Source: Alicyclobacillus tolerans
Lineage (GTDB): Bacteria > Bacillota > Bacilli > Alicyclobacillales > Alicyclobacillaceae
Length of the DNA stretch: 64,000 bases
Direction of reading: 5' to 3'
Assembly (NCBI RefSeq): GCF_001447355.1
Contig: NZ_JXBW01000012.1
Coordinates: 1-64,000 of the forward strand
The notes beneath the pieces were generated by a model. That model was not told the origin of the DNA. It did no database searches and worked only from the letters and a program-made list of their open reading frames with translations. Positions 1-64,000 of the stretch are shown here, piece by piece (positions within the stretch are counted from its first letter, which is position 1; every line of letters begins with the position of its first letter). The translations under genes were made by a program, and so were the position numbers.

Positions 1-34
1 AGGGTCGGCGGTTCGAGCCCGTCAACGTCCACCA
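1..34 (+). tRNA. tRNA 3' end, probably tRNA-Val (partial)
   Basis: The window opens inside a tRNA. The T arm (GGCGG, loop TTCGAGC, CCGTC), the 3' acceptor strand AACGTCC, discriminator A and encoded CCA are all visible. The implied 5' acceptor GGACGTT and the T-arm sequence resemble Bacilli tRNA-Val, which often precedes initiator tRNA in tRNA clusters. The anticodon lies outside the window, so the identity is inference. Confidence 0.6.
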
Positions 35-41
35 TTCTTGC

Positions 42-117
42 CGCGGGGTGGAGCAGTTGGCAGCTCGGCGGGCTCATAACCCGAAGGTCGCCGGTTCAAG
101 TCCTGCCCCCGCAACCA
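42..117 (+). tRNA. Initiator tRNA-fMet (CAT)
   Basis: A 76-nt cloverleaf with encoded CCA and anticodon CAT at 75-77. Initiator identity follows from the unpaired C1/A72 end (CGCGGGG against CCCCGCA) and the three consecutive G:C pairs flanking the anticodon loop. It starts 7 bases after the preceding tRNA, so both belong to one cluster. Confidence 0.95.
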
Positions 118-120
118 TTT

Positions 121-196
121 GGCTCGGTAGCTCAGTCGGTAGAGCAGAGGGCTGAAAATCCTCGTGTCGGCGGTTCGATTCCGTCCCGAGCCACCA
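121..196 (+). tRNA. tRNA-Phe (GAA)
   Basis: A 76-nt cloverleaf with acceptor GGCTCGG/CCGAGCC, anticodon GAA at 154-156, T loop TTCGATT and encoded CCA. It begins 3 bases after the initiator tRNA and is presumably cotranscribed with it. Confidence 0.95.
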
Positions 197-310
197 TTCC
201 TGTGTTGCCGTCCTCCGTCGAAGCGAGGAGTTCCAATAAAGGGTTTCTCCCCTTTCAGTGTTCTCTGTTCAAATGTCACTTCGATGGTCGGCAATGCTCT
301 ACTCTTCTAT

Positions 311-387
311 GGCGGCGTAGCTCAGCTGGTTAGAGCACACGGTTCATACCCGTGGTGTCGGTGGTTCGAGTCCACTCGCCGCTACCA
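311..387 (+). tRNA. tRNA-Met, elongator type (CAT)
   Basis: A 77-nt cloverleaf with a fully paired acceptor (GGCGGCG/CGCCGCT side), anticodon CAT at 345-347 and encoded CCA. It closely resembles Bacillus elongator tRNA-Met. A CAT anticodon could also be a lysidine-modified tRNA-Ile2, but the acceptor and anticodon stems fit Met better. It is the last tRNA of the cluster; a short GCGCGC inverted repeat follows near 459-480. Confidence 0.88.
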
Positions 388-500
388 AATTCGTTTGCAC
401 TGCGGAATCAACTGTTTTCCCTATAGTTTCAAGAGGACATATAAAGCTTTCCTTCTGATGCGCGCGGCTTATGCGCGCGTTCCTGTGTTTTACGCCCAAC

Positions 501-530
501 AACAAAAACGAGCCCACTTCGTGGACTCGT
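501..530 (-). terminator. Intrinsic terminator of the cold-shock gene
   Basis: A 10-bp stem (508-517 with 521-530, one mismatch) with a 3-nt loop is followed on the minus strand by TTTTTGTTGTT. It lies about 50 bases beyond the stop of the cold-shock gene. Confidence 0.85.
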
Positions 531-577
531 TTGTACATACATCGAATAAACAAGCAGTTTATTCGTAGTACGTCAGA

Positions 578-778
578 TTACAGTTTGTACACGTTGGCTG
601 CTTGCGGACCCTTCGGGCCTTCCACGATGTCAAACTCGACAGCTTGCCCTTCGTCAAGCGTCTTGAAGCCGCTGCCTTGGATGGCGCTGAAGTGAACAAA
701 TACGTCTTCGCCGCCTTCGACTTGAATGAAACCGTAACCCTTTTCTGCGTTGAACCACTTCACTGTACCGTGCTGCAA
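578..778 (-). CDS. Cold-shock protein (CspA/CspB family)
   Basis: A 66-residue single cold-shock domain (OB fold) that binds single-stranded RNA/DNA and acts as an RNA chaperone. The first RNA-binding motif [12 protein letters not shown] and second motif VFVHFSAI are intact. The start is taken as TTG at 778: it gives the usual family length and N-terminus (MQHGTVKWF) and has a GGAGG box 8 bases upstream. Starting at the ATG at 793 would add five non-family residues and place that ribosome binding site inside the coding region. It has its own terminator downstream and is monocistronic. Confidence 0.93.
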
Positions 779-949
779 AATCAATTCCTCCATGGTGCTC
801 AATGCACGCTTTCAAATTCCACACAGGCGGTCGATCCCGCTGTTCATATAACGGCTTCGGGCCCGTGCCGTCGACCGAGACATCGGTGACACCTATAGTG
901 TAACCTAAGTGGGTCAATTTAACCACAACTTTCTGGAGGCATACAAAAT

Positions 950-1312
950 ATGAATTTTGAGAGCGCGCCATTAGCCCCTATTCTCGACCGGATGGAGGCC
1001 ATTTCCGATATGATTTGCACATTTGACCACCGGCTCGCATATACGCGCAACGAGCACACCATCGAGGTGGTCTTTCACAGCCACACCGGCGCTGTCACCG
1101 CCGTGGTCCTGATTGCCGAGGTGAGAGCCGATGCGACCGTAGAGGTTTACGCTTCTTTTACTTCACCGGGCATAGCCGAAGACCGTGTCGCACCCGCCGT
1201 GCAGTCTATATACGCTGGAGCTCTCCCTTTACGCGGACTCGACGAAGCCCTCACGGCATGGCTCGCCACATGGTACGGAGATTGTGTTCGTCAGCTTTCC
1301 TCTTCTATGTAG
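950..1312 (+). CDS. Hypothetical protein, 120 aa
   Basis: No family is recognised. The 120-residue protein is soluble-looking, without signal peptide or membrane segment, acidic overall, with an alternating hydrophobic pattern in the middle (TIEVVFHSHTGAVTAVVLIA) suggesting a small alpha/beta fold. The ATG at 950 has a TGGAGG box about 11 bases upstream. It faces away from the cold-shock gene and converges on the PhzF-like gene. Coding is supported by the ribosome binding site and open frame; function is unknown. Confidence 0.7.
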   Translation: MNFESAPLAPILDRMEAISDMICTFDHRLAYTRNEHTIEVVFHSHTGAVTAVVLIAEVRADATVEVYASFTSPGIAEDRVAPAVQSIYAGALPLRGLDEALTAWLATWYGDCVRQLSSSM

Positions 1313-1332
1313 GGGTATGTCCCCTGTGAGCG

Positions 1333-2202
1333 CTACTTTGTCAGCCGCATCTCACCGCGCAACACAGTGACCGCTTCCCCACCAACCCAAACCGACGAAA
1401 GATCCGTGGAATTGATTTCAGCCCATATGTGGCCAGGCCGCTTGACGCTCCATCCCTGTTCAAAGACGTGCCGACCTGGCTCAATGATTCCGCGATGCAC
1501 CAACAAAGCCGCCAGTGCCCCGGTTGCCGTACCTGTATGCGGATCCTCTGCGACACCGACGGCTGGCGCAAAATCACGTGTGTGAGCCGCGGACTGCGGT
1601 GCCACAGGATCGCGTGCGTACAGGTGCACACAAGCGGCACCAAGCTGGCGCGATACGACACCCAACTGATCTATGCGCGGCTCAAGAGCTAAAAGCGTAC
1701 GTCGGCTTGCGACAGGCACCATAACTTGCCACAAACCGGTCGATGCCATGGCGAAAGGCAATTCTGGCGCGACGTCCTTATCTGACATACCTAGCGCCTC
1801 AAGAATTTGTGCCTTCTCCACTTGCTCCAAGTCGCGAAACTGCGGCTTGGCCTGCTCCATCCACACCATTCCGGAGTCTTCGATCCGCATGCGCAATCGG
1901 CCCACATTCGTCTGGACAAGGAGATCCCCAATGACCTCCGACCATTCCCGCAAAAGATGCAAAGCGGCAATGGTGGCATGCCCACAAAGATCCACCTCGG
2001 TCGCTGGCGTATAGTAACGAAAATCGTAGTGATGTTCCCCTAAGTGCACGACAAAAACGGTCTCCGAACAGTTCATCTCGCGCGCAATGCACTGCCGCAT
2101 GTCGGCCGTCAGGTCGTCCGCATCGAGCACAACACCGGCTGGATTGCCCAAGAATGGCTCCTTCGTAAACGCGTCGACCTGAAAAATTTCGACTTCCCGC
2201 AT
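1333..2202 (-). CDS. PhzF-family isomerase/epimerase
   Basis: A 289-residue protein of the PhzF phenazine-biosynthesis-like family, which has the diaminopimelate-epimerase fold and usually acts on small metabolites of unknown identity in bacteria without phenazine clusters. The N-terminal signature FQVDAFTKEPFLGNPAGVV and the catalytic glutamate in the CSETVF motif (about residue 47) are present, as are the second-half glycine motif EDPHTGTATGAL and a normal length. The AGGAGG box upstream of the ATG is strong. It starts 20 bases after the AarF stop and may be cotranscribed with it. No other phenazine genes are nearby, so the substrate cannot be named. Confidence 0.9.
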   Translation of the reverse strand: MREVEIFQVDAFTKEPFLGNPAGVVLDADDLTADMRQCIAREMNCSETVFVVHLGEHHYDFRYYTPATEVDLCGHATIAALHLLREWSEVIGDLLVQTNVGRLRMRIEDSGMVWMEQAKPQFRDLEQVEKAQILEALGMSDKDVAPELPFAMASTGLWQVMVPVASRRTLLALEPRIDQLGVVSRQLGAACVHLYARDPVAPQSAAHTRDFAPAVGVAEDPHTGTATGALAALLVHRGIIEPGRHVFEQGWSVKRPGHIWAEINSTDLSSVWVGGEAVTVLRGEMRLTK

Positions 2203-2222
2203 CCTTTTCGCCTCCTTGTCGT

Positions 2223-3911
2223 CTATTTACTCGATCTCCAGATGGATACAATCAATATGAACACCATAAATAGACCTACAGCGACACCCACCTCAGTGGT
2301 CGGAAATGACCAAAGTGCCGAAGATGAGCGTTTGAGTACCGTCGCAATCAAAAGGCCTGCCATGAAGATGCTGAACGCGAGCAACGTGATGCTGAACGAC
2401 AAGCGATTGCCAATGCGGACAAGTTGGCGCATCAACTGATCCACTTCTGCCATTTCGAGTTGTACGCGCACTTTGCCTCGTCGCCATTCACGCAAAATGC
2501 CTCGGATTTGCCTGGGGACGTCCGTCAAGAGCTCGGCCGTGTCGACGGCCCCTTTGAACGCCTTGCCGACAAACTGGCGCGGATTCATGCGATCGCGCAA
2601 CAACGCACGTCCGAACGGCTCGGCGATATTCAGGATACGAAACGATGAGTCTAGGCCTTCGACCACGCCTTCGACCGTGACGAGCGTCTTGCCGACCAGC
2701 GCGAGATCGGAAGGAATTTTGATGCGATGGCGGTACGCGACGGAGAACAATTCGCTGACCGCGTCGCCAAGACTGATTTGTGTGAACGGCAGATCGTAAT
2801 ACTTTTCGCGGAGGTTGTCGACGTCGCGGTGCAACCGCCTGTCATCGACGTCACTGGGGACCACGCCCATGCGGTAAAGCACGCGGACGATGGCGTCTGA
2901 GTCGCGGCGCATGAGCGCGATGATCAAAGCGGACAAATGCCGCTTCATCTCCGGCGTCAGCCGCCCAACCATACCAAAGTCCATAAACAGCACGCTGTGG
3001 TCTGGCAGCACGGCAAGATTTCCAGGGTGGGGATCCGCGTGAAAGAAACCGTGCATCAGCATCTGCGTGAACTCGGCGTTGGCCACACGTTGAGCGATTT
3101 CCCCGGTGCGATAGCCCGATTCGCGCAGAAACGCTCCATTGGTCAGTTTGATCCCGCGCACATATTCCATCGTCAACACGCGCGACGTGGTCCAGTCCCA
3201 GAAGATCCTCGGGATGCGTACAGTCGCATCACCGTCATGAATGTTCCGCAAGCGATCGGCATTGCGACCCTCAATCGTATAGTTCAACTCGTTGAGCAGA
3301 GTGTAACGAAACTCTTCCACCACTTGGCTAAGTTCATAGTGTGCCGCCCATTCGAAATGACGTTCGGCCAGGCGCGCCAAATCCATCAAAATGTCGAGAT
3401 CGATCTCGATTTTTTGTTGAATGTCAGGGCGCTGTACCTTGACGGCCACCTCTTCACCGGACTGCAATTCGGCGCGGTGTACCTGGCCGATGGAAGCGGC
3501 GCCTACCGGAACTTCGTCAAACGCACGAAACATATCCGAAAGGGGTTGCCCCATCTCGGTCTCGACGATGGTGCGAATCTGATCAAACGGCACGGGGGGC
3601 ACTTCGTCCTGCAGCTTCGTCAACTGCTCGATGAACTCGGGAGGAAACACATCAGCGCGCAGGCTGGCGATTTGCCCAAGCTTAATAAACGTCGGCCCAA
3701 GCTGCTCAATGACCAAACGCATCCGCTCATACGTCGAAATGGTCTCGCGCTCGCGCCGCTCCGAAAAAATGCGCCGCGGCAAGGATAAAATGTCGAACAG
3801 TCCGATCTCGTCAATAAACCAGCCAAAGCCGTTGGCGACCAGAATCTGTGCAATGTCCTTATACCGCGACAAATGGCGAACCCGCTTGCCGAGAATCTGT
3901 CCTCCAACCAT
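2223..3911 (-). CDS. AarF/ABC1/UbiB-family protein kinase-like ATPase
   Basis: A 562-residue atypical kinase of the ABC1/UbiB family, membrane-associated and linked in other bacteria to isoprenoid-quinone metabolism. Visible hallmarks in order are the KxGQ motif (FIKLGQIASLRAD), the alanine-rich nucleotide loop (GAASIGQVHRA), the VAIK-type lysine (VAVKVQRP), the catalytic HADPHPGN and metal-binding DFG. Two hydrophobic helices near the C-terminus form a membrane anchor. The ATG has an AAAGGAG box. The coiled-coil protein at 3946 lies directly upstream, 34 bases away, suggesting an operon; PhzF follows. Its direct substrate is not known. Confidence 0.93.
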   Translation of the reverse strand: MVGGQILGKRVRHLSRYKDIAQILVANGFGWFIDEIGLFDILSLPRRIFSERRERETISTYERMRLVIEQLGPTFIKLGQIASLRADVFPPEFIEQLTKLQDEVPPVPFDQIRTIVETEMGQPLSDMFRAFDEVPVGAASIGQVHRAELQSGEEVAVKVQRPDIQQKIEIDLDILMDLARLAERHFEWAAHYELSQVVEEFRYTLLNELNYTIEGRNADRLRNIHDGDATVRIPRIFWDWTTSRVLTMEYVRGIKLTNGAFLRESGYRTGEIAQRVANAEFTQMLMHGFFHADPHPGNLAVLPDHSVLFMDFGMVGRLTPEMKRHLSALIIALMRRDSDAIVRVLYRMGVVPSDVDDRRLHRDVDNLREKYYDLPFTQISLGDAVSELFSVAYRHRIKIPSDLALVGKTLVTVEGVVEGLDSSFRILNIAEPFGRALLRDRMNPRQFVGKAFKGAVDTAELLTDVPRQIRGILREWRRGKVRVQLEMAEVDQLMRQLVRIGNRLSFSITLLAFSIFMAGLLIATVLKRSSSALWSFPTTEVGVAVGLFMVFILIVSIWRSSK

Positions 3912-3945
3912 GCCAATCTCCTTTGCCTGCCGACGTCAGCCTGGG

Positions 3946-4332
3946 TCAATCGACGTGTTCGAGCTTGTCTGCCGCGCTCGCGGTGTCGGCAACGCCATTC
4001 CCGGACAATTTCGCCTCAAGCTGCTGCACGCGGGTATCCAATCGCTCCAGCAACTGGCGAAGGCTCGCCAATTCGGCGCGAATGCCTTCCTGATCTTCAC
4101 GTACACCAAGCTTTGTCAAGGCCTTTTGCACATTGTCCTGTACCGCATTCTGCAGTTCGATCCGACCTTGTTCGCCACGCTCGATCATCTCATGCACAAA
4201 ATCCCGCGTCTGTTGCGGCGTCATCCGCTTTTCTTCAGCCCACTGCTTGGCGGCCTCCGACAATCGCTCGCGGCTATACGACATCAATCCAACGCCAAGA
4301 TCGAGAACTTTTTTGAAGGAGTCTTCCAACAT
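3946..4332 (-). CDS. Phasin-like coiled-coil protein
   Basis: A 128-residue helical protein resembling the phasin/PhaF-type 'polyhydroxyalkanoate synthesis regulator' group: an amphipathic N-terminal helix (FKKVLDLGVGLMSYSRERL), a phasin-like central part and a C-terminal heptad coiled coil (LRQLLERLDTRVQQLEAKL). The ATG at 4332 is preferred over an in-frame GTG 12 bases upstream because GTGAGGTG sits at proper spacing. It is 34 bases upstream of the AarF-like gene on the same strand; such proteins recur beside ABC1 kinases, suggesting a partner role. No PHA synthase is present here, so a granule role is not supported. Confidence 0.75.
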   Translation of the reverse strand: MLEDSFKKVLDLGVGLMSYSRERLSEAAKQWAEEKRMTPQQTRDFVHEMIERGEQGRIELQNAVQDNVQKALTKLGVREDQEGIRAELASLRQLLERLDTRVQQLEAKLSGNGVADTASAADKLEHVD

Positions 4333-4428
4333 CGTGCACCTCACTTCGCAATTCCGCTGTGTGACTACCTTATGATGTGCGGCTCACACGCGCACGGCTT
4401 GTTGCCAATAGTGTACCACGTTCCCAGT

Positions 4429-5154
4429 CTACGCACGCAATTTCAACAGTGGCTCAAGCTCTGCCGTCGACAACGGCCGGTATGCGCCAGGGGTCAAGCC
4501 CGGATCGAGAACAAGCGGACCCATCGTCACCCGCTTCAAAAAGGTCACTTGTTTACCTAACGCCTGAAACATCCGTTTCACTTGATGAAATTTGCCCTCA
4601 TAGATTTCAATGGATGCCTCCGATTCATCGCCGGCTACATGAATTTCGAGGCGCCCTGGCAGGCAGGCGTAGCCATCTTCAAGCATGACACCAGCCGCGA
4701 TAGCATCGCGATCGCGCTCATCGAGACAACCCTCGACGCGCACGAAGTAACGCTTTGGCACGTGGCGTTTGGGCGAGAGCAGGCTGTGCGCCAGTTGGCC
4801 ATCGTTCGTCAGAAGAAGCAGCCCCTCCGCATCTTTGTCGAGGCGTCCGACAGGAAACACGCCATACGAACGATCCCTGGCAGCCAGCAACTCTGTGACG
4901 ACCGGCTGACGCACGTCCTCCGTTGCGCTTAACACGCCCTGCGGCTTGTACATCATGAAATAAACAAATTGCTCGTATGGAATAGGCTCACCATCGCACT
5001 CAACCACGTCCCGGCCGACGACGGCGTGCACTGCGGGGTCTTTCACAACCTCGCCATTCACGCGTACGCGGCCAGCTTTGCACAGTTTTTTGACCTCACT
5101 GCGCGTGCCAATGCCTGCGGTGGCCAGCCACTTGTCCAATCTCACGCTTTCCAC
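4429..5154 (-). CDS. rsuA: Pseudouridine synthase, RsuA/RluB family
   Basis: A 241-residue two-domain enzyme that isomerises a specific uridine in rRNA; the short RsuA-like form most often modifies 16S U516. An S4 RNA-binding domain occupies residues 4-50, followed by the PseudoU_synth_2 domain with the catalytic aspartate in GRLDKDAEGLLLLTNDG (Asp106). The start is taken as GTG at 5154 because GAGGGGG lies 6 bases upstream; the ATG at 5160 would be too close to that box. The 16S versus 23S target cannot be settled by eye. Confidence 0.88.
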   Translation of the reverse strand: MESVRLDKWLATAGIGTRSEVKKLCKAGRVRVNGEVVKDPAVHAVVGRDVVECDGEPIPYEQFVYFMMYKPQGVLSATEDVRQPVVTELLAARDRSYGVFPVGRLDKDAEGLLLLTNDGQLAHSLLSPKRHVPKRYFVRVEGCLDERDRDAIAAGVMLEDGYACLPGRLEIHVAGDESEASIEIYEGKFHQVKRMFQALGKQVTFLKRVTMGPLVLDPGLTPGAYRPLSTAELEPLLKLRA

Positions 5155-5291
5155 GATCATCCCCCTCACAAGAACTCAGATACCGCCCCTGAAAGTTCCA
5201 CTTTGTCTTTCCCTGACCATGCCGTACAATGATTTTAAGGCTTTCGTTGCCTAACGCAGCGAGACTATCAATGTAGAAACGAGGTGCTGTG

Positions 5292-5510
5292 ATGCATTTG
5301 CTCACCATCGCACTTGTCGTCCTGCTCGGACTCGCCGTCATCTGTCTCGCCATCATTGCGTTTGTCGCATTGACCATTTACTGGACCTTGGAGCCGATTT
5401 TGAATGTACTCGGTAAAATCTCGACAGGGCTCGAGATTGGCCGCTTTCTGTATCATCGCCTCGAGTGGCTGCGCCGCCGTCGCTACAAAGACTGGTACCA
5501 AGATCGCTAA
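5292..5510 (+). CDS. Small single-pass membrane protein, 72 aa
   Basis: One long hydrophobic segment (residues 2-30) is followed by a basic, aromatic C-terminus (RRRRYKDWYQDR). A GAGGTG box lies 5 bases upstream of the ATG. No family is recognised; the topology suggests a membrane anchor with a cytosolic tail. It lies between the divergent pseudouridine synthase gene and the convergent YuzB gene. Confidence 0.7.
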   Translation: MHLLTIALVVLLGLAVICLAIIAFVALTIYWTLEPILNVLGKISTGLEIGRFLYHRLEWLRRRRYKDWYQDR

Positions 5511-5545
5511 CAGTGGCCCTGCTATGCTTTATTGTAGGAGTATCT

Positions 5546-5593
5546 GAAAAAAGACGGGGCGGGCGCCTTACAGAAAGGCGTCCGTCACCCGTC
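5546..5593 (-). terminator. Intrinsic terminator of the YuzB-like gene
   Basis: On the minus strand a GC-rich stem (GACGGG with CCCGTC outside, ACGCCTT with AAGGCGC inside) is followed by six T residues (5547-5552). It starts 16 bases after the YuzB stop. Confidence 0.85.
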
Positions 5594-5608
5594 GCTACAG
5601 TTTGCACG

Positions 5609-5872
5609 TTACGATTCAGGTTCGTCCAACAACCACGCCTGTTCTTCTGCAATGCGCTGGCGCAATCGTTCGTAGCACGTTTTCGCATCCTTCGCGAAAA
5701 CCAGTTTGCCATTGACGTATGCATACGCGTTATGCTGACAGAGCCCACACAAACTCAGGCACTCGCTTTCCAAGACAGAAACTCCCGGAAATTCTTCCTC
5801 CAGTGCTGCGAGCGGGTAGGCGCTCAGCGGATTGCTCACACATACCTCGACCACGATCACGCCGTACACCAC
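5609..5872 (-). CDS. YuzB-family protein (DUF1450)
   Basis: An 87-residue small protein of the DUF1450/YuzB family, conserved in Bacilli, with no established function. It shows the family pattern VVEVCVSNPLSAY and the cysteine cluster ESECLSLCGLC, which could bind metal or form disulfides. The start is set at GTG 5872 because AAGGGAG lies 6 bases upstream; a longer reading to 5917 would overlap the lactonase gene and has no family support. It lies just downstream of the lactonase on the same strand and ends with a strong terminator. Confidence 0.85.
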   Translation of the reverse strand: MVYGVIVVEVCVSNPLSAYPLAALEEEFPGVSVLESECLSLCGLCQHNAYAYVNGKLVFAKDAKTCYERLRQRIAEEQAWLLDEPES

Positions 5873-5900
5873 ACCGCACTCCCTTCCGAAGTCACTTTCC

Positions 5901-6917
5901 TTACACCGACAGCACACAAACTGGCTTTTTTACGTGATAGCGCAACCTTGTGTCCACAGGTTTGCCCCTTTCGTCGATGGCAAACACGCCAATCGCGTCA
6001 TCGTCCTGGTAGGCGATGAGGAGATGGCGGTCATCCGGCAACAAGCAGAAGTGACGTGGTGTCTTGCCGCCTGCCGACACCTCGTACATGGGTTGCAATT
6101 GCCCATCTGATTGGATCCCAAAGACGCTTAAGGTGTCCGCACCGCGATTTGTGACATACAAGCACGTCTCCCGCGCATTGAGTTGAAGATGGGCCGCCCA
6201 CCGCACACTCGCTGGATCGCCATAAAGCGGCAATACTTGGGCAAGTTTGAACGTTTGCGCGGCACGCGTAAACACATTGACTGTGGCATTCAACTCACCG
6301 ACGACGTACAACACCTCTCCAGTCGCAGAGAACGCCATATGGCGCGGCCCGGTTCCAGGTGGCAGGACGATCTCGTCGCAATAGACAAGATATCGCCCGC
6401 TCTGCTCGTAGACGTGAATGCGATCAGTGCCGAGATCCGCAGCAAAGGCGCGTTTGGTCAGCGGATCGATGGCGACAGAGTGCGCATGGGGGCCTTCTTG
6501 GCGCTCGCTGTTGGGCCCATTTCCAAAAAAACGCACCACCTGTGCAGCAGGTTCGAGCCACCCGCTGTCGTGAATGGGTAGCAAAGAGATGCTACCAGAC
6601 ATGTAGTTAGATACATAAACGACATCTGTTTCGCCAAAGGCGAGATGGCAAGGCGAATCACCATTAGCCAATTGGCGATTGAGCGGCGTTAAAACTTGTG
6701 CCGACGGCTCATAGCGGTATGCTGCGACGTGGCCGTTCGCCGTTTCGCTGACAGCATACAGGCAGCGCCTCGCTTGGTTATACAAGAGATAGGAAGGCGC
6801 TGCGATTCCCGATATACCGCCCGTCAGCCTTAGCTTAGCCGTTTGTGGATCAAATTGAAGAATCTGAATGGACTGGTCGTCTTCTCCCCCATATGTACCG
6901 ATAAATACAGTTGTCAC
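5901..6917 (-). CDS. Lactonase family protein, 6-phosphogluconolactonase-like (YkgB/Pgl type)
   Basis: A 338-residue cytosolic seven-bladed beta-propeller of the lactonase (Lactonase_7) family; characterised members hydrolyse 6-phosphogluconolactone in the oxidative pentose phosphate pathway. Family signatures seen are the start VFIGTYGG, the blade motif GPHAHSV, GTGPRHMAF, and a C-terminal TPRHFCLLPDDRHLLIAYQDDD. It starts with GTG and has GGGAGAG 7 bases upstream. Glucose-6-phosphate dehydrogenase is not adjacent, so the exact lactone remains an inference. Confidence 0.88.
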   Translation of the reverse strand: MTTVFIGTYGGEDDQSIQILQFDPQTAKLRLTGGISGIAAPSYLLYNQARRCLYAVSETANGHVAAYRYEPSAQVLTPLNRQLANGDSPCHLAFGETDVVYVSNYMSGSISLLPIHDSGWLEPAAQVVRFFGNGPNSERQEGPHAHSVAIDPLTKRAFAADLGTDRIHVYEQSGRYLVYCDEIVLPPGTGPRHMAFSATGEVLYVVGELNATVNVFTRAAQTFKLAQVLPLYGDPASVRWAAHLQLNARETCLYVTNRGADTLSVFGIQSDGQLQPMYEVSAGGKTPRHFCLLPDDRHLLIAYQDDDAIGVFAIDERGKPVDTRLRYHVKKPVCVLSV

Positions 6918-7101
6918 ATGATCGCTCTCCCATCCGTTCTGCTACACGTCTACATAATGTTTCGTTGATCATACCTCGCCCACGCATCCATGCCAAACGC
7001 TCCGCATCGCGAGCGCGGTCAATCAAATTCAAATTCAAGGTTGCGATGCGATGCTTGGAGGCAGAGCCCCACCCGCTACAGACATGTGAGGAGGATTAGG
7101 C

Positions 7102-7752
7102 ATGACACCTGAGGAGCGAAAACTGGCCAACCAACAACGCGAAAGGCGCATTCGCCGGTGGCTGGCGGGACTGTCGTGGACGCTACCAGCCGTGTCGTTT
7201 GGTGGTTTTTTTGCGATTTGGCACGCTATTGCGGGAGGTGCGTCGACACAAGCCACGACGACTTCCACACACAGTGCGGCTCACGCGCAACCCCGAACGA
7301 CAACAAGCACGGTTCACACAATCAGCAGTCATGTCTCGAACGATACTGTATTACAGGTCGGCGATACCGGTAGCAAAGTCAAAGCACTCCAACAAGAACT
7401 CACCACTTTGGGATTTTTCTCGTATGCCGTGACGGGCGACTATGGCCCCATTACGGAGCAGGCTGTCTCAGCCTTTCAATCGTCTGTGGGCTTGCCTGAA
7501 ACAGGTACCGTGGATCGCAAGACCTTACAAGCGCTACAGAAAGCCCTACGCACTCAACGCACACAGTCAGTGGCAAGCCAACAACCAACCCAACAGCAAT
7601 CTACACAAACGACTCAGGCGCCGACTGTCCAGCAGCCAGCTGCACAAAGCGCACAAAGCGGCGGATCGAACAGTTCCAACACATCCAGTACCTACGTGCC
7701 GCCGGCAAGCTCTGTGCAAACTCCACCAAGTGCCATCACCTCGGCATCTTGA
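7102..7752 (+). CDS. Membrane-anchored peptidoglycan-binding protein
   Basis: A 216-residue protein. A basic N-terminus precedes one hydrophobic segment (about residues 22-48), then a Ser/Thr-rich linker, then one PG_binding_1 domain (TVLQVGDTGSKVKALQQELT to LQALQKAL, about residues 82-150), then a Gln/Ser/Thr-rich low-complexity tail. The domain implies attachment to peptidoglycan outside the cell. A GAGGAGG box precedes the ATG. The stop is 10 bases from apbE, whose ribosome binding site overlaps the stop, so the genes are cotranscribed. It has no catalytic domain and no flavinylation motif; a wall-scaffold role for the redox partners is inference. Confidence 0.8.
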   Translation: MTPEERKLANQQRERRIRRWLAGLSWTLPAVSFGGFFAIWHAIAGGASTQATTTSTHSAAHAQPRTTTSTVHTISSHVSNDTVLQVGDTGSKVKALQQELTTLGFFSYAVTGDYGPITEQAVSAFQSSVGLPETGTVDRKTLQALQKALRTQRTQSVASQQPTQQQSTQTTQAPTVQQPAAQSAQSGGSNSSNTSSTYVPPASSVQTPPSAITSAS

Positions 7753-7762
7753 GGTGGGCAAG

Positions 7763-8680
7763 ATGGACATTGCACGGTTTCGGGCGATGGGCACGGACGT
7801 CACGGTGCATGTACCCGACGTGTACCATGTGCCGGATGACGTCGGTGAGCTGTTGGCAGACGGCGTACAACGACTCATCTCCGAATGGGAGTCGATTCTG
7901 ACTCGCTTTCACCCAGACAGTGCACTATCCCGGTTCAACCGCACGAACGGCCATTGGGTGGACGTCGATCCTCGTCTCGCCGCAGTGCTCCGACTTGCCG
8001 ACCAGGCGTTCGCCGAAACGCACGGCTGGTTTGATCCATATCTCGGGGAAGACATTCGCCGTATAGGCTACGATTTGTCGTTCGAGCAATTGACCGTCAC
8101 CTATCGTCCACTGGAGGTCAGCGATCGCATCGCCCCCAGCGATTCACCCCTCACCCTCCATGCCACGGCCTCGCGTGCCCGTCTTGAACCGGGGTACGAA
8201 GTCGATCTGGGAGGTATCGGGAAAGGATGGATTGTCAGGCAAGCCGCACAGTGGCTCGAACAAGCGGGACTGACTGCATTCATTTGCAACGCGGGTGGTG
8301 ACATGGTTTGCCGCGGCATGAACGGGGACGAGCCGTGGACCATTGGGGTGCAGGATCCGTTTGCCCCACAGGCAACCTCGTTGACCCTTTCTGTGCGCGA
8401 TCGCGCCGTGGCGACAAGTGGAACATACCGCCGGCGCTGGATGACGACAAACGGGCCTGCACACCATCTGCTCGATCCATTTACAGGTCTACCCACCGAG
8501 AGCGATGTCGTCTCCTGTACGATTGTACATCGCGACTTGGTTCGCGCTGAGGTACAGGCAAAGGTAGCCCTTTTACTAGGTTTTGAGCTGGGCCAAAATT
8601 GGCTGTCCCAGCAGGATTGCGATGAGTGGGTGCTCATCACGAGTTCGCGGGAGGTCGTACATCGATGCAACTCATTGTAA
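7763..8680 (+). CDS. apbE: FAD:protein FMN transferase (ApbE), copy 1
   Basis: A 305-residue flavin transferase that cleaves FAD and attaches FMN through a phosphoester to Thr/Ser of target proteins. The family N-terminus FRAMGTDVTV, the conserved DLGGIGKGWIV and the metal/FAD-binding NAGGDM are all present, as is the C-terminal DPFTGLPTES region. GAGGTG sits 6 bases upstream of the ATG. No signal peptide or lipobox is seen, although many ApbE proteins act outside the membrane. It overlaps the downstream haem membrane protein gene by 16 bases, so the two are translationally coupled. The target is not encoded in this operon. Confidence 0.92.
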   Translation: MDIARFRAMGTDVTVHVPDVYHVPDDVGELLADGVQRLISEWESILTRFHPDSALSRFNRTNGHWVDVDPRLAAVLRLADQAFAETHGWFDPYLGEDIRRIGYDLSFEQLTVTYRPLEVSDRIAPSDSPLTLHATASRARLEPGYEVDLGGIGKGWIVRQAAQWLEQAGLTAFICNAGGDMVCRGMNGDEPWTIGVQDPFAPQATSLTLSVRDRAVATSGTYRRRWMTTNGPAHHLLDPFTGLPTESDVVSCTIVHRDLVRAEVQAKVALLLGFELGQNWLSQQDCDEWVLITSSREVVHRCNSL

Positions 8681-9348
8681 AGCCACAGCGATTGCCTTTT
8701 ATCTATACATGGGTGGTTGTCGCTGCCGTCATCGCGGGATCGTATGCACTGGTTTTTCTCACAGACCCGGCGCCGGCATCTGCCAATCGGATGCACTGGT
8801 ACGTTGCGAGGGCGTCTGGTATGACGGCGTATATCTTGCTGGCGATTGCAGTATTGCTTGGGGCGTCGAGTTCAACCGGACTTTTTGACCGGTGGAAGTT
8901 GCGTAAACTGACGACGCAGCTACACCAGTTTTCTGCCCTGCTTGTGTTTCCGTTTCTTTTCTTTCACTTATGGGGTCTGCATGCCGATACCATGGTGCCG
9001 TTCCCGCTGCCATCGCTGTTCATTCCGTTTGATGCAGGCTATCGCGCACTCGCCGTTGGCCTAGGTATTCTCGTCATGTATGGATGGATTTTGCTCATCG
9101 TCACATCCTATTTTCGGGAGAAGCTAAACGCCAAGGTCTGGCGAACGATCCACGTCCTCGCGTTCCCCATGTTCATCGCCGTCACACTGCATGGGCTCTT
9201 CTCAGGCACGGATACAGGAAAGCCATGGGCGATTTTGATCTATGCAGTGCCGAGCGCCTTGTTTTTGCTGGTGTTCGGGCGTCGGCTCTTCGCGGCGCGA
9301 TCTCGCCGGCAGTCTCTGAAATCGAAAGAGCATACGCGCCCAGTGTGA
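8665..9348 (+). CDS. Ferric-reductase-like transmembrane haem protein
   Basis: A 227-residue integral membrane protein with about six hydrophobic helices of the ferric-reductase-like transmembrane domain family (Fre/MsrQ/NOX type), which carries electrons across the membrane through two b-haems. Two histidine pairs are seen: LHQFSALLVFPFLFFH in one helix and IHVLAFPMFIAVTLH in another. It lacks a C-terminal FAD/NAD(P) domain, so it needs a separate electron donor and acceptor. The ATG at 8665 overlaps apbE and has GGAGG 10 bases upstream. Together with apbE it suggests a flavin-linked extracytosolic electron path. Confidence 0.85.
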   Translation: MQLIVKPQRLPFIYTWVVVAAVIAGSYALVFLTDPAPASANRMHWYVARASGMTAYILLAIAVLLGASSSTGLFDRWKLRKLTTQLHQFSALLVFPFLFFHLWGLHADTMVPFPLPSLFIPFDAGYRALAVGLGILVMYGWILLIVTSYFREKLNAKVWRTIHVLAFPMFIAVTLHGLFSGTDTGKPWAILIYAVPSALFLLVFGRRLFAARSRRQSLKSKEHTRPV

Positions 9349-9387
9349 TCACGTCGCAGATGAACCGTGCGCAGCCACAATGTAGAC

Positions 9388-9424
9388 AAACAGCGCCGGA
9401 TGAACTTCGTCCGGCGCTGTTTTG
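9388..9424. terminator. Bidirectional intrinsic terminator
   Basis: An inverted repeat of about 14 bp (ACAGCGCCGGA with TCCGGCGCTGT) around TGAACTTCG is flanked by TTTT on the plus side and AAA on the left. It separates the convergent haem-protein operon and the broken binding-protein gene. Confidence 0.85.
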
Positions 9425-9434
9425 ATCTGGCGAC

Positions 9435-10460
9435 TTAACCAATGGGCTTAAGATGATCCATGACAATGGCTGCCGACTGATAATTGTACGGCGATGGATC
9501 AATCCAGAGGTTGCTTTGTGTTGACCAGCCCGTGAATTGTGCGTCGTTGTACTCATACCACAACGCACCGTTGAGAAGTGGAATAACCGGCAGTTGCTCG
9601 GCGGCAATCTTCTCAATCTTGTAGATATCGTTCTTCTGTTGCGTGACGTTTGTCGTCTTGGAGAAGTCCGACAGGGCCGCATCGACCGTCGCGTTCTTGT
9701 ACCCCTCGATATTAAACGAGCCGTTCGAGTCCAGCATGTCGTAATACAAGGTGTATGGCGTTGGGCCGACATTCGTCCAGGAGATGGCGAGATCGTAGGT
9801 TGGCTTCTGCCCTGCGCCAGGATCGATCTGGTTGTAGTATGCCGAATACTGTTCCTGCTGGACGTTGACGTTGATACCAATCTTCTGAAGATCTTGCTTG
9901 ATCAGCAACGCGTCTTCGTCCCAATCGCTCCAACCGGCGACAACCAAGAGATTAAACGACAATTCTTTGCCGTTTTTCGCGAAAATGCCGTTCTTGTCCT
10001 TTTTAAAACCGGCCGCAGTCAACAGCTTGACCGCCTTCGCATCGCTCTGTGTGAATGTTTTGTCGGCGGCTGGCAATTTCGGATCAAGCCAAGACTTCTG
10101 CGGCGGCAATACGAGGCCATTGGGAGATGCGACGCTCTCGTATCCCGTTTCTCCTTTTACCGACAGCTGTGTCCGATTGATAGCCGCGCTGATGGCCTCG
10201 CGCACCGGGAGTTGTGCCAATAGCGGATTGTTCAAATTCGGGTACAGCTCCACTGGGTTGTTGGGCGGAAAGTAGTAGTGATTGTGCTTCGGATTTGCCG
10301 CCACAAACGTCTTCTGAATGTCCGGGATGTTGATTCCTGCGTACTGGATTTGCCCGCTGGCTAGAGCGAGACCGGCAGGTTGGTTGGTCGCGTACGCTGG
10401 ATAACTCAGAATTTGAACCTTCGGAGCCCCGTTGTAATAGCTTGGATTGGCTTCGTATTT
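9435..10460 (-). pseudogene. Peptide-type ABC binding protein, C-terminal fragment
   Basis: This is the C-terminal part of an SBP_bac_5 (OppA/DppA-like) solute-binding protein. Family features include SLLVVAGWSDWDEDALLIKQDLQ-like text near the hinge and the terminal VMDHLKPIG. The reading frame is open back to 10460 but shares no start with the N-terminal half; the first available start inside it is GTG at 10304. A 164-bp partial tandem duplication separates the halves and shifts the frame by two. Deleting one copy would restore a normal protein of about 552 residues. Confidence 0.85.
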
Positions 10461-10624
10461 GCCGCCACAAACGTGTTCTGAATGTCCGGGATGTTGATAC
10501 CTGCGTACTGGATTTGCCCGCTGGCTAGAGCGAGATCGGCAGCTTGGTTGGTCGCGTACGCTGGATAGCTCAGAATTTGAACCTTCGGAGCCCCGTTGTA
10601 ATAGCTTGGATTGGCTTCGTATTT
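10297..10624. repeat. 164-bp tandem duplication (two copies, 5 differences)
   Basis: Copy A is 10297-10460 and copy B is 10461-10624, directly abutting. They differ at five positions (about 97% identity). The unit lies wholly inside the binding-protein coding sequence. Because 164 is not a multiple of three, the duplication breaks the gene. It may be a true duplication or a join between two sequence variants in the assembly. Confidence 0.95.
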
Positions 10625-11257
10625 GACGTCTTGCGTCGAGAAGGACATCAACTTGAACGGGCCTGTACCGATTGCCTTATCGTGCGTGATTTTGGCTTTG
10701 GCGGGGTCGCCAAGGTTCGCCCATTCATGTTGAGGTACGATGTATGTACCGCCAAGCACGTACTGCTCTGCAAAGGGAATATTGGGTTGCTTAAACTGGA
10801 AGACGACTTTGTAGTTTCCTTCCGCTTTCACGCTGGACAACTGTTGCCAGATGCCATTGGTGTCGGCGTCAGGGTACTTCTTCAACTCATCGAATGTGAA
10901 GACCACATCCTGTGCGGTGAACGGCTTTCCGTCCGTCCACTTCGCCTTCGGTTGCAGGTTGACGGTCAACGTCTTATTGCCGTTGCTGAATGTGAAACTT
11001 TTGCCGAGCAAGTCAAACTGCTTGCCAGTCGTGTTGTCGAAATAGAAAAGGGTTTCGTAAATATTGCCCAAAGTACCGGAAACGCTGTTGGTGCCGGCAA
11101 ACGGATTGAAGTTATCCTGCCAGGTAGCCCACACGTTTGGCACGACCGTCAACGTGGTTGGTGCAGATGTTGCAGAAGCTGTCGTAGCAAGCCCCGAGAG
11201 GGAGATCAGCGCTGCCGCAGGCGCTGTTAATGCGACTGCCCATGCCTTTTTTGACAT
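10406..11257 (-). pseudogene. Peptide-type ABC binding protein, N-terminal fragment
   Basis: This is the N-terminal half of an extracellular family-5 solute-binding protein, broken at the duplication. It begins with a Sec signal peptide (MSKKAWAVALTAPAAALISL, then an A-x-A site near residue 30) and lacks a lipobox cysteine, unusual for a Gram-positive binding protein. The family signature LQPKAKWTDGKPFTAQDVVFTF is intact. After copy B of the repeat the frame runs into 17 unrelated residues and stops at 10406. The ATG has a GGGGGA box. No permease or ATPase genes are adjacent, so it would serve a transporter encoded elsewhere. It lies downstream of the LacI-type operator at 11392. Confidence 0.88.
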
Positions 11258-11375
11258 ATGAATCCCCCTACAATCTTTGTCGTAATCAAGTGATTTCTAG
11301 ATAGCCACAATAGAAACCGATTTCGAATTACCTGCCAGCTACCCCCTCCTGTTGGATAAAATTTCTGACGACAAC

Positions 11376-11405
11376 ATCTTAGCACTTGTCATAAAGCGCT
11401 TTCAA
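11376..11405 (-). promoter_or_regulatory. Promoter with overlapping LacI/CcpA-type operator upstream of the binding-protein gene
   Basis: On the minus strand TTGAAA (11405-11400), an 18-base spacer and TAAGAT (11381-11376) form a plausible sigma-A promoter. The palindromic core GAAAGCGCTTT (11392-11405 region) overlaps the -35 box, as expected for a LacI-family repressor or a catabolite-response element. The neighbouring lacI gene carries a related site. Confidence 0.65.
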
Positions 11406-11524
11406 TATGCCGGCAAAAGAAAATTTTCAAATGACAAATAGGGATTTTGAATGGAATCTTGATATTCCCGTCTCTCTCTAAACATGATGAGATCAATAGA
11501 AAGACGGGAATGACTCGAAAGCGA

Positions 11525-12562
11525 TTACGCCCTGCGGAGGCTTGTCGAAAGTTGCGGAGCTGAACCAATACCAATTCTTTTGACACTCGAACGGACCACC
11601 AATTCGATAGGAACCGTCAACACAGCCGGAGGTTTGTTCGGGTTCTGCATGAGCTCAAGTAACTCGTGCCCTGCCATGCGGCCCATTTCCTCTTTATTCT
11701 GACGAATGGTGGTCAAGGCAGGTGTGACATACGCGGCAAGCTGGACATCGTCAAAGCCAATCAATGAAATGTCGTCTCCAGGTGTCAACCCTGCCTCGCG
11801 CAAAGCCCGCATTGCGCCAATGGCCATCATATCCGAAGCGAAAAAAACTGCCGTTGGCAATTCCGGCAAGGCGAGCATTCTCTGCATGGCTTCATAGCCC
11901 GATTCTTCGGTAAAGTCCCCCTCCAAGACCCATTCTGCACGAAATGGCAGACCAAGTTCCTGCATCGCTTGATGATACCCCAGTGTCCGGTCATGTCCAG
12001 GTTTTGTCCCCGTTCTGTCGCCGACGAAACCGATGTAACGATGCCCCAGTTCGGCGAGGTGGCTTACAGCCACGCGGGCGCCGCCAATATTGTCGGACAC
12101 CAGATAGCTGGCACGCGAGCCTAAAAGGTCGAGATCGACCGAGATGATGGGAATACGGCTACGGGAAAGCGAGGTCAGCCCTGGCGATGTGCGGGGTACG
12201 CCGAGCAAAAATAGCCCATCGACATCGCGGTGGCGCGCCCGGGCCTCAAACCCTTGTGGCGTTTTCGATCCGTTGGTGGGCGAGAAAAAGAGCACATCGT
12301 AACCGCTTGCACCCACGACATCCTGAAAACTGGCAATGATATCGTGCAAAAACGGATGACGAAAACCCATTCCGGACTCATCTTGAAAGAAAACACCGAT
12401 GGACATCGATCTGCGCGTGACCAGACCGCGTGCGGCCGCACTCGGCTGGTAACCGAGTTCATTGGTGATGCGTTGCACTTTTTCGCGCGTCTTGGCGCTG
12501 ACATCGGGATATCCATTTAAGACCTTGGAGACAGTTGTAGCCGATACGCCGGCTCCCCTCGC
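11525..12562 (-). pseudogene. LacI-family transcriptional regulator, C-terminal portion after internal duplication
   Basis: This frame encodes a nearly complete LacI/GalR-type regulator from the recognition helix onward: GVSATTVSKVLNG, the hinge region and the periplasmic-binding-protein-like effector domain ending VKRIGIGSAPQL. Core motifs include FVGDRTG, AVFFASDMMAIGAMRAL and DISLIGFDDVQLA. It lacks its own start, because the 277-bp duplication moved the true start out of frame. Removing one repeat copy would give a 352-residue protein from the ATG at 12860. The binding-pocket ligand (a sugar or similar) cannot be predicted. Confidence 0.85.
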
Positions 12563-12839
12563 AAAAGAGCACATCGTAACCGCTTGCACCCACGACATCC
12601 TGAAAACTGGCAATGATATCGTGCAAAAACGGATGACGAAAACCCATTCCGGACTCATCTTGAAAGAAAACACCGATGGACATCGATCTGCGCGTGACCA
12701 GACCGCGTGCGGCCGCACTCGGCTGGTAACCGAGTTCATTGGTGATGCGTTGCACTTTTTCGCGCGTCTTGGCGCTGACATCGGGATATCCATTTAAGAC
12801 CTTGGAGACAGTTGTAGCCGATACGCCAGCTCGCCTCGC
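12286..12839. repeat. 277-bp tandem duplication inside the lacI-type gene
   Basis: Copy A (12286-12562) and copy B (12563-12839) abut and are identical except for two changes near the right end (GGCTCCCCTCGC against AGCTCGCCTCGC). The unit covers the DNA-binding domain and the start of the effector domain. 277 bp shifts the frame by one, so the regulator is interrupted. Confidence 0.95.
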
Positions 12840-12860
12840 AATATCATAGATAGTGGTCAT
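12459..12860 (-). pseudogene. LacI-family transcriptional regulator, N-terminal fragment
   Basis: From the ATG at 12860 this frame encodes the complete helix-turn-helix (TIYDIARRAGVSATTVSKVL) and hinge, then the first part of the effector domain to SGYDVLF. It then enters the second repeat copy in the wrong frame and stops at 12459 after about 133 residues. As written, the product could bind DNA poorly at best, since it lacks the dimerisation and ligand domain. GGAAG lies about 10 bases upstream of the start. Confidence 0.85.
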
Positions 12861-12983
12861 TGCAACAACTTCCTTTTTCTCTGTAGTGTCAATCACCCAG
12901 CCCCAGCTGTGCTTTGGCCCGTTGCGCAAATCAAGCTTTCTAAATGCCTGCCAGCATGATCCTCTGGCGCGCTCGAGCCACGT

Positions 12984-12999
12984 CCGAAATCGCTTTCGG
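12984..12999 (-). promoter_or_regulatory. Candidate autoregulatory operator upstream of lacI
   Basis: A 16-bp palindrome, CCGAAA-TCGC-TTTCGG, lies about 125 bases upstream of the lacI start and just downstream of a TACAAT -10 box (13014-13019, minus strand). The core resembles the sites at 11392 and 13109, as expected for an autoregulating LacI-family protein. Confidence 0.6.
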
Positions 13000-13108
13000 C
13001 ACCTCTTAGTCACATTGTATACCTTCGTGAATCGCAAGCAAATCCCTTTTCATGAGCTGCTATTTATGAGAAATTTTCGCGCATTCCAATTTTCTTGCCG
13101 ATTCATAT

Positions 13109-13137
13109 TTGAAAGCGTTACCCGAACGTGCTATTGA
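13109..13137 (+). promoter_or_regulatory. Promoter with overlapping operator upstream of the aldo/keto reductase
   Basis: TTGAAA (13109-13114), a 17-base spacer and TATTGA (13132-13137) give a good sigma-A promoter 37 bases before the reductase start. GAAAGCGTTA overlaps the -35 box and matches half of the operator seen at the lacI and binding-protein promoters. Confidence 0.65.
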
Positions 13138-13173
13138 TAGACATGATATCACGATGCGAAAGAGGTGTCTTGT

Positions 13174-14151
13174 GTGGAATTTACCAAGCTTGGCCGAACT
13201 GGGCTGATGGTCAGCCGACTGTGCCTTGGCACAATGAACTTCGGACCCGAAACCGATGAAAAGGACGCATTTCGCATTATGGACGCAGCGCTCGACGCTG
13301 GGATCAACTTTTTCGATACTGCGAACGTGTACGGTGGCGAAGGTCACCGTGGCCGGACAGAGGAAATTATCGGCCGTTGGTTCGCACAGGGAGGTGGGCG
13401 CCGCGAACGGGTTGTACTCGCGACCAAGGTTTACAACATCATGGAAGATCCACTCGATGGACCAAATGAGGGACGCGGCCTTTCAGCCTACAAAATTCGT
13501 CGACACCTCGAGGGCTCCTTGCGGCGCCTGCAGACCGATCATATTGAGTTGTATCAAATGCACCACGTCGATTTGCGTGTCACCTGGGACGAACTTTGGG
13601 GTGCCTTCGAAGTTGCCGTTTACCAAGGCAAAATTGGTTATGTAGGTGCAAGTAACTTTGCTGGATGGCATTTGGCTGTCGCCCAAGCTGCCGCGAAACA
13701 GCGCAACTTCCTCGGACTCGTCTCCGAGCAACATAAATACCACTTGCTATGTCGTGAACCGGAACTTGAAGTGTTGCCAAGTGCACATGCACACGGCATC
13801 GGCGTCATTCCTTGGAGCCCACTGGGCGGCGGTTTGCTCGGGCGCAACGCTTTGAATCGGACCGGATCGCGCAGTGCGCGCGCACATGCGGAAGTCGAGA
13901 AACACCGAACCCAATTGGAAGCGTTCAAGCAACTGGCCGACGAACTCGGTGAACCGCAAGATGTGATTGCACTCGCCTGGCTTCTTGCCAATCCAGCCGT
14001 CACGGCTCCCATCATTGGACCGCGGACGATAGAGCAACTTGAGGCCTCGCTGCGCGCCGTCGAAGTCAAGCTGACCGACGACGTGATGGAACGTCTGCAG
14101 GAAATCTTCCCCGGCCCGGGCAAACCCGCGCCCGAAGCCTATGCCTGGTAA
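13174..14151 (+). CDS. Aldo/keto reductase
   Basis: A 325-residue NADPH-dependent oxidoreductase with a TIM-barrel fold. The catalytic tetrad is visible: Asp in FFDTANVYGGE, the Tyr in the same motif, Lys in VLATKV and His in LYQMHHVD. The C-terminal cofactor motif IGPRTIEQLEASL is also present. The start is taken as GTG 13174, 6 bases after GAGGTG. It is transcribed away from the lacI-type gene, from a promoter overlapped by a LacI-type operator, so it probably belongs to the same regulon as the binding protein. It resembles the YghZ/Kv-beta-like branch; the substrate is unknown. Confidence 0.92.
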   Translation: MEFTKLGRTGLMVSRLCLGTMNFGPETDEKDAFRIMDAALDAGINFFDTANVYGGEGHRGRTEEIIGRWFAQGGGRRERVVLATKVYNIMEDPLDGPNEGRGLSAYKIRRHLEGSLRRLQTDHIELYQMHHVDLRVTWDELWGAFEVAVYQGKIGYVGASNFAGWHLAVAQAAAKQRNFLGLVSEQHKYHLLCREPELEVLPSAHAHGIGVIPWSPLGGGLLGRNALNRTGSRSARAHAEVEKHRTQLEAFKQLADELGEPQDVIALAWLLANPAVTAPIIGPRTIEQLEASLRAVEVKLTDDVMERLQEIFPGPGKPAPEAYAW

Positions 14152-14163
14152 GTGAATTGGCCA

Positions 14164-14195
14164 ATCGGCGCCGGTGCGTATCTCCCGGCGCCGAT
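14164..14195. terminator. Hairpin between convergent genes, candidate bidirectional terminator
   Basis: A perfect 11-bp inverted repeat (ATCGGCGCCGG with CCGGCGCCGAT) around a 10-base loop lies between the reductase stop and the SGNH hydrolase stop. There is no T run, so termination efficiency is uncertain. Confidence 0.5.
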
Positions 14196-14210
14196 AACCA
14201 TTCATGATGC

Positions 14211-14858
14211 CTAGCATTGCGAGCCAATTTCGCGCAAGAAGGCCCTGGCAATGACCATGTGCCCATTGATGTATGGATGGACGCGATCGCCAGACCAGCT
14301 CCATGTGTTCAGATGTTGCAGGCGCTCATCGAATTCGGCCTGCACGTCGATGAACGTCGCGCCGGTCTCATCAGCAACCGTTTTCATCGCAGCCGCATAT
14401 GCGTCCACCATGGCACGCATCGGATCGTTGCGGTTGGGCTCGAGGAAAAATGGGCTTAACAAGAACATCTCCTTAACGCGCGGGAGCGTCTTCGCCACAA
14501 GGGAACGCAATGTCTCTCGGTAGCGATCCAGGCTGACATGGTTCTCGTACAGTAGGCGCGCGTCAAACTGCCGCCAAACATCGTTGACGCCTATCATCAC
14601 CGACACGTAGTCAGGGCGTTGATCGATCACGTCGCGCTGCCAGCGCTCTTGCAAGTCGACCACGGTGTTGCCACTCGTCCCGACGTTGACGACACGTATC
14701 GGCCGGTCTGGATATAGTGCCTGTAGCATACCGTCGACGAACGCAACATAGCCAAAGCCAAGCCCTCCGCGGGGCGCTTCGCCAATCGGTTGCTGGCGGC
14801 CACAGTCAGTGATGGAGTCGCCAATCATCACGAGTTTGCTGTTTGCTTCTAAGCGCAT
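14211..14858 (-). CDS. SGNH/GDSL hydrolase family protein
   Basis: A 215-residue cytosolic esterase-like hydrolase. The four consensus blocks are present: GDSITDCG with the nucleophilic Ser, GTSGNTV (Gly), GVNDVW (Asn) and DRVHPYINGH with the Asp-His pair. The ATG at 14858 follows GGAGGC by about 9 bases. Members of this YxiM/rhamnogalacturonan-acetylesterase-like group often deacetylate sugars, but no adjacent sugar operon defines the substrate. It is 24 bases downstream of the RnfD-like gene stop on the same strand and may be cotranscribed. Confidence 0.9.
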   Translation of the reverse strand: MRLEANSKLVMIGDSITDCGRQQPIGEAPRGGLGFGYVAFVDGMLQALYPDRPIRVVNVGTSGNTVVDLQERWQRDVIDQRPDYVSVMIGVNDVWRQFDARLLYENHVSLDRYRETLRSLVAKTLPRVKEMFLLSPFFLEPNRNDPMRAMVDAYAAAMKTVADETGATFIDVQAEFDERLQHLNTWSWSGDRVHPYINGHMVIARAFLREIGSQC

Positions 14859-14881
14859 CCCATATTCGCCTCCGTTCCTAC

Positions 14882-15709
14882 CTATCCTATCACACTTTTC
14901 TGACGCGTTATCCAAAGCTTCCACAGATTTGCCGAGAGGAGGCCGATGAATAAATACGAAAGGCCGCCAAACGTCAGATAGATGAGACCGCTGACGATGG
15001 CCGAGATGGCACCAAAGCCAATCTGATGCCGATAGCGCGCCGGTGAAGTGGGCGGATCCGTCAACATAAAACACGCTAGGAACAAAGCGGAGTTGATGAT
15101 AGGGTTGCGAAACGCATCCGCAGCCAAGGCGACGTGAAAAGCGCCTTCGAACGCAAAAAAGGCTAAATAGACTACAAAAAAGGAGAAGAATTGCGGGAAC
15201 TTGTTGACGCGTTGGACGATGGCGTAACCAACGACAAGCACGATCGCGGCGCTCCACGCTGGCATCGCGGACAAATCCCCCCACCAACTTTCGCTTGCGT
15301 GAAACCCCACAATTGCGGCAAGCAGGCCGACCGCCGCCGGGTTGAAGATGGGTTTGCGGCTAATCCTCAGCACATGCTTGGACGCGATGGCGATGGCCGT
15401 CGTCGCGATCACAACTGCAATCGGCGTGTCTGCGGCAAGCACCAGCCCGATGATCAGCGCCGTCACCAGCCCACCGTCAGACAAGCGAATGGGGTAGCGC
15501 TGCAACCAAAGCGCGATGGTATCGCAGACAACAGCAGTGATGACCGCGACACAGACGTTGAAGATACCGTGCAGCGTTCCACCGTCGATGGCGCCTATGC
15601 ACAATAACAGACACAACAGCGTGAGTACCAACCCTTTTGGCGTCCGCAAATAGCGCATAAGACCTGTGCGTCGCCGCCGCTCTAGCGGTACCGTCCGCGT
15701 TTCACTCAT
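14882..15709 (-). CDS. RnfD/NqrB-like membrane protein
   Basis: A 275-residue polytopic protein of the NQR2/RnfD/RnfE family with about eight to ten hydrophobic helices. Family motifs are DGGLVTALIIGLVL, RKPIFNPAAVGLL and FMLTDPPTSP. In Rnf and Na+-NQR complexes this subunit binds flavin and helps move electrons across the membrane. Here no SGAT flavinylation motif is seen, so it probably works with the neighbouring FMN-binding protein. The ATG overlaps the end of apbE copy 2 by 8 bases. No other Rnf/Nqr subunits are present, making this a stand-alone module. Confidence 0.85.
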   Translation of the reverse strand: MSETRTVPLERRRRTGLMRYLRTPKGLVLTLLCLLLCIGAIDGGTLHGIFNVCVAVITAVVCDTIALWLQRYPIRLSDGGLVTALIIGLVLAADTPIAVVIATTAIAIASKHVLRISRKPIFNPAAVGLLAAIVGFHASESWWGDLSAMPAWSAAIVLVVGYAIVQRVNKFPQFFSFFVVYLAFFAFEGAFHVALAADAFRNPIINSALFLACFMLTDPPTSPARYRHQIGFGAISAIVSGLIYLTFGGLSYLFIGLLSANLWKLWITRQKSVIG

Positions 15710-16625
15710 CGATGTACACCTCCCACTTGTCCGTGCAACAAGTTGATAAGTCTGGCATGATAAGCAACGCTTCGGCACCGCAATCGGTAAGTAGGGCTCG
15801 TCCCTCGTCGGGCTGCAGGAGCATGGCCGCGGTCGATAAAGCGTCCGCCATCATGGCATAGGGGGCGATCACGGTTGCACTTATCGGCGTCTTGCCCGCG
15901 CCCCTCGGCAACACAATGTGCGATGCGTCTGGTACAACGGGACTTCTTCGCTCGTAATCGCCCGATGTGCAGACCGCGCGATTCGATATGGCTAATGTCG
16001 TCACCATGGCGTCAGGGATGCGCGGATGCCGGATCCCTACCCGCCACGACTCACCGCTCGGGCGAACTCCGCCGGCGTAAATGTCGCCACCTGCATCGAT
16101 CACAAACCCGTCGAGTGCCTGCAGTTGCGAGGCAGCAAGATCGACGGCAAACCCCTTGGCGACAGCACCGAGATCGATAACAACAGGTCTGTGCAACGTG
16201 ACCGTCTGGTGCTCGTCGTCCAATTCGATGTCCCGGTACGACGCGTCTTCCGGCGCAGATGAACTCGCGATAGAACGACCGGACTGATAGTCGACCACAA
16301 AACCAAGCTGCTCCATGCGGCGGCCGACGGCGGGATCGAAGCGACCCGCGGTGATATCCGCGATTGTCAGCGCAAACCGCAGCGGGTGATACAACAAAGG
16401 CGACACCGCAACAGGTTCGCCGACACACAGAAGCAACCGCCTCACCTCGCTGTCAGGCCGAAACCGCGAACAACTCGCTTCGACGTCATAAAACAGCGTG
16501 ATTGCGTTGTCGATGCGCTGTCTGATGGCGTCTTCTGAGTGCGTTCGCGAAACCCCAGTGATGGCAACACGCGTGTCCATCGCGACGAACTCCTTTTGTA
16601 CCAAGGCCGGCCGCCCCATTTGCAT
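15702..16625 (-). CDS. apbE: FAD:protein FMN transferase (ApbE), copy 2
   Basis: A 307-residue ApbE-family flavin transferase. Conserved stretches are KEFVAMDTRVAITG at the N-terminus, DLGAVAKGFAVDLAA and DAGGDIYAGG. The ATG at 16625 shares its A with the TGA of the upstream FMN-binding gene, a classic coupling arrangement; an internal ATG at 16580 would delete conserved residues. No signal peptide is seen. The gene order (FMN-binding protein, ApbE, RnfD-like) directly supplies a target: the FMN-binding protein carries the D-x-x-S-G-A-T motif. It is distinct in sequence from copy 1 at 7763. Confidence 0.92.
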   Translation of the reverse strand: MQMGRPALVQKEFVAMDTRVAITGVSRTHSEDAIRQRIDNAITLFYDVEASCSRFRPDSEVRRLLLCVGEPVAVSPLLYHPLRFALTIADITAGRFDPAVGRRMEQLGFVVDYQSGRSIASSSAPEDASYRDIELDDEHQTVTLHRPVVIDLGAVAKGFAVDLAASQLQALDGFVIDAGGDIYAGGVRPSGESWRVGIRHPRIPDAMVTTLAISNRAVCTSGDYERRSPVVPDASHIVLPRGAGKTPISATVIAPYAMMADALSTAAMLLQPDEGRALLTDCGAEALLIMPDLSTCCTDKWEVYIDE

Positions 16626-17131
16626 CACCCTTTGTCGTTTGGATTCTGGGCCTGACTCAGGGCCTGTTGGACAGCCATCGCGAACGCGTACGAACTGAGC
16701 GTAGCGCCGGAGACGAAGTCCACATTGGCGCTCTGCTTCGCAATCACTTCGTTTGGCAGCACGGGATCGATATCGCTTTGCGGATAATGCGTGTCGCACT
16801 CAGTGATTTCCACCCGCACAATCTTGCCGTTCCGGATTGTCACCGCCACGTCAACCGTGCCTATTTGATCGGATCCCGTGCCTTGATACGTACCATCTAT
16901 GTACTTGGCCAATTTCACGGAGCTTGTCCCGCCGCTGCCGTTTGTGGTTGCATCGTTTGTCTTGTCCGTCAAAGCAGACTCGGCGCGTTGCTGCGTTGTA
17001 TTCGATCCGTTTGGCACGCCGGCCACCGGTTGATCTGCAAATGGTGCGGTGACGGCATAGCCCGCTGCATACATTGCGCCGAGCGCTACCGTGCACATGG
17101 CAATGAGCTGCTTGCTCATTTGCTTGGCCAT
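16625..17131 (-). CDS. Exported FMN-binding domain protein, flavinylation target
   Basis: A 168-residue protein. An N-terminal hydrophobic segment (about residues 7-31) acts as signal anchor, then an Asn/Thr-rich linker, then an FMN_bind domain (about residues 77-165). The flavinylation motif D-F-V-S-G-A-T-L-S places the predicted FMN on Thr144. The domain should face outside, carrying electrons near the wall. The start is taken as ATG 17131 (GGGCGGGTG box 6 bases upstream); an ATG at 17152 is possible. It is the first gene of the apbE/RnfD-like operon. Confidence 0.87.
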   Translation of the reverse strand: MAKQMSKQLIAMCTVALGAMYAAGYAVTAPFADQPVAGVPNGSNTTQQRAESALTDKTNDATTNGSGGTSSVKLAKYIDGTYQGTGSDQIGTVDVAVTIRNGKIVRVEITECDTHYPQSDIDPVLPNEVIAKQSANVDFVSGATLSSYAFAMAVQQALSQAQNPNDKG

Positions 17132-17237
17132 CCACAACACCCGCCCCCACATGAATAAACATTAACCAGTATAGCCTGCCTAGATTGAAAAACGATTGGC
17201 GGTTTAACGATATGTAGGGAAATGCGTGCGACATAGA

Positions 17238-17258
17238 GGCCGACCCCAAAGGTCGGCC
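17238..17258 (-). terminator. Hairpin after the 73-aa protein gene
   Basis: A perfect 8-bp stem (GGCCGACC with GGTCGGCC) and a 5-base loop begins 18 bases after the stop at 17276. There is no T run, so it is a weak candidate terminator. Confidence 0.4.
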
Positions 17259-17275
17259 CCCTCGCCTGTTCCAGG

Positions 17276-17497
17276 TTATTCCTCGATGCCTTTTTCGGTT
17301 TCTTCGACGAAGCCAAGGACAGTGTAAAACTTGCCCTCAAAGCTCGACGCCTCGACGTAGCCGTTGTGCAAGAGGCGATAGATGGCCGTGCGCGCCAGCG
17401 CACCACGGCGGAACTTCGGAGCCCCTGCACTGCTGATGGAGCGCAGGACCCGATTCGTCCGGTTGTCAATGGTCAGAACCACGGTTGCCGTTTTCAC
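17276..17497 (-). CDS. Hypothetical protein, 73 aa
   Basis: A small protein of unknown function that looks coding: GTG start with an AGGTGAAGG region upstream and balanced composition. Residues 1-20 read VVLTIDNRTNRVLRSISSAG, followed by a basic helix-like stretch (RRGALARTAIYRLLHNGYV) and an acidic tail. The basic middle could contact nucleic acid, but no named domain is recognised. It lies between the FMN-binding operon and another small gene on the same strand. Confidence 0.6.
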   Translation of the reverse strand: MKTATVVLTIDNRTNRVLRSISSAGAPKFRRGALARTAIYRLLHNGYVEASSFEGKFYTVLGFVEETEKGIEE

Positions 17498-17615
17498 GTT
17501 CCTTCACCTGCCTTCCTGCCATTTGTGCCCGCCCCATGGAAGCGAACACACCGTATACAATGCGGCCTTGTCCCGGATTGACATGGACAAAACGCCGAAC
17601 GGCGGGAAGAAGGCG

Positions 17616-17660
17616 CAAAACAGGGCGGCTCGCCACACGTGATGGCCAGTCCGCCCTGTG
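17616..17660 (-). terminator. Intrinsic terminator of the 65-aa gene
   Basis: ACAGGGCGG (17651-17659 side) pairs with CCGCCCTGT (17620-17628 side) across a loop that itself contains GGCC/GGCG-type pairing. TTTTGCG follows on the minus strand. It begins 13 bases after the stop at 17673. Confidence 0.7.
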
Positions 17661-17672
17661 TTCAGACAATCC

Positions 17673-17870
17673 TCATTCGACGTCATCCGGGATGCCGGCT
17701 GTCGCCTGCAAATTCCGTACGCGGCCCTCGTCAAGAAAGACGATGCCGTCACTGGTGCCGGCAAAGTAGACATCTCGGATCTGCTCGCGCGTCACGCGCA
17801 GACCTTCACCATCGTCGTGCAAACGATGGTCAACTTCCACCTCTGGCACATACGGCCTCTTCACAGGCAT
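17673..17870 (-). CDS. Hypothetical protein, 65 aa
   Basis: A small acidic protein with no recognised family. GACGGGGGG immediately precedes the ATG, closer than usual, and a good terminator follows, so it is probably expressed. The sequence (HRLHDDGEGLRVTREQIRD, then FLDEGRVRNLQATAGIPDD) is soluble and without membrane segments. Confidence 0.5.
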   Translation of the reverse strand: MPVKRPYVPEVEVDHRLHDDGEGLRVTREQIRDVYFAGTSDGIVFLDEGRVRNLQATAGIPDDVE

Positions 17871-17937
17871 CCCCCCGTCTACCGAATGTGATCGTCATAC
17901 GTAGTGTAGCCGGGAATGGACAATCCATACCAAAGGC

Positions 17938-18552
17938 TTATGCGACCTGCTTCTGCTGTTCCATCACCTTTTGGTGCGAAGGGAGAAACCAAGAGACGAC
18001 AAGCGTCAGCAACCCGATGCCGAACATCGTGATGAAAATATGGTGTAAGGCGTGAGCGAGCATTTGATCGACAAACGCCTTTAGGCCTGCCGAGAGGCCT
18101 GTCGCCGAACCCCCACCGCTGAGTTGGTTCAGAATACCCGTGAGCCGGCTTGAACTGAGCCCTGCTAACCCATTTGCATGTCGCGCGGCGTAATCTTGAA
18201 CTCCTGCGTTAAAGAGTGCCCCGAAGACCGTGACCCCGATGGTTTGCCCGAGAGATCGCGAGAACTGGTTCGAACCAGTCGCCGCACCACGCATTTGCCA
18301 CGGCACCGCCGATTGAATCATGACCGTCGTCGGAGTCGTCACGTAGCCCATACCAAGCCCCATGACCACCATGATGCCGACAAAGAACCAATAGGGCGAG
18401 TGTAACGCGACGGCCAACAACCAGAGCGTTGCACAGGCTACTAAAATAGCCCCAATGACCGTGGTCCGCTTTGCCCCCACCCGATACATGTAACGACCGG
18501 CGAACGCCGAGCCAAGCGGCCAAGCAATCGCCATCGGCGTCATGGTGGTCAT
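17938..18552 (-). pseudogene. DHA2-family multidrug exporter, C-terminal fragment
   Basis: This fragment encodes the last membrane helices of an EmrB/QacA-type (14-helix DHA2) drug:proton antiporter, from MAIAWPLGSAFAGRYMYRVG to the cytosolic end KVMEQQKQVA. The first two thirds of this piece repeat, at about 93% nucleotide identity, a segment also present in the upstream fragment at 18643-18906. The frame is cut off at 18540 where the sequence switches to an inverted copy of the same region. Confidence 0.85.
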
Positions 18553-18906
18553 GGGGCTTGGTTTGGGCTACGTGACGGCTCCGACGACGGTCATGATTCA
18601 ATCGGCGGTTCCGTGGCAAACGCGTGGTGCGGCGACTGGTTCGAACCAGTCGCCGCACCACGCGTTTGCCACGGAACCGCCGATTGAATCATGACCGCCG
18701 TCGGAGTCGCCCCGTAGCCCATACCAAGCCCCATGACCACCATGACGCCGACAAAGAACCAATAGGGCGAGTTTAACGCGACGGCCAACAACCAGATCGT
18801 TGCACAGGCTAATAAAATAGCCCCAATGAACGTGGGCCGCTTTGCCCCCACCCGATACATGAAACGACCGGCGAACGTCGAGCCAAGCGGCCAGGCAATC
18901 GACATC
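18271..18906. repeat. Diverged direct duplication with an inverted segment and a 110-bp perfect palindrome
   Basis: Direct copies at 18271-18540 and 18642-18906 (offset 371) differ at about 17 positions over about 262 bases. Between them, 18541-18642 is an inverted copy of 18643-18745. The innermost 55 bases of each arm are perfect (18588-18697, centre 18642/18643 at TTCGAA). The centre coincides with a natural palindrome of the gene, ACTGGTTCGAACCAGT. The left junction lies in shared TCGGCGTCATGGTGG-like sequence, consistent with template switching. Confidence 0.93.
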
Positions 18907-19817
18907 GGCATCAGGGTGAGACCCGAGCTGGTTGCGCTGTGTCCAAGTATGGTTTGGATCCACATGGGCAGATAAACGTTGGCGCCAATCAACACGAAAC
19001 TCGAAAGAAAGCCGATGATGTTTGATACGGCGATGACCGGGTTTGAAAACAGGCTCAGTGGCAACATCGGCTCTTTTGCCACTCGCTCGATCCAGACGAA
19101 ACCTGCAAGAAAAACTGCAGCCGCGACAAACAGACCGATGATGGTACCGCTATCCCACGCGTATTGACTGCCACCATTCAACAGCGCGTACAGTAAAGCA
19201 GATACGCCGACGGTGAAGACGGCCGCCCCAAGATAATCGATAGATTTGGCGTGCCGTTCAAACTTCTCATGCAAGAACAAGAGCACTAGGACAAACGACA
19301 CAGCACCTACCGGCACGTTGATATAGAAGATCCAGCGCCAGCTGACGTGATCGACAAACAACCCACCGACAAGAGGTCCGAGCAGCCCAGCCACACCCCA
19401 TACGGAGCTGAATAACCCTTGCATACGTGCGCGCTGTTCGCCAGGAAAGAGGTCGCCGATGATGGTAAACGTGATGGGCATCACGGCGCCGGCACCAATC
19501 CCTTGGAACGCGCGAAACCAGACCAATTCCGTCATGTTCTGTGAAGCACCGGAAAGCGCAGAACCGAGAACGAATAGAATAACACCAATGCTAAATATGA
19601 CTTTCCGGCCAAAGAGATCGGCCAACTTGCCGTAAATGGGCGTCGTCACACTGGTTGTCAAGGTATAAATGGCAAACACCCAACTATAAAGGCTAAGACC
19701 GTGCAATTCGCGCACGATGTGTGGCATCGCCGTACTGACGACCGTGACGTCGATAGCGACGAGGAACACGGCGACCAACATCGCAACCGTCACCATTTGG
19801 CGGTTTGTGTGTCGCAC
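18591..19817 (-). pseudogene. DHA2-family multidrug exporter, N-terminal fragment
   Basis: This fragment encodes about eleven helices of an EmrB/QacA-like exporter. It carries the MFS motif A region (GKLADLFGRKVIF), the motif C of antiporters (GPLVGGLFVDHVSWRWIFYINVP) and an intact first helix with acidic residue (LVAIDVTVVSTAMP). The GTG start has GAGGAGGG upstream. At the palindrome centre (18642) the frame leaves the gene and ends 17 residues later. If the repeat were collapsed, the protein would have a normal length of roughly 480 residues. Confidence 0.88.
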
Positions 19818-19909
19818 TCGAGATTTCCCTCCTCAATTCATTCGTAAACAACTCGCCGCCTCACCATACCGGACTCCCTATACATTTTCAAGTGGGTTTT
19901 ACAGCATCG

Positions 19910-20770
19910 TCAAACGTTTAACTGTAGATTGTCGATCAGTCGCGCCTTGCCGAAATACGCCGCCACCGCGAGCATTACATCGCCTTCGATCACGTCGATC
20001 GACTCCAAATCGGGAAGCGACACGACCTCGGCATAATCAAGACGAGCGATGGGATCTGCTGCAATGCGCTCACGCATGCCGGATGCAATCGCCTTGCCAT
20101 CGCGATTACCATTCGCGATTTGCTCGCGCGCCCAGCTGAGAGTGCGGTAGAGTATAGTCGCGTGATCGCGCTCCTCGGGAGAAAGGTAAATATTGCGCGA
20201 ACTTTTCGCCAGCCCGTCGGGCTCGCGTACCGTCGGCACGGAAACAATCTCGATGGGCATGTTCAAATCGGCGACCATGCGACGGATAATGGCGAGTTGC
20301 TGGCCGTCTTTTTGGCCAAAACACGCCACATCCGGTGCCACGATGTGAAATAGCTTCGAGACGACAGTTGCAACGCCAGCGAAATGGCCGGGACGCGTTT
20401 TCCCACATAGCTTTGCAGCCATGTCTGGGAGCTGCACGGTCGTCGCCATCGGCCGCGGGTACATCTCGGCAACCGCCGGCGTGAACGCAACATCGCACTG
20501 ACCGGTCGCGGCGAGTAAGCGTAGATCGCGGGCGAGATCGCGCGGATAGCTACTCAAGTCTTCATTGGCACCAAACTGCAGCGGATTGACGAAGATACTG
20601 ACGACGACAAAATCCGCCTCGCGACTTGCGGCTTCGACCAACGCGAGATGGCCCTCGTGCAGATACCCCATCGTCGGCACGAGCGCGATCCGCTGGCCAT
20701 TAGCTCTTGCCGTTGAGACCGCTTGGCGCAAGTCGAGAATGGTTTCACTTTGCCTAAACGGCTTAGCCAC
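19910..20770 (-). CDS. panC: Pantothenate synthetase (pantoate-beta-alanine ligase)
   Basis: A 286-residue enzyme joining pantoate and beta-alanine with ATP to make pantothenate. Diagnostic motifs are VPTMGYLHEGHLALV (HxGH nucleotide binding), FVNPLQFG, the loop KTRPGHFAGVATVV, FGQKDGQQLAII and SSRNIYLS (KMSKS-like). The start is most likely GTG 20770, 8 bases after AAAGGG; GTG 20779 is possible. It overlaps the end of panB by 8 bases. panD, needed for beta-alanine, is not in this window. Confidence 0.96.
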   Translation of the reverse strand: MAKPFRQSETILDLRQAVSTARANGQRIALVPTMGYLHEGHLALVEAASREADFVVVSIFVNPLQFGANEDLSSYPRDLARDLRLLAATGQCDVAFTPAVAEMYPRPMATTVQLPDMAAKLCGKTRPGHFAGVATVVSKLFHIVAPDVACFGQKDGQQLAIIRRMVADLNMPIEIVSVPTVREPDGLAKSSRNIYLSPEERDHATILYRTLSWAREQIANGNRDGKAIASGMRERIAADPIARLDYAEVVSLPDLESIDVIEGDVMLAVAAYFGKARLIDNLQLNV

Positions 20771-21632
20771 GACGCTCACCCTTTCTTTGCAACAAATCGA
20801 GAAACGCCTCTTGTTCGCTGGCCTGTAGATGAACAGTCTGCTCTTCACCTGGGAAGGCACCGCTTTTTACCTCATCGACATACTGCCGTGCAGCCGTTAC
20901 GATGGTCTCGGCAATGGAAGCGTACCGCTTGTTGTGCTTGGGAATGTACCCTGACGTGTATCCGATGAAATCGTGGAAGACGAGCACCTGACCGTCGCAC
21001 TGAGGCCCAGCGCCGATCCCGATGGTGGGAATCGTGAGCTGCTCGGTCACCGCAGCGGCCACTTCCGCAGGTACAGCCTCAAGGACGATGGCAAACGCCC
21101 CTGCTTCCGCAAGCGCCTTTGCATCCTCAATCATGCGCATGGCTGCATCGGCCGTCTTTCCTTGCACGGCAAACCCGCCAAACGCGTGTACAGACTGCGG
21201 CGTGAGGCCGATATGCCCCATCACAGGAATGCCCGCCCGTACAAGTCTGGCAATCGTCGGCGCCAGTTCCCTGCCGCCTTCTAACTTCAAGCCATGCACG
21301 CCACCTTCTTGCATCATGCGGGCTGCACTGCGCATGGCGTCTTCGGGTGACACCTGATAGGTTAAGAACGGCAGATCGGCAACCACCATCGCACCGTTTG
21401 TCGCGCCGCGCGACACCATACTCGCATGGTAAATCATCTGATCCAACGTCACAGGGACAGTTGTCGTCTGCCCTTGCACAACCATGCCAAGCGAGTCGCC
21501 AATCAACAATATATGCACGCCTGCTTCCGACAACAGATGCGCCGTGGGATAGTCGTACGCCGTCATCATGGCAATCTTTTCGCCAGCTTGCTTCATCTTG
21601 GCGAGTGTTCGCACGGTTACGTTCTTTGCCAA
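20763..21632 (-). CDS. panB: 3-methyl-2-oxobutanoate hydroxymethyltransferase
   Basis: A 289-residue TIM-barrel enzyme that transfers a hydroxymethyl group from methylene-tetrahydrofolate to 2-oxoisovalerate, giving ketopantoate. Motifs seen are MTAYDYPTAHLLSEAGVHI, GDSLGMVVQG (metal Asp), KLEGG, MGHIGLTPQSVH and GIGAGPQCDGQVLVFHD. The start is TTG 21632 with GGGGGAG 6 bases upstream. Only one base separates it from the stop of the DUF2520 gene, indicating translational coupling in a three-gene pantothenate operon. Confidence 0.96.
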   Translation of the reverse strand: MAKNVTVRTLAKMKQAGEKIAMMTAYDYPTAHLLSEAGVHILLIGDSLGMVVQGQTTTVPVTLDQMIYHASMVSRGATNGAMVVADLPFLTYQVSPEDAMRSAARMMQEGGVHGLKLEGGRELAPTIARLVRAGIPVMGHIGLTPQSVHAFGGFAVQGKTADAAMRMIEDAKALAEAGAFAIVLEAVPAEVAAAVTEQLTIPTIGIGAGPQCDGQVLVFHDFIGYTSGYIPKHNKRYASIAETIVTAARQYVDEVKSGAFPGEEQTVHLQASEQEAFLDLLQRKGERRG

Positions 21633-21633
21633 T

Positions 21634-22563
21634 TTAGTCTCCCCCTGTTTCAGATCCAAGCCATTGCATAAATTCGTCAGCTTGTGCCGCACCGATGCTC
21701 CCCTTCGCCTCGGCGATAGGCACCGTTGCCCGCGCCAATGCGAGGTAAACGGCGCGCGCCTCAGGATGACCCATGAGAACCTCGAGGTGTTTCGCCACAG
21801 TTGCGACGTCTCCTCGTTCGATGGGCCCGGTGAGCGCCTCGGGAATGCCCAGCCGCTGCACGTTGTCGATGGTGCCACGAACCAAAGGCAACAGGCTGCG
21901 CACGCCGTCTGGCAGTGGGGCCAGCCGCGAAGCTGTTGCCAAAAGTGCCACCAAGGCGTTTGAGGCGAGAGCCGCCGCGGCGTGGTACGCGACCTTGTCC
22001 TCGGCAGCCAACACGAAAGGCTGGCTCCCCCACCGCCTTGCCCAAGCAAAAGCTGCCTGCACGACGTCGGGATGGCCCTCCACGGCGATCGCGATACCTG
22101 ACAAGGCCTTGGCGCCATCTCCATGATCCGCAAACGTCTGCAGTGGATGCACACTGCCCACGCGAGCGCCGCAATCCGCAGCTGCGGCGAGGGCTGTGCT
22201 CGCCAGCGCTCCCGATGTATGGATGACGATTTGTCCGGGGCGGATCGCGTCGAACTCGCACAGTTGCGCGGCAACGCTCACAATTTCGCGATCCGGAACT
22301 GTAATCCAAATCACATCCGCAGCGCGAGCCACTGGGGCGGCGTCACGCCAATCCAACACAGACACGCCGGTCCTTTGTCGAAAAGCGAAAGCACGGCGAC
22401 TGCCCTCGTCCTTGCGAAAAGCGCAGAGGATATCGGCCCCCATCTCTTGGCAAGCACAGGCCACAGCCGTTCCCACCCTGCCGGGGCCCACGATGGCCAT
22501 CGCAAGAGACTCTGGTTTCATCGTCTGCTTATAAGCTGCCAATTCGCGTTTGACTCCTATCAT
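21634..22563 (-). CDS. Rossmann-like DUF2520 protein, candidate PanG-type ketopantoate reductase
   Basis: A 309-residue protein with an N-terminal NAD(P)-binding Rossmann domain (AIVGPGRVGTAVACAC at about residue 22) and a helical C-terminal DUF2520 domain. It heads the panBC operon. Ketopantoate reductase is the missing step between PanB and PanC, and no panE-like gene is nearby. PanG of Francisella, a known alternative ketopantoate reductase, has this type of architecture as far as I recall. HTSGALAS and SVHPLQTF are recognisable family blocks. The ATG 22563 has GGAAGTGA upstream. Function is inferred from context. Confidence 0.8.
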   Translation of the reverse strand: MIGVKRELAAYKQTMKPESLAMAIVGPGRVGTAVACACQEMGADILCAFRKDEGSRRAFAFRQRTGVSVLDWRDAAPVARAADVIWITVPDREIVSVAAQLCEFDAIRPGQIVIHTSGALASTALAAAADCGARVGSVHPLQTFADHGDGAKALSGIAIAVEGHPDVVQAAFAWARRWGSQPFVLAAEDKVAYHAAAALASNALVALLATASRLAPLPDGVRSLLPLVRGTIDNVQRLGIPEALTGPIERGDVATVAKHLEVLMGHPEARAVYLALARATVPIAEAKGSIGAAQADEFMQWLGSETGGD

Positions 22564-22756
22564 GGCATCACTTCCGCAGGTAATTGTACCAATCTTCCAT
22601 GAAAATGTGGAAACGTGTGTGAAGTATAAGGTGGAACGGGTATAGCGCGCCTTCGCCAGTGGCACACCAGATTGTAAGGCATCCGTCGCAGATGAAACGG
22701 ATACTTTTGCTGAACCCGCTTTGGACCCGAAGATCATCCACCTTGGGGGAATCGAT

Positions 22757-23107
22757 ATGGAGAAATGGCTACAGTCCGCTGCTTCGGTACCTAAATACGC
22801 GCGGTTATGTGGGCTCATCGCACTTTCCATCGCTATTTTGTGCGCCATCGCTCCCACGTTTGGCGTATTGCGACTTGAACCAGCGGCCGTCGTGCTTGGT
22901 GCCATCGCCTTGTTCGGAGGCTTTCGCGGCGTCGGCGCGGGAATCCTCGTCATGTGTGCGATGGATCTCATTTTAAGTCCAGCGTTTTGGACAAACGTCA
23001 CCTGGGCGACCAGTCCCTATTCCGTCGTCGATCACTCGCTCGCATACTTTGACGTCGTGGGTATCATTGCCATGTCGGCACTTCTCTTTAAACGCCCTCA
23101 TGGTTGA
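22757..23107 (+). CDS. Small multi-pass membrane protein, 116 aa
   Basis: Three to four hydrophobic helices (about residues 14-32, 36-50, 52-70 and 97-112) and little else. TTGGGGGA lies 6 bases before the ATG. No family is recognised. It faces away from the pantothenate operon and lies 47 bases upstream of an MFS transporter on the same strand, so the two may be cotranscribed. Confidence 0.7.
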   Translation: MEKWLQSAASVPKYARLCGLIALSIAILCAIAPTFGVLRLEPAAVVLGAIALFGGFRGVGAGILVMCAMDLILSPAFWTNVTWATSPYSVVDHSLAYFDVVGIIAMSALLFKRPHG

Positions 23108-23154
23108 ACGACGCACCTTATGTTCGGTGTGCAAGGCCTGGGAGGGGATTTGCC

Positions 23155-24414
23155 ATGCAGGTTAGTAAACGGTGGGGCATCATGAGCATCGCAACGATTC
23201 CACTCATCATAACCCTGGGCAACGCCATGATGATCCCCGTACTCCCCATCCTTCAACGTCAGCTCCACATTAATGCGGTCCAAAGTAGCCTCGTCATCAC
23301 GGCGTACTCGATCATCGCGATCGTCCTCATTCCTGTGGCAGGATTCATCTCGGATCGGGTGGGCCGCAAACGCGTCATTCTGCCTGCACTTGGGGTCACG
23401 GCCGCGGGCGGATTGATTGCAGGCATGGGAGCCAGTCTCTTGCACAGTTATGGCTGGATACTCGCAGGGCGCTTCATCCAGGGCGCCGGATCGGCCGGAG
23501 CCATGCCCATCGCGATGCCACTTGTCGGGGATATGTTAAAGCGCGATGAAGATGTGAGCAAGGCACTAGGTACCATCGAGACGTCCAACACGTTGGGCAA
23601 AGTGCTAAGCCCCATCCTTGGCGCGGCACTGGCTATGTGGGTGTTTTCGTTACCGTTTTACGCCATTCCTGTGCTGTGTCTCATCTCCGGCAGCATGGTT
23701 GCATTATGTGTCCGCGTGCCTAAACACGATGCTGAGAAACCCCCGCATCCAGTCCGCGTAGCCGTGTTACTGTCCCTCTTGCGCAAGCATCTGCGCTGGT
23801 TATCGGCTGTGTTTGTCATGGGTGCCTTGGCCATGTTCGTTTTGTTTGGCACACTTGTCTATTTGTCAGACAGGCTGGAGTCGACTTGGAACTTAGATGG
23901 CATCTTAAAGGGATTGGTTCTCGCGGTTCCACTTTGCTGTTTGTGCTTGACCTCCTATCTGGTCGGGCATATCATCAGCGATCGCGCACGTCGCATGAAG
24001 TACGCTACAGTCGGCGGCGGGCTCGTCGCATGCGGCGGCTCAGTCAGCGGTGCGATGGTACCTGGCGCATTTTCGCTCGCCATGTCCGTTTGTGTTATCT
24101 GTATTGGCATTGGTGCGGTTCTGCCAGCCGTCGGCGCGCTTATTACAGAAAGCATTGACAAAGAACAACGTGGTTCCATCACATCGGTGTATACCAGCAC
24201 TCGCTTCTTAGGCGTGGCCGCGGGCCCCTTCACCGTGTCGCTGTTATCTGCCCTTGGGCAAGTCTGGGTGTTTGGGCTCATGGCAAGCCTGTGTCTGTTG
24301 GCCGCATTGTACAGCATGCGGGCGATAAAAGTCGGCGCCGATGGACATGGGCGAACGAAGATGATGCAAAGTGGCGCTTCTCGACGGCCCATACGTGTAA
24401 AAGGCATGCCGTAA
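23155..24414 (+). CDS. MFS transporter, DHA1-like
   Basis: A 419-residue twelve-helix permease of the major facilitator superfamily, closest to the Bmr/TetA drug:proton antiporter branch. Motif A is GFISDRVGRKRVILP, and the fifth-helix antiporter region reads TLGKVLSPILGAALA. A GGAGGGG box precedes the ATG at 23155. The basic C-terminal tail is cytosolic. A drug substrate is typical for the family but cannot be shown. Confidence 0.88.
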   Translation: MQVSKRWGIMSIATIPLIITLGNAMMIPVLPILQRQLHINAVQSSLVITAYSIIAIVLIPVAGFISDRVGRKRVILPALGVTAAGGLIAGMGASLLHSYGWILAGRFIQGAGSAGAMPIAMPLVGDMLKRDEDVSKALGTIETSNTLGKVLSPILGAALAMWVFSLPFYAIPVLCLISGSMVALCVRVPKHDAEKPPHPVRVAVLLSLLRKHLRWLSAVFVMGALAMFVLFGTLVYLSDRLESTWNLDGILKGLVLAVPLCCLCLTSYLVGHIISDRARRMKYATVGGGLVACGGSVSGAMVPGAFSLAMSVCVICIGIGAVLPAVGALITESIDKEQRGSITSVYTSTRFLGVAAGPFTVSLLSALGQVWVFGLMASLCLLAALYSMRAIKVGADGHGRTKMMQSGASRRPIRVKGMP

Positions 24415-24509
24415 CTCTCGGGCAGGATACGCCAGACCGTACGTAAACCGCCGCCTTTAATACCCAACAATTTACACGCCATTTCGCTGGCGATCCCTTG
24501 CGAAACGTG

Positions 24510-24750
24510 TTACACTGACGAACACAAACTCCTGTGATGTTGGTGGGACATTTTTTGGTTTTAATCTATGGCGAGTAATATGGGAATCCGACTCCAGCTT
24601 GAAGATGCCATGCCTCCGTGAGTGGAAGGTTGAATCAAGCGATAGGATACCCACCTGTGAGAGCAGGTTCAAAACCGATTGTCCCACGGCAGAACGGGGT
24701 ACATAGGAAGCCGTTTCTCAATGTGCGAAGCATTGGGAGGCGGTTTTTTG
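24510..24750 (+). ncRNA. ssrS: 6S RNA (RNA polymerase-binding regulatory RNA)
   Basis: A rod-like RNA can be drawn from about 24525 to 24710. Pairings are TCCTGTG (24530-24536) with CATAGGA (24702-24708), GTGGGACA (24543-24550) with TGTCCCAC (24680-24687), GGTTTT (24557-24562) with AAAACC (24671-24676), TGGGAATCC (24581-24589) with GGATACCCA (24645-24653, one mismatch) and GCTTGA (24597-24602) with TCAAGC (24635-24640). The open middle has a free 5' strand (24563-24580) opposite a small ACCTG/CAGGT hairpin, the layout of the 6S central bubble that mimics an open promoter. TACACT (24511-24516) is a plausible -10 box. A terminator hairpin (24711-24743, T6) ends it. Confidence 0.75.
24711..24749 (+). 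terminator. Terminator of the 6S RNA transcript
   Basis: A 13-bp stem with G:U pairs (24711-24723 with 24731-24743), a 7-base loop TGCGAAG, then six T residues. Confidence 0.88.
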
Positions 24751-24889
24751 TTTTTCTTCATAAGCATCTTCACCTGCGCCATCGCCTGCACACGTTTGCT
24801 TTCCATCCGGATTTTTCGTGTATAACCCACAAAAGGATCCACATGTTAATCGACGAGGAAACAAGTGATCAATTTTGGAGGATGATACG

Positions 24890-25519
24890 ATGCAGATGTT
24901 GACCCACGAGATGGCCGAACTCAACGAGCTTTTGCTAAGCTGCACCAACTCGATTCAATCCATGGCGCTGTTTTTAAACCAAGCTCAGGATCAAGAGCTG
25001 CGCGACATGATTGCCCGGCACTACGCGGTGCACGTGCAGGATTACAACATGAAAGTGGAATTTGCCAAACAGCAACAGGGTTCGACCGATACGCTCGACG
25101 TTCCCCCGTTGCCGTCTATGCAACCCATACCGATGCACCCTATGTCCGTGCAGCCCGTGCAACCGCAAATCAAGCTGCAACAACTGGACGATCGCGCCAT
25201 TACGACGTCGTATTTGCTGACACTCAAGCGGGCCGGCCGCGAATACGCTTGGGCTGCATTCGAGACGTCCACCGTACAGATGCGCACATTTTTAGAGGAC
25301 GCCTTCCGGATGTGCTCGCACCAAGCGTTTGAAGTGTGGCAATACGCAGTCCGCAAAGGCTGGTATGCGGCGCAACAGGCATCTGCCCAAGCTGTACAAA
25401 ACCTGGCGCAAACCTACCAAGAGGTGCCGTACCATCAGCCGGCCGCCCAGTATACGAGCGGATCGCAACCACAAGCGCAACAACCTGGCATGACGATGCC
25501 CGGCCATCGGTATCAGTGA
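24890..25519 (+). CDS. Spore coat protein, CotF-like
   Basis: A 209-residue protein resembling the CotF/ferritin-like coat family: two helical segments (residues 1-55, LTHEMAELNELLLSCTNS; residues 100-165) separated by a Pro/Met/Gln-rich linker (PMHPMSVQPVQP), ending in a Gln/Pro-rich tail. Such proteins are deposited in the spore coat during sporulation. GGAGG sits 8 bases upstream of the ATG at 24890. No sigma-K promoter could be assigned with confidence. It follows the 6S RNA terminator and converges on an MFS gene. Confidence 0.75.
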   Translation: MQMLTHEMAELNELLLSCTNSIQSMALFLNQAQDQELRDMIARHYAVHVQDYNMKVEFAKQQQGSTDTLDVPPLPSMQPIPMHPMSVQPVQPQIKLQQLDDRAITTSYLLTLKRAGREYAWAAFETSTVQMRTFLEDAFRMCSHQAFEVWQYAVRKGWYAAQQASAQAVQNLAQTYQEVPYHQPAAQYTSGSQPQAQQPGMTMPGHRYQ

Positions 25520-25532
25520 TGACCCCGGCCAA

Positions 25533-26810
25533 CTAATCTCCGTTTGCCGCTCGCCGTGTTTGGGTTGTCTCGATATCCTGCGATGTCAAGGCGGCACGTA
25601 GAGCCTTTTGCTCTTGCGCCTTGAACCGTTTGCCACGTAGCAAGAAAAGCCAACTGATGACAGCCAGAGCGGCACACACGAGATACACCTCGCGATACCC
25701 GGCCCATTGTGCGATGGCGCCACCCAGCAAGCTGCCGAGCATCTGTCCAAGGTTGTTCGTATTGCTGTACAGCGCCGTCGCAGACCCGGGAGCATCAGGC
25801 ATGAAATCCTGCATATAGCTCATGCCAATACTCACACTGATGGCGATAAACGTCGCACAAAAAAGTTGCAACGCGAGCATTTCCCACGGCCTTTGTGCAA
25901 ACCAGGCTCCGACGTAATACAAGGCGCCGCAAAAGGAGCCGAAGATCAACAACGGCCGCTTGCCAAGCCGCGCACTTAGCGCACCAAGCCCAAGAATAAT
26001 GGGAATTTCGAGGCCCGCACTCAGCGCGACCACCGAACCAACCATTCTGTCTGAGCCGTGTAACGCCTTCGTCACGAAGAGCGGCATATACAGTCCATTC
26101 ATCGAGGACGCAGTATATACGGCGACGTACGACACACAGGCGGTGACGATATGGCGATCTCGCAACACGGCAAACGACTTTACTGGCTGTGAACCCAGAA
26201 TGCCTGCAGGTGGCCGCCGTTCTATCCGCCAGAAGACGATGGCGAGCACGACGACAAACAACAAAGCTGTCGCGGCAAAGAGTCCAGAAAAGTGATAGGC
26301 CTGCAACAAATAGGAACCCAATAACGGTCCGATGACCCAGGCTAACGAAAAAAACGACCTGAGTGATGACGTGGCAAACGTCGCATCGACGTCCGGCACC
26401 CGACTGGCCGTCTCGCGCGCGTAAGCGAATAACTGGGGAAACGCGGAGGCACCAAGGCCGAGAAGCACCGTCGAGACGATGAGTAATGGCAAATAGCTGT
26501 GTATGACGAGAAAACTACCATAGCCCAAGGCAGAACATGCTGCCGCGACGAGCATGATGTATTTTTTCGCCACACGCAAGTCGGATAGCCTGCCAAGCCA
26601 GGTGCTCGCCAAAATGCCACCAATGCCGTTGACACACATAAATAGCCCGAGTTCCGCTGCTGACATATGGACGACGTCCGTGCCGAACAACGACAAATAG
26701 GGTCTCGTGATGGAAACCCCAATGCCGACGAGCGTGATGGCGAGAACGAGTGTGCCATAGCCAGGCAACAAGCGGGAACTGAGCGGAACAAACCGCAAGC
26801 GAAACCTCAA
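25533..26810 (-). CDS. MFS transporter, sugar-efflux (SET)-like
   Basis: A 425-residue twelve-helix permease. The motif A region is LGRLSDLRVAKKYIML and the central loop KSFAVLRDRHIVTA separates two six-helix halves. Overall it resembles the SetA/SetB sugar-efflux group. The start is TTG 26810, with GGGAGGG 7 bases upstream; longer in-frame readings lack a ribosome binding site. The C-terminal tail is hydrophilic. It is monocistronic and converges with the coat protein gene. Substrate not predictable. Confidence 0.83.
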   Translation of the reverse strand: MRFRLRFVPLSSRLLPGYGTLVLAITLVGIGVSITRPYLSLFGTDVVHMSAAELGLFMCVNGIGGILASTWLGRLSDLRVAKKYIMLVAAACSALGYGSFLVIHSYLPLLIVSTVLLGLGASAFPQLFAYARETASRVPDVDATFATSSLRSFFSLAWVIGPLLGSYLLQAYHFSGLFAATALLFVVVLAIVFWRIERRPPAGILGSQPVKSFAVLRDRHIVTACVSYVAVYTASSMNGLYMPLFVTKALHGSDRMVGSVVALSAGLEIPIILGLGALSARLGKRPLLIFGSFCGALYYVGAWFAQRPWEMLALQLFCATFIAISVSIGMSYMQDFMPDAPGSATALYSNTNNLGQMLGSLLGGAIAQWAGYREVYLVCAALAVISWLFLLRGKRFKAQEQKALRAALTSQDIETTQTRRAANGD

Positions 26811-27036
26811 CCAGAAGCCCTCCCGGATTAAGCTACACGCATGGTAGCACCCAGGGGGGCCTTTGACGATTGCAGATCTGGTTAAAACATGACGAAATTG
26901 TGTGTTTGTCGAAATTGTCAGGTCTTGAATCCGTTTTACCTGTTTGGCTGGTTCACGCCCGCTGCGATACAATTTTTTCGGAAATGAAATGGTTCCTAAA
27001 TGGGGTCAAGCAAGCCTAAAGAAAGGTGAGGTTCAG

Positions 27037-27570
27037 ATGGAACCCAATCGCGAAGAAAAGTTTTGCAAAGAATCGCGCGCCACGAAGATTCTACGGGTCT
27101 TCCCTTCGGATTTGAACGACCATAACACGATGTTTGGCGGCAAGTTGATGGCCTATATTGACGATGTTGCTTCGATCTCGGCTGAGCGGCACGCGCGCGC
27201 CGAATGCGTCACGGCCTCCACCGACAGCGTCGACTTCCTACTTCCCATCCGCGAAGGTCACTCGGTCTGCTTAACGTCGTATGTGACATCGACTGGGCGC
27301 AGCTCGATGGAGGTGTTCGTCAAAGTCGTCGCCGAGCATCTGCGCACAGGCGAGCGGATGATTGCAGCAACCGCATTTTTGACCTTTGTCGCACTCGGCC
27401 CAGATGGCCGTCCCGTCCCCGTACCCAAAGTGATTCCCGAGTCCCCTGAAGAGAAAAAGCTGCACGAAACAGCTCCCGCGCGCGCCGAGGCCCGCAAGCG
27501 CCACCGCGAACAAAGTAAACTGCTCGCCGAACACCTGCGGCCTGACCGACTTTGGGAGATGGGCAACTGA
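27037..27570 (+). CDS. Acyl-CoA thioesterase, YkhA-like hotdog family
   Basis: A 177-residue single hotdog-domain thioesterase that hydrolyses acyl-CoA to free acid and CoA. It has the family N-terminus TKILRVFPSDLNDHNTMFGGKLMAYIDD, with the catalytic Asn/Asp region, and ends in a charged helix (ARAEARKRHREQSKLLAEHL). AAAGGTGAG precedes the ATG at 27037. It probably works as a hexamer like other cytosolic acyl-CoA hydrolases. The gene ends one base before the convergent oxidoreductase stop. Confidence 0.9.
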   Translation: MEPNREEKFCKESRATKILRVFPSDLNDHNTMFGGKLMAYIDDVASISAERHARAECVTASTDSVDFLLPIREGHSVCLTSYVTSTGRSSMEVFVKVVAEHLRTGERMIAATAFLTFVALGPDGRPVPVPKVIPESPEEKKLHETAPARAEARKRHREQSKLLAEHLRPDRLWEMGN

Positions 27571-27571
27571 A

Positions 27572-28570
27572 TTACTTCGCGATCTCAATCCGCTGACAAG
27601 ACGCCATCGACTGCAAGCACGCGTCGATGACGCGCATATTGGCGATGGCGTCCACAGGTTGAAAGCGAAGCGGCGCACCCGTGAGCACGGCTTCGGCGAA
27701 GTCGTCCGCCTGCAAAGTGTACGGGTCAAAACTCGGAAACGCCTCCACGCGCTCGCCACGCGACGTGATTACTTGAATTGACATATCTTCCCCGACAAAC
27801 GCATTCACCACTTCGATCCGCCCATCGCTGCCCAAAATTTCGAGCGTGTTACGGGGAGCAGCCCACATCGCACAATCAAACGTCAGACCGATGCGCTTCG
27901 GAAATTCGACGAGTCCCGACACCATCATGTCTACATCGTCGTGTTGCGACGATGTGAATCCCACGGCCGTCGCCGCCACCGGTTCGTCACCGAGGATGAG
28001 CCGAGCTGCACTGATTGGGTAACAGCCGACGTCATAGAGCGATCCACCGCCCCAATCGCGGCGGTACCGCACGTTGCCGAGATCGGCCGCATTGTTGAAC
28101 GTAAATGTCGCGTGAATGCCGCGGATAGCTCCTATCTCCCCGTTCCTCACGAGCTGCACGATGCGTTCGTAGCGCGGATGATGACGATACATAAATGCCT
28201 CAGCGAGCAAGACGCCTCTATTCGCACAGGCCCCGACCATCTCCCGAGCCTCTGCCGCCGAAAGCGCAATGGGCTTCTCGCAAAGGACGTGTTTCCCTGC
28301 CTGTGCGGCGCGAATCGTCCATTCTTTATGCAAATGGTTCGGCAGCGGGATATACACCGCGTCCACGTCCTGATCCGCCAGCAATTCTTCGTAGCTGCCA
28401 TAAGCGCGCGCAATTCCCAAGCGGGCCGCCGTCACAGCAGCCTTTTCCTGACTGCGGCTGGCCAGCGCGATCACGCTATTTTTTTGCGACTTTTGCATAC
28501 CGGGGATCACCTTGCGAATTGCAATATCAGCACATCCAAGCACGCCCCAGCGCAACTTTTGTTGTGTCAT
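27572..28570 (-). CDS. Gfo/Idh/MocA-family oxidoreductase
   Basis: A 332-residue NAD(P)-dependent dehydrogenase. The N-terminal Rossmann domain starts WGVLGCADIAIRKVIPGM, and the conserved EKP motif (HVLCEKPIALS) carries the catalytic lysine. The C-terminal domain contains YDVGCYPISAARLILG with the active-site region. It most resembles the trans-1,2-dihydrobenzene-diol/glucose-fructose oxidoreductase-like subgroup. The ATG 28570 has a GGTGG box. It is monocistronic and not near sugar genes, so the substrate is open. Confidence 0.9.
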   Translation of the reverse strand: MTQQKLRWGVLGCADIAIRKVIPGMQKSQKNSVIALASRSQEKAAVTAARLGIARAYGSYEELLADQDVDAVYIPLPNHLHKEWTIRAAQAGKHVLCEKPIALSAAEAREMVGACANRGVLLAEAFMYRHHPRYERIVQLVRNGEIGAIRGIHATFTFNNAADLGNVRYRRDWGGGSLYDVGCYPISAARLILGDEPVAATAVGFTSSQHDDVDMMVSGLVEFPKRIGLTFDCAMWAAPRNTLEILGSDGRIEVVNAFVGEDMSIQVITSRGERVEAFPSFDPYTLQADDFAEAVLTGAPLRFQPVDAIANMRVIDACLQSMASCQRIEIAK

Positions 28571-28766
28571 CTGTCCCACCCACTTGTCGAAACTCGTCAC
28601 GAAAGATCTATTTGCGTCACAGCGATCAGATCAATTGCGGCCGTCGATGTCAAAACACTTTCAGTATAACAAACTGCGCCAACACATTTGGCTGTTTCAT
28701 GACACTCACACCATTTTGTTTGTGATTTGATGTCTGAACACGTAATATCAGGCTCGAGGTGATTCC

Positions 28767-29990
28767 ATGCGCGGAACCAAACCAGCGATGCGGCTCGGCG
28801 CCGCTCTTTGTGCCATGATGATCATGGTGACAGGATGCGATACGACGAATCAGCCGCAGCAATCGGAAACAGAAAATGCGCTACCGGCACGCGTGCAACC
28901 GGGAGCTCTGGTGGCGGGCGGATCGACAGTCGTCGCCGAATTTGTCCACAACAAATGGATTTACCTGCCGGCTGCCTCCGTCGTCAACGCGCCCTCGACA
29001 TTTCAGACGGTCGACGTGTCTGCAACCGGCGAGGTCGCTGCCACGACACCCGGCAATGGTGACACGTTGACGGGTGGCAGCAGTGGAAGTGCTCTGTGGC
29101 TTTATCAACGCGGTTGGCGACCTGTCGTGATACAGAGCGATGCGAACGTGCAAGTTCATGCCTTTGCGCCGGATGGCTCGCTATACGCCGCAACAGACGA
29201 TGGCCAATTGGCTGGGCTATGGAAAAGAACAAATAAAGGCTGGACACAAGTTCCCGGAACGGCACAAATGGGGTACATCACGTCCATTCTCTGGTCGCCC
29301 AAAGGTACCCTCACAGTCGTCTCCATTCCTGACAATGGCGCAACGACCATCTGGCAGCAGATAGGTCAGAAATGGATTGCACTCGGCGGCGAGAACGCGC
29401 CTTTTGCGGGCGACACGTTGACGATACAATGGTCTCCTTCCGGCCAGTTGACCGTCGGTTCGAGCGGGCATGGCGCGTTTGCGTACGAGAACGGAAAATG
29501 GAGACCTGCCGGGGGTGTGCCGACACCCATTTCGGATGTGCAGCAGATTGGATGGTCACCAGAAGGAAATCTGTATGTTGCTGGTCATACATCCGGATCG
29601 ACCGGGCTTTGGGAACTAAGCGGAGGACATTGGCACGAAGTCAACGGCCTCGGACAAGCCGTCGGGCATGATAAAATCCGCGAATTTGGCTGGTCGCCGC
29701 AAGGTGTGCTGACGGTCAGCGACGGAACAGCCTGTCAATTGTTCCAGTTGCAAAGCGGGCGCTGGGTGTGTATCTGGAACAAGACAAAAGCATCGGATCC
29801 CGACGCACTGCCTCCCTACTTTGCCTGGTCGCCGCAAGGCACGCTGGTATGCGACGGTGGCGATCTCGGCGGGCTTTGGCAGGAAAACGCAAACGACTCG
29901 TGGACCCTCATTGGCGGCAACCAGTCGCCATTTCGCGGACAGCGTAACGTCTCGTTTACGTGGGCGCCTGCGGACAGCACGATGAGCTAA
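28767..29990 (+). CDS. Lipoprotein with beta-propeller-like WSPxG repeats
   Basis: A 407-residue exported lipoprotein: signal peptide and lipobox MVTG-C (Cys24). The rest holds repeats of about 45-50 residues, each with a W-S-P-x-G-x-L core followed by a short hydrophobic strand: LWSPKGTLTV, QWSPSGQLTV, GWSPEGNLYV, GWSPQGVLTV and AWSPQGTLVC, plus a degenerate FAPDGSLYA. Each is paired with a W-x-x-x-G/N motif. This pattern suggests a six- or seven-bladed propeller on the cell surface. GAGGTG precedes the ATG. No enzyme motif is seen; a binding or sensing role is inference. Confidence 0.8.
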   Translation: MRGTKPAMRLGAALCAMMIMVTGCDTTNQPQQSETENALPARVQPGALVAGGSTVVAEFVHNKWIYLPAASVVNAPSTFQTVDVSATGEVAATTPGNGDTLTGGSSGSALWLYQRGWRPVVIQSDANVQVHAFAPDGSLYAATDDGQLAGLWKRTNKGWTQVPGTAQMGYITSILWSPKGTLTVVSIPDNGATTIWQQIGQKWIALGGENAPFAGDTLTIQWSPSGQLTVGSSGHGAFAYENGKWRPAGGVPTPISDVQQIGWSPEGNLYVAGHTSGSTGLWELSGGHWHEVNGLGQAVGHDKIREFGWSPQGVLTVSDGTACQLFQLQSGRWVCIWNKTKASDPDALPPYFAWSPQGTLVCDGGDLGGLWQENANDSWTLIGGNQSPFRGQRNVSFTWAPADSTMS

Positions 29991-30009
29991 CGCCGCAGGC
30001 TAAAAACCT

Positions 30010-30660
30010 TTAGCCGCGTCGAAAGTACACGTAAGATAAGATAGTGGACAGGGTTGCCCAGACCAATATGAGAACGAGGATACCCAAAATGGCAAAGTGT
30101 ATTGGGACGACCCATGCACAGACGACGCACGAAAGGCCGGCTGCGACGCCAAGAACACCGGCGGTGCGGTGCGTGCGCCGCCACGTTTCCTCACTGGCCA
30201 ACGTCCACGGCGTGCGGATACCAACTAGCCAATTCGGTGACACGCGCGGCAAATAATTGGCCAGTATGGCCACAAACAAGCCAATGAGACTGAGCGGCAC
30301 GCGTTGCGACGCCCCCGGTACGCCTATCGCATGCAAGAGTAACCATAGTTGAATACAGCCCATGAAGACGACGACAATGCCACCGAAGAACCGGTACGTC
30401 GGCCAAAACCCCGCATATTGTGCACGCTTCGGATCGATCCGCCAGAACACGTGCCAAAGACCGATAAGCGCAAGCATGATGATGGGCATCACGACGGTTG
30501 CTCCGAAGCGGCTCATGTAGCCGTTTGGCTTGCCAGAAGCATCGAAGTGCGTTGCGACAACGGCAGGCAGGTGAGGATATAAGATCCCGCTTGCAACACA
30601 AACCGCTCCCCAGGCAGCCCACCCCCACCAACTGATTGCAGATTTCCGCTCACCAGCCAC
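30010..30660 (-). CDS. SdpI-family membrane protein
   Basis: A 216-residue protein with DUF1648 in the N-terminal part (LPAVVATHFDASGKPNGYMSRFG) and the SdpI domain in the C-terminal part (NYLPRVSPNWLVGIRTPWTLASEETWRRTHRTAG). It has about six membrane helices. In Bacillus subtilis SdpI gives immunity to the SDP toxin and binds the autorepressor SdpR. Neither a toxin nor an SdpR-like gene is adjacent here, so this is an orphan. The start is GTG 30660 (GGTGG box 5 bases upstream); GTG 30675 is possible. Confidence 0.87.
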   Translation of the reverse strand: MAGERKSAISWWGWAAWGAVCVASGILYPHLPAVVATHFDASGKPNGYMSRFGATVVMPIIMLALIGLWHVFWRIDPKRAQYAGFWPTYRFFGGIVVVFMGCIQLWLLLHAIGVPGASQRVPLSLIGLFVAILANYLPRVSPNWLVGIRTPWTLASEETWRRTHRTAGVLGVAAGLSCVVCAWVVPIHFAILGILVLILVWATLSTILSYVYFRRG

Positions 30661-30867
30661 CTGTACCACCCCCACGATCTCTTGCCAACAGTATATAGCT
30701 TGTTAGCTAAATATCAATCATGAAATCCGCCACATTTCCAGAGGTATTCCATGTCTATGTCACGAATTGAGTACCTAACAATTTTATTGCGCTCCACTGT
30801 TTGCTGACCGCGCCTAAGGCATCAGTAGAACCTGGAACACGCAGCGGTTTGCGCTCTGAAGGGATGA

Positions 30868-33285
30868 TTGTCTGACGTGCACATCGCGTCTCAACACTAC
30901 CATCTGGGACTTGTGATACTCTCCTATATCGTCGCGTCGCTGGCATCGTACGCGGCCTTGGATCTGGGGCGGCGCGTCGTCGAAACGCGCGGCTCAACAC
31001 AGACATGGTGGATGGTTTCCGGCGGCGCAGTGATGGGCATTGGCATCTGGTCGATGCACTTTATCGCCATGCTCGCACTCATGTTGCCTGTCGCCATGAC
31101 ATACAATTGGGGCATCGTTGCACTGTCGCTCGTATTCGCAATGCTTGGCCCCATCATTGCGCTGTTTGTGGTCGCCCGCTTGCATCGATTGCGTTTCAAA
31201 TTCGGCATCGGTGCGATATTTATGGGCGCGGGCATCGTTGGCATGCACTATACGGGCATGGCCGCGATGCGGCTGGCCGGATCGTTCTCCTACCGGCCGC
31301 TATTGTTCGCGCTGTCCTGCGTCATTGCCGTTAGCGCGTCATTTGTCGCGCTGACGCTTGCCTTCGCATTCGCACGTGCAAACGGCTGGCGCGCCTATGG
31401 TATCAAAATCGCTTGTGCGCTTGTCATGGGCGTCGCCGTCGCAGGCATGCACTACACGGGCATGTGGGCGACCGTTTTCCGCGTCGCCAAGGACAGTTCG
31501 CAGATGGATATACCCGCCCATGGCGCGCTCGCCATCGTCGTCGCCATTTTGGGCGTCATGGTTCTCTTGCTGGCCATTGCAACAAGTATTCTGGATCGCC
31601 GCCTGCAAGCAGACCGTCGTCTCATCCAGTCTGCCGACGAGCGCTTCCGCTCGCTGTACACGTACCACTCGGATGCCATCTTTACGTTTGACACGCACGG
31701 CAACTGCCTGGACATGAACGCACAGGCGCGACGCCTAATCGGCGAACTGGCAGCCAGTCTGGATGCACCAGCGATGTTGTCGATGATCGAGGAGGGCGAT
31801 CGCGCAGAAGTCGTCGGCGATTACGATCGCGCCATCAAGGGCGAAACGACGCACTCGGAATTCGCCTTGCATGGCCCGAACGAACAGACGGTCATTGTCA
31901 GCGCCATTCAAATTCCCATTCTCGTCGATGGCGAAGTGACTGGCGTATTTTTCATCGCCCCCGACATTACCCGCGAGCGTGCCGCTGCGGACCAAATTAA
32001 CCATATGGCGTTTCACGACGCGCTCACGCAATTGCCCAACCGCCGGCTGTTTGAATCTAAAGTGGATCAATTTATTGCGCAAGCCGATACGAGCGCAGAG
32101 ATGCACATTCTATTCGTCGACCTCGACCGGTTTAAATCGGTCAACGACACACTCGGGCACGAGTTTGGCGATAAACTCTTGCAACGTGTCGCGTGGCTGA
32201 TTCAGGATGTCGTTGGCAATCCCGGCTTTGTGGCCCGCATGGGGGGCGATGAATTTACCATCACCTTGTTCAATCAACCACTACAGGCGGCCATTGCTAT
32301 TGCAGACACCTTGATGGAACGATTACACCGTCCTCTTTTGATTGAGGACAGATCCATTTATGTGACTGCAAGCCTGGGCATCGCCAGCTATCCGCGGCAC
32401 GGTTGCACGCGGGACATGCTGTTGCGCCATGCGGATTTGGCGATGTATACAGCCAAATCATCTGGGCGCAGCACCTATCACGTATTTGAAGAGGTTACCG
32501 CCGCGACGGCCATGGCGCGCCTGGAGCTTGAACAGGAACTGCGTGAAGCGGCGGAAAAGGGCCTGTTTCAATTGGTCTACCAGCCAAAAGTGAACGTCGC
32601 CTCAGGGGAAACGGTCGGTGTCGAAGCCTTGATTCGTTGGACGCGGCGGTCTGGCGAACAAGTATCGCCCGCCGAATTCATCCCAATCGCGGAGGAAACG
32701 GGCCTGATTGTCCCCATCGGCGAATGGTGCCTGCGCACCGCCGCACGCCAGGCGAAACGGTGGTTGGAAGCAGGTACACCGCGAAAAGTCGCTGTCAATC
32801 TCTCGCCGCACCAGGTCATGAACGAGCGTTTTCTCGGCATCATCAGTGGCATTCTCGAGGAGACAGACCTGCCGCCAGAATACCTGGAAGTCGAAATTAC
32901 GGAAAGCGCGATGATGGATGCTGAGATTGCCAACCACTTCCTCAGTGGTTGCCGTGCGCTTGGTATCGAGGTCTCGCTGGACGACTTTGGCACAGGCTAC
33001 AGCTCGTTGAGCCGATTGACGAGACTTCCCTTGAATCTCGTCAAAATTGACCGCTCGTTCACACAACATGTTTCTACGCAGGAGAAGGCGCGCGCACTTG
33101 TGCACAGCATCATCGACATTGCGCACAACTTGGGTATGCGCTGCCTCGCCGAAGGCGTGGAGACGCAAGAACAACTCGCCGTCATCCAGTCGCTCGGCTG
33201 TGATGAGGCTCAAGGCTTTTTGTTTTCACGTCCGGTTCCTCCCGACGCGCTGAGTCACAACATGGCGCCGTCGACAAAAGCCTAG
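30868..33285 (+). CDS. MHYT-PAS-GGDEF-EAL cyclic-di-GMP signalling protein
   Basis: An 805-residue membrane sensor. Residues 1-240 hold seven helices with MHYT motifs (SMHFIAM, GMHYTGMAAM and GMHYTGMWAT), thought to bind copper and sense O2, CO or NO. Then come a PAS-like domain (about 250-370), a GGDEF domain (about 380-535, intact MGGDEF and the DLDRFKSVNDTLGH motif) and an EAL domain (about 550-795, intact EALIRW, DDFGTGYSSL and KIDRSF). Both cyclase and phosphodiesterase motifs look catalytically competent. The start is TTG 30868 with GAAGGG upstream; GTG 30877 is an alternative. It stands alone upstream of the sugar-acid island. Confidence 0.93.
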   Translation: MSDVHIASQHYHLGLVILSYIVASLASYAALDLGRRVVETRGSTQTWWMVSGGAVMGIGIWSMHFIAMLALMLPVAMTYNWGIVALSLVFAMLGPIIALFVVARLHRLRFKFGIGAIFMGAGIVGMHYTGMAAMRLAGSFSYRPLLFALSCVIAVSASFVALTLAFAFARANGWRAYGIKIACALVMGVAVAGMHYTGMWATVFRVAKDSSQMDIPAHGALAIVVAILGVMVLLLAIATSILDRRLQADRRLIQSADERFRSLYTYHSDAIFTFDTHGNCLDMNAQARRLIGELAASLDAPAMLSMIEEGDRAEVVGDYDRAIKGETTHSEFALHGPNEQTVIVSAIQIPILVDGEVTGVFFIAPDITRERAAADQINHMAFHDALTQLPNRRLFESKVDQFIAQADTSAEMHILFVDLDRFKSVNDTLGHEFGDKLLQRVAWLIQDVVGNPGFVARMGGDEFTITLFNQPLQAAIAIADTLMERLHRPLLIEDRSIYVTASLGIASYPRHGCTRDMLLRHADLAMYTAKSSGRSTYHVFEEVTAATAMARLELEQELREAAEKGLFQLVYQPKVNVASGETVGVEALIRWTRRSGEQVSPAEFIPIAEETGLIVPIGEWCLRTAARQAKRWLEAGTPRKVAVNLSPHQVMNERFLGIISGILEETDLPPEYLEVEITESAMMDAEIANHFLSGCRALGIEVSLDDFGTGYSSLSRLTRLPLNLVKIDRSFTQHVSTQEKARALVHSIIDIAHNLGMRCLAEGVETQEQLAVIQSLGCDEAQGFLFSRPVPPDALSHNMAPSTKA

Positions 33286-33300
33286 ACTGAGGTGATTCTC

Positions 33301-34317
33301 ATGGAAACAAACTACCGTGTCATCGTCGCGGGTTGTGGCGGCATGGCCAACACGTGGGTGGACGATTTGTTGCAGAGACCGTACGTGCAAATTGTCGCCC
33401 TAGTCGATATCCGGCGTGAAAGTGCTGAGGCCATGGCGGCTCGTCACGGCCTTCACGTGCCCGTGTTCGAGCGGATTGAGGACGCTTTGTCCGCTGTTGC
33501 CGCAAACCTCGTAATTGACGTCACGATTCCAGAAAGCCACCGGGCTATCGTGACCACCGCCTTGCGCGCCGGGTGCGATGTCTTGGGTGAAAAACCAATG
33601 GGGGCAACACCTGAAGACAGCCGTGCCATTCTGACCGCCGTTCACGACAGCGGACGGCGATATGCTGTCATGCAAAACCGGCGGTATCACCGCCAACTCC
33701 GCTCGCTGAAAACGGCCTTGGAAGACGGTATCATCGGAGATATCACAGGGGTGTATGCCGACTTCTTCATCGGTGCCCATTTCGGTGGCTTTCGGGACGC
33801 GATGGAGCATCCACTGTTACTCGACATGGCCATCCACACATTCGACCAGGCGCGCTTTTTGCTTGGTGCCAAACCAGTTTCCGTGTATTGTCACGCATTC
33901 AATCCAAAAGGATCGTGGTACCAAGGTGCGGCAAGTGCCATCTGCATCTTTGAAATGAGCGATGGCTCAATTTTTAACTACCGGGGCAGTTGGTGTGCAG
34001 AAGGATGGAATACGTCGTGGGAAGCAACGTGGCGGATCGTTGGTAGTCGCGGCACCGCCTTGTGGGATGGGAACAACACTTTGCGCGCGCAGGTTGTCGA
34101 TGAAGCGGCTGAAGGATTCATCCGCCCGTGTACAGAGCTAGAAATTCCGGTCATATGGCAAGGGCGTGAAGGTCATGCCGGTTGTTTGGATGAGATGTTT
34201 CAAGCACTTGCCGAGCAGCGGCTTGCTGAAACGGATGCTACGGATAACATCCACAGTTTGAATATGGTGTTTGGCGCCATTGAGAGCGCTCGCACAGGCC
34301 AAAAGGTTCCTCTGTAG
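33301..34317 (+). CDS. Gfo/Idh/MocA-family sugar dehydrogenase
   Basis: A 338-residue NAD(P)-dependent oxidoreductase. The Rossmann start is VIVAGCGGMANTWVDDL, the catalytic Lys lies in VLGEKPMGATPE, and the second-domain His-containing motif is LLDMAIHTFDQARFLLG. GAGGTGATTCTC precedes the ATG at 33301, 15 bases after the c-di-GMP protein stop. It is the first enzyme of the sugar-acid island and may oxidise a sugar or inositol-like compound before dehydration. It is distinct from the other family member at 27572. Confidence 0.9.
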   Translation: METNYRVIVAGCGGMANTWVDDLLQRPYVQIVALVDIRRESAEAMAARHGLHVPVFERIEDALSAVAANLVIDVTIPESHRAIVTTALRAGCDVLGEKPMGATPEDSRAILTAVHDSGRRYAVMQNRRYHRQLRSLKTALEDGIIGDITGVYADFFIGAHFGGFRDAMEHPLLLDMAIHTFDQARFLLGAKPVSVYCHAFNPKGSWYQGAASAICIFEMSDGSIFNYRGSWCAEGWNTSWEATWRIVGSRGTALWDGNNTLRAQVVDEAAEGFIRPCTELEIPVIWQGREGHAGCLDEMFQALAEQRLAETDATDNIHSLNMVFGAIESARTGQKVPL

Positions 34318-34382
34318 AACCATTGGGCAAAAGGTGACGGTCGCCTTTGGACATGGAACGGTGGCCGTTTGCGTATATGTTT

Positions 34383-34452
34383 TTGAAACCGTTTGCAGGA
34401 ATCTGAATAAGGAAAACGAAACAGTTTGAATGGACAGACGAAACCGGTTGCG
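34383..34452 (+). promoter_or_regulatory. Three helically phased operator-like repeats
   Basis: GAAACCGTTTGC (34385), GAAACAGTTTGA (34418) and GAAACCGGTTGC (34440) share the core GAAAC-N-G-K-TTG. Their starts are 33 and 22 bases apart, multiples of about 11, so they lie on the same face of the helix. The first is embedded in TTGAAACCGTTTGCA, which differs at only two positions from the site upstream of the convergent transporter at 39801. They precede the dehydratase gene. Confidence 0.6.
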
Positions 34453-34485
34453 GTTCTTATGCCGACCGCAGGAAGGAGGAATCCT

Positions 34486-34536
34486 GTGCGACCAGGGATG
34501 CCCCTGGCGTATAGGGATCATCATGGCGACAGCTGA
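34486..34536 (+). CDS. Candidate leader peptide, 16 aa, overlapping the dehydratase start
   Basis: GTG at 34486 follows the strongest ribosome binding site of this region (GGAAGGAGG, 34471-34479). It opens a 16-codon frame (MRPGMPLAYRDHHGDS) that ends at 34536, 14 bases inside the dehydratase gene in another frame. It may couple or attenuate dehydratase translation. Alternatively, a single-base error could have separated the strong site from the true dehydratase start. Confidence 0.35.
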   Translation: MRPGMPLAYRDHHGDS

Positions 34537-35893
34537 GACCTACGAAGAGACGCTCGCGCATGTCAACACGCACTCAAGCCCGTCAGAACTGAAAATTACC
34601 GACATACGATTCGCCGACATCGCCGGTGCACCGATGCACTGTAGCCTCATGAAGATTTACACGAACCAAGGGCTTGTCGGGTACGGCGAGGTTCGAGATG
34701 GAGCGAGTAAAACCTATGCGCTCATGTTGAAAAGCCGATTGCTGGGCGAGAATCCGTGTAACATCGATAAGTTGTTCCGCCGCATTAAGCAATTTGGTGG
34801 GCACGCCAGACAAGGCGGCGGCGTGTGCGGAGTGGAGATTGCACTCTGGGACCTCGCCGGAAAGGCATACGGCGTTCCGGTATATCAGATGCTCGGTGGG
34901 AAATTCCGCGATAGCATCCGCATGTATTGCGATACCGACGTGCACGGCAAGCACGATGGAACGGCGATGGGCAATGCCTTGTTAAAACGCATGGAAAAAG
35001 GATTCACCTTTCTGAAAATGGATCTTGGTATTGGCCTTCTACTCGATGAACCAGGTACCCTAAGCGCCCCCCTTGGATTCCTTGATGAGATGAAACGCCT
35101 CACTCGTCCCACGCATGCGCCCGTGGACGATTGGGAACGGCGTCAACGCCGGAACCGCGCATACGACCTGATGAATATAGCTCATCCCTTCACCCACATC
35201 CACGTTACGGAAAAAGGCCTCGACCTTCTTGAGCGATATGTTGCCGACGTTCGCGCCGTGATCGGCTACGAAGTGCCACTTGCAATCGACCACTTCGGCC
35301 ATATCGGTGTCGACGACTGCATTAAGCTGGCGCGTCGCCTTGAGAAATATAACCTGGCCTGGCTGGAAGACATGGTCCCCTGGCAACTGACAGATCAATA
35401 CGTCAAGCTGTCGCGAGCTAGCACCATTCCCATCTGCACAGGCGAGGACATCTATCTTAAAGAAAACTTCCGGCCACTGTTGGAATCCGGGGGTGTATCC
35501 GTCATTCACCCCGACGTCCTGACATCTGGCGGCATTCTCGAAAACAAGAAAATCGGCGACATGGCGGAGGAATATGGCGTCTCCATGGCCGTGCATATGG
35601 CAGAAAGCCCTATCGCCTGCATGGCGGCGGTACACAGTGTCGCCGCGACCAACAACTTTATTGCGCTCGAATACCACTCGGTCGACGTTCCCTGGTGGGA
35701 CGATCTCGTCGACGGGTTGCGCAAGCCAATTGTCGATCACGGCTTTATCCGCGTCCCCGACAAACCCGGACTTGGCATTGAAGCGCTTAATGACGACGTG
35801 ATCCGCGCTCACCTGCATCCCGACATCCCTGGTCTATGGGAACCGACCGATACGTGGAATGACGAATGGTCGCACGATAGGCTTTGGAGCTAG
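34523..35893 (+). CDS. Mandelate racemase/muconate-lactonizing (enolase superfamily) sugar-acid dehydratase
   Basis: A 456-residue enolase-superfamily enzyme. Members abstract the proton next to a carboxylate and, in sugar-acid dehydratases, eliminate water to give 2-keto-3-deoxy acids. An N-terminal capping domain is followed by the barrel. Visible barrel-end residues are KMDLGIG, AIDHFGHIG (Asp ligand), WLEDMVPW (Glu ligand), CTGEDIY (Glu ligand) and the basic His in AVHMAESPIACMAA. The insertion RRQRRNRAYDL is unusual. The ATG 34523 has AGGGA 5 bases upstream. The SDR genes and aldolase downstream imply catabolism of the keto acid. Confidence 0.88.
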   Translation: MATAETYEETLAHVNTHSSPSELKITDIRFADIAGAPMHCSLMKIYTNQGLVGYGEVRDGASKTYALMLKSRLLGENPCNIDKLFRRIKQFGGHARQGGGVCGVEIALWDLAGKAYGVPVYQMLGGKFRDSIRMYCDTDVHGKHDGTAMGNALLKRMEKGFTFLKMDLGIGLLLDEPGTLSAPLGFLDEMKRLTRPTHAPVDDWERRQRRNRAYDLMNIAHPFTHIHVTEKGLDLLERYVADVRAVIGYEVPLAIDHFGHIGVDDCIKLARRLEKYNLAWLEDMVPWQLTDQYVKLSRASTIPICTGEDIYLKENFRPLLESGGVSVIHPDVLTSGGILENKKIGDMAEEYGVSMAVHMAESPIACMAAVHSVAATNNFIALEYHSVDVPWWDDLVDGLRKPIVDHGFIRVPDKPGLGIEALNDDVIRAHLHPDIPGLWEPTDTWNDEWSHDRLWS

Positions 35894-35922
35894 TGACCTG
35901 CCCTGCCAAGGAGGAATGGCCG

Positions 35923-36702
35923 ATGACCAATCGGCGCGTAGCACTGATTTCGGATGCAAGCCAAGCGTTTGGCATCGCAACGGCCAAACGCTTGGCTCAA
36001 GAAGGGGTGACGCTCGTCCTCAATGGCCCGCCAGGTCCTAGTGAACAAGTGGTGGCCAACCTTGCGCAAACCTTGCAAGATGAGGGTCACGAAGTCTTGG
36101 TAGCTACAAGCGATTTGGGCGATACGGAAACAGTGGCATCGCTGTGCAACGACGTTGTCACGAGGTACGGCCGAATTGATTTATACGTGCACACGCACAA
36201 TCGGATCGACCGTGGCGCTGTCGCTTCGCTGCCACATGTGCTTGTCCGGGATGCACTCAACTTCAACGCCAAGACAGCCTTTCTTTGCACGCAGGTATTG
36301 GGACGGCAGATGGCTAAGCAAGGCGCCGGCTGTATGGTCTACGTCGGATCCATCCACGGTGAAAAGCCGACAGGCTGTGCATTTTCCTATGCCTTGGCGC
36401 AAGGCGCCCTGCAGATGCTGTGCAAGGAAGCCGCACTCGAACTGGGACGCTTGGGCGTGCGGGTCAATCTCATCGCCATGGGGCCCGTCGAAGGGGACGA
36501 TCAGCAGTTTTACAGCGACATTTCCGACTTGTATCTGGATTATCAGTACAAAGTCCCCTCGGCGACACTGGGAACGGCAGACGACGTCGCAGAAGCCGTG
36601 GCCTGGATGGCGAGCGATGCAGCGAAGTATTTAAACGGCGCCATCATTCGTCTGGACGGCGGTTTCCTACTGCACTACATGGACCACAAGATGAAGCGAT
36701 GA
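35923..36702 (+). CDS. Degenerate short-chain dehydrogenase/reductase-like protein
   Basis: A 259-residue SDR-fold protein with altered active-site positions. The nucleotide-binding T-G-x-x-x-G-x-G is SDASQAFG (two glycines lost), the NNAG strand is replaced by VHTHNR, and the catalytic Y-x-x-x-K is Y156-A-L-A-Q160. Ser143 and Tyr156 remain. The C-terminal LDGGF is normal. GAGGAATGG precedes the ATG. It overlaps the next, intact SDR gene by 4 bases (ATGA), so the two are coupled and could form a heteromer with one catalytic partner. A reductase activity of its own is doubtful. Confidence 0.85.
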   Translation: MTNRRVALISDASQAFGIATAKRLAQEGVTLVLNGPPGPSEQVVANLAQTLQDEGHEVLVATSDLGDTETVASLCNDVVTRYGRIDLYVHTHNRIDRGAVASLPHVLVRDALNFNAKTAFLCTQVLGRQMAKQGAGCMVYVGSIHGEKPTGCAFSYALAQGALQMLCKEAALELGRLGVRVNLIAMGPVEGDDQQFYSDISDLYLDYQYKVPSATLGTADDVAEAVAWMASDAAKYLNGAIIRLDGGFLLHYMDHKMKR

Positions 36703-37496
36703 AGGCAGAGGTGAAGGACGTGAGCCTGCGAGGAAAGGTGGCCCTTGTCACCGGCGCTGCAGCAGGCATTGGTCGCGGCGTCGCTATTGAACTGGCACGC
36801 CAAGGTGCGCGCGTGGCCATCAACGATGTCGATCGCGCCGACGCTGCGCACATAACCCTGCAGATGGTGCGCGAAGCAAGCGCCGACGGCGGAATTATAC
36901 AAGCGGATGTGGCACAGCCAGAGCAGGTGCAGGCGATGGTCGAAGAGGTTGTGCGGCGCTTGGGCCGCATCGACATCCTCGTAAACAATGCGGCCATCCA
37001 GCCAAACCTTGGCCTTATGGATTACGACGATGCTTGGTTCGATCACGTGATGTCCGTCAACCTGCTTGGCTATTTGAACTGCATTCAGGCTGTCGTTCCT
37101 GTCATGAAGGGACAGCGACAAGGCAGAATCGTCTGTATGTCATCCGTCCATGCAAAGCGTCCAACCGATTTCGATACGGTCTACGCGATGAGCAAAGGCG
37201 GAATCAAGATGCTCGTGCGTGAAAGCGCGATCGAACTCGCGCAGTACGGGATCACGGTGAACATGATTGAACCAGGTGCTGTGCAGGTGGGACGTAAAAT
37301 TGGAAACCCCCGCCCCATCGTACCACCGGATCGGGTGACAGAAGAAAGCCGGCGCCGGGGGGCGCGCAAGTTCCCCTTGGGGCGCGTCGGAGTCCCAAGT
37401 GACATCGGCCATATCGTCTGTTTTCTCGCATCCGACGAGGCGGAATTTATCACTGGAGCGGCCATTCGCGCGGACGGTGGCAGCATGCTGTTATAA
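36699..37496 (+). CDS. Short-chain dehydrogenase/reductase
   Basis: A 265-residue classical SDR with all key motifs: TGAAAGIG for NAD(P), NNAAI, the catalytic SSVHAKRP serine, Y-A-M-S-K, and the C-terminal ITGAAIRADGGSML. Such enzymes oxidise or reduce hydroxyls of sugar acids; members of this type include keto-deoxy sugar-acid dehydrogenases. Its ATG overlaps the stop of the degenerate SDR gene. It is the probable active partner in the pair and precedes the aldolase gene by 28 bases. Confidence 0.92.
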   Translation: MKAEVKDVSLRGKVALVTGAAAGIGRGVAIELARQGARVAINDVDRADAAHITLQMVREASADGGIIQADVAQPEQVQAMVEEVVRRLGRIDILVNNAAIQPNLGLMDYDDAWFDHVMSVNLLGYLNCIQAVVPVMKGQRQGRIVCMSSVHAKRPTDFDTVYAMSKGGIKMLVRESAIELAQYGITVNMIEPGAVQVGRKIGNPRPIVPPDRVTEESRRRGARKFPLGRVGVPSDIGHIVCFLASDEAEFITGAAIRADGGSMLL

Positions 37497-37524
37497 GCCG
37501 TGCTTTGAAAAAGGAGATGGGCAT

Positions 37525-38382
37525 ATGAAATTCAACAATCGAGACGATATCATTCAACTCACCCCATTATGGCAGGGTGAGCGGTTTGACGACGGACGCC
37601 CCCGCGTGCCTGACGACATCCTGCACAGGATGGAGCGAATTACGAACGAGGAGGCGTGGGCCGTCCTTGAGCGACACGGCTATCGCTATCAGTTCGAGGG
37701 CAATCTGCGGATGGTACACCCCAACAGGGTGTTGGTTGGTAGGGCAGTGACAGCCGTCATGGTGCCAAAGCGCCCCGATTTGCACGATTACCTGCTCGAA
37801 TACGGCCAAAAGGAAGAAGGCCGCAAGGGCTTTTTTAACGTCTGGGTGATTGACACGCTGGTCGAGGACGATGTCATCGTCGTCGACATGTTCGACAAAG
37901 TGGTGGAAGGCACGTTTTCCGGCGGCAACCTTTCAACGACGATCGCAACGCGTACAAAGCGTGGCCAGGTCATCTACGGCGGTATTCGCGACCTGCAGCA
38001 AATCCTCGAGATTGAAAACTTGCAGACCTACTATCGAGGCATTGATCCGACGCCAATACGCGACGTGACCCTTATCGGCATGAACGTGCCCTGTCGCATC
38101 GGAGGAGCCATTTGCATGCCTGGGGACGTGGTGCTCGGGACTCCGGCCGGAGTGACATTTATTCCTCCACATCTCGCGGAGGAAATCTGCATTAGCGCGG
38201 AGAAGACCAGGCTGCGCGACATGTTTGGATTCGTTCGCATTCGCGAAGGCAAGTACAGCTCATCGGATATCGACGTCGCCGAGTGGGCTCCGGAAATCGA
38301 GGAAGACTTTCGGCGTTGGCGCGAAAACAACACGCCTGACGATTTGAAACATCTCGTGTGGGACGAAAAGCCCAGTGTCTGA
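37525..38382 (+). CDS. RraA/HMG-aldolase-like protein
   Basis: A 285-residue protein of the RraA-like fold, which includes class II 4-hydroxy-4-methyl-2-oxoglutarate/4-carboxy-4-hydroxy-2-oxoadipate aldolases that release pyruvate, and oxaloacetate decarboxylases. Recognisable are VDMFDKVVEGTFSGGNLST (active-site GGNLSTTIA block), the metal-binding RGQVIYGGIRDLQQI and the C-terminal PGDVVLGTPAGVTFIPP. It is longer than typical RraA (about 160 residues) because of N- and C-terminal additions. AAGGAG precedes the ATG. As last gene of the island, it may cleave the dehydrated sugar acid. Confidence 0.85.
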   Translation: MKFNNRDDIIQLTPLWQGERFDDGRPRVPDDILHRMERITNEEAWAVLERHGYRYQFEGNLRMVHPNRVLVGRAVTAVMVPKRPDLHDYLLEYGQKEEGRKGFFNVWVIDTLVEDDVIVVDMFDKVVEGTFSGGNLSTTIATRTKRGQVIYGGIRDLQQILEIENLQTYYRGIDPTPIRDVTLIGMNVPCRIGGAICMPGDVVLGTPAGVTFIPPHLAEEICISAEKTRLRDMFGFVRIREGKYSSSDIDVAEWAPEIEEDFRRWRENNTPDDLKHLVWDEKPSV

Positions 38383-38415
38383 TTGGGCTTGCTTTCTCCA
38401 AAATAGCGTGTACTA

Positions 38416-38451
38416 GAAAACACCCCGCCGGGTCAAGGCGGGGTGTCCATT
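38416..38451. terminator. Bidirectional intrinsic terminator
   Basis: A 10-bp GC-rich stem (ACACCCCGCC with GGCGGGGTGT) is followed by CCATTTTT on the plus strand and TTTTC on the minus strand. It ends both the catabolic operon and the convergent transporter gene. Confidence 0.9.
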
Positions 38452-38485
38452 TTTCGTAAGCTTGATAGGCCCAAGCTGCTCCGGG

Positions 38486-39748
38486 TTACACACTCATCGA
38501 TTGAGTGGCATTTTGAGCCGAACGACGGCGGACAGGCGCTGTCTCTTTCAAGGTAAAGGCGATGAATCCGCTTACCGCGGCCCCAGCTGCAGCAATCCAA
38601 AGCGGAGCCTGCAACCCAAAGTGATCCGCTGCGACGCCAGCGATTGAGGGAATCGCCGTTCCACCAATCAGCTCGCCCACCATTTGCACAAGGCCGACAG
38701 CTGTACCGACATACTTTGGCGAGAGTGATTCACCGGGCACGACGACCATGAACAAGGGGAAACATGCCTGACCTGCGCATGTGAGGAAACCGATGACGGA
38801 CATCACGAGCACGCTGCCATGAATCAAGGCCAAGCAGACGGGCGATAAGACCGCGACAAACGAAAACAGCACAAGCGTCGGCTTACGCCCCCACTTATCG
38901 GAGATGTAAGGCCCCATAAACCCCCAGAAGAATGTACCTAGGCCCATCGCGGCTGTGATGATTCCCATTTGCGGACCAGTATACTTGTCATACTCGACCA
39001 AAAACGTCGGCGCAAACGTCGTAAACGCGAACAACCAGGTCATCATCAGGGCTGCAATAGCCATCGTGATCCAGATGTTGCGCGTGCGGAAGATCACTGG
39101 ATAGTCCTCGCGGCGTAGACGATGTTCGTGCTTCGCGAGTTGTTCCTTCGACATGCGCTTGTTCGGATCTTTCATCCAGAACCACAGGACGAAAAACATG
39201 ATGAGTCCCGGGATACCTGCGATATAAAATCCAGCGTGCCACGAATACTTGGTGGCGACAAACGTCAGAACAAGCGGACCGACCGTCGATCCGATAAGAC
39301 CCAAAGAACTTTGCACAAAGCCCATGTTGAACCCACGGCGCTCCTCCGAAGAATCTGCGATCACGGACGCCTGTGCGATGGGTAACACAGGGCCTTCGGA
39401 AACGCCCATCAAAGCGCGGATCGACAACATGGCGCCAAAGCTTTTGGCAATGCCGGACAGGAACGAGAACAACGAAAACGCCAGCGTGATCGGCAAAAGG
39501 ACATTTTTGCGCGAGCCGATAAAGTCTGAAATTGTCCCAAACACAAAACCTGAAAGCGACCAACAGATGGCTAATACCGAAACAATGAGGCCCAACTCTG
39601 CGTTGTTAAATTTCAAATCCGGCCCGAGGAACGGAAATAAATAGACAACACTGAGGCGTTCCATGAAAACAAAGCCGAACGTAAAAAACATCATCAAGAC
39701 GACGCCATTTTCATACCTGAAAAACGACTTTTTCGGTTCATCGCCCAC
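38486..39748 (-). CDS. MFS transporter, anion:cation symporter (hexuronate/galactonate-like)
   Basis: A 420-residue twelve-helix permease of the ACS family, which imports sugar acids with protons. Motif A appears as FGTISDFIGSRKNVLLP, and ALMGVSEGPVLPIAQASVIAD is typical of ExuT/DgoT-like carriers. The start is GTG 39748, 6 bases after AAAGGGTG. It converges on the sugar-acid catabolic operon, and both carry near-identical operator-like sites, so this is the probable uptake system for that pathway. The actual substrate is unknown. Confidence 0.88.
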   Translation of the reverse strand: MGDEPKKSFFRYENGVVLMMFFTFGFVFMERLSVVYLFPFLGPDLKFNNAELGLIVSVLAICWSLSGFVFGTISDFIGSRKNVLLPITLAFSLFSFLSGIAKSFGAMLSIRALMGVSEGPVLPIAQASVIADSSEERRGFNMGFVQSSLGLIGSTVGPLVLTFVATKYSWHAGFYIAGIPGLIMFFVLWFWMKDPNKRMSKEQLAKHEHRLRREDYPVIFRTRNIWITMAIAALMMTWLFAFTTFAPTFLVEYDKYTGPQMGIITAAMGLGTFFWGFMGPYISDKWGRKPTLVLFSFVAVLSPVCLALIHGSVLVMSVIGFLTCAGQACFPLFMVVVPGESLSPKYVGTAVGLVQMVGELIGGTAIPSIAGVAADHFGLQAPLWIAAAGAAVSGFIAFTLKETAPVRRRSAQNATQSMSV

Positions 39749-39800
39749 TTTGAACACCCTTTCCCTGTTACATATCAATAGGTATACGCGAACCGGTATC

Positions 39801-39816
39801 TGCAAGCGCTTTCAAT
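39801..39816 (-). promoter_or_regulatory. cre/LacI-type operator upstream of the sugar-acid transporter
   Basis: On the minus strand ATTGAAAGCGCTTGCA fits the catabolite-response element consensus (TGAAARCGYTTWCA, one deviation). It lies about 53 bases before the transporter start. It nearly matches TTGAAACCGTTTGCA at 34383 upstream of the dehydratase gene. Confidence 0.65.
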
Positions 39817-40069
39817 CGGCCGTTAGAACGCTGCCTTTTTGCCGGTACCGACCCCTCTCTATGAGATATTCGCGACAGGACAACACATCTTACTGTAACT
39901 ACTGTGTGATAACCATACGACCTCAGCAAATGATGCAGCAATCCTGTTGTTCCTGTATGCGGAACTGTCAGACCATATTTCATACCATTCGTGTGCAACT
40001 AAAGGGGCTTCCACTGGCATAGCACCATCTGCGGATAGCCCCTTCCCTTTTTCCTTTGATTTACCTCTC
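39817..40069. other. Intergenic region without an assigned gene
   Basis: This is the remainder of a 321-base gap between the transporter and the small membrane protein gene, both on the minus strand. Apart from the operator at its edge I see no convincing coding frame, RNA or T-rich terminator. Confidence 0.5.
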
Positions 40070-40327
40070 TTATTTGTGCCACTTCCGAGTATCGTGAAAC
40101 GCCATGCGCATGTAGATAGCTGCAGCCACGATGGCGGATAACACGGCCACCCCCGTCGCAACACACAAACCAACCCCCCACATCACGGGCTCCCCACTCA
40201 CTACAGGCTGGATTGCCATTGCGTTTCCATAAGCGGCAATGAAGTAGTTTTGAGCAAAGAGCCAAATACACAGTGAAGAGAGTAGAAATAACCCCGTACA
40301 AACTGCAGCCAGATAGCGAATTCTCAT
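40070..40327 (-). CDS. Small two-helix membrane protein, 85 aa
   Basis: Two hydrophobic helices (about residues 4-24 and 47-72) with short polar ends. GGAGGTG precedes the ATG. The first helix contains one cysteine (SLCIWLF). No family is recognised. It is divergent from the copper operon downstream. Confidence 0.65.
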   Translation of the reverse strand: MRIRYLAAVCTGLFLLSSLCIWLFAQNYFIAAYGNAMAIQPVVSGEPVMWGVGLCVATGVAVLSAIVAAAIYMRMAFHDTRKWHK

Positions 40328-40542
40328 TTTTCCACACCTCCATATCTTGTAGACGATGCCAGCCCATCTTCCGTTTCAGATGCATTCATACCTTTGTCGG
40401 CGAAATGTAACGGTGTGTTCATAAACCGCTCTCGAAGTCGTTTGATTCAACTTATAATCTCCCATAATGTTTGTGATGGAATGCCTAGAAACCTCGAGGT
40501 TCTGCGGTTTTCATCTCAGATTCTGATAAGGGAGGTGTAAAC

Positions 40543-42198
40543 GTGCTTGATACAACCACGTACAGAAGGCTAGCTGGACGATTCTTGATCGTGGCGATAT
40601 TCGCGACACTCACTGTGCTCACCTTTCGCCCCGCTCCAGTTTGGGCACACGCATACGTTGTCCAGTCCAGCCCCGCTGTCAGCCAATCGCTCAAGCATTC
40701 GCCAGGCATCGTCGAAGTCGAGTTCGATGAAGACGTGCAACTGGTGCCCGGTGGCTTGTCCGTGACAAACGTTGACAACCAGCGGATCGATTTAGGAGAC
40801 GGGCATGTGACCCCGACCAACCCCCGCGAGATCGACATTCACATCCCGAAACAGCTGGCTAACGGACTTTATACAATTCATTGGCAAGTGGTGTCCGCCG
40901 ACGGGCACCTCGTTTCTGGTACCATCCCGTTTGGCATTGGCATCGATGTCAACGCTCTCCACCTAGGCGCGAGTGAAACAGGATATACGCCTGGTGTCTG
41001 GATGGTGATCGATCGCATCTTACAATACGCCGGTCTGGCTCTGGCGCTGGGTGGGGCCGTCGGCTTGCGGCTTGCCGAAGTGGCCTTTCCATCGTTGCGC
41101 CATCGTGCCGGTAAGGCCTTGGTGGCCATCGGCTGGCTTATGCTCCTTATCGGCATCGGTCTCGATCTGCCTTTGCAGACAGCAATCACATGGAATGTTC
41201 ACGGAACATCTGCATTCTCAGCGCGATACATTGAGCGCACGCTGAACCTGACCGTATTTGGGTACCTGTGGATTGTACAAATGCTCATCCTGCTCATCGT
41301 GCCGCCGATGATTGCGTCGCTGCTACCCGCCAAAGTGCGCCATCGGACTTGGTGGATAGCGTTGCCGCTGTTTCTTTTGCCGATCGCGATGGGATTTTCG
41401 GGGCATGCGATCGCCGAAAACAGCCCTGCATTACCCGTGTTCGCCATCGTTATCCACCTGTATGCCGCTTCCATTTGGGTCGGCGGTATCGCGGCCATAC
41501 TTGCACTCGTTGGGCAAGTGGCAAAACAACCAGCGACAACTGACGACGCTCTCTTGCGCAGAACAATCTCGCGTTTCTCCAAGATTGCCCTGATATGCGT
41601 CGCCGTCCTCGGCCTAAGTGGCCTATATTCAGCTTTCTTGCATATCCCAACGTGGTACGCATTGTTCCATACCGGCTATGGACAGACACTCATTGTCAAG
41701 CTCGCACTTTTCTGCCTTATGCTGATCTTTGCATCTGCTCATGCATTACGCCGACAAGCACAGCGCGGCACGCTACGCCTATTTATGGACCTAGAACTGC
41801 TTATAAGTGTGGGCGTATTCGCCATGACGGCCATTCTGACCAACCTGCCGACAGGGGACAACCATCCTGGCCCAGTCGACGCGGTGCATAACGTCGATGG
41901 CTTCAGAATCACATTGTCGATCACGCCAAACCATGTCGGTGAAAACCAGTTTACTGTGCGTGTCCAAGGTGCAAATGGAAAACCGGATACGGCTATTCAG
42001 CAGGTGGCATTGTCCTTCTCTTCAAAGACGGTCAGTCAAGGCGCGGAAGAGCTGCGTCTACTTCCACGCGGCCCGGGCGTTTATGTGGCAAATGGACTTG
42101 CCCTCTCTGGGGGTGGCCGCTGGAATGTCGCGGTCGATATCTTGACGAACGATTTTCACGATGTGATAACAACCTTCCCTATTCACGTTGGACAATGA
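40543..42198 (+). CDS. ycnJ: Copper resistance/uptake membrane protein, CopC-CopD fusion (YcnJ)
   Basis: A 551-residue protein. After a signal peptide (cleavage before HAYVVQSSPA) comes a CopC domain (about residues 36-140) whose new N-terminal His and the C-terminal SADGHLVSGT supply copper ligands. Eight helices of a CopD domain (about 155-430) follow, then a C-terminal FixH/YtkA-like extracellular domain. YcnJ of B. subtilis is needed for growth under copper limitation. The GTG start has GGGAGGTG upstream. It is cotranscribed with ycnI, 12 bases downstream; the repressor YcnK is not present here. Confidence 0.92.
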   Translation: MLDTTTYRRLAGRFLIVAIFATLTVLTFRPAPVWAHAYVVQSSPAVSQSLKHSPGIVEVEFDEDVQLVPGGLSVTNVDNQRIDLGDGHVTPTNPREIDIHIPKQLANGLYTIHWQVVSADGHLVSGTIPFGIGIDVNALHLGASETGYTPGVWMVIDRILQYAGLALALGGAVGLRLAEVAFPSLRHRAGKALVAIGWLMLLIGIGLDLPLQTAITWNVHGTSAFSARYIERTLNLTVFGYLWIVQMLILLIVPPMIASLLPAKVRHRTWWIALPLFLLPIAMGFSGHAIAENSPALPVFAIVIHLYAASIWVGGIAAILALVGQVAKQPATTDDALLRRTISRFSKIALICVAVLGLSGLYSAFLHIPTWYALFHTGYGQTLIVKLALFCLMLIFASAHALRRQAQRGTLRLFMDLELLISVGVFAMTAILTNLPTGDNHPGPVDAVHNVDGFRITLSITPNHVGENQFTVRVQGANGKPDTAIQQVALSFSSKTVSQGAEELRLLPRGPGVYVANGLALSGGGRWNVAVDILTNDFHDVITTFPIHVGQ

Positions 42199-42210
42199 CG
42201 AGGAGGAAAG

Positions 42211-42876
42211 ATGATGAGGCAACAAGTAGGCAAATTGCTGGCAACGATAGCAGGTGCACTCGCGACGTTGACAGCAGCCAGCACGGTCTTTGCGCACGTC
42301 GTGGTCATACCGGTCAATCCAACCCCTCCGACAGCCGGAGCTTGGGAACAATATACGATGCGCGTGCCATGTGAACGCACAGATCCCACGGTAAAAATCG
42401 TGCTCAAGATGCCGCAAGGCGTACAATTTGACGACTACGAACCAGTTCCCGGCTGGACGGTGTCGACCAGTCAAACAGGCGGATCGCAAATCGTCACCTG
42501 GCAAGCGACAGGCAGTGGCATCTCACCTGGACAATTTATGCAGTTCCCGTTCATCGCAAGTAATCCGTCGACACCGGGCGATGTGGCTTGGGATGCATAT
42601 CAGTACTACAAGGACGGAACCATCGTTACTTGGACAGGCCCCACAGGATCTGCGACACCGCACTCTATCACGCAGATCTTGTCTGCGGGTGGGACAGCCC
42701 CGGCAATTTCCAACACAACAAGCGGAAGCACAAGTTCCACGACGGATGCGAACGCGCCGACCTGGTCTGCTGGTTGGACAATGGCGGACACCATCATTCT
42801 TACGGTATCCATCGTCTCCATCCTGCTGTCTGGATTGGCCCTCGCTTTCGCCTTGCGTAAAGACAATGCGAAGTAA
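42211..42876 (+). CDS. ycnI: YcnI-like copper-binding protein (DUF1775)
   Basis: A 221-residue exported protein. The signal peptide ends ASTVFA, giving a mature N-terminus HVVVIP, whose His is the copper-brace ligand of YcnI. The DUF1775 domain spans about residues 30-160 and includes a conserved Trp (PGWTV). A Ser/Thr-rich linker leads to a single C-terminal anchor helix (TIILTVSIVSILLSGLALAF). GAGGAGG precedes the start. The operon ycnJ-ycnI suggests copper delivery to YcnJ. Confidence 0.92.
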   Translation: MMRQQVGKLLATIAGALATLTAASTVFAHVVVIPVNPTPPTAGAWEQYTMRVPCERTDPTVKIVLKMPQGVQFDDYEPVPGWTVSTSQTGGSQIVTWQATGSGISPGQFMQFPFIASNPSTPGDVAWDAYQYYKDGTIVTWTGPTGSATPHSITQILSAGGTAPAISNTTSGSTSSTTDANAPTWSAGWTMADTIILTVSIVSILLSGLALAFALRKDNAK

Positions 42877-42900
42877 AGTCTGTGCGACAAAAGCATGATT

Positions 42901-42928
42901 AGGCCCGGCCGATACACCAGCCGGGCCT
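42901..42928. terminator. Hairpin terminator between convergent genes
   Basis: A perfect 9-bp stem (AGGCCCGGC with GCCGGGCCT) and a 10-base loop lies between ycnI and the phosphate transporter gene. The T tract is weak on both sides. Confidence 0.55.
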
Positions 42929-42941
42929 TGCTATGACGTGA

Positions 42942-43925
42942 TTAAATTAAGAACAAACGAGTTAATAAGGCGGCAAGGCAACCTGTGATAGGAATTGTGA
43001 TGAGCCAGGCAACCACAATCCGCCCCGCCATCCCCCAATGCACACCTTTAGGTCGTTTCGCTGCCCCCGAGCCCATAATGGCAGATGAAATGACATGCGT
43101 CGAACTGACAGGCAGTTTGAGCAATGTGAAACCGAAGATAATTGCGGAACTCGTCAGGTCAGAGGCAAATCCGTTGATAGGCTCGATTTTAATAATTTTC
43201 GACCCAACGGTCTTAATGATGCGCCAACCGCCTGTTGCGGTGCCAACGCCCATGGCGACAGCACACAAAATTTTCACCCAAAAAGGAATGTGCATCGTGT
43301 GCTGGTAGCCACCGGCAATCAGCGCAAAGGTAATGACACCCATGGTCTTTTGCGAGTCGTTTGTGCCGTGCATAAACGCCTGCGCGGCGGCCGAAAAGCA
43401 TTGCAGAAACCGAAACCCACGATTCACACGGTGTGGTGACATACCGCCAAATAACAGGCGCAAAATCCACATGATAATGTAGCCAAGAATAAATGCGAAA
43501 ATAGGCGATGTAATCAGCGCTTCAATAATGGAACGAAAGCCTCCGTAATTGATTGCGCCAAAACCCGCAGCTCCGACCACAGCCCCCGACAACCCACCAA
43601 TCAAAGCATGTGACGAGGAACTGGGAATGCCGAAATACCACGTAAACAGGTTCCAAAAAATAGCCGCCACCAATGCAGCGAGCACGACGAGCGTTCCGTG
43701 CTGAATCTTGAGCGGATCGGCAATTTTACCGCCAATCGTCTTGGCGACCCCTGTAAATGTCAGCGCACCAATCAAGTTCATTGCGCCGGCGATAAGTACC
43801 GCAGCACGCGGCGACAGCGCGCGTGTCGATACGCTGGTTGCGATGGCGTTGGCCGTATCGTGAAAGCCGTTCGTAAAGTCAAAGCACAAGGCCAAAAGCA
43901 CAATGAGAACAATGACAAACAGCAT
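42942..43925 (-). CDS. pit: Low-affinity inorganic phosphate transporter (PiT)
   Basis: A 327-residue PiT-family permease that cotransports metal-phosphate with H+ or Na+. The two signature repeats are visible: FTNGFHDTANAIATSVSTRAL in the first half and QAFMHGTNDSQKTMGVI in the second. There are about ten helices. The ATG 43925 has GAGGTGG 7 bases upstream. The DUF47 gene lies 13 bases upstream on the same strand; such pairs form one transport unit. Confidence 0.94.
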   Translation of the reverse strand: MLFVIVLIVLLALCFDFTNGFHDTANAIATSVSTRALSPRAAVLIAGAMNLIGALTFTGVAKTIGGKIADPLKIQHGTLVVLAALVAAIFWNLFTWYFGIPSSSSHALIGGLSGAVVGAAGFGAINYGGFRSIIEALITSPIFAFILGYIIMWILRLLFGGMSPHRVNRGFRFLQCFSAAAQAFMHGTNDSQKTMGVITFALIAGGYQHTMHIPFWVKILCAVAMGVGTATGGWRIIKTVGSKIIKIEPINGFASDLTSSAIIFGFTLLKLPVSSTHVISSAIMGSGAAKRPKGVHWGMAGRIVVAWLITIPITGCLAALLTRLFLI

Positions 43926-43938
43926 CAAACGGCCACCT

Positions 43939-44550
43939 CTACGCGTTTTTCAAGATCACAGACTCCAGGACGTCGGCGACGTCTTCACAGCGGTCGGTGA
44001 CATTCTCGAGGATTTCGTATATCTCCTTTAGTTTGATGAGTTCGATGGCGTCGGAACACTCCGCAAAAAGAGAGCGAAGAGCAGCATGCAACAATTGGTC
44101 TCCATGCTTTTCTAGGACATTCAATTGCTTGATGTGTTCGCGAATATGAAGCAGTTTGCGCTCGTTCAATTTGCGAATGGCTTGGGCAATTTCTACGGCA
44201 CTGGCGTGAATATCCTTCGCGAATTCGACCATCGTCGGCGTCGTACCGTTTACGTCGTACAGCGTAAAACGAACACTACATGCGTGAATCCCATCGATGA
44301 TGTCATCGAGAGTCACGGCCAGCGTCACGAAGTCTTCACGCTCCAAAGGCGTGATGTATGTGTTGTTCAAGAGCGAAATCAACTTGCTGATCAAATCGTC
44401 GCCCTTGTCCTCATACGCCTTCATTTGGTTGGCCAAAGCGCCAAAGTCGGCACCCTCCGACAACTCATTGTGAAATGTCTTTGTAGCGACTTCGATATTG
44501 TCTGCGATATCAACTAAATAGGTGAATAATTGATCACTTCGTTTCGACAC
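43939..44550 (-). CDS. DUF47/PhoU-like phosphate transport accessory protein
   Basis: A 203-residue all-helical protein of the DUF47 family, related to PhoU and linked to PiT transporters. Repeated acidic E-x-x-x-D motifs that bind metal clusters are seen (AYEDKGDDLI, VTLDDIIDGIH and NVTDRCEDVADVLESVI). The GTG start has GGGGGATGG upstream. It is cotranscribed with pit and probably regulates its activity. Confidence 0.92.
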   Translation of the reverse strand: MSKRSDQLFTYLVDIADNIEVATKTFHNELSEGADFGALANQMKAYEDKGDDLISKLISLLNNTYITPLEREDFVTLAVTLDDIIDGIHACSVRFTLYDVNGTTPTMVEFAKDIHASAVEIAQAIRKLNERKLLHIREHIKQLNVLEKHGDQLLHAALRSLFAECSDAIELIKLKEIYEILENVTDRCEDVADVLESVILKNA

Positions 44551-44825
44551 AGTCCATCCCCCATCGAGTTCAATCGTTAAGAAACTACACGACTACGGTA
44601 AATAATTCGTTGTTTTTTTGTTAAGTTTGTGTAAAGGGCCTGTACCAGTCGGGCAAACCTTTTAGAATTGTTCACAACTCCGCACACGTGGATTGTTGTA
44701 CGCCTCGCCTGAAAGCCAGTATCCCCAACTTTACATCAAATTCACCGAAACGCAGCAGATGAAGAAAAGAGAACGCAGTATGTTTTGTGGCGGCCGGGGT
44801 ATCGTAAGCCTGAGGTGGTTGTGAG

Positions 44826-45023
44826 ATGTCCCCTAAGCGTAGAAACGACTGGGCTTGGCCTGTCATTGGAGGCATTGGCGTAGGTTTAAGCACGATGTTT
44901 GTCTGTATGCCACAGAGTCGCGAAGCGATGGTGGATACGATTGAACGGGCGTTGAATAGCGGACAACGGCGCCAGCGCAATCAGCAGCAGCAAATGCGCG
45001 GATCGCAACCATATGCGCCATAA
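44826..45023 (+). CDS. Hypothetical membrane-associated protein, 65 aa
   Basis: One hydrophobic stretch (WPVIGGIGVGLSTMFVCM, about residues 11-28) is followed by a charged, Gln/Arg-rich tail (RRQRNQQQQMRGSQ). GAGGTG lies upstream of the ATG. The family is not recognised, although the layout resembles YtxH-like small proteins. It stands alone. Confidence 0.6.
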   Translation: MSPKRRNDWAWPVIGGIGVGLSTMFVCMPQSREAMVDTIERALNSGQRRQRNQQQQMRGSQPYAP

Positions 45024-45041
45024 CGTAGGCGCAAATGAACA

Positions 45042-45065
45042 AAGACTACCCATCCCCAGTTGGGT
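45042..45065. terminator. Hairpin between convergent genes
   Basis: CTACCCA pairs with TGGGTAG around CCCCAGT-like loop sequence, 60 bases beyond the ROK gene stop and 20 beyond the small protein stop. A short TCTTTG follows on the minus strand. Weak bidirectional candidate. Confidence 0.45.
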
Positions 45066-45125
45066 AGCCTTCGTCAAAGAGGGAACACGTTGAAAATACC
45101 ATTATTCCGAATCTTTGTACAGACC

Positions 45126-46322
45126 TTATTTTCCCGCAATCGAGCGAGTCGTCGTCTTGGCTCGCGGACCAGCGAAAAAGTCGTGCAACACGAGCGCCGC
45201 CGAGCCGATGGCACACGCATCGCGCCCCAGCGCCGACGCTTGCACGGCTACTTTCGCATACGGACTCACCAGACAACGTGCCGAAATAGCCTGCTGAATC
45301 GCATCGGTGACCATGCGCCCGCCTTCGGCCAGGCGGTTGCCCAAGATAATCATGGCTGGATTAAGTCCGTTCGTCAGACTGACGATGCCGATGCCTAAAT
45401 ATCGACCTATCATTTGAAACGCTTGCATGGCTGAAGGATCAGACGCTTGATAGCGTTGCAGAATGGTGTCAAAATCCGCTGCCTCCCCGGTCAACTTCGC
45501 GTACACAGAACATAAACCACGCTCCGATGCATACAACTCCCAACATCCTACATTCCCACACGTGCATGGGTCCCCATGTGCGTCAATGCTCATATGGCCA
45601 AACTCGCCCGCGACACCGTCCGCGCCACGCATCAATTCGTCGCCCACCACGATGGCTGTGCCGATACCTGTACCTGCGCTTACATACAGCAAATTCGACA
45701 CATGTGTGGCCGCTCCATAAAGCTTTTCCCCAAGCGCCCCCGCATTGGCTTCGTTGTCGACAAAGACCGGCTTATGCAAGCGACTTTCCAACATCGCCTT
45801 TAAGGGAATGTTGTCCCAGTGCAAATGTGGGGCCCGCAAGACGATTCCACGCCGAAAGTCAACGAGTCCGGGTACGCCAATGCCAATCCCAATCACGCCA
45901 TAGTCCGTGACTGGAGCCTTCACGAGCGCCGTTTCGATACAAGTCACTAAGAACTCAAGAACGTCTGCTGCGCCGGCCCGCTTGTCAATCGGGTGGTTAA
46001 CGGCGTACACAACGCGTGCCGCAAAGTCCGTGATGACGATCCGGACATACTCGACGCCCAGTTCCACGCCCATCACGCTGCCAGCATTGGCGTTGAACAA
46101 TAACATGATCGGCCTGCGGCCTACACGCGACCGCCCTTGCCCGACCTCAAGGACGAGCCCTTCCCGGATTAACTCGTCGGTCAAGGCCGAGACGGTCGCC
46201 TTGTTTAAGCCCGTCTCGGCTGAGATTTGGCTGCGCGAGATGGGGCTTTGAAAGCGAATTCTATTCAACACGATGTATTTATTGATCTCTTTCATCAATG
46301 CTTGATCTGCGGTGCGATCCAA
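45126..46322 (-). CDS. ROK-family transcriptional repressor (XylR-like)
   Basis: A 398-residue sugar-responsive repressor. Residues 1-70 form a winged helix (SPISRSQISAETGLNKATVSALTDEL), followed by the ROK kinase-like fold with GVELGVEYVRIVI, VDNEANAGALGE and the zinc motif CTCGNVGCWE. Start is TTG 46322 (AGAGGAGA 7 bases upstream), giving the typical N-terminus (D-R-T-A-D-Q-A-L-M-K-E-I-N). It is the last gene of the sugar operon and probably represses it. A XylR-like inverted repeat is found at 52266. Confidence 0.9.
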   Translation of the reverse strand: MDRTADQALMKEINKYIVLNRIRFQSPISRSQISAETGLNKATVSALTDELIREGLVLEVGQGRSRVGRRPIMLLFNANAGSVMGVELGVEYVRIVITDFAARVVYAVNHPIDKRAGAADVLEFLVTCIETALVKAPVTDYGVIGIGIGVPGLVDFRRGIVLRAPHLHWDNIPLKAMLESRLHKPVFVDNEANAGALGEKLYGAATHVSNLLYVSAGTGIGTAIVVGDELMRGADGVAGEFGHMSIDAHGDPCTCGNVGCWELYASERGLCSVYAKLTGEAADFDTILQRYQASDPSAMQAFQMIGRYLGIGIVSLTNGLNPAMIILGNRLAEGGRMVTDAIQQAISARCLVSPYAKVAVQASALGRDACAIGSAALVLHDFFAGPRAKTTTRSIAGK

Positions 46323-46470
46323 GGGTCTATCTCCTCTGCCCACTGTATCGGCGGCTAACAGGGCCGTTGGTTTTCATTGTAGGCCAATCTGCCGACAACA
46401 TCCAGAGATGAATTGCGCGCCCTGCCGATCAAATGTCCGACAAGGCGCGCAAAATCCAAGTTTTCACGTT

Positions 46471-48843
46471 TTAATGCACATCGACAACGCCAAGTGAATG
46501 TACGGAAACCGGGGTTGAAAATACCTTTTGCTGTTCGATATCGGTGGTCTCGCCGACAATCTGGAATTCCCCGCGCAACCGGATATCGTCCGCCGCGGCG
46601 CCAATTTGAACTTCGATCGCGCCAGGCTCGACGACGTACTGCAGATTGCGGTTGTAAAAGCCCAGCTGGTGCGCAGACAATTTGAACGTGACCAGCGCCG
46701 CTTCTTTTGCCTCTAGGTGCACGCGTGCGAAACCACGCAGTTCCTGTACCGGCCGCGTCACATCGGCAGCGCGATCGTACACGTACAGTTGCACCACTTC
46801 TTCCCCGGCCCGATCTCCCGTGTTCTCGACCACACAAGAAACGTCGACCGTGTCATGGATGCCGATCTCGCTTTGCGACACTGCAAGCTCCCGATACGCA
46901 AACGTCGTGTAGCTGAGGCCGTGGCCAAACGCGTACAGAGGCTTGTTGCTCTCGTCGACATACACACCTTTCCAGTGCGAGCGTCCGCCGCTTGGCTTAT
47001 GGCCGTAGTAAATCGGAACTTGGCCCACGGAACGCGGAATCGTGATCGGCAGCTTGCCGGAAGGGTTAATGTCGCCAAACAGCACGTCAGCAATGGCAGG
47101 CGCACCCTCCTCGCCCGGTAACCAGGCCTCGAGAATGGCCGGAACGTGTTCGGCAATCCATGTGATGGACAGCGGGCGTCCGCCGACGAGCACGACGATG
47201 GTTGGCGTACCTGTGGCGACAATGCGCTCAACCAACTCCTGCTGCGCACCCAATAACGTCAATGTCGCGCGATCCCGCGACTCGCCAGTCGTACAGCCAT
47301 CGGTAAGTCCAGCGCGATCGCCGACAACGACAATCGCCACATCGGCCTGGCGCGCAACCTGCTCGGCTTCGGAGATGCCGGATGTATCGTCGCCCAGCAC
47401 ATCGCAGCCCTTTGCGTACAGAACTTGCGCCGCATCCCCCACCTTTTCGCGGATGGCTTGCACGATGGTCTTCATTTCAATGAAGTCGTCGACACTCTTC
47501 ATTCCCTTTGGCATCGGCGAGTGGAACACATTATCTTCGGACTGCTCGAGCAGCGACTCGATATGGCATGGGTACGCGTAATCGCCGACCATGTTGCGGA
47601 TGCTGTCCGCATTGGGTCCGATCACGGCAATTTTGCCACCGCTCCTCAGCGGAAGTAAGTTGCCTTCGTTCTTCAAAAGGACGATCGATTTGGCGGCTGC
47701 CTCGCGCGCCAACTGTCGCTGTTCATGATTGTCGAACAGATTTGGTGCGCGGCCTTCATCGACAAACGGCCGTTCGAACAAACCGAGTCGGAATTTGGCC
47801 GTCAACACACGCCGAACCAAAGCATCGACTTGCTCCATCCGCAAGCGCCCCTGGTTCACCGCCTCGACGAGTGGCTGTCCATAGACATCTCGGCTCGGCA
47901 GTTCCACATCGACGCCAGCCTCGACTGCAAATACGGCCGCTTCGACTTTGTCGCGAGCAACCTGATGATATTCAAACAATTGGTTGACCGCGAAGTAGTC
48001 GGACACGACGATACCCTCGAAGCCCCAGCGATTGCGCAAGGTCTCAACCAGGAGATCCCGGTTGTGGTGACAGGGTACACCGTCGAGTTCGTGGTAGCCC
48101 GGCATAATGGATTGCAGCTTGGCCTCGCGCACAACAGCCTCGAATGGATAGAGGTAGACTTCGCGCAGTTCACGCTCCGGAATATGTGCGGGCGCCCAGT
48201 TCATGCCGCCCTCGGAGGCACCATAGCCCACAAAGTGCTTACCAGTTGCGATCACGCCGTCGCGTAAATCATCACCTTGTAGCCCACCGACATAGCCAAT
48301 GCCCATTTGTGCAACAAGGTAAGGATCCTCACCAAACGTTTCTTCGACGCGCCCCCAACGTGGATCGCGCGTGACATCGAGCAGGGGCGCAAGCGCTTGC
48401 TGCGCTCCGACGGCGCGCATCTGTGTACGGATCACTTCGCCAATCCTCCGAGCAATGTCCCGATCCCAGGTGCTCGCAATGCCGATGGTCTGCGGAAAGC
48501 ACGTGGCGCCTTTTGCCATGTAGCCACTGCACGACTCCTCGTGTACGAGCGCCGGAATCGACAGGCGTGTCTGCGATAGGAGATGCTGCTGAATGCGATT
48601 GGCAAGGCGCGCTGTGTCTGCTGGATCGAGATTCGTGGCACCGCCGATACGCGTGATTTGACCAATACCGTGTTCGAATAAGCTAGCCGCCTTGGCGTCG
48701 GAAAAAGCGAGATCGTCAAGGACTTCGTAGGCCCATACAGACGTGAGCTGTGCTGCCTTTTCTTCGATGGTCATCTCGGAAAGCAAGAGTTCCACTCGTT
48801 CTTCTATCGGTAGATTGGGGTTTTGGTATGATTTATTCACCAT
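46471..48843 (-). CDS. Glycoside hydrolase family 3 beta-glycosidase
   Basis: A 790-residue cytosolic enzyme (no signal peptide) that removes terminal beta-linked sugars, most often beta-glucose or beta-xylose. The N-terminal barrel holds the conserved KHFVGYG and the nucleophile Asp in GIVVSDYFAV. The C-terminal alpha/beta sandwich contains AVIGPNADS and GDRAGL, and a fibronectin-III-like domain ends the protein (ELRGFARVHLEAKEAALV). AAGGAGG precedes the ATG. The ABC permease gene lies 43 bases upstream on the same strand, so imported oligosaccharides are likely its substrates. Confidence 0.94.
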   Translation of the reverse strand: MVNKSYQNPNLPIEERVELLLSEMTIEEKAAQLTSVWAYEVLDDLAFSDAKAASLFEHGIGQITRIGGATNLDPADTARLANRIQQHLLSQTRLSIPALVHEESCSGYMAKGATCFPQTIGIASTWDRDIARRIGEVIRTQMRAVGAQQALAPLLDVTRDPRWGRVEETFGEDPYLVAQMGIGYVGGLQGDDLRDGVIATGKHFVGYGASEGGMNWAPAHIPERELREVYLYPFEAVVREAKLQSIMPGYHELDGVPCHHNRDLLVETLRNRWGFEGIVVSDYFAVNQLFEYHQVARDKVEAAVFAVEAGVDVELPSRDVYGQPLVEAVNQGRLRMEQVDALVRRVLTAKFRLGLFERPFVDEGRAPNLFDNHEQRQLAREAAAKSIVLLKNEGNLLPLRSGGKIAVIGPNADSIRNMVGDYAYPCHIESLLEQSEDNVFHSPMPKGMKSVDDFIEMKTIVQAIREKVGDAAQVLYAKGCDVLGDDTSGISEAEQVARQADVAIVVVGDRAGLTDGCTTGESRDRATLTLLGAQQELVERIVATGTPTIVVLVGGRPLSITWIAEHVPAILEAWLPGEEGAPAIADVLFGDINPSGKLPITIPRSVGQVPIYYGHKPSGGRSHWKGVYVDESNKPLYAFGHGLSYTTFAYRELAVSQSEIGIHDTVDVSCVVENTGDRAGEEVVQLYVYDRAADVTRPVQELRGFARVHLEAKEAALVTFKLSAHQLGFYNRNLQYVVEPGAIEVQIGAAADDIRLRGEFQIVGETTDIEQQKVFSTPVSVHSLGVVDVH

Positions 48844-48886
48844 GCAACCTCCTTATATAAGTCTCAAAGTTAGCTGTAGAACCTAC

Positions 48887-49768
48887 TCACTTCCCAAATC
48901 CAGCCATCATGCCTCGGCGCAAGTATCTTCCCCCAAAAATATATGCGAGAATAAGAGGAAGCGCGGAGAAAATGACTGCTGCCATGATGACCGGCACATC
49001 CATTGTATGTTCTCCTTGAAACTGCACGATAGCCAATGGTAAGACCTGTACATTGCGACTTTGCGTGAGTACCAGCGGAAAGAGAAAGTTGTTCCACGAC
49101 TGCACGAATTGGTATATCGCAACCGAGACAATGGCGGGCCTGGACAGCGGGGCTACTAAATGCCACACAATTTGGAAGTCGCTCGCACCCTCCAACCCCA
49201 TTGCCTCGTAGAGTTCTTTCGGAATGTCACGTACAAAGTTCACTAAGATTAGCAGAGTCAAAGGTAATGCAAACGCAACCATAGGTAATATCATGCCTAT
49301 AAGAGTATCATACATACCAAGTTTCGTAATCAGAATATACACAGGAATGATCGCCGCCTGAATCGGAAGCGCCAACCCAACTAGGAAGATGTTGAAAACC
49401 AACTGTACTCCACGATTTTTTGTGCGAACCACGACATATGCAAGTAACAGAGCGAAAACAACAATTAACGCAACTGTACACACGGACACAATTGCACTAT
49501 TCAAGAAGAACCGCAAAAACCCCGACTGCATGACCGTCTCGTAGTTGGACCAGGTTGGATGTAGCGTGGGTACCCACGGATTGCCTAACAAATACCCATT
49601 TTGAGAACGAAAACTTGTCATCAGGATATAAAGGATAGGGTAGGCTGCAATGATGAGCCAGACTGTACCGAAAAGGGTAAAGAGCCAATTGCCCCATCGC
49701 GGCTTAAATTGACGGCGCAGGGTGGCCTGACGGCTCTGATCCGAAGTTGCGGGGGTTGGGATTGCAAT
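48887..49768 (-). CDS. Carbohydrate ABC transporter permease, MalG-type, non-standard start
   Basis: The inner-membrane permease of a CUT1 sugar importer, with the EAA motif at EAMGLEGASDFQIVWHLVAPLSRP. An ATG start at 49621 would remove the first helix. In the same frame, 49 upstream codons encode it (NWLFTLFGTVWLIIAAYPIL), but contain no ATG, GTG or TTG. The ATT at 49768 has a perfect GGAGG 7 bases upstream. So either ATT is used as the start, or one base is missing here. With this extension it has 293 residues, the normal length. Confidence 0.82.
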   Translation of the reverse strand: MAIPTPATSDQSRQATLRRQFKPRWGNWLFTLFGTVWLIIAAYPILYILMTSFRSQNGYLLGNPWVPTLHPTWSNYETVMQSGFLRFFLNSAIVSVCTVALIVVFALLLAYVVVRTKNRGVQLVFNIFLVGLALPIQAAIIPVYILITKLGMYDTLIGMILPMVAFALPLTLLILVNFVRDIPKELYEAMGLEGASDFQIVWHLVAPLSRPAIVSVAIYQFVQSWNNFLFPLVLTQSRNVQVLPLAIVQFQGEHTMDVPVIMAAVIFSALPLILAYIFGGRYLRRGMMAGFGK

Positions 49769-50646
49769 CCCATACCCTCCATTTGGCTTTCCATTTTATT
49801 AAAGCCAGTAAACTTCAGCGTTAGAATGGATAACAAGAGCCCTGCGATAGCAAGGATGACCGCTATCACGCTGCCAGCTCCGATGTTAAGGTTGGTGAAC
49901 GCCTCCTTGTACATGTCCATTGCCAAGACCTGAGTGGCGTCCCCCGGCCCTCCATTCGTCACAACATAAATCAGATCGAAGTATGTGAGCGTTCCGGTTA
50001 AAATGAGTACGGTCGTTGTGATAATTGTGTACTTCAACTGCGGCAAGGTCACGGAGAAGAACGAACGTAGTGGTCCGGCTCCATCCAGCATGGCAGCTTC
50101 GTAAAGTGAATCCGGAATCTGCCGAACCCCTCCCTGGTACAACATAGAGTTGAACGGTATAAACTGCCATGCAATAATACATGCGATGACGAACAACGCT
50201 ATGTGTGGGTTGCCAATCCAGTTCTCCATGCCATTTCCGATATGAAGCGCTTTAAGCAATGAATCTACCAAGCCGAATTCAGGGTTGAGAATATACGACC
50301 AAGTTAGGCCTATTGCCACAGATGAAAATAAAAGCGGTATAAAGTAAATCACACCATAAATCGCCCTGTGGCGCTTCCTCCCGGCCATAAATACGCCTAG
50401 TACTAAGCTCAATGGATTTTGTAGGATCCAGCAGAGAAACATCAGCTCCACCGTAAGCCAAAGCGAATGAAGCGCACCAGCCTGGGAAAATGCATGGGTC
50501 CAATTATAAAATCCCACCCAAGTGGATGGCCCCACGCCCGACCACTGTAAACCACTGTAGTAGACCGCCACACACATTGGTATAATTGCAAACGCAGCGA
50601 AGAAGATAATCGCCGGAGCCATCATCACCCAACGTTGCCAGGTCAT
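49621..50646 (-). CDS. Carbohydrate ABC transporter permease, MalF-type
   Basis: A 341-residue membrane permease with six helices and the EAA loop (YEAAMLDGAGPLRSFFSVTLPQL). The ATG 50646 has TTAGGGA 5 bases upstream. The last 45 residues beyond FNKMESQMEG are polar and unrelated to the family. They result from reading through the start region of the next permease in another frame, which suggests that the natural stop was nearer to that point. The partner permease and lipoprotein flank it. No ATPase gene is in the operon. Confidence 0.88.
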   Translation of the reverse strand: MTWQRWVMMAPAIIFFAAFAIIPMCVAVYYSGLQWSGVGPSTWVGFYNWTHAFSQAGALHSLWLTVELMFLCWILQNPLSLVLGVFMAGRKRHRAIYGVIYFIPLLFSSVAIGLTWSYILNPEFGLVDSLLKALHIGNGMENWIGNPHIALFVIACIIAWQFIPFNSMLYQGGVRQIPDSLYEAAMLDGAGPLRSFFSVTLPQLKYTIITTTVLILTGTLTYFDLIYVVTNGGPGDATQVLAMDMYKEAFTNLNIGAGSVIAVILAIAGLLLSILTLKFTGFNKMESQMEGMGLQSQPPQLRIRAVRPPCAVNLSRDGAIGSLPFSVQSGSSLQPTLSFIS

Positions 50647-50682
50647 TTTTGTCCCTAACACAGCTTGTCACCACTCCATTAC

Positions 50683-50726
50683 CATACTACTCACCAGAGG
50701 GATCGAGCCCTCTGGTGAGTAGTATG
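50683..50726 (-). promoter_or_regulatory. Perfect 19-bp inverted repeat between binding-protein and permease genes
   Basis: Two perfect 19-base arms (50683-50701 and 50708-50726) enclose a 6-base loop ATCGAG. No T run follows. Such hairpins downstream of binding-protein genes stabilise the upstream mRNA and reduce permease expression. Confidence 0.8.
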
Positions 50727-50735
50727 AAGATGTTA

Positions 50736-52091
50736 TTACTTCAGATACGAATTGAGGTCGGCTGCGAATTGTTTAGCCGTCATCTGCCCGATCATAAACT
50801 TCCCAAGATCCGTGTCCAACTCGTTGCCTTCGGCTGTTGGTAGAGCGGTATCCCAGGACTGTTGGAAGTAAGGCGCACTTTTGGCCAAGTTGTAATAGAA
50901 GAGTTCGTATGCCCCATTCTTCTGCTTCTTCAACTGACCTTCAATGCCCTGAACGGCTGGTACATATCCGATGCTTAGTAGGTCTTTAACGTTCTGCGAA
51001 TCAAGGTTGTTGTCCTTAAGGAAGCTAACGGCCGCCTTGATATTCTGCGGACTTGAATGTGACGAGATCGAGTAATAGTCGCTGGGGTTCCCGGCTACAT
51101 CGTTGGGATTCCCCTTGCCACCTGGGACACTTGGGAAGGCGAACCAACCAAGATTCGATAGGAAGCTGCTGTCGTTTGTTGCTATCGAACCATATCCCCA
51201 GCTGCCCATGAGCCACATTGCTGCGCGACCACTGTACAACAAGGCCGCATCAGATCCATCGTTTGACCCGACAGAGCTGAATCCCGGCTCAAACGCACCA
51301 ACTGACACCAATTGCTGCATCATGGACAAGGCCTTCATAATAACCGGATTTGACCAAGAACCTGGTTTGTTGCTCATGATGTCGTCGAATGGTTTCTGTC
51401 CACCAATTCTGTCGACAAGATACTCAAAATACATTAGGTCTGGCCAATTGTCCTTGCCACCTAGAGCAATAGGGATAACGCCTTTCGACTTAAAGACCTG
51501 AATGTCAGAAAGAAGTTGATTCCACGTTTTGGGCGGTGACACATGATACTGCGCGAAAAGCTGCTTATTATAGAAAAAGTTCACTGGCTGAAGGTTGCCG
51601 TATGGAACGCCATAAATTTTCCCATTAAACGTAACCGATTTCATCACCGACGGGAGGAAGCGGTTCTTCCATGATGCATCGGCATTTAAATACGATGTCA
51701 AATCCTCGACCTTACCCGCCTTGACGAAGTCGTATAGACGGCCACCACCCCAGTTACTCCAAATGTCAGGTGCTCGGTTGGCCCCCATGACAATCTGTAG
51801 CTTCTGTAGGTATGGATTAGACTCGAAATACTGAGCGGTAATTTGGGCATTGGGGTGCGATTTGTTAAAGCGAGCTATCGCTTTGTTGTCAACCTGCTCC
51901 GCTAACCCTGTGTCGACATTCCACAAAGTTAAGGACGCTTTCCCCGAAGTGCTTGCGCTGCCTGATGCACTTTCACCTGTCGTATTCGACACTGATGTTG
52001 TGTTAGATGATCCCGTTCCACAGCCTGCCAACAGACCAACGACGGATACAGCGCTTACACATGCTACACCTAACTTTATTCGACTTTTCAC
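50736..52091 (-). CDS. Carbohydrate ABC transporter substrate-binding lipoprotein
   Basis: A 451-residue family-1 solute-binding protein (UgpB/MalE-like). The signal peptide ends in the lipobox LLAG-C (Cys23), followed by a Ser/Thr-rich linker and two lobes. Family motifs include SLTLWNVDTG, NRAPDIWSNWGGGRLYDFV and GVPYGNLQPVNFFYNKQLF, and GRAAMWLMGSWGYGSI. The start is GTG 52091 with GAGGGGGA upstream. It is the first gene of the operon and binds an oligosaccharide, which the GH3 enzyme presumably hydrolyses later. Confidence 0.92.
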   Translation of the reverse strand: MKSRIKLGVACVSAVSVVGLLAGCGTGSSNTTSVSNTTGESASGSASTSGKASLTLWNVDTGLAEQVDNKAIARFNKSHPNAQITAQYFESNPYLQKLQIVMGANRAPDIWSNWGGGRLYDFVKAGKVEDLTSYLNADASWKNRFLPSVMKSVTFNGKIYGVPYGNLQPVNFFYNKQLFAQYHVSPPKTWNQLLSDIQVFKSKGVIPIALGGKDNWPDLMYFEYLVDRIGGQKPFDDIMSNKPGSWSNPVIMKALSMMQQLVSVGAFEPGFSSVGSNDGSDAALLYSGRAAMWLMGSWGYGSIATNDSSFLSNLGWFAFPSVPGGKGNPNDVAGNPSDYYSISSHSSPQNIKAAVSFLKDNNLDSQNVKDLLSIGYVPAVQGIEGQLKKQKNGAYELFYYNLAKSAPYFQQSWDTALPTAEGNELDTDLGKFMIGQMTAKQFAADLNSYLK

Positions 52092-52137
52092 GACAATCCC
52101 CCTCGATAGTTTGTATGTTGCATAAATCATTGATCGG

Positions 52138-52166
52138 ATTATAGATCAGCAGATGTTCTACCGCAA
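52138..52166 (-). promoter_or_regulatory. Sigma-A promoter of the sugar ABC operon
   Basis: On the minus strand TTGCGG (52166-52161), a 17-base spacer and a perfect TATAAT (52143-52138) lie about 47 bases before the binding-protein start. Confidence 0.75.
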
Positions 52167-52265
52167 GAAAAGATCTGTAGAGTTCAATAAACGCTGAAAA
52201 AACCCATAGACTTATTCAGGGAGTATACGAGGAGCTTGTACTTCAGTCTATTCTCTGTTCTTATA

Positions 52266-52280
52266 GTTTGTTTTACAAAC
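52266..52280 (-). promoter_or_regulatory. XylR/ROK-like inverted repeat
   Basis: GTTTGT-TTT-ACAAAC is a perfect inverted repeat resembling the half sites bound by XylR-type ROK repressors. It lies about 100 bases upstream of the -35 box, farther than usual for simple repression. The remaining 52167-52386 shows no gene. Confidence 0.45.
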
Positions 52281-52386
52281 CAAGATTTTCGAGATGCGTT
52301 GTAATTGATGTTCGAGGACAAGAAGAATGCAAAGTGCATGAGCGTCGCAACAGTACGGTTAGCTGTCCGTACTGTTGCGCTAGGCA

Positions 52387-53034
52387 TTACCCCTCCACCG
52401 ACCGTTCATGATCCAGCGCCGCATGCAGGCGTTTCTTCAATAACCAGTATCCGTAACCACAGCCCACCACGACAATTGCGGCTGGAATCACGGTGATTTG
52501 CCAGTGTTGGTCAACAAACTTCCACAACCCTCCAATGACGCCACCAAGCGCAAGAAACGTCGCAGTCCACAAACCTGACGCTAATAGGTTTAACGGAATG
52601 AATACGCGCAACGAGGTCCGATTGATACCCGCAAGGTACGGTACAATATCGCGGACGACGGCGATATACTTAGCAATGATGAGGATCAACCAAGGTTGTT
52701 TTTGAAACATGCGTTCACTGCTAGCCAACCGTTTCTCTGTAAGCCCCACATATTTCCCATAGCGGACGAGCAGCGGTCTCCCACATACGCGACCAATCCC
52801 ATAGGCAATGGTCGATCCCACAAACGTCCCCAAAGCTGTCACAACAATGAGCCACCCAATATTCAGATGCAAGACGCCACTTCGGGACAAAACACCTGTC
52901 GTCGTCAAAGCCGTCTCGCCGGGAACGACCAAAATGAAATACTCCAACATCAACATCACAAACAAGCCCAGATATCCATAATGCTCAATTAGCGAAACGA
53001 GATGGATGATGGCCACCTCCAAAGAGAATTGCAA
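52387..53034 (-). CDS. DedA-family membrane protein
   Basis: A 215-residue (as drawn) membrane protein of the DedA/Tvp38 family, involved in membrane homeostasis and phospholipid recycling. Family motifs include F-x-x-E-V-V-P-G-E-like EYFILVVPGETALTTTG and GTFVGSTIAYGIGRVCG, and AKYIAVVRDIVPYLAGINR. The start is ambiguous: TTG 53034, TTG 53022 and GTG 53016 are all poorly spaced from ribosome binding sites. GGAGG would suit ATC codons at 53010/53007, which would give the family-typical N-terminus. 160 bases separate it from the divergent PAP2 gene. Confidence 0.87.
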   Translation of the reverse strand: MQFSLEVAIIHLVSLIEHYGYLGLFVMLMLEYFILVVPGETALTTTGVLSRSGVLHLNIGWLIVVTALGTFVGSTIAYGIGRVCGRPLLVRYGKYVGLTEKRLASSERMFQKQPWLILIIAKYIAVVRDIVPYLAGINRTSLRVFIPLNLLASGLWTATFLALGGVIGGLWKFVDQHWQITVIPAAIVVVGCGYGYWLLKKRLHAALDHERSVEG

Positions 53035-53194
53035 CCCTTTCGGATCACTACGACATAGAGACGGCTTGCGCTCAAATGCAGTTCACCAAGTACAGTCGCA
53101 AGTACCGCCAAAAACATGCAAGGTTAGATTGAACCAAATGTGTCGCGACTGCGTCTTTGTTCGTGTTATGATATCCGCCGATAGGAGTGAGACC

Positions 53195-53830
53195 ATGATA
53201 CACGCCGCTGCTGTCAATCCATTTGACACCCATGTATACCATATGATCAATGGATTGGCTGGACACAGCCATTTGCTTGACGACATCATGATTTTCTTCG
53301 CAAAGGACGCGTTAGAACTTTACGCCTGCATGTTTATCGCTGCATGGTTCGCCTTGCCAAAGCGCGACATTGAGCAACGGAATGCGCTTGCCGTGGCAGG
53401 CTTTTCTGGAATTCTGGCACTTGTTATCAACGTGATTATATCCCACTTTATTTGGTTCCGGCCGCGGCCTTTCACGGTATTTCCGAAGGGCTCCTTCACA
53501 CAGCTCATCACGCACCCGGCTGATGCATCGTTCCCAAGCGATCACACCTCCGGATCGTGGGGCTTTGCGACGGGCGTCATGGGACGTACGCCGAAGTGGA
53601 TTTCAGTTCCATTCACCGTTCTGGCCATTATCGTCATGATTGCGCGCGTGTTCGTCGGCGTACACTATCCGACAGATGTTCTTGGTAGTGCTGTCATCGG
53701 TATCATCGCGAGCCGGGTCATGTGGCTGTTCGGGCGCCAAGTCATGCCGCTTACACGCCTCGTTGCCCGCCTGTTCGGCTATGGTGTCAAAGCAGGAGCT
53801 GCACAGCACGACACACAGCACTCCGCATAA
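53195..53830 (+). CDS. PAP2-type undecaprenyl-diphosphate phosphatase (BcrC-like)
   Basis: A 211-residue membrane phosphatase. The three PAP2 signatures are intact: FRPRPF, PSDHTSGSW and ARVFVGVHYPTDVLG (catalytic His). Five to six helices are visible. Members such as BcrC dephosphorylate undecaprenyl pyrophosphate for cell wall synthesis and resist bacitracin. GGAGTGAGACC precedes the ATG. A strong terminator follows. Confidence 0.9.
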   Translation: MIHAAAVNPFDTHVYHMINGLAGHSHLLDDIMIFFAKDALELYACMFIAAWFALPKRDIEQRNALAVAGFSGILALVINVIISHFIWFRPRPFTVFPKGSFTQLITHPADASFPSDHTSGSWGFATGVMGRTPKWISVPFTVLAIIVMIARVFVGVHYPTDVLGSAVIGIIASRVMWLFGRQVMPLTRLVARLFGYGVKAGAAQHDTQHSA

Positions 53831-53840
53831 AGAATCATTA

Positions 53841-53872
53841 AAAAAGGCGGGCCGGTTTGGCCCGCCTTTTTT
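53841..53872. terminator. Bidirectional intrinsic terminator
   Basis: A GC-rich 8-bp stem (GGCGGGCC with GGCCCGCC) flanked by A6 and T6 separates the PAP2 gene and the convergent membrane protein gene. Confidence 0.93.
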
Positions 53873-53876
53873 ATCG

Positions 53877-54752
53877 TCATTGGCTGTCCATATTGCTCAG
53901 CCGCCGTCTGCCTTTGCGCATGCTCCACAGCATCCACAGCCAGTGGGTAGTCACTCCGACACCGACAACCCACGCAATACAAAACAACAACAGTCCAACA
54001 AATGGGATATTGCAAAACGCGACCAACAGGCTGACGCCGACCAGCGCAACCACCCACACCGGTCGCTTTGCCGGATCGGTCATCACCATATATCCAATCC
54101 ACACCGCTACGACCGCCAAGCCGATGATAGCGGCAACGGCATACAAGAAGAAACAAAGCACAGCAAAGGGTATGCCTACCAGTGTCGCAGCCAAGAGCGC
54201 ACAAAATGCGACGGCACCGACACTGACAAACAGCCCCGTAAGCCCGACGCGCCGGACAGAGCGTTGCATTTCCGCTAACGGCACGCGAATGGTTTCGCGC
54301 AAAGCCGCGGCAATCACAGTGAGTAGCAGGGTCAAGACGATGCTGACGGCTAACAAACCACCCCAGACAGCCAAGGCGCCAAGACCGGTAACCAGCGCGC
54401 CACTCCAAAACGGATCGGTAAGCGATGCATGGAAGATCGTATAAACCTTCGCACCAGGAGACGTGTGCACGGCCCCACCGAGATCGACCACCATGTCGAC
54501 GCGCGATTTGGGTAGCAGGGTCACGTTGCCGTTAATTACAAGAACGTGATCCGCAATGCCTGCAATCGTGAGATTGTGGCCAACGACGACAATGTCGCCG
54601 ACGGCCTGCCCTGGGGGAACTTGGGTTGCGCTCGTCCGGATGAGCCCTGCATTTGTTGTGCGCTGCGCCGCCAACGCGGACGGCACGATGGCGGAGCCGA
54701 TGGCAATACATAAAAGCATGCCCCACAAACTGTACAGCCACCGCCACCTCAT
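53877..54752 (-). CDS. Membrane protein with bactofilin-like segment
   Basis: A 291-residue protein with signal peptide (SALAA), then a short beta-repeat stretch (VVVGHNLTIAGIADHVLVINGNVTL, about residues 55-100) of polymer-forming/bactofilin type. Five hydrophobic helices follow in the C-terminal half (about 120-270). The ATG has GCGAGG upstream. It overlaps the anti-sigma gene by 4 bases, so it belongs to the sigma/anti-sigma operon and is a likely target or envelope effector. No enzymatic motif is visible. Confidence 0.78.
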   Translation of the reverse strand: MRWRWLYSLWGMLLCIAIGSAIVPSALAAQRTTNAGLIRTSATQVPPGQAVGDIVVVGHNLTIAGIADHVLVINGNVTLLPKSRVDMVVDLGGAVHTSPGAKVYTIFHASLTDPFWSGALVTGLGALAVWGGLLAVSIVLTLLLTVIAAALRETIRVPLAEMQRSVRRVGLTGLFVSVGAVAFCALLAATLVGIPFAVLCFFLYAVAAIIGLAVVAVWIGYMVMTDPAKRPVWVVALVGVSLLVAFCNIPFVGLLLFCIAWVVGVGVTTHWLWMLWSMRKGRRRLSNMDSQ

Positions 54753-55261
54753 AATAGGACCTCGCTTCTTCGCGACGACCTGAGCAGGCGCGCAGTCCCA
54801 AATAGCGAGATGCCAAGAAGGAGCAGGCTGAACGCCGCTGCCACAACCAGCCACTGCTGATGCACCGCGGTCGGTATCGACACCAAACCGCGCAACACGG
54901 CTGACGCGAAGTGAAATGCAATTGTCACCAACGAACCAATCGGCGACACGACGAGACCGACAAGCGCGCACAGGCCAATTATGGAACAACACAGGTAGAC
55001 ATAGACAAGGCGCCTTGACTGTACAACCTGATGCTCTTCTGCAAGTGCCGCCACCACCCGTGCCTCAAGTCCCAGGGGCGGCTCAATCGTTTGGGCGTAA
55101 GCCGCCACCTGCTCTTCATCCGCCAGAAGGTCGGCAAACAGGCTCGCGCAGGCAGGGCAAACGGCTAGGTGTGCACGCACACGCTGCTCTTCCACCGCGC
55201 TTAACTCGCCGTCTACGTACGCAGTCAGTAACGACTCCCAATCGCGACAACGATCCATCAT
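54749..55261 (-). CDS. Zinc-finger anti-sigma factor
   Basis: A 170-residue membrane anti-sigma factor. The zf-HC2 motif H-x3-C-x2-C is seen in RAHLAVCPACASLF (about residues 29-42), followed by one or two hydrophobic helices (LVYVYLCCSIIGLCALVGLVV and LVVAAAFSLLLLGISLF). It overlaps the sigma gene stop (ATGATG), indicating stoichiometric coupling. It would hold the ECF sigma factor at the membrane until a signal releases it. The start is ATG 55261 or 55258. Confidence 0.9.
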   Translation of the reverse strand: MMDRCRDWESLLTAYVDGELSAVEEQRVRAHLAVCPACASLFADLLADEEQVAAYAQTIEPPLGLEARVVAALAEEHQVVQSRRLVYVYLCCSIIGLCALVGLVVSPIGSLVTIAFHFASAVLRGLVSIPTAVHQQWLVVAAAFSLLLLGISLFGTARLLRSSRRSEVLL

Positions 55262-55791
55262 CCATCACCCCTCTCGCCGCCCAAAAACCGCCGCAACTGC
55301 ATGCGTGCGTGATGCAAGCGCGATCGCACCGTTCCTACAGGAATGTCGAGCACCTGTGCTATCTCGTCGTACTCGAGCCCATGGAACGCGCGTAGCACGA
55401 TGACCGTACGATGCTCTTCATTTAAGCGAGCCAAGGCACGATCAACGTCGATCCTCGCCACCGCCGCATCTTCTGCCCCCGACACCGCGGCACTCACCTC
55501 GTCGCTCGGCGACTGCGCGCGCCGTTGGCGGGAGGCCAACATGTCGAGGGAAACGCGAACGGCAATGCGAGCAAGCCATGTGGGAAACGTGCGTTCTTCC
55601 CGCAACTGCTTCAAAGATCGGAACGCCTTAATGAACGCCTCCTGCGTTGCGTCCTCTGCGTCTGTTGCGTTTTGCAAGACGCCGTATGCAGTCCGGTAGA
55701 CAAACTGTTGATAATTGCGAACGATGTCCGCCAACGCCTCGGGTTTGCCGCGCCGCGCCTGACGAATCAGGTCGAGGTCCGCTTGCTCCAA
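55258..55791 (-). CDS. ECF-subfamily RNA polymerase sigma factor
   Basis: A 177-residue sigma-70 factor with only regions 2 and 4. Region 2 has the core-binding VYRTAYGVLQNATDAEDATQEAFIKAF and region 4 has the helix-turn-helix YDEIAQVLDIPVGTVRSRLHHAR. The start is TTG 55791 with GGAGGTGATC upstream. It heads an operon with its anti-sigma factor and a membrane protein. SigW/SigV-like regulators of envelope stress have this organisation; the exact group is not determined. Confidence 0.93.
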   Translation of the reverse strand: MEQADLDLIRQARRGKPEALADIVRNYQQFVYRTAYGVLQNATDAEDATQEAFIKAFRSLKQLREERTFPTWLARIAVRVSLDMLASRQRRAQSPSDEVSAAVSGAEDAAVARIDVDRALARLNEEHRTVIVLRAFHGLEYDEIAQVLDIPVGTVRSRLHHARMQLRRFLGGERGDG

Positions 55792-55884
55792 CCAAGATCA
55801 CCTCCGGCGGCGACAGGCCAATACCCAACAACAGCAAGCCGCATGAAACACAGATGAGCATTTCATCGGTACGGCCGTTCGTCT

Positions 55885-56847
55885 TCATAGACTATGTTTG
55901 TGCATGTTTGGTTCACCGGCAGGCTTATTTGGACTCCCCCCATCCGCCCCCAGCATGCGTTCGATCTCGCTGTACATCGGTACAGCCGCCTGGGCACCAG
56001 GCCTTGTCACCGCGAGAGCGGCCGCCGCTGCGCCAAAGCGCAGAGCACGAACGAGGTTTCGTTCGTCAAACGCTGCCGCAAAGGCCCCGATAAACGTGTC
56101 ACCAGCCGCTGTTGTATCAACGGCACGTACAGGAAACGCTGGCAAGCGAATCAGTCCGCCGCGCTGCCAACAGACCAGCCCTTGCGCGCCAAGCGTGACA
56201 ACCACGATTGCGATCCCGATACCCGCTAGTGAGCCAAGCACTGACCAGTCCCCGTCCAGTCCCTGTGGCACCGTTCCGATGAGTGCGGCAGCTTCCGTTT
56301 CATTCATCACGAGAACATCGACGCCGCGTAAGGCCTCCCCCGTTAGCTTGCGCATCGGTGCAGGATTGTACAAAACGCGCGCGCCTGCCGCCTTCGCGAT
56401 ACGAAGCGCCTCCTGGTTCGCGGACCAAGGCACTTCATTCTGTAGCAACAGCATATCGCAGGACGTCAAAATGGAGTCGGCACGTGCGACATCCGCAGGC
56501 TCCAGCAGCCCATTTGCCCCCGCAGCCAGCACGATGTGATTTTCTCCGTCCGCTCCGACCTCAATAATGGCCAACCCGGTTGCCCAAGGCTTGTCCACAA
56601 CATACCCAATATCCACACCGGCACTCGCCAAAGAGTCGCGGGCAGCTTGAGCAAACGGGTCACGTCCTGTAGCGCCAATCATCCAGACATCCGCACCGGC
56701 TCGTGCTGCTGCGACCGCCTGATTGGCACCTTTGCCGCCCGGTGAATACTGTACGCCGCGCGCCACCACGGTCTCCCCAGGCGAGGGCAGCTGATCTACC
56801 GATGCCATGACGTCCATGTTGATGCTTCCCACGACAGCAATCCGCAT
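55885..56847 (-). CDS. rbsK: Ribokinase
   Basis: A 320-residue PfkB-family kinase that phosphorylates ribose at O5 with ATP. Signature 1 is GGKGANQAVAAARAGA and signature 2 is DTTAAGDTFIGAF with the catalytic Asp; LLQNEVPW is the ribokinase-specific stretch. AGGGAGGGAAG precedes the ATG. No ribose transporter is adjacent, so uptake must be encoded elsewhere. It ends 94 bases before the sigma gene's start region on the same strand. Confidence 0.93.
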   Translation of the reverse strand: MRIAVVGSINMDVMASVDQLPSPGETVVARGVQYSPGGKGANQAVAAARAGADVWMIGATGRDPFAQAARDSLASAGVDIGYVVDKPWATGLAIIEVGADGENHIVLAAGANGLLEPADVARADSILTSCDMLLLQNEVPWSANQEALRIAKAAGARVLYNPAPMRKLTGEALRGVDVLVMNETEAAALIGTVPQGLDGDWSVLGSLAGIGIAIVVVTLGAQGLVCWQRGGLIRLPAFPVRAVDTTAAGDTFIGAFAAAFDERNLVRALRFGAAAAALAVTRPGAQAAVPMYSEIERMLGADGGSPNKPAGEPNMHKHSL

Positions 56848-56859
56848 ACACTTCCCTCC

Positions 56860-58161
56860 CTAAAGGACCGGCAGTCGAATGGCGACGTGCGTACCAACCC
56901 CTAACCGACTCTGTACAGAAATGCCACCTGCAAATTCGTCGACCAGCTTTTTCACCATAAAAAGGCCAATTCCCTGCCCACTCTCGTCTTCATTTTGCTT
57001 TTCATACTTGCGAAAGAGCCTCTCCATCTGCTGCTCTGTCATACCGACACCGCAATCGATCACGTCGAAATGCAACATCTGCTCCGCAACACGACAGATG
57101 ACTCGGACGGTTCCCCCTTCGTCGCTGTACTTGATAGCATTGCTGATGACGTTCGAAAAAATGAGCTTGTACCCCAAGCGATTGCCAAGGCAGGTTACCG
57201 TCTGCGCAACATCGATTTCGGTGACCAACTCGATATTTTGCGTACGAGCCTTGGTCCCCATAATATATAGAACTTCATCAAGCACAGCGCGCGGATGTAA
57301 AATGCGTTTATGCCAAATCGACTCTGCCGCGAGCATCTGCTCCGTTGTCATGATGTGTGAGATTTCGTGATCAATCACGACTGTGTAGTCGACGATGGTT
57401 TGCAACTTCTTCGCCCGTTCCGGATCGGGCTCGTCGGCGCTGAGCAACGTGGCATAGGCCTGGATAACCGTTAAAGGATTGCGCACCTCGTGCGATACGA
57501 CATGCACAAAATCGAGCTTCTGCTTGTATAAATCCATCTCTGACTCCAACTTCGCCTGCGCGCTCAGCGAAGGGTATGCATATTGTTTCTCTCCTGCGTG
57601 CTCATAGAGATTGCTGCGGATCAGCTCGCGATCCGTCATTAGATACGGATGTTTCCGCATCATTTCGATTTGGACCGAAGCCGGTACCTGCTTGGCGTCG
57701 TAGGTACATACGGTGAGAAAGCCCAGCTCACTGACCGTGAAATCACAGCTTGACTCGTAGCGATATAATTTCTCCTCAATGTCCACTTCGTCCGTCCAAT
57801 CCACGTGCCCCCATAGGCGAACGGCTCTGCCCTGTGTGATATACGGATCAACCGCTTGGTTTAAGCGCCGATGAACATGATCAGGATGAAAATCATCGGT
57901 CATCCCATAAAATCCGCAATTGTCGACATAAGAAACGCAGTCTGGTATACGACCATACCTTTGCAACAATACTTGCGACATATCCGACCACAAAGACGTA
58001 GATTCAATGAAAACGACGTGTTGCTTTTGCGCCATTGCCGTTTCAATAAACGCAATGGCATTCGCGATATACACGTCCTTATTCATATAGAAGTACAAAA
58101 CATGCGCACCATTCTCTACATGCAACTGGTGCGTGAGCGCGATGGTAGATTGCACACCCAA
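56860..58161 (-). CDS. MEDS-domain sensor histidine kinase
   Basis: A 433-residue cytosolic sensor. Residues 1-165 form a MEDS (methanogen/methylotroph DcmR sensory) domain (GAHVLYFYMNKDVYIANAIAFIETAM). After a linker comes HisKA with the phospho-accepting His in FVHVVSHEVRNPLTVIQ, then the ATPase domain with N box NVISNAIKYSDEG, G1 DCGVGM and G2 GQGIGLFMVKKL. No response regulator is adjacent, so it is an orphan kinase. The TTG start at 58161 has GGGGA upstream. It lies 12 bases before ribokinase's start region on the same strand. Confidence 0.9.
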   Translation of the reverse strand: MGVQSTIALTHQLHVENGAHVLYFYMNKDVYIANAIAFIETAMAQKQHVVFIESTSLWSDMSQVLLQRYGRIPDCVSYVDNCGFYGMTDDFHPDHVHRRLNQAVDPYITQGRAVRLWGHVDWTDEVDIEEKLYRYESSCDFTVSELGFLTVCTYDAKQVPASVQIEMMRKHPYLMTDRELIRSNLYEHAGEKQYAYPSLSAQAKLESEMDLYKQKLDFVHVVSHEVRNPLTVIQAYATLLSADEPDPERAKKLQTIVDYTVVIDHEISHIMTTEQMLAAESIWHKRILHPRAVLDEVLYIMGTKARTQNIELVTEIDVAQTVTCLGNRLGYKLIFSNVISNAIKYSDEGGTVRVICRVAEQMLHFDVIDCGVGMTEQQMERLFRKYEKQNEDESGQGIGLFMVKKLVDEFAGGISVQSRLGVGTHVAIRLPVL

Positions 58162-58295
58162 CGGAAGCCAATCCCCTTACCCCAATCGAGTTTTACTGGA
58201 CGAACGCCATTGTAGCAGAATCTGTGTTTGTTTGGCGAAACGACCAGCGAGGCCGCCTTGTCGGCAGCGCCGACTGGCAGACGGCCCCGTACTCA

Positions 58296-58490
58296 TCAGC
58301 AACCTCCAGGACATCCGGGATCGACAACGACGTCTTTTACTTCAGGTTTCACGTAGTATTTTGGCACGTTTACGACGATGCGCCGATTTACCCTGATGAC
58401 CGGCTGTACAATAGGTACCTCCCGGCATACGTAGCAGTCGTGATACTCGTACACGGGCGGGCAAACAATGGGTGGACATGGTTTCATCAT
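58296..58490 (-). CDS. Small spore coat protein, CotD-like
   Basis: A 64-residue Pro/Val/Cys-rich protein (MMKPCPPIVCPPVYEYHDCYV, then IVVNVPKYYVKPEVKDVVV, ending GCPGGC) resembling CotD-type inner coat proteins of spore formers. Repeated His, Tyr and Cys residues are typical of crosslinked coat proteins. A GGGGA box lies upstream of the ATG. It is monocistronic. Confidence 0.65.
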   Translation of the reverse strand: MMKPCPPIVCPPVYEYHDCYVCREVPIVQPVIRVNRRIVVNVPKYYVKPEVKDVVVDPGCPGGC

Positions 58491-58599
58491 ATGCCTTTAT
58501 CCCCTTTCTTGGGTGGTGATGCTACAGGATACTAGGCATCCAACACATGCGTGGCGGCGTTTGCCCTGCCTATGTAACGAATTCGTCAATGACAGGAAT

Positions 58600-59973
58600 T
58601 TATGGAACATTGGGCACGGTCAACGCGTGATTGGCCGTGTCAGGAGGAAACCAACGAATGCTGACGCTGGGATGCTCACCGTCGCTCGCATTGTGCTGAA
58701 TCAAAGCCGCTGGCAACGGATTGTCGCCCAACTCAATCACCGTTCTCCCCGGATCTGAAGTGTAAAACGTCAAGCCCCGTATTTCGTCAATTGATGGCTG
58801 ATGCGCACCAAATACCGGATCCGATATTTTACGAATGTGAATGTACGTCCTGCCAAACTGATGTGTGACGTCGTATGAGACATACTGTTGGGCGACGTTG
58901 TAGTGAAGCAGTCGACTCGTGCGCGCCACAAGCACCTTTCCCTCGTGCTGATGTGCTGCGAGAAGACGCAAGGCCGCCACCGCGTCCTTTGGCAGAACGC
59001 CCGGATAGGGCGTGCCACATAGGTGTTGCGCCACCACGGCGTAGCCGTGCTTGGCCTCCAATGCCCGTAAATGCTGTTCCGTCAATTGTTCATGCAAACC
59101 ATACGGCGTCCAGTTCCAGCGCACCGCGCCTTGCGGACTGTAGTGTTCGTTCGTATAGCGCCAAAATCCCCACACGCGTCGGCCATCCGCCAATCGTAGA
59201 GGGAAGATGACCGAATCGCGCACGAACTGATTACTCGACGTGTCGGGCCAGACGAAATGAATGCCGTGCGGAATTGTGATATCCGTGTGGTAATAGGGCG
59301 ATCCCGGCACCTCGCCCTGCTGATACTGATAAAAGCCCGCACGCCGATACGATCCGAAGTTGTCGACGTTGGACTTATTGCCGTGATCGGTCCAGACTTC
59401 AATGTGGTCGCCGCGCTTGGCCAAGGCATTGGCTGCCGTGGCGGCCAGCGAACGGCGAAATACGGTCGTGTGCTCATCGACGCGGCTGAAGTCTCCGTAT
59501 GTTTGAAGCGTATCGACCCAGCCACATTGGACGAAACGATCCAGCACAGATGCCGCATAGGGTTGAGCCGTGATGCCGCGGAAATACGTGAGCTCATTCG
59601 CCATCGGAACGTGGTTGAGATCGATAAACGCTTGATGATCATTGCCATTAAACATGAAGATGGAGTCCGCATAGTCAAGACCCAATCCACGGCCGATAGG
59701 CGTCTGTTCAGTCGTATTGATAAATTGATGCACGAGATTGAATTTTCGTAAAGTCTCGCTATCCGCATCTGACGAGAGGGCAAGCATGGCTTGATATGGG
59801 TATGGAAATTTGCGCATGCCATACACTTTCGGACCTTGCCCCGCGTTGTACCAATCGCTCGTTTGCGTCGTATGGAGGGCCTGGCTTGGCGAAGCCATGG
59901 CCACGGAACACGGGAGCAAAGCCGATGTAAGCAGTGTGGCAAAGAGGGTGGATCGGCTATGTTGTCGTTTCAT
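58600..59973 (-). CDS. Secreted protein of unknown function, 457 aa
   Basis: A 457-residue protein with a clear signal peptide (LLTSALLPCSVAMASPSQA, cleavage about residue 27). The mature part has PYQAMLALSSDADSETL, GLDYADSIFMFNGNDHQAF and HIEVWTDHGNKSNVDNFG. The acidic SSDADS and the HGNKS stretch recall carbohydrate deacetylase-like active sites, but no named family is certain. A second region, VVAQHLCGTPYPGVLPKDA, follows. GGGAGGTGATTTC precedes the ATG. It is monocistronic. Confidence 0.65.
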   Translation of the reverse strand: MKRQHSRSTLFATLLTSALLPCSVAMASPSQALHTTQTSDWYNAGQGPKVYGMRKFPYPYQAMLALSSDADSETLRKFNLVHQFINTTEQTPIGRGLGLDYADSIFMFNGNDHQAFIDLNHVPMANELTYFRGITAQPYAASVLDRFVQCGWVDTLQTYGDFSRVDEHTTVFRRSLAATAANALAKRGDHIEVWTDHGNKSNVDNFGSYRRAGFYQYQQGEVPGSPYYHTDITIPHGIHFVWPDTSSNQFVRDSVIFPLRLADGRRVWGFWRYTNEHYSPQGAVRWNWTPYGLHEQLTEQHLRALEAKHGYAVVAQHLCGTPYPGVLPKDAVAALRLLAAHQHEGKVLVARTSRLLHYNVAQQYVSYDVTHQFGRTYIHIRKISDPVFGAHQPSIDEIRGLTFYTSDPGRTVIELGDNPLPAALIQHNASDGEHPSVSIRWFPPDTANHALTVPNVP

Positions 59974-60122
59974 GAAATCACCTCCCAAAACTGATGTTCC
60001 CGATTCCGGGAGGTGATATGTTAGGGGAGAAAAGGGAACTCAGGAACAACTTCTTCTGTATTCAGCATCCGTCAATTTACTTCTTACGCCGAGAAACCCA
60101 AATTACCGAAATGGGCCTATTT

Positions 60123-60683
60123 TCACCGCTGTGCAAGTATGACATAGTGGTATGGGTTGGGATTCCACAGCTCTGTGCGGAAACCTGCCTCCTCTATCTT
60201 GGTTGTTAATTTTTCCTTTGTGAGCCGCTCTGCTGTAGGGGGGCCCATTTCCATAGACTGCTTTTCCCACTCGATGACCATCAGCTTCCCCGACGTGTTC
60301 AGCAATCGATGAAATTCCGCCAAGGTCCTATCCATATCATCGACCTCATGTAGGACAAACGCGCAGAGGATGCGATCCGCCGTGCCGTCGGGCAGCGGTA
60401 TGCGCTCCGCCTGCGCGGTCATCGGCGCTATATTCGTAAGGCCAGCTTCGGCAGCCCGTTTGCCTAACATATCGAGCATCTCTGGCGAAACATCCACCCC
60501 ATACACAGTTTTGCAAATTTGGGCAATCGGGATGGTGAAATATCCCGGGCCACACCCGACATCCGCCACGACATGCGTGGCTTCCAAGTCCAACCGTTCC
60601 AGAATCGCGGCCTGTGGCAAAAGCTTCTTCCGATCTGCGTCCAAAAGCTTGTTCGCATGTTTCGGATGAAATCGGTGTCCCAT
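60123..60683 (-). CDS. Class I SAM-dependent methyltransferase
   Basis: A 186-residue UbiE/Methyltransf_11-like enzyme. Motif I is VVADVGCGPGYFTIPIAQI, followed by GVDVSPEMLDML (motif II), AERIPLPDGTADRILCAFVLHEV and the LNTSGKLMVIEWEKQ strand. GGAGGTG precedes the ATG at 60683. It lies downstream of a DUF302 gene on the same strand, at the end of the sulfur operon. The DUF302/methyltransferase pair is common near sulfur and metal genes; the substrate is unknown. Confidence 0.88.
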   Translation of the reverse strand: MGHRFHPKHANKLLDADRKKLLPQAAILERLDLEATHVVADVGCGPGYFTIPIAQICKTVYGVDVSPEMLDMLGKRAAEAGLTNIAPMTAQAERIPLPDGTADRILCAFVLHEVDDMDRTLAEFHRLLNTSGKLMVIEWEKQSMEMGPPTAERLTKEKLTTKIEEAGFRTELWNPNPYHYVILAQR

Positions 60684-60770
60684 CGCGCACCTCCACACTT
60701 GTGTCAACGACACATCCACAAGGTCACTCACCTCGTGGGCACTGTCAGCTAAACCCATCATTGAGCCGCG

Positions 60771-61163
60771 TCATTGAGCCGCATCGCGGATAGCGTCTTG
60801 CAAGGTTGTTTCAATTCGCCGCGCCGTCTCCATTAGCTCGTGGTCCCCGAGAACACCCATAAGCGCGGTTGGCTTGGGCAGCCCGATGAGCGTTTCACCG
60901 TTGTGATCGTACACGACGAGTTTGCATGGAAGGAAGTAACCAACTAGCTCGTTGCGAAGCAGCACTTCTTTAGCCTCATGAGGGTTACAAACTTCAAGAA
61001 TCCGGAACGGCTTCGTGAACTCGACGCCTTTTTCCTGAAGCTTCGATGGAATATCCATCTGCCACAAAACGCCGAAGCCACGCCCTTTTAAGGCTCCTCC
61101 GAGCGCCGCAACTGCATCGTCTACGCTTTTGTGCGTTGCGACATGGAAATGAAAATCCTCCAT
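60771..61163 (-). CDS. DUF302-family protein
   Basis: A 130-residue protein of the DUF302 family, a small alpha/beta domain often encoded beside CsoR/CstR-type sensors and thought to take part in heavy-metal or sulfur stress. Conserved features are FGVLWQMDIPSKLQEKGVEF, LEVCNPHEAKEVLL and the single Cys in FLPCKLVVYD. AAAGGAG precedes the ATG. It lies 35 bases after the CstR-like gene stop, so it is cotranscribed. Confidence 0.88.
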   Translation of the reverse strand: MEDFHFHVATHKSVDDAVAALGGALKGRGFGVLWQMDIPSKLQEKGVEFTKPFRILEVCNPHEAKEVLLRNELVGYFLPCKLVVYDHNGETLIGLPKPTALMGVLGDHELMETARRIETTLQDAIRDAAQ

Positions 61164-61198
61164 AGATAACACTCCTTTTTGATAACTGACGCCTGCCA

Positions 61199-61459
61199 TC
61201 ACCTGCTCTTCATGAGCAAGTCGATGGCCTCTTTAATCACTTGTTCGGCCGAACCACCACCGTTCAGTTCCTCGCGAATACATTGCTCCATGTTCTCACC
61301 TACGACGTACATAATGACCCGGTCCACCGCCGTTCGAATGGCGGTCAATTGGTTGACAACTTCTTTACAGCCTTTCTCCTGCTCCATCATGCCAATCACG
61401 CCGCGAACTTGGCCCTCAATTCGCTTTAAGCGATTCTTCATTTGATCGTTGTATTGCAT
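61199..61459 (-). CDS. cstR: CsoR/CstR-family repressor, persulfide-sensor (CstR) type
   Basis: An 86-residue all-helical repressor of the CsoR/RcnR (DUF156) family. Its two cysteines are at 31 (QEKGCKEV) and 60 (ENMEQC). The Cu-binding His of CsoR, normally four residues before the second Cys, is absent (ENME). Cys31 and Cys60 with no His is the arrangement of CstR, which senses persulfides through disulfide or polysulfide bridges. It sits in the same cluster as TauE and rhodanese-type sulfur enzymes. Assignment as CstR is strong inference. Confidence 0.85.
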   Translation of the reverse strand: MQYNDQMKNRLKRIEGQVRGVIGMMEQEKGCKEVVNQLTAIRTAVDRVIMYVVGENMEQCIREELNGGGSAEQVIKEAIDLLMKSR

Positions 61460-61530
61460 CCTAACCCCACCTTACCGCTCTATTCTACCTCTGTTGTGCG
61501 TTCGCCATGCTCGACCTTTGGCTTGTGTGT

Positions 61531-62331
61531 TTACAACCAATGCACGCTACTCAAGTTATCGTACAACATGTATAACGCTACGAGAATCAGCACAACGCCA
61601 AATACGGTTTGTAAGATGCGCTTCTGATGGCCCAGCTTCGTCGAGACCCATGATCCGCCTACACCGCCGATCACGCCGCCGACCACATACAGAAGGAACA
61701 CTTTCCAAGCCACCAACCCTGAAATTGCGTACGATACCGCGGTTGTAAGGCCAAATGAGCCGACGGACACGAGCGAACTACCGATGGCGTCAATCAGCGC
61801 CATACCCGTTGCAAAAATCAGCCCGGGAACAATGAGAAACCCCCCGCCAATTCCGAAAAAGCCTGAGAGTAAACCGGTGGCGCCCCCCATTCCAATCACG
61901 CGACCCATGTTCAGGCGGCCTGAAGTCGCAGCAAGCGTATCGCGATCGCCACGCCTCGTTTGCAGCAAGGTGCGAACAGCAATGATAAGTATCAGTGTGG
62001 CAAATAAAAACAGAAGAGCCTTACCGTCCACCGCCTTGCCAATGACTGAACCGATGATATCCCCGACGGCTCCTGGTATGGCAAACGCGATAGCAGGTCG
62101 CCAGCGCACATGCCCACTGCGCCAGTGTGGAATCAGATTGATCCAGGCGTTGACCGCCACAGCCAGAGCCGTCGTGCCAATCACCACGTGCGCATCGTGT
62201 ACCCTCACAACGTAGAGAAGAAGGGGTACAGCTAAGATAGATCCACCACCGCCGATGAGTCCGAGGGTAAATCCAACCACCCCGCCACTCACCACGGCCA
62301 AGATGGTTTGCCATAACGCCAGATGAATCAT
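61531..62331 (-). CDS. tauE: TauE/SafE-family sulfite/sulfonate exporter
   Basis: A 266-residue permease of the TauE/SafE family, with repeated glycine-rich motifs GFTLGLIGGGGSILAVPLLLY and GFFGIGGGFLIVPGLIF and about eight helices. In cst operons such proteins export sulfite made by persulfide oxidation. GGGAGGG precedes the ATG. It lies between the rhodanese-lactamase fusion and the CstR-like gene. Confidence 0.92.
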   Translation of the reverse strand: MIHLALWQTILAVVSGGVVGFTLGLIGGGGSILAVPLLLYVVRVHDAHVVIGTTALAVAVNAWINLIPHWRSGHVRWRPAIAFAIPGAVGDIIGSVIGKAVDGKALLFLFATLILIIAVRTLLQTRRGDRDTLAATSGRLNMGRVIGMGGATGLLSGFFGIGGGFLIVPGLIFATGMALIDAIGSSLVSVGSFGLTTAVSYAISGLVAWKVFLLYVVGGVIGGVGGSWVSTKLGHQKRILQTVFGVVLILVALYMLYDNLSSVHWL

Positions 62332-62360
62332 GGTAACCCTCCCAATCGCACATGCGCCAA

Positions 62361-62423
62361 GAACGCCATCTTATATACATATACATGCATGGGTATGTGT
62401 ATGTGCAAAATAAAATGGCGTTC
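62361..62423 (-). promoter_or_regulatory. Hairpin with alternating purine-pyrimidine loop
   Basis: GAACGCCAT (62361-62369) and ATGGCGTTC (62415-62423) form a perfect 9-bp stem. It encloses a tract of alternating pyrimidine-purine bases (TATATACATATACATGCATG, then GTATGTGTATGTG). It lies between two genes of the sulfur operon, possibly as an attenuator or operator. Confidence 0.5.
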
Positions 62424-62453
62424 CCGCGCATGTTGCGTCATCAAACATCCATA

Positions 62454-63620
62454 TCAGCCGTGGATTGCACAGCGATTCGGGCCGATTTCCATCTCACTAG
62501 CCTCGGCATCGCTCGGCTTTAGCTTGCCCATGTTGGTCAAGCGAATTTCCTGATACGCGTTCGGCTGCGGCGGTAAGTTCTCTGTTACGGCCTTGCGGAA
62601 CTCTGCGTCGTCCTCCAAACGCAACCCAGGATTCACCTGGTACAAATCACCTAATCGGGCAGACACGCGACCTTCACTGTCCAACTCTGCCTCAGTAGCA
62701 TAGTGCGCAGGTAGCACCCGCAATTCAGGCGAAAGTTGCCGATACGTCTGATAGAGCGTCTTGCGCAAATCTGGTGCCCAATCCCCAGCTTTACCAGCGA
62801 GATCGGGCCGACCAATCGATGCAACAAACAAGATGTCGCCCGTCAGGAGATATTGATGATCGACAATCAAGGACGTGCTGCCAATGGTATGCCCAGGCGA
62901 GTACACGGGCTTGATTTCGATCACGCTGTGACCAACGGCAATCGTTTTTCCTTCTTCTAAAGGCGTGAACACAAAGTTCGCTTCCGGGGCATCCTTTGGC
63001 GGCAGGAAATAGGTTGCACCGACTTCGTCCGCCAAACGACGACCGCCCGAAATGTGGTCCGCGTGCAAGTGTGTGTCGATTGCGTAGCGGATGGGAACGC
63101 CCTGTTCCTTGGCAAACTGTAAAACGCCCTGTTCCTTGGCAAACTGTACATAGACGTCGGTCATGCGCGCCGGATCGACAATCGCCGCCTCGCCATTGGA
63201 GACAATCGCGTAGGATAAGCAGCCTTTACCGACGCGCACAAACTGATAAATGGCCCCACCAGAAGCGAGATCGCCTATTTTAACTGGGTGTAGATACTCA
63301 CTCCACGCTTGCATGCCACCGGCGAGATAAGCTATATCGTGAAGGCCTGCTTCCACGAGCTGCTCGGCAACAAATTTGGACGATCCCTCTTTTGCGCAGA
63401 CGACAAGAATCGGTGCGTCCTTCGGGAGCTTGCCAAGTACGCTGTCCACGCCATCGAGCAGGTCAAAGTAGGGCACGTTGAACGACGTTACACTTTCCCC
63501 TTCAATCCGCCAGTCGGCATAGGCATCCTCATTGCGTACATCGAGAATGAACAGAGGCTCTTTGCGCAAAATCCGTTCGTAGACTTCGGCCGCGCTGGCC
63601 GCGCGGAGTTGTTGTGTCAT
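62454..63620 (-). CDS. Rhodanese-metallo-beta-lactamase fusion (persulfide dioxygenase-like)
   Basis: A 388-residue two-domain enzyme. An N-terminal rhodanese domain (residues 8-115, active Cys75 in VVCAKEGSS) is followed by a metallo-beta-lactamase domain (about 125-330, [15 protein letters not shown] and TGDILF), as in persulfide dioxygenases such as CstB. The domain order is rhodanese first, unlike CstB. A 27-bp in-frame duplication repeats QFAKEQGV at 159-176, just before the metal-binding HxHxDH motif. GGAGGTGAAGCAATC precedes the ATG at 63620, which overlaps the upstream rhodanese gene stop. Confidence 0.9.
63096..63149. repeat. 27-bp tandem duplication in the rhodanese-lactamase gene
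   Basis: Two abutting units of 27 bases (63096-63122 and 63123-63149) are identical except near the last bases. The repeat is in frame and adds nine residues, so the gene stays open. Confidence 0.93.
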
Positions 63621-64000
63621 GATTGCTTCACCTCCGATTGTTCGATAGGACCTTGCCACTCCGACATGCCAGGAACGACATTGTGCACGTGGGTAAATCC
63701 GTGCTCGGCAAGTATCTGACATGCCGCATCACTGCGATTACCTGTCCGGCAGACGACGTAGATGTCCTTATCCGCATAAGCCTTTAATTCCCCAAGCATG
63801 CCCTCAAGTTGACCAAGCGGTGCCAACTTGGCTCCTGGCACGTGGCCAAACGCATATTCCATCGGTTCGCGGACATCGAGAATGACCGCATCGCTACCCA
63901 CTTTACTCGCCAATACATCGTTGCTTACGACATTCGCAAAGGTTGTCTCCGGCTTTTGTTCTTCCGGGATCGCCTTGCGAATGTAGTGATTAAAGACGCC
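63617..64000 (-). CDS. Rhodanese-domain sulfurtransferase (5' end outside window)
   Basis: The last 127 residues of a sulfurtransferase; the frame stays open to the window edge, so the start lies beyond it. The rhodanese domain ([19 protein letters not shown]) has an intact active-site loop CRTGNRS. The preceding residues ([20 protein letters not shown]) are not rhodanese-like and may end another domain. It overlaps the start of the fusion gene by 4 bases, so both are coupled in the sulfur operon. Confidence 0.88.

Follow-up and report, generated by a model that had tools for sequence, protein, structure and literature searches.

Small inverted triplications (DUP/INV/DUP, or SIT) have been described in the genomes of cancers and yeast; in the published account, the direct copies have a median length of 148 bp and the inverted piece of 160 bp, the junctions carry a median of 6 bp of microhomology, and a palindromic flap or a self-folding end is proposed as the start (PMC13334657). 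The same account reports that such structures, placed on a plasmid in E. coli, disappear progressively over a matter of days (PMC13334657). Among the library artefacts on record are chimeras of the fold-back and palindrome type (PMC10908179), as well as palindromic chimeric reads (PMC6218980, PMC12870357), and low-quality contig ends that block merging have been described for gap closing (PMC2884544). A study of Salmonella takes longer microhomology at a junction to indicate that a rearrangement is true; its cut-offs were about 7-9 bp in the first screen and 11-12 bp for those duplications and inversions that were confirmed (PMC3411829). Here we describe a direct-inverted-direct structure within a bacterial exporter gene, which probably is an artefact of sequencing and assembly, i.e., a product of chimeric, poor-quality joins in a draft genome.

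The window, by which we mean the whole stretch of 64,000 bases that was analysed (G000:C4:1-64000), belongs to a 2.81-Mb draft assembly of 55 contigs, G000. The exporter gene lies on the minus strand with its start at 19817, and its product is a DHA2/EmrB-type efflux permease: the segment 18591-19817 of the minus strand matches TIGR00711 with 255.5 bits (cut-off 230.2), and the match of the exporter to MFS_1 has E of 5e-58. The gene is broken by the structure. We searched 61 genomes at the DNA level, including the one that contains the window, and obtained a match with E of 0.001 or better in 51 of them. The two closest relatives found, both of the same genus, are G003 (97% DNA identity) and G011 (84%), and in each the exporter is a single continuous frame of 502 amino acids, so that the normal gene in related genomes, which the first-pass annotation had named as half of what would speak against a genuine rearrangement, is indeed there. 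No local repeats were found around the exporter in 20,000 bases of G003 or in 19,001 bases of G011. The nearest named record is from Alicyclobacillus sendaiensis, with 79% protein identity, in a scan that may omit records very near the window.

Comparison of the window with itself gives a direct repeat between 18264-18547 and 18635-18918 (284 bp, 94% identity, 17 differences, no gaps, spacing of 371), a pair of inverted arms, 18534-18643 and 18642-18751 (110 nt, 95%), which overlap and form a palindrome, and a second inverted pairing, of 18264-18380 with 18534-18650 (117 nt, 96%). Counted outwards from 18642/18643, the arms of the palindrome pair perfectly over 55 bases; the first mismatch is at 18698/18587, and five mismatches occur out to 18751. 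Read along the minus-strand gene, the sequence is normal as far as about 18642, is turned back for about 108 bases (18534-18641), and resumes 284 bases further upstream, at 18547, to end near 17938. The 5' part of the exporter upstream of the changed stretch (18837-19817, minus strand) is intact, with its TIGR00711 and MFS_1 matches, and is colinear with the exporters of G003 and G011. It is followed by copy 2 (18642-18918, minus strand; its alignable extent begins at 18635), the inverted piece (18534-18641, where the gene sense is on the plus strand), copy 1 (18264-18547, minus strand), and the 3' part of the gene (17938-18263, minus strand), the latter included in an open reading frame of 204 amino acids (17938-18552) that matches TIGR00711 positions 296-485. 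The order of segments and the inverted piece of about 100 bases are thus as the first-pass annotation had described them; the ends that it gave, 18271-18906, delimit the core of the structure, but the alignable edges are at 18264 and 18918.

The annotation had also placed the centre of the palindrome on a natural palindrome of the gene, and this is confirmed: the fold centre at 18642/18643 sits on the 16-bp palindrome ACTGGTTCGAACCAGT (18635-18650), which has another copy in the window at 18264-18279 and occurs once in G003, within the normal exporter. The exact sequence of ACTGGTTCGAACCAGT was not found in G011. Microhomology at the other junction, likewise anticipated, amounts to 9 bp at the join of copy 1 with the inverted piece (18535-18543): in G003 letters, TCGGCATCA is common to both parents, and the version in the window has one base changed. 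Chance is no option for the exporter structure, given the numbers of repeats found by the same criterion in the window and in the rest of the genome (see below).

We polarised the differences between the copies with G003 as the reference and G011 as the second; these two relatives have the same letter at 16 of the 17 sites. Eleven differences are changes in copy 2, all within 18664-18836, with the ancestral sequence from 18837 on. The other six are on copy 1, all within 18491-18543, i.e., at 18491, 18507, 18523, 18531, 18539, and finally 18543, where copy 1 has the inverted piece's own letter. Away from the joins, each copy matches G003 or has its difference from G003 in common with the other copy, and the sites where both differ from G003 together (18403, 18405, 18439, 18448 and 18475 in copy-1 coordinates) are five cases of ordinary species divergence. 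There are no own changes in 227 bases of copy 1 (18264-18490) and none in 82 bases of copy 2. The inverted piece has two private changes, 18563 and 18578, and three in common with copy 2 (18539/18746, 18610/18675 and 18621/18664); the copy-2 changes 18698, 18710 and 18712 are absent from it. A one-pass fold-back copy, in either direction, was considered and rejected, as these three changes of copy 2 and the two private ones of the inverted piece have no match in the other arm.

What emerges is a patch of about 345 bases around two joins, filled with changes that stop on either side. Every change in the exporter scar is a substitution, with no indels, and about 5% of the bases around the join are affected, or about 1 in 20. 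With a background of 146 changes in 9,823 sites, 11 changes in 195 bases compare with 2.9 expected (P 2e-4), and 4 changes in 48 bases with 0.7 expected (P 0.006), both stretches having been picked after seeing the data. This background consists of G000-specific changes located in the window between 9.5 and 21 kb, the scars excepted, of which 57 were assigned to codons in mapped genes and 89 of the 146 were unassigned.

The kind of change was examined in 17 events (11 in copy 2, four in copy 1 and two private to the inverted piece), leaving aside 18539 and 18543, which are inside the join. They are distributed over first, second and third codon positions as 12/3/2, against 10/3/44 for the 57 background changes, a strong contrast at the third position (Fisher P 2e-6). 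The contrast in transitions to transversions is modest (7:10 in the scar, 104:42 in the background, P 0.02). The excess at first codon positions, 12 of 17, has P of 0.002 when compared to one third, and was noticed post hoc; within 18664-18836, first positions account for eight of the 11 changes in copy 2. Five of the 17 changed sites are invariant among all 25 homologues compared, and the new base is absent from all 25 at nine sites and present in at least one at eight. By these distributions, the scar changes are unselected and indifferent to the reading frame, with the first-position excess left over. We also considered, and set aside, the new residues as loans from natural variation in the family, using the protein alignment and the 25 homologues base by base: a few coincide, but most conserved sites do not.

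The exporter structure has company. Under a criterion of at least 100 bp, at least 90% identity and a distance within 2 kb, the window contains the exporter structure and two direct duplications, while the rest of G000 that was compared (59 stretches, 1,147,670 bases) contains one case, on contig C9. None was found by the same criterion in 286,281 bases of G003, nor in 57,003 bases of three other relatives; looser criteria recover further, more diverged repeats in both G000 and G003. One of the two duplications, 10280-10464 / 10445-10628 on the minus strand (185 bp, 96%), splits a gene for a family-5 solute-binding protein. Polarised with G003, its left copy is changed at 10335, 10372, 10379 and 10404 and its right copy at 10475, near the join, with three additional differences in the crossover zone. 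The other, 12286-12564 / 12563-12841 on the minus strand (279 bp, 99%), breaks a LacI-family regulator gene, and its two changes by the same polarisation are confined to the final 14 bases of its left copy, again near the join. Both duplications are absent from G003 and G011, and neither is part of what the first-pass annotation had described here. The three scars span 8.6 kb, all three host genes are broken, and the joins have microhomology of 9, about 5 and 2 bp. The scars themselves apart, these 8.6 kb have no excess of changes of the sort that a region-wide mutation shower would leave.

The case on the 4.5-kb contig C9 is a duplication of 281 bp (92%), 1190-1470 / 1412-1692, in clpC; it is in frame, with a spacing of 222 bp, yields three Clp_N matches, and has changes flanking the join on both sides. 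The picture is less tidy than in the other cases, because around the join the natural Clp_N repeats themselves resemble each other and bases 1412-1470 are part of both copies. The two copies differ at 23 sites; the letter of G003 is that of the left copy at 14 of them, that of the right copy at eight and a third one at the remaining site, and many of the 23 are at third codon positions, unlike the changes of the exporter scar. This duplication is possibly another scar, blurred by the natural Clp_N repeats.

Some other features of these sequences may be mentioned. In the window at about 21251-24220, identity with G003 drops abruptly from about 96% to about 75-80%, and is back to 95% at 24458-24745; G003-specific changes outnumber G000-specific ones, and by this comparison the tract looks like an import, mainly in G003. 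A long array of diverged repeats, with offsets that are multiples of about 66 bases, is found at about 17019-20000 of the stretch G000:C2:40001-60000 and reaches the end of the stretch examined. The window also has a 44-base palindrome (95%) at 50683-50726, perhaps a terminator.

Several explanations may be offered for the exporter scar. The first-pass annotation had suggested that copy 1 and copy 2 might match two different strains; more broadly, the two copies and the inverted piece could come from two or three strains or paralogous genes, joined by the assembler or by recombination. The copies do differ by 6%, and the three versions make a mosaic. In a mixture, however, each copy would be expected to resemble one allele over its full length, and what we find is that both are ancestral away from the joins and changed beside them, so that the changes sort by distance from the join and not by copy. 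Most of them also hit the first or second position of a codon, in contrast to the background divergence, most of the new bases (nine of 17) are absent from all 25 homologues, and the assembly has no second copy of the exporter gene, the next match, on C12, being 65% alike. We consider this origin very improbable. An old duplication in a dead gene, drifting without selection, would agree with the broken state of all three scarred genes in the window, but changes accumulated by drift would be scattered through both copies and the remainder of the broken gene, and the clean 227 bases of copy 1 and 82 bases of copy 2 away from the joins make it scarcely credible. A further reading is a real event in the cell, which we think unlikely. 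Replication through the region would have switched templates several times in one lineage, with highly error-prone synthesis around every switch, and broken three genes. At the exporter, by this doubtful route, the growing strand would have turned back at the 16-bp palindrome, used itself as template over about 108 bases, re-annealed via the 9-bp microhomology and continued, and in the neighbouring genes, with just as little likelihood, it would have slipped back 164 and 277 bases. Such a burst of replication-based rearrangement would have left, within 8.6 kb, a fold-back triplication and a pair of short tandem duplications, each wrapped in substitutions; conceivably, though we doubt it, this would be the equivalent, in a bacterium, of template-switch bursts in which mutations cluster. 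The direct-inverted-direct order with microhomology is that by which small inverted triplications are defined, and the architecture equals theirs (PMC13334657). The scars are clustered, with three of them in 8.6 kb and a single one in the 1.15 Mb compared outside, and changes flank the new junctions on both sides, the pattern to be expected if synthesis across a switch is error-prone. As a weak additional point, the genome has no match to SbcC or SbcD over the curated cut-offs (passed by one and eight of 14 controls, respectively), and the palindrome might be tolerated. The 9 bp of microhomology at the exporter falls between the first-screen and the confirmed cut-offs of the Salmonella study (PMC3411829). 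Against an event in the cell stand the similar scar in clpC on another contig, the progressive loss of such structures from the E. coli plasmid within days (PMC13334657), and the inverted piece, which does not inherit the changes of its template one-way, having three in common with copy 2 and private ones on both sides. About 5% of changed bases in one pass also speaks against this route, as bacterial translesion polymerases are not known to err so often.

The template switching primed by a hairpin that the first-pass annotation proposed is supported as far as the shape goes, which fits it or a fold-back chimera; the accompanying scars and the unselected changes point to assembly. The sequence is normal away from the joins and wrong at about one base in 20 beside them, by substitutions only and irrespective of codons, and the same is repeated in neighbouring genes; this combination suggests unmerged low-quality ends together with a fold-back chimera, and we infer that the scars arose in the tube or in the computer, not in the cell. 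Errors in low-quality short reads are typically of this kind, substitutions and not indels. A chimeric molecule or read probably formed by folding back at the natural palindrome and the 9-bp microhomology, and, together with poor-quality sequence at the two fragment ends, probably served to link two parts of an ordinary DHA2 exporter gene. Left unmerged, the stretch in which these two parts overlap would give the direct repeat, the fold-back part would give the inverted piece, and base errors at about 5% would surround the join. The two nearby direct duplications would be made by the same kind of faulty join, and so, probably, would the duplication on C9. As an artefact would lead one to expect, the locus is normal in relatives, the changes are frame-blind and crowd at the joins, and further scars occur in this assembly and none in the 286,281 bases compared of the sister genome. 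Several points do not sit well with an artefact. With one scar in the 1.15 Mb compared elsewhere, an ordinary artefact rate does not suffice for the three in 8.6 kb, and a local cause, e.g., low coverage, must be assumed; yet the stretches between the scars are clean, which might not be so if coverage were broadly low. Microhomology of 9, about 5 and 2 bp also fits biological joining. From the three changes common to the inverted piece and copy 2 it follows that some of the changes either were older than the fold-back copying or were carried over in it, and 12 of 17 changes at first codon positions is beyond random error.

If the scars are artefacts, the breaks that this draft shows in the genes for the multidrug-type exporter, the solute-binding protein and the LacI regulator are false, clpC may contain a stretch that does not belong to it, and surveys of gene loss or of palindromes that use the genome would be misled. 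If they are true in the cell, they record a burst of error-prone template switching in a bacterium. The combination used here, polarising by a sister genome and testing for crowding at joins and for disregard of the reading frame, is usable for sorting such scars elsewhere.

Compared with known systems, the exporter scar is like each of them in part. With the fold-back or palindromic chimeric reads of library preparation or whole-genome amplification (PMC10908179, PMC6218980, PMC12870357) it shares an inverted piece joined at a palindrome, a mismatched palindrome and microhomology; unlike those reads, it is part of a finished contig, is flanked by an unmerged direct repeat and is accompanied by plain direct duplications. 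A gap-closing error, in which overlapping contig ends are badly merged and a false duplication results, would likewise have a direct repeat with differences concentrated at the meeting ends, and the two siblings without inversion are of this form, whereas the exporter scar has an inverted piece between the copies. The quasipalindrome-associated template-switch mutation also turns at an inverted repeat, but in the available accounts it homogenises short inverted repeats that already exist (PMC7202029, PMC8604942), and the exporter scar amounts to a new 108-base arm and an insertion of 371 bases. The small inverted triplications are alike in the order of segments, in sizes of a few hundred bases, in microhomology and in the palindrome at the turn (PMC13334657); the exporter scar differs in the dense changes at its joins, in the plain duplications that neighbour it and in its bacterial host, and is known here from assembled sequence.
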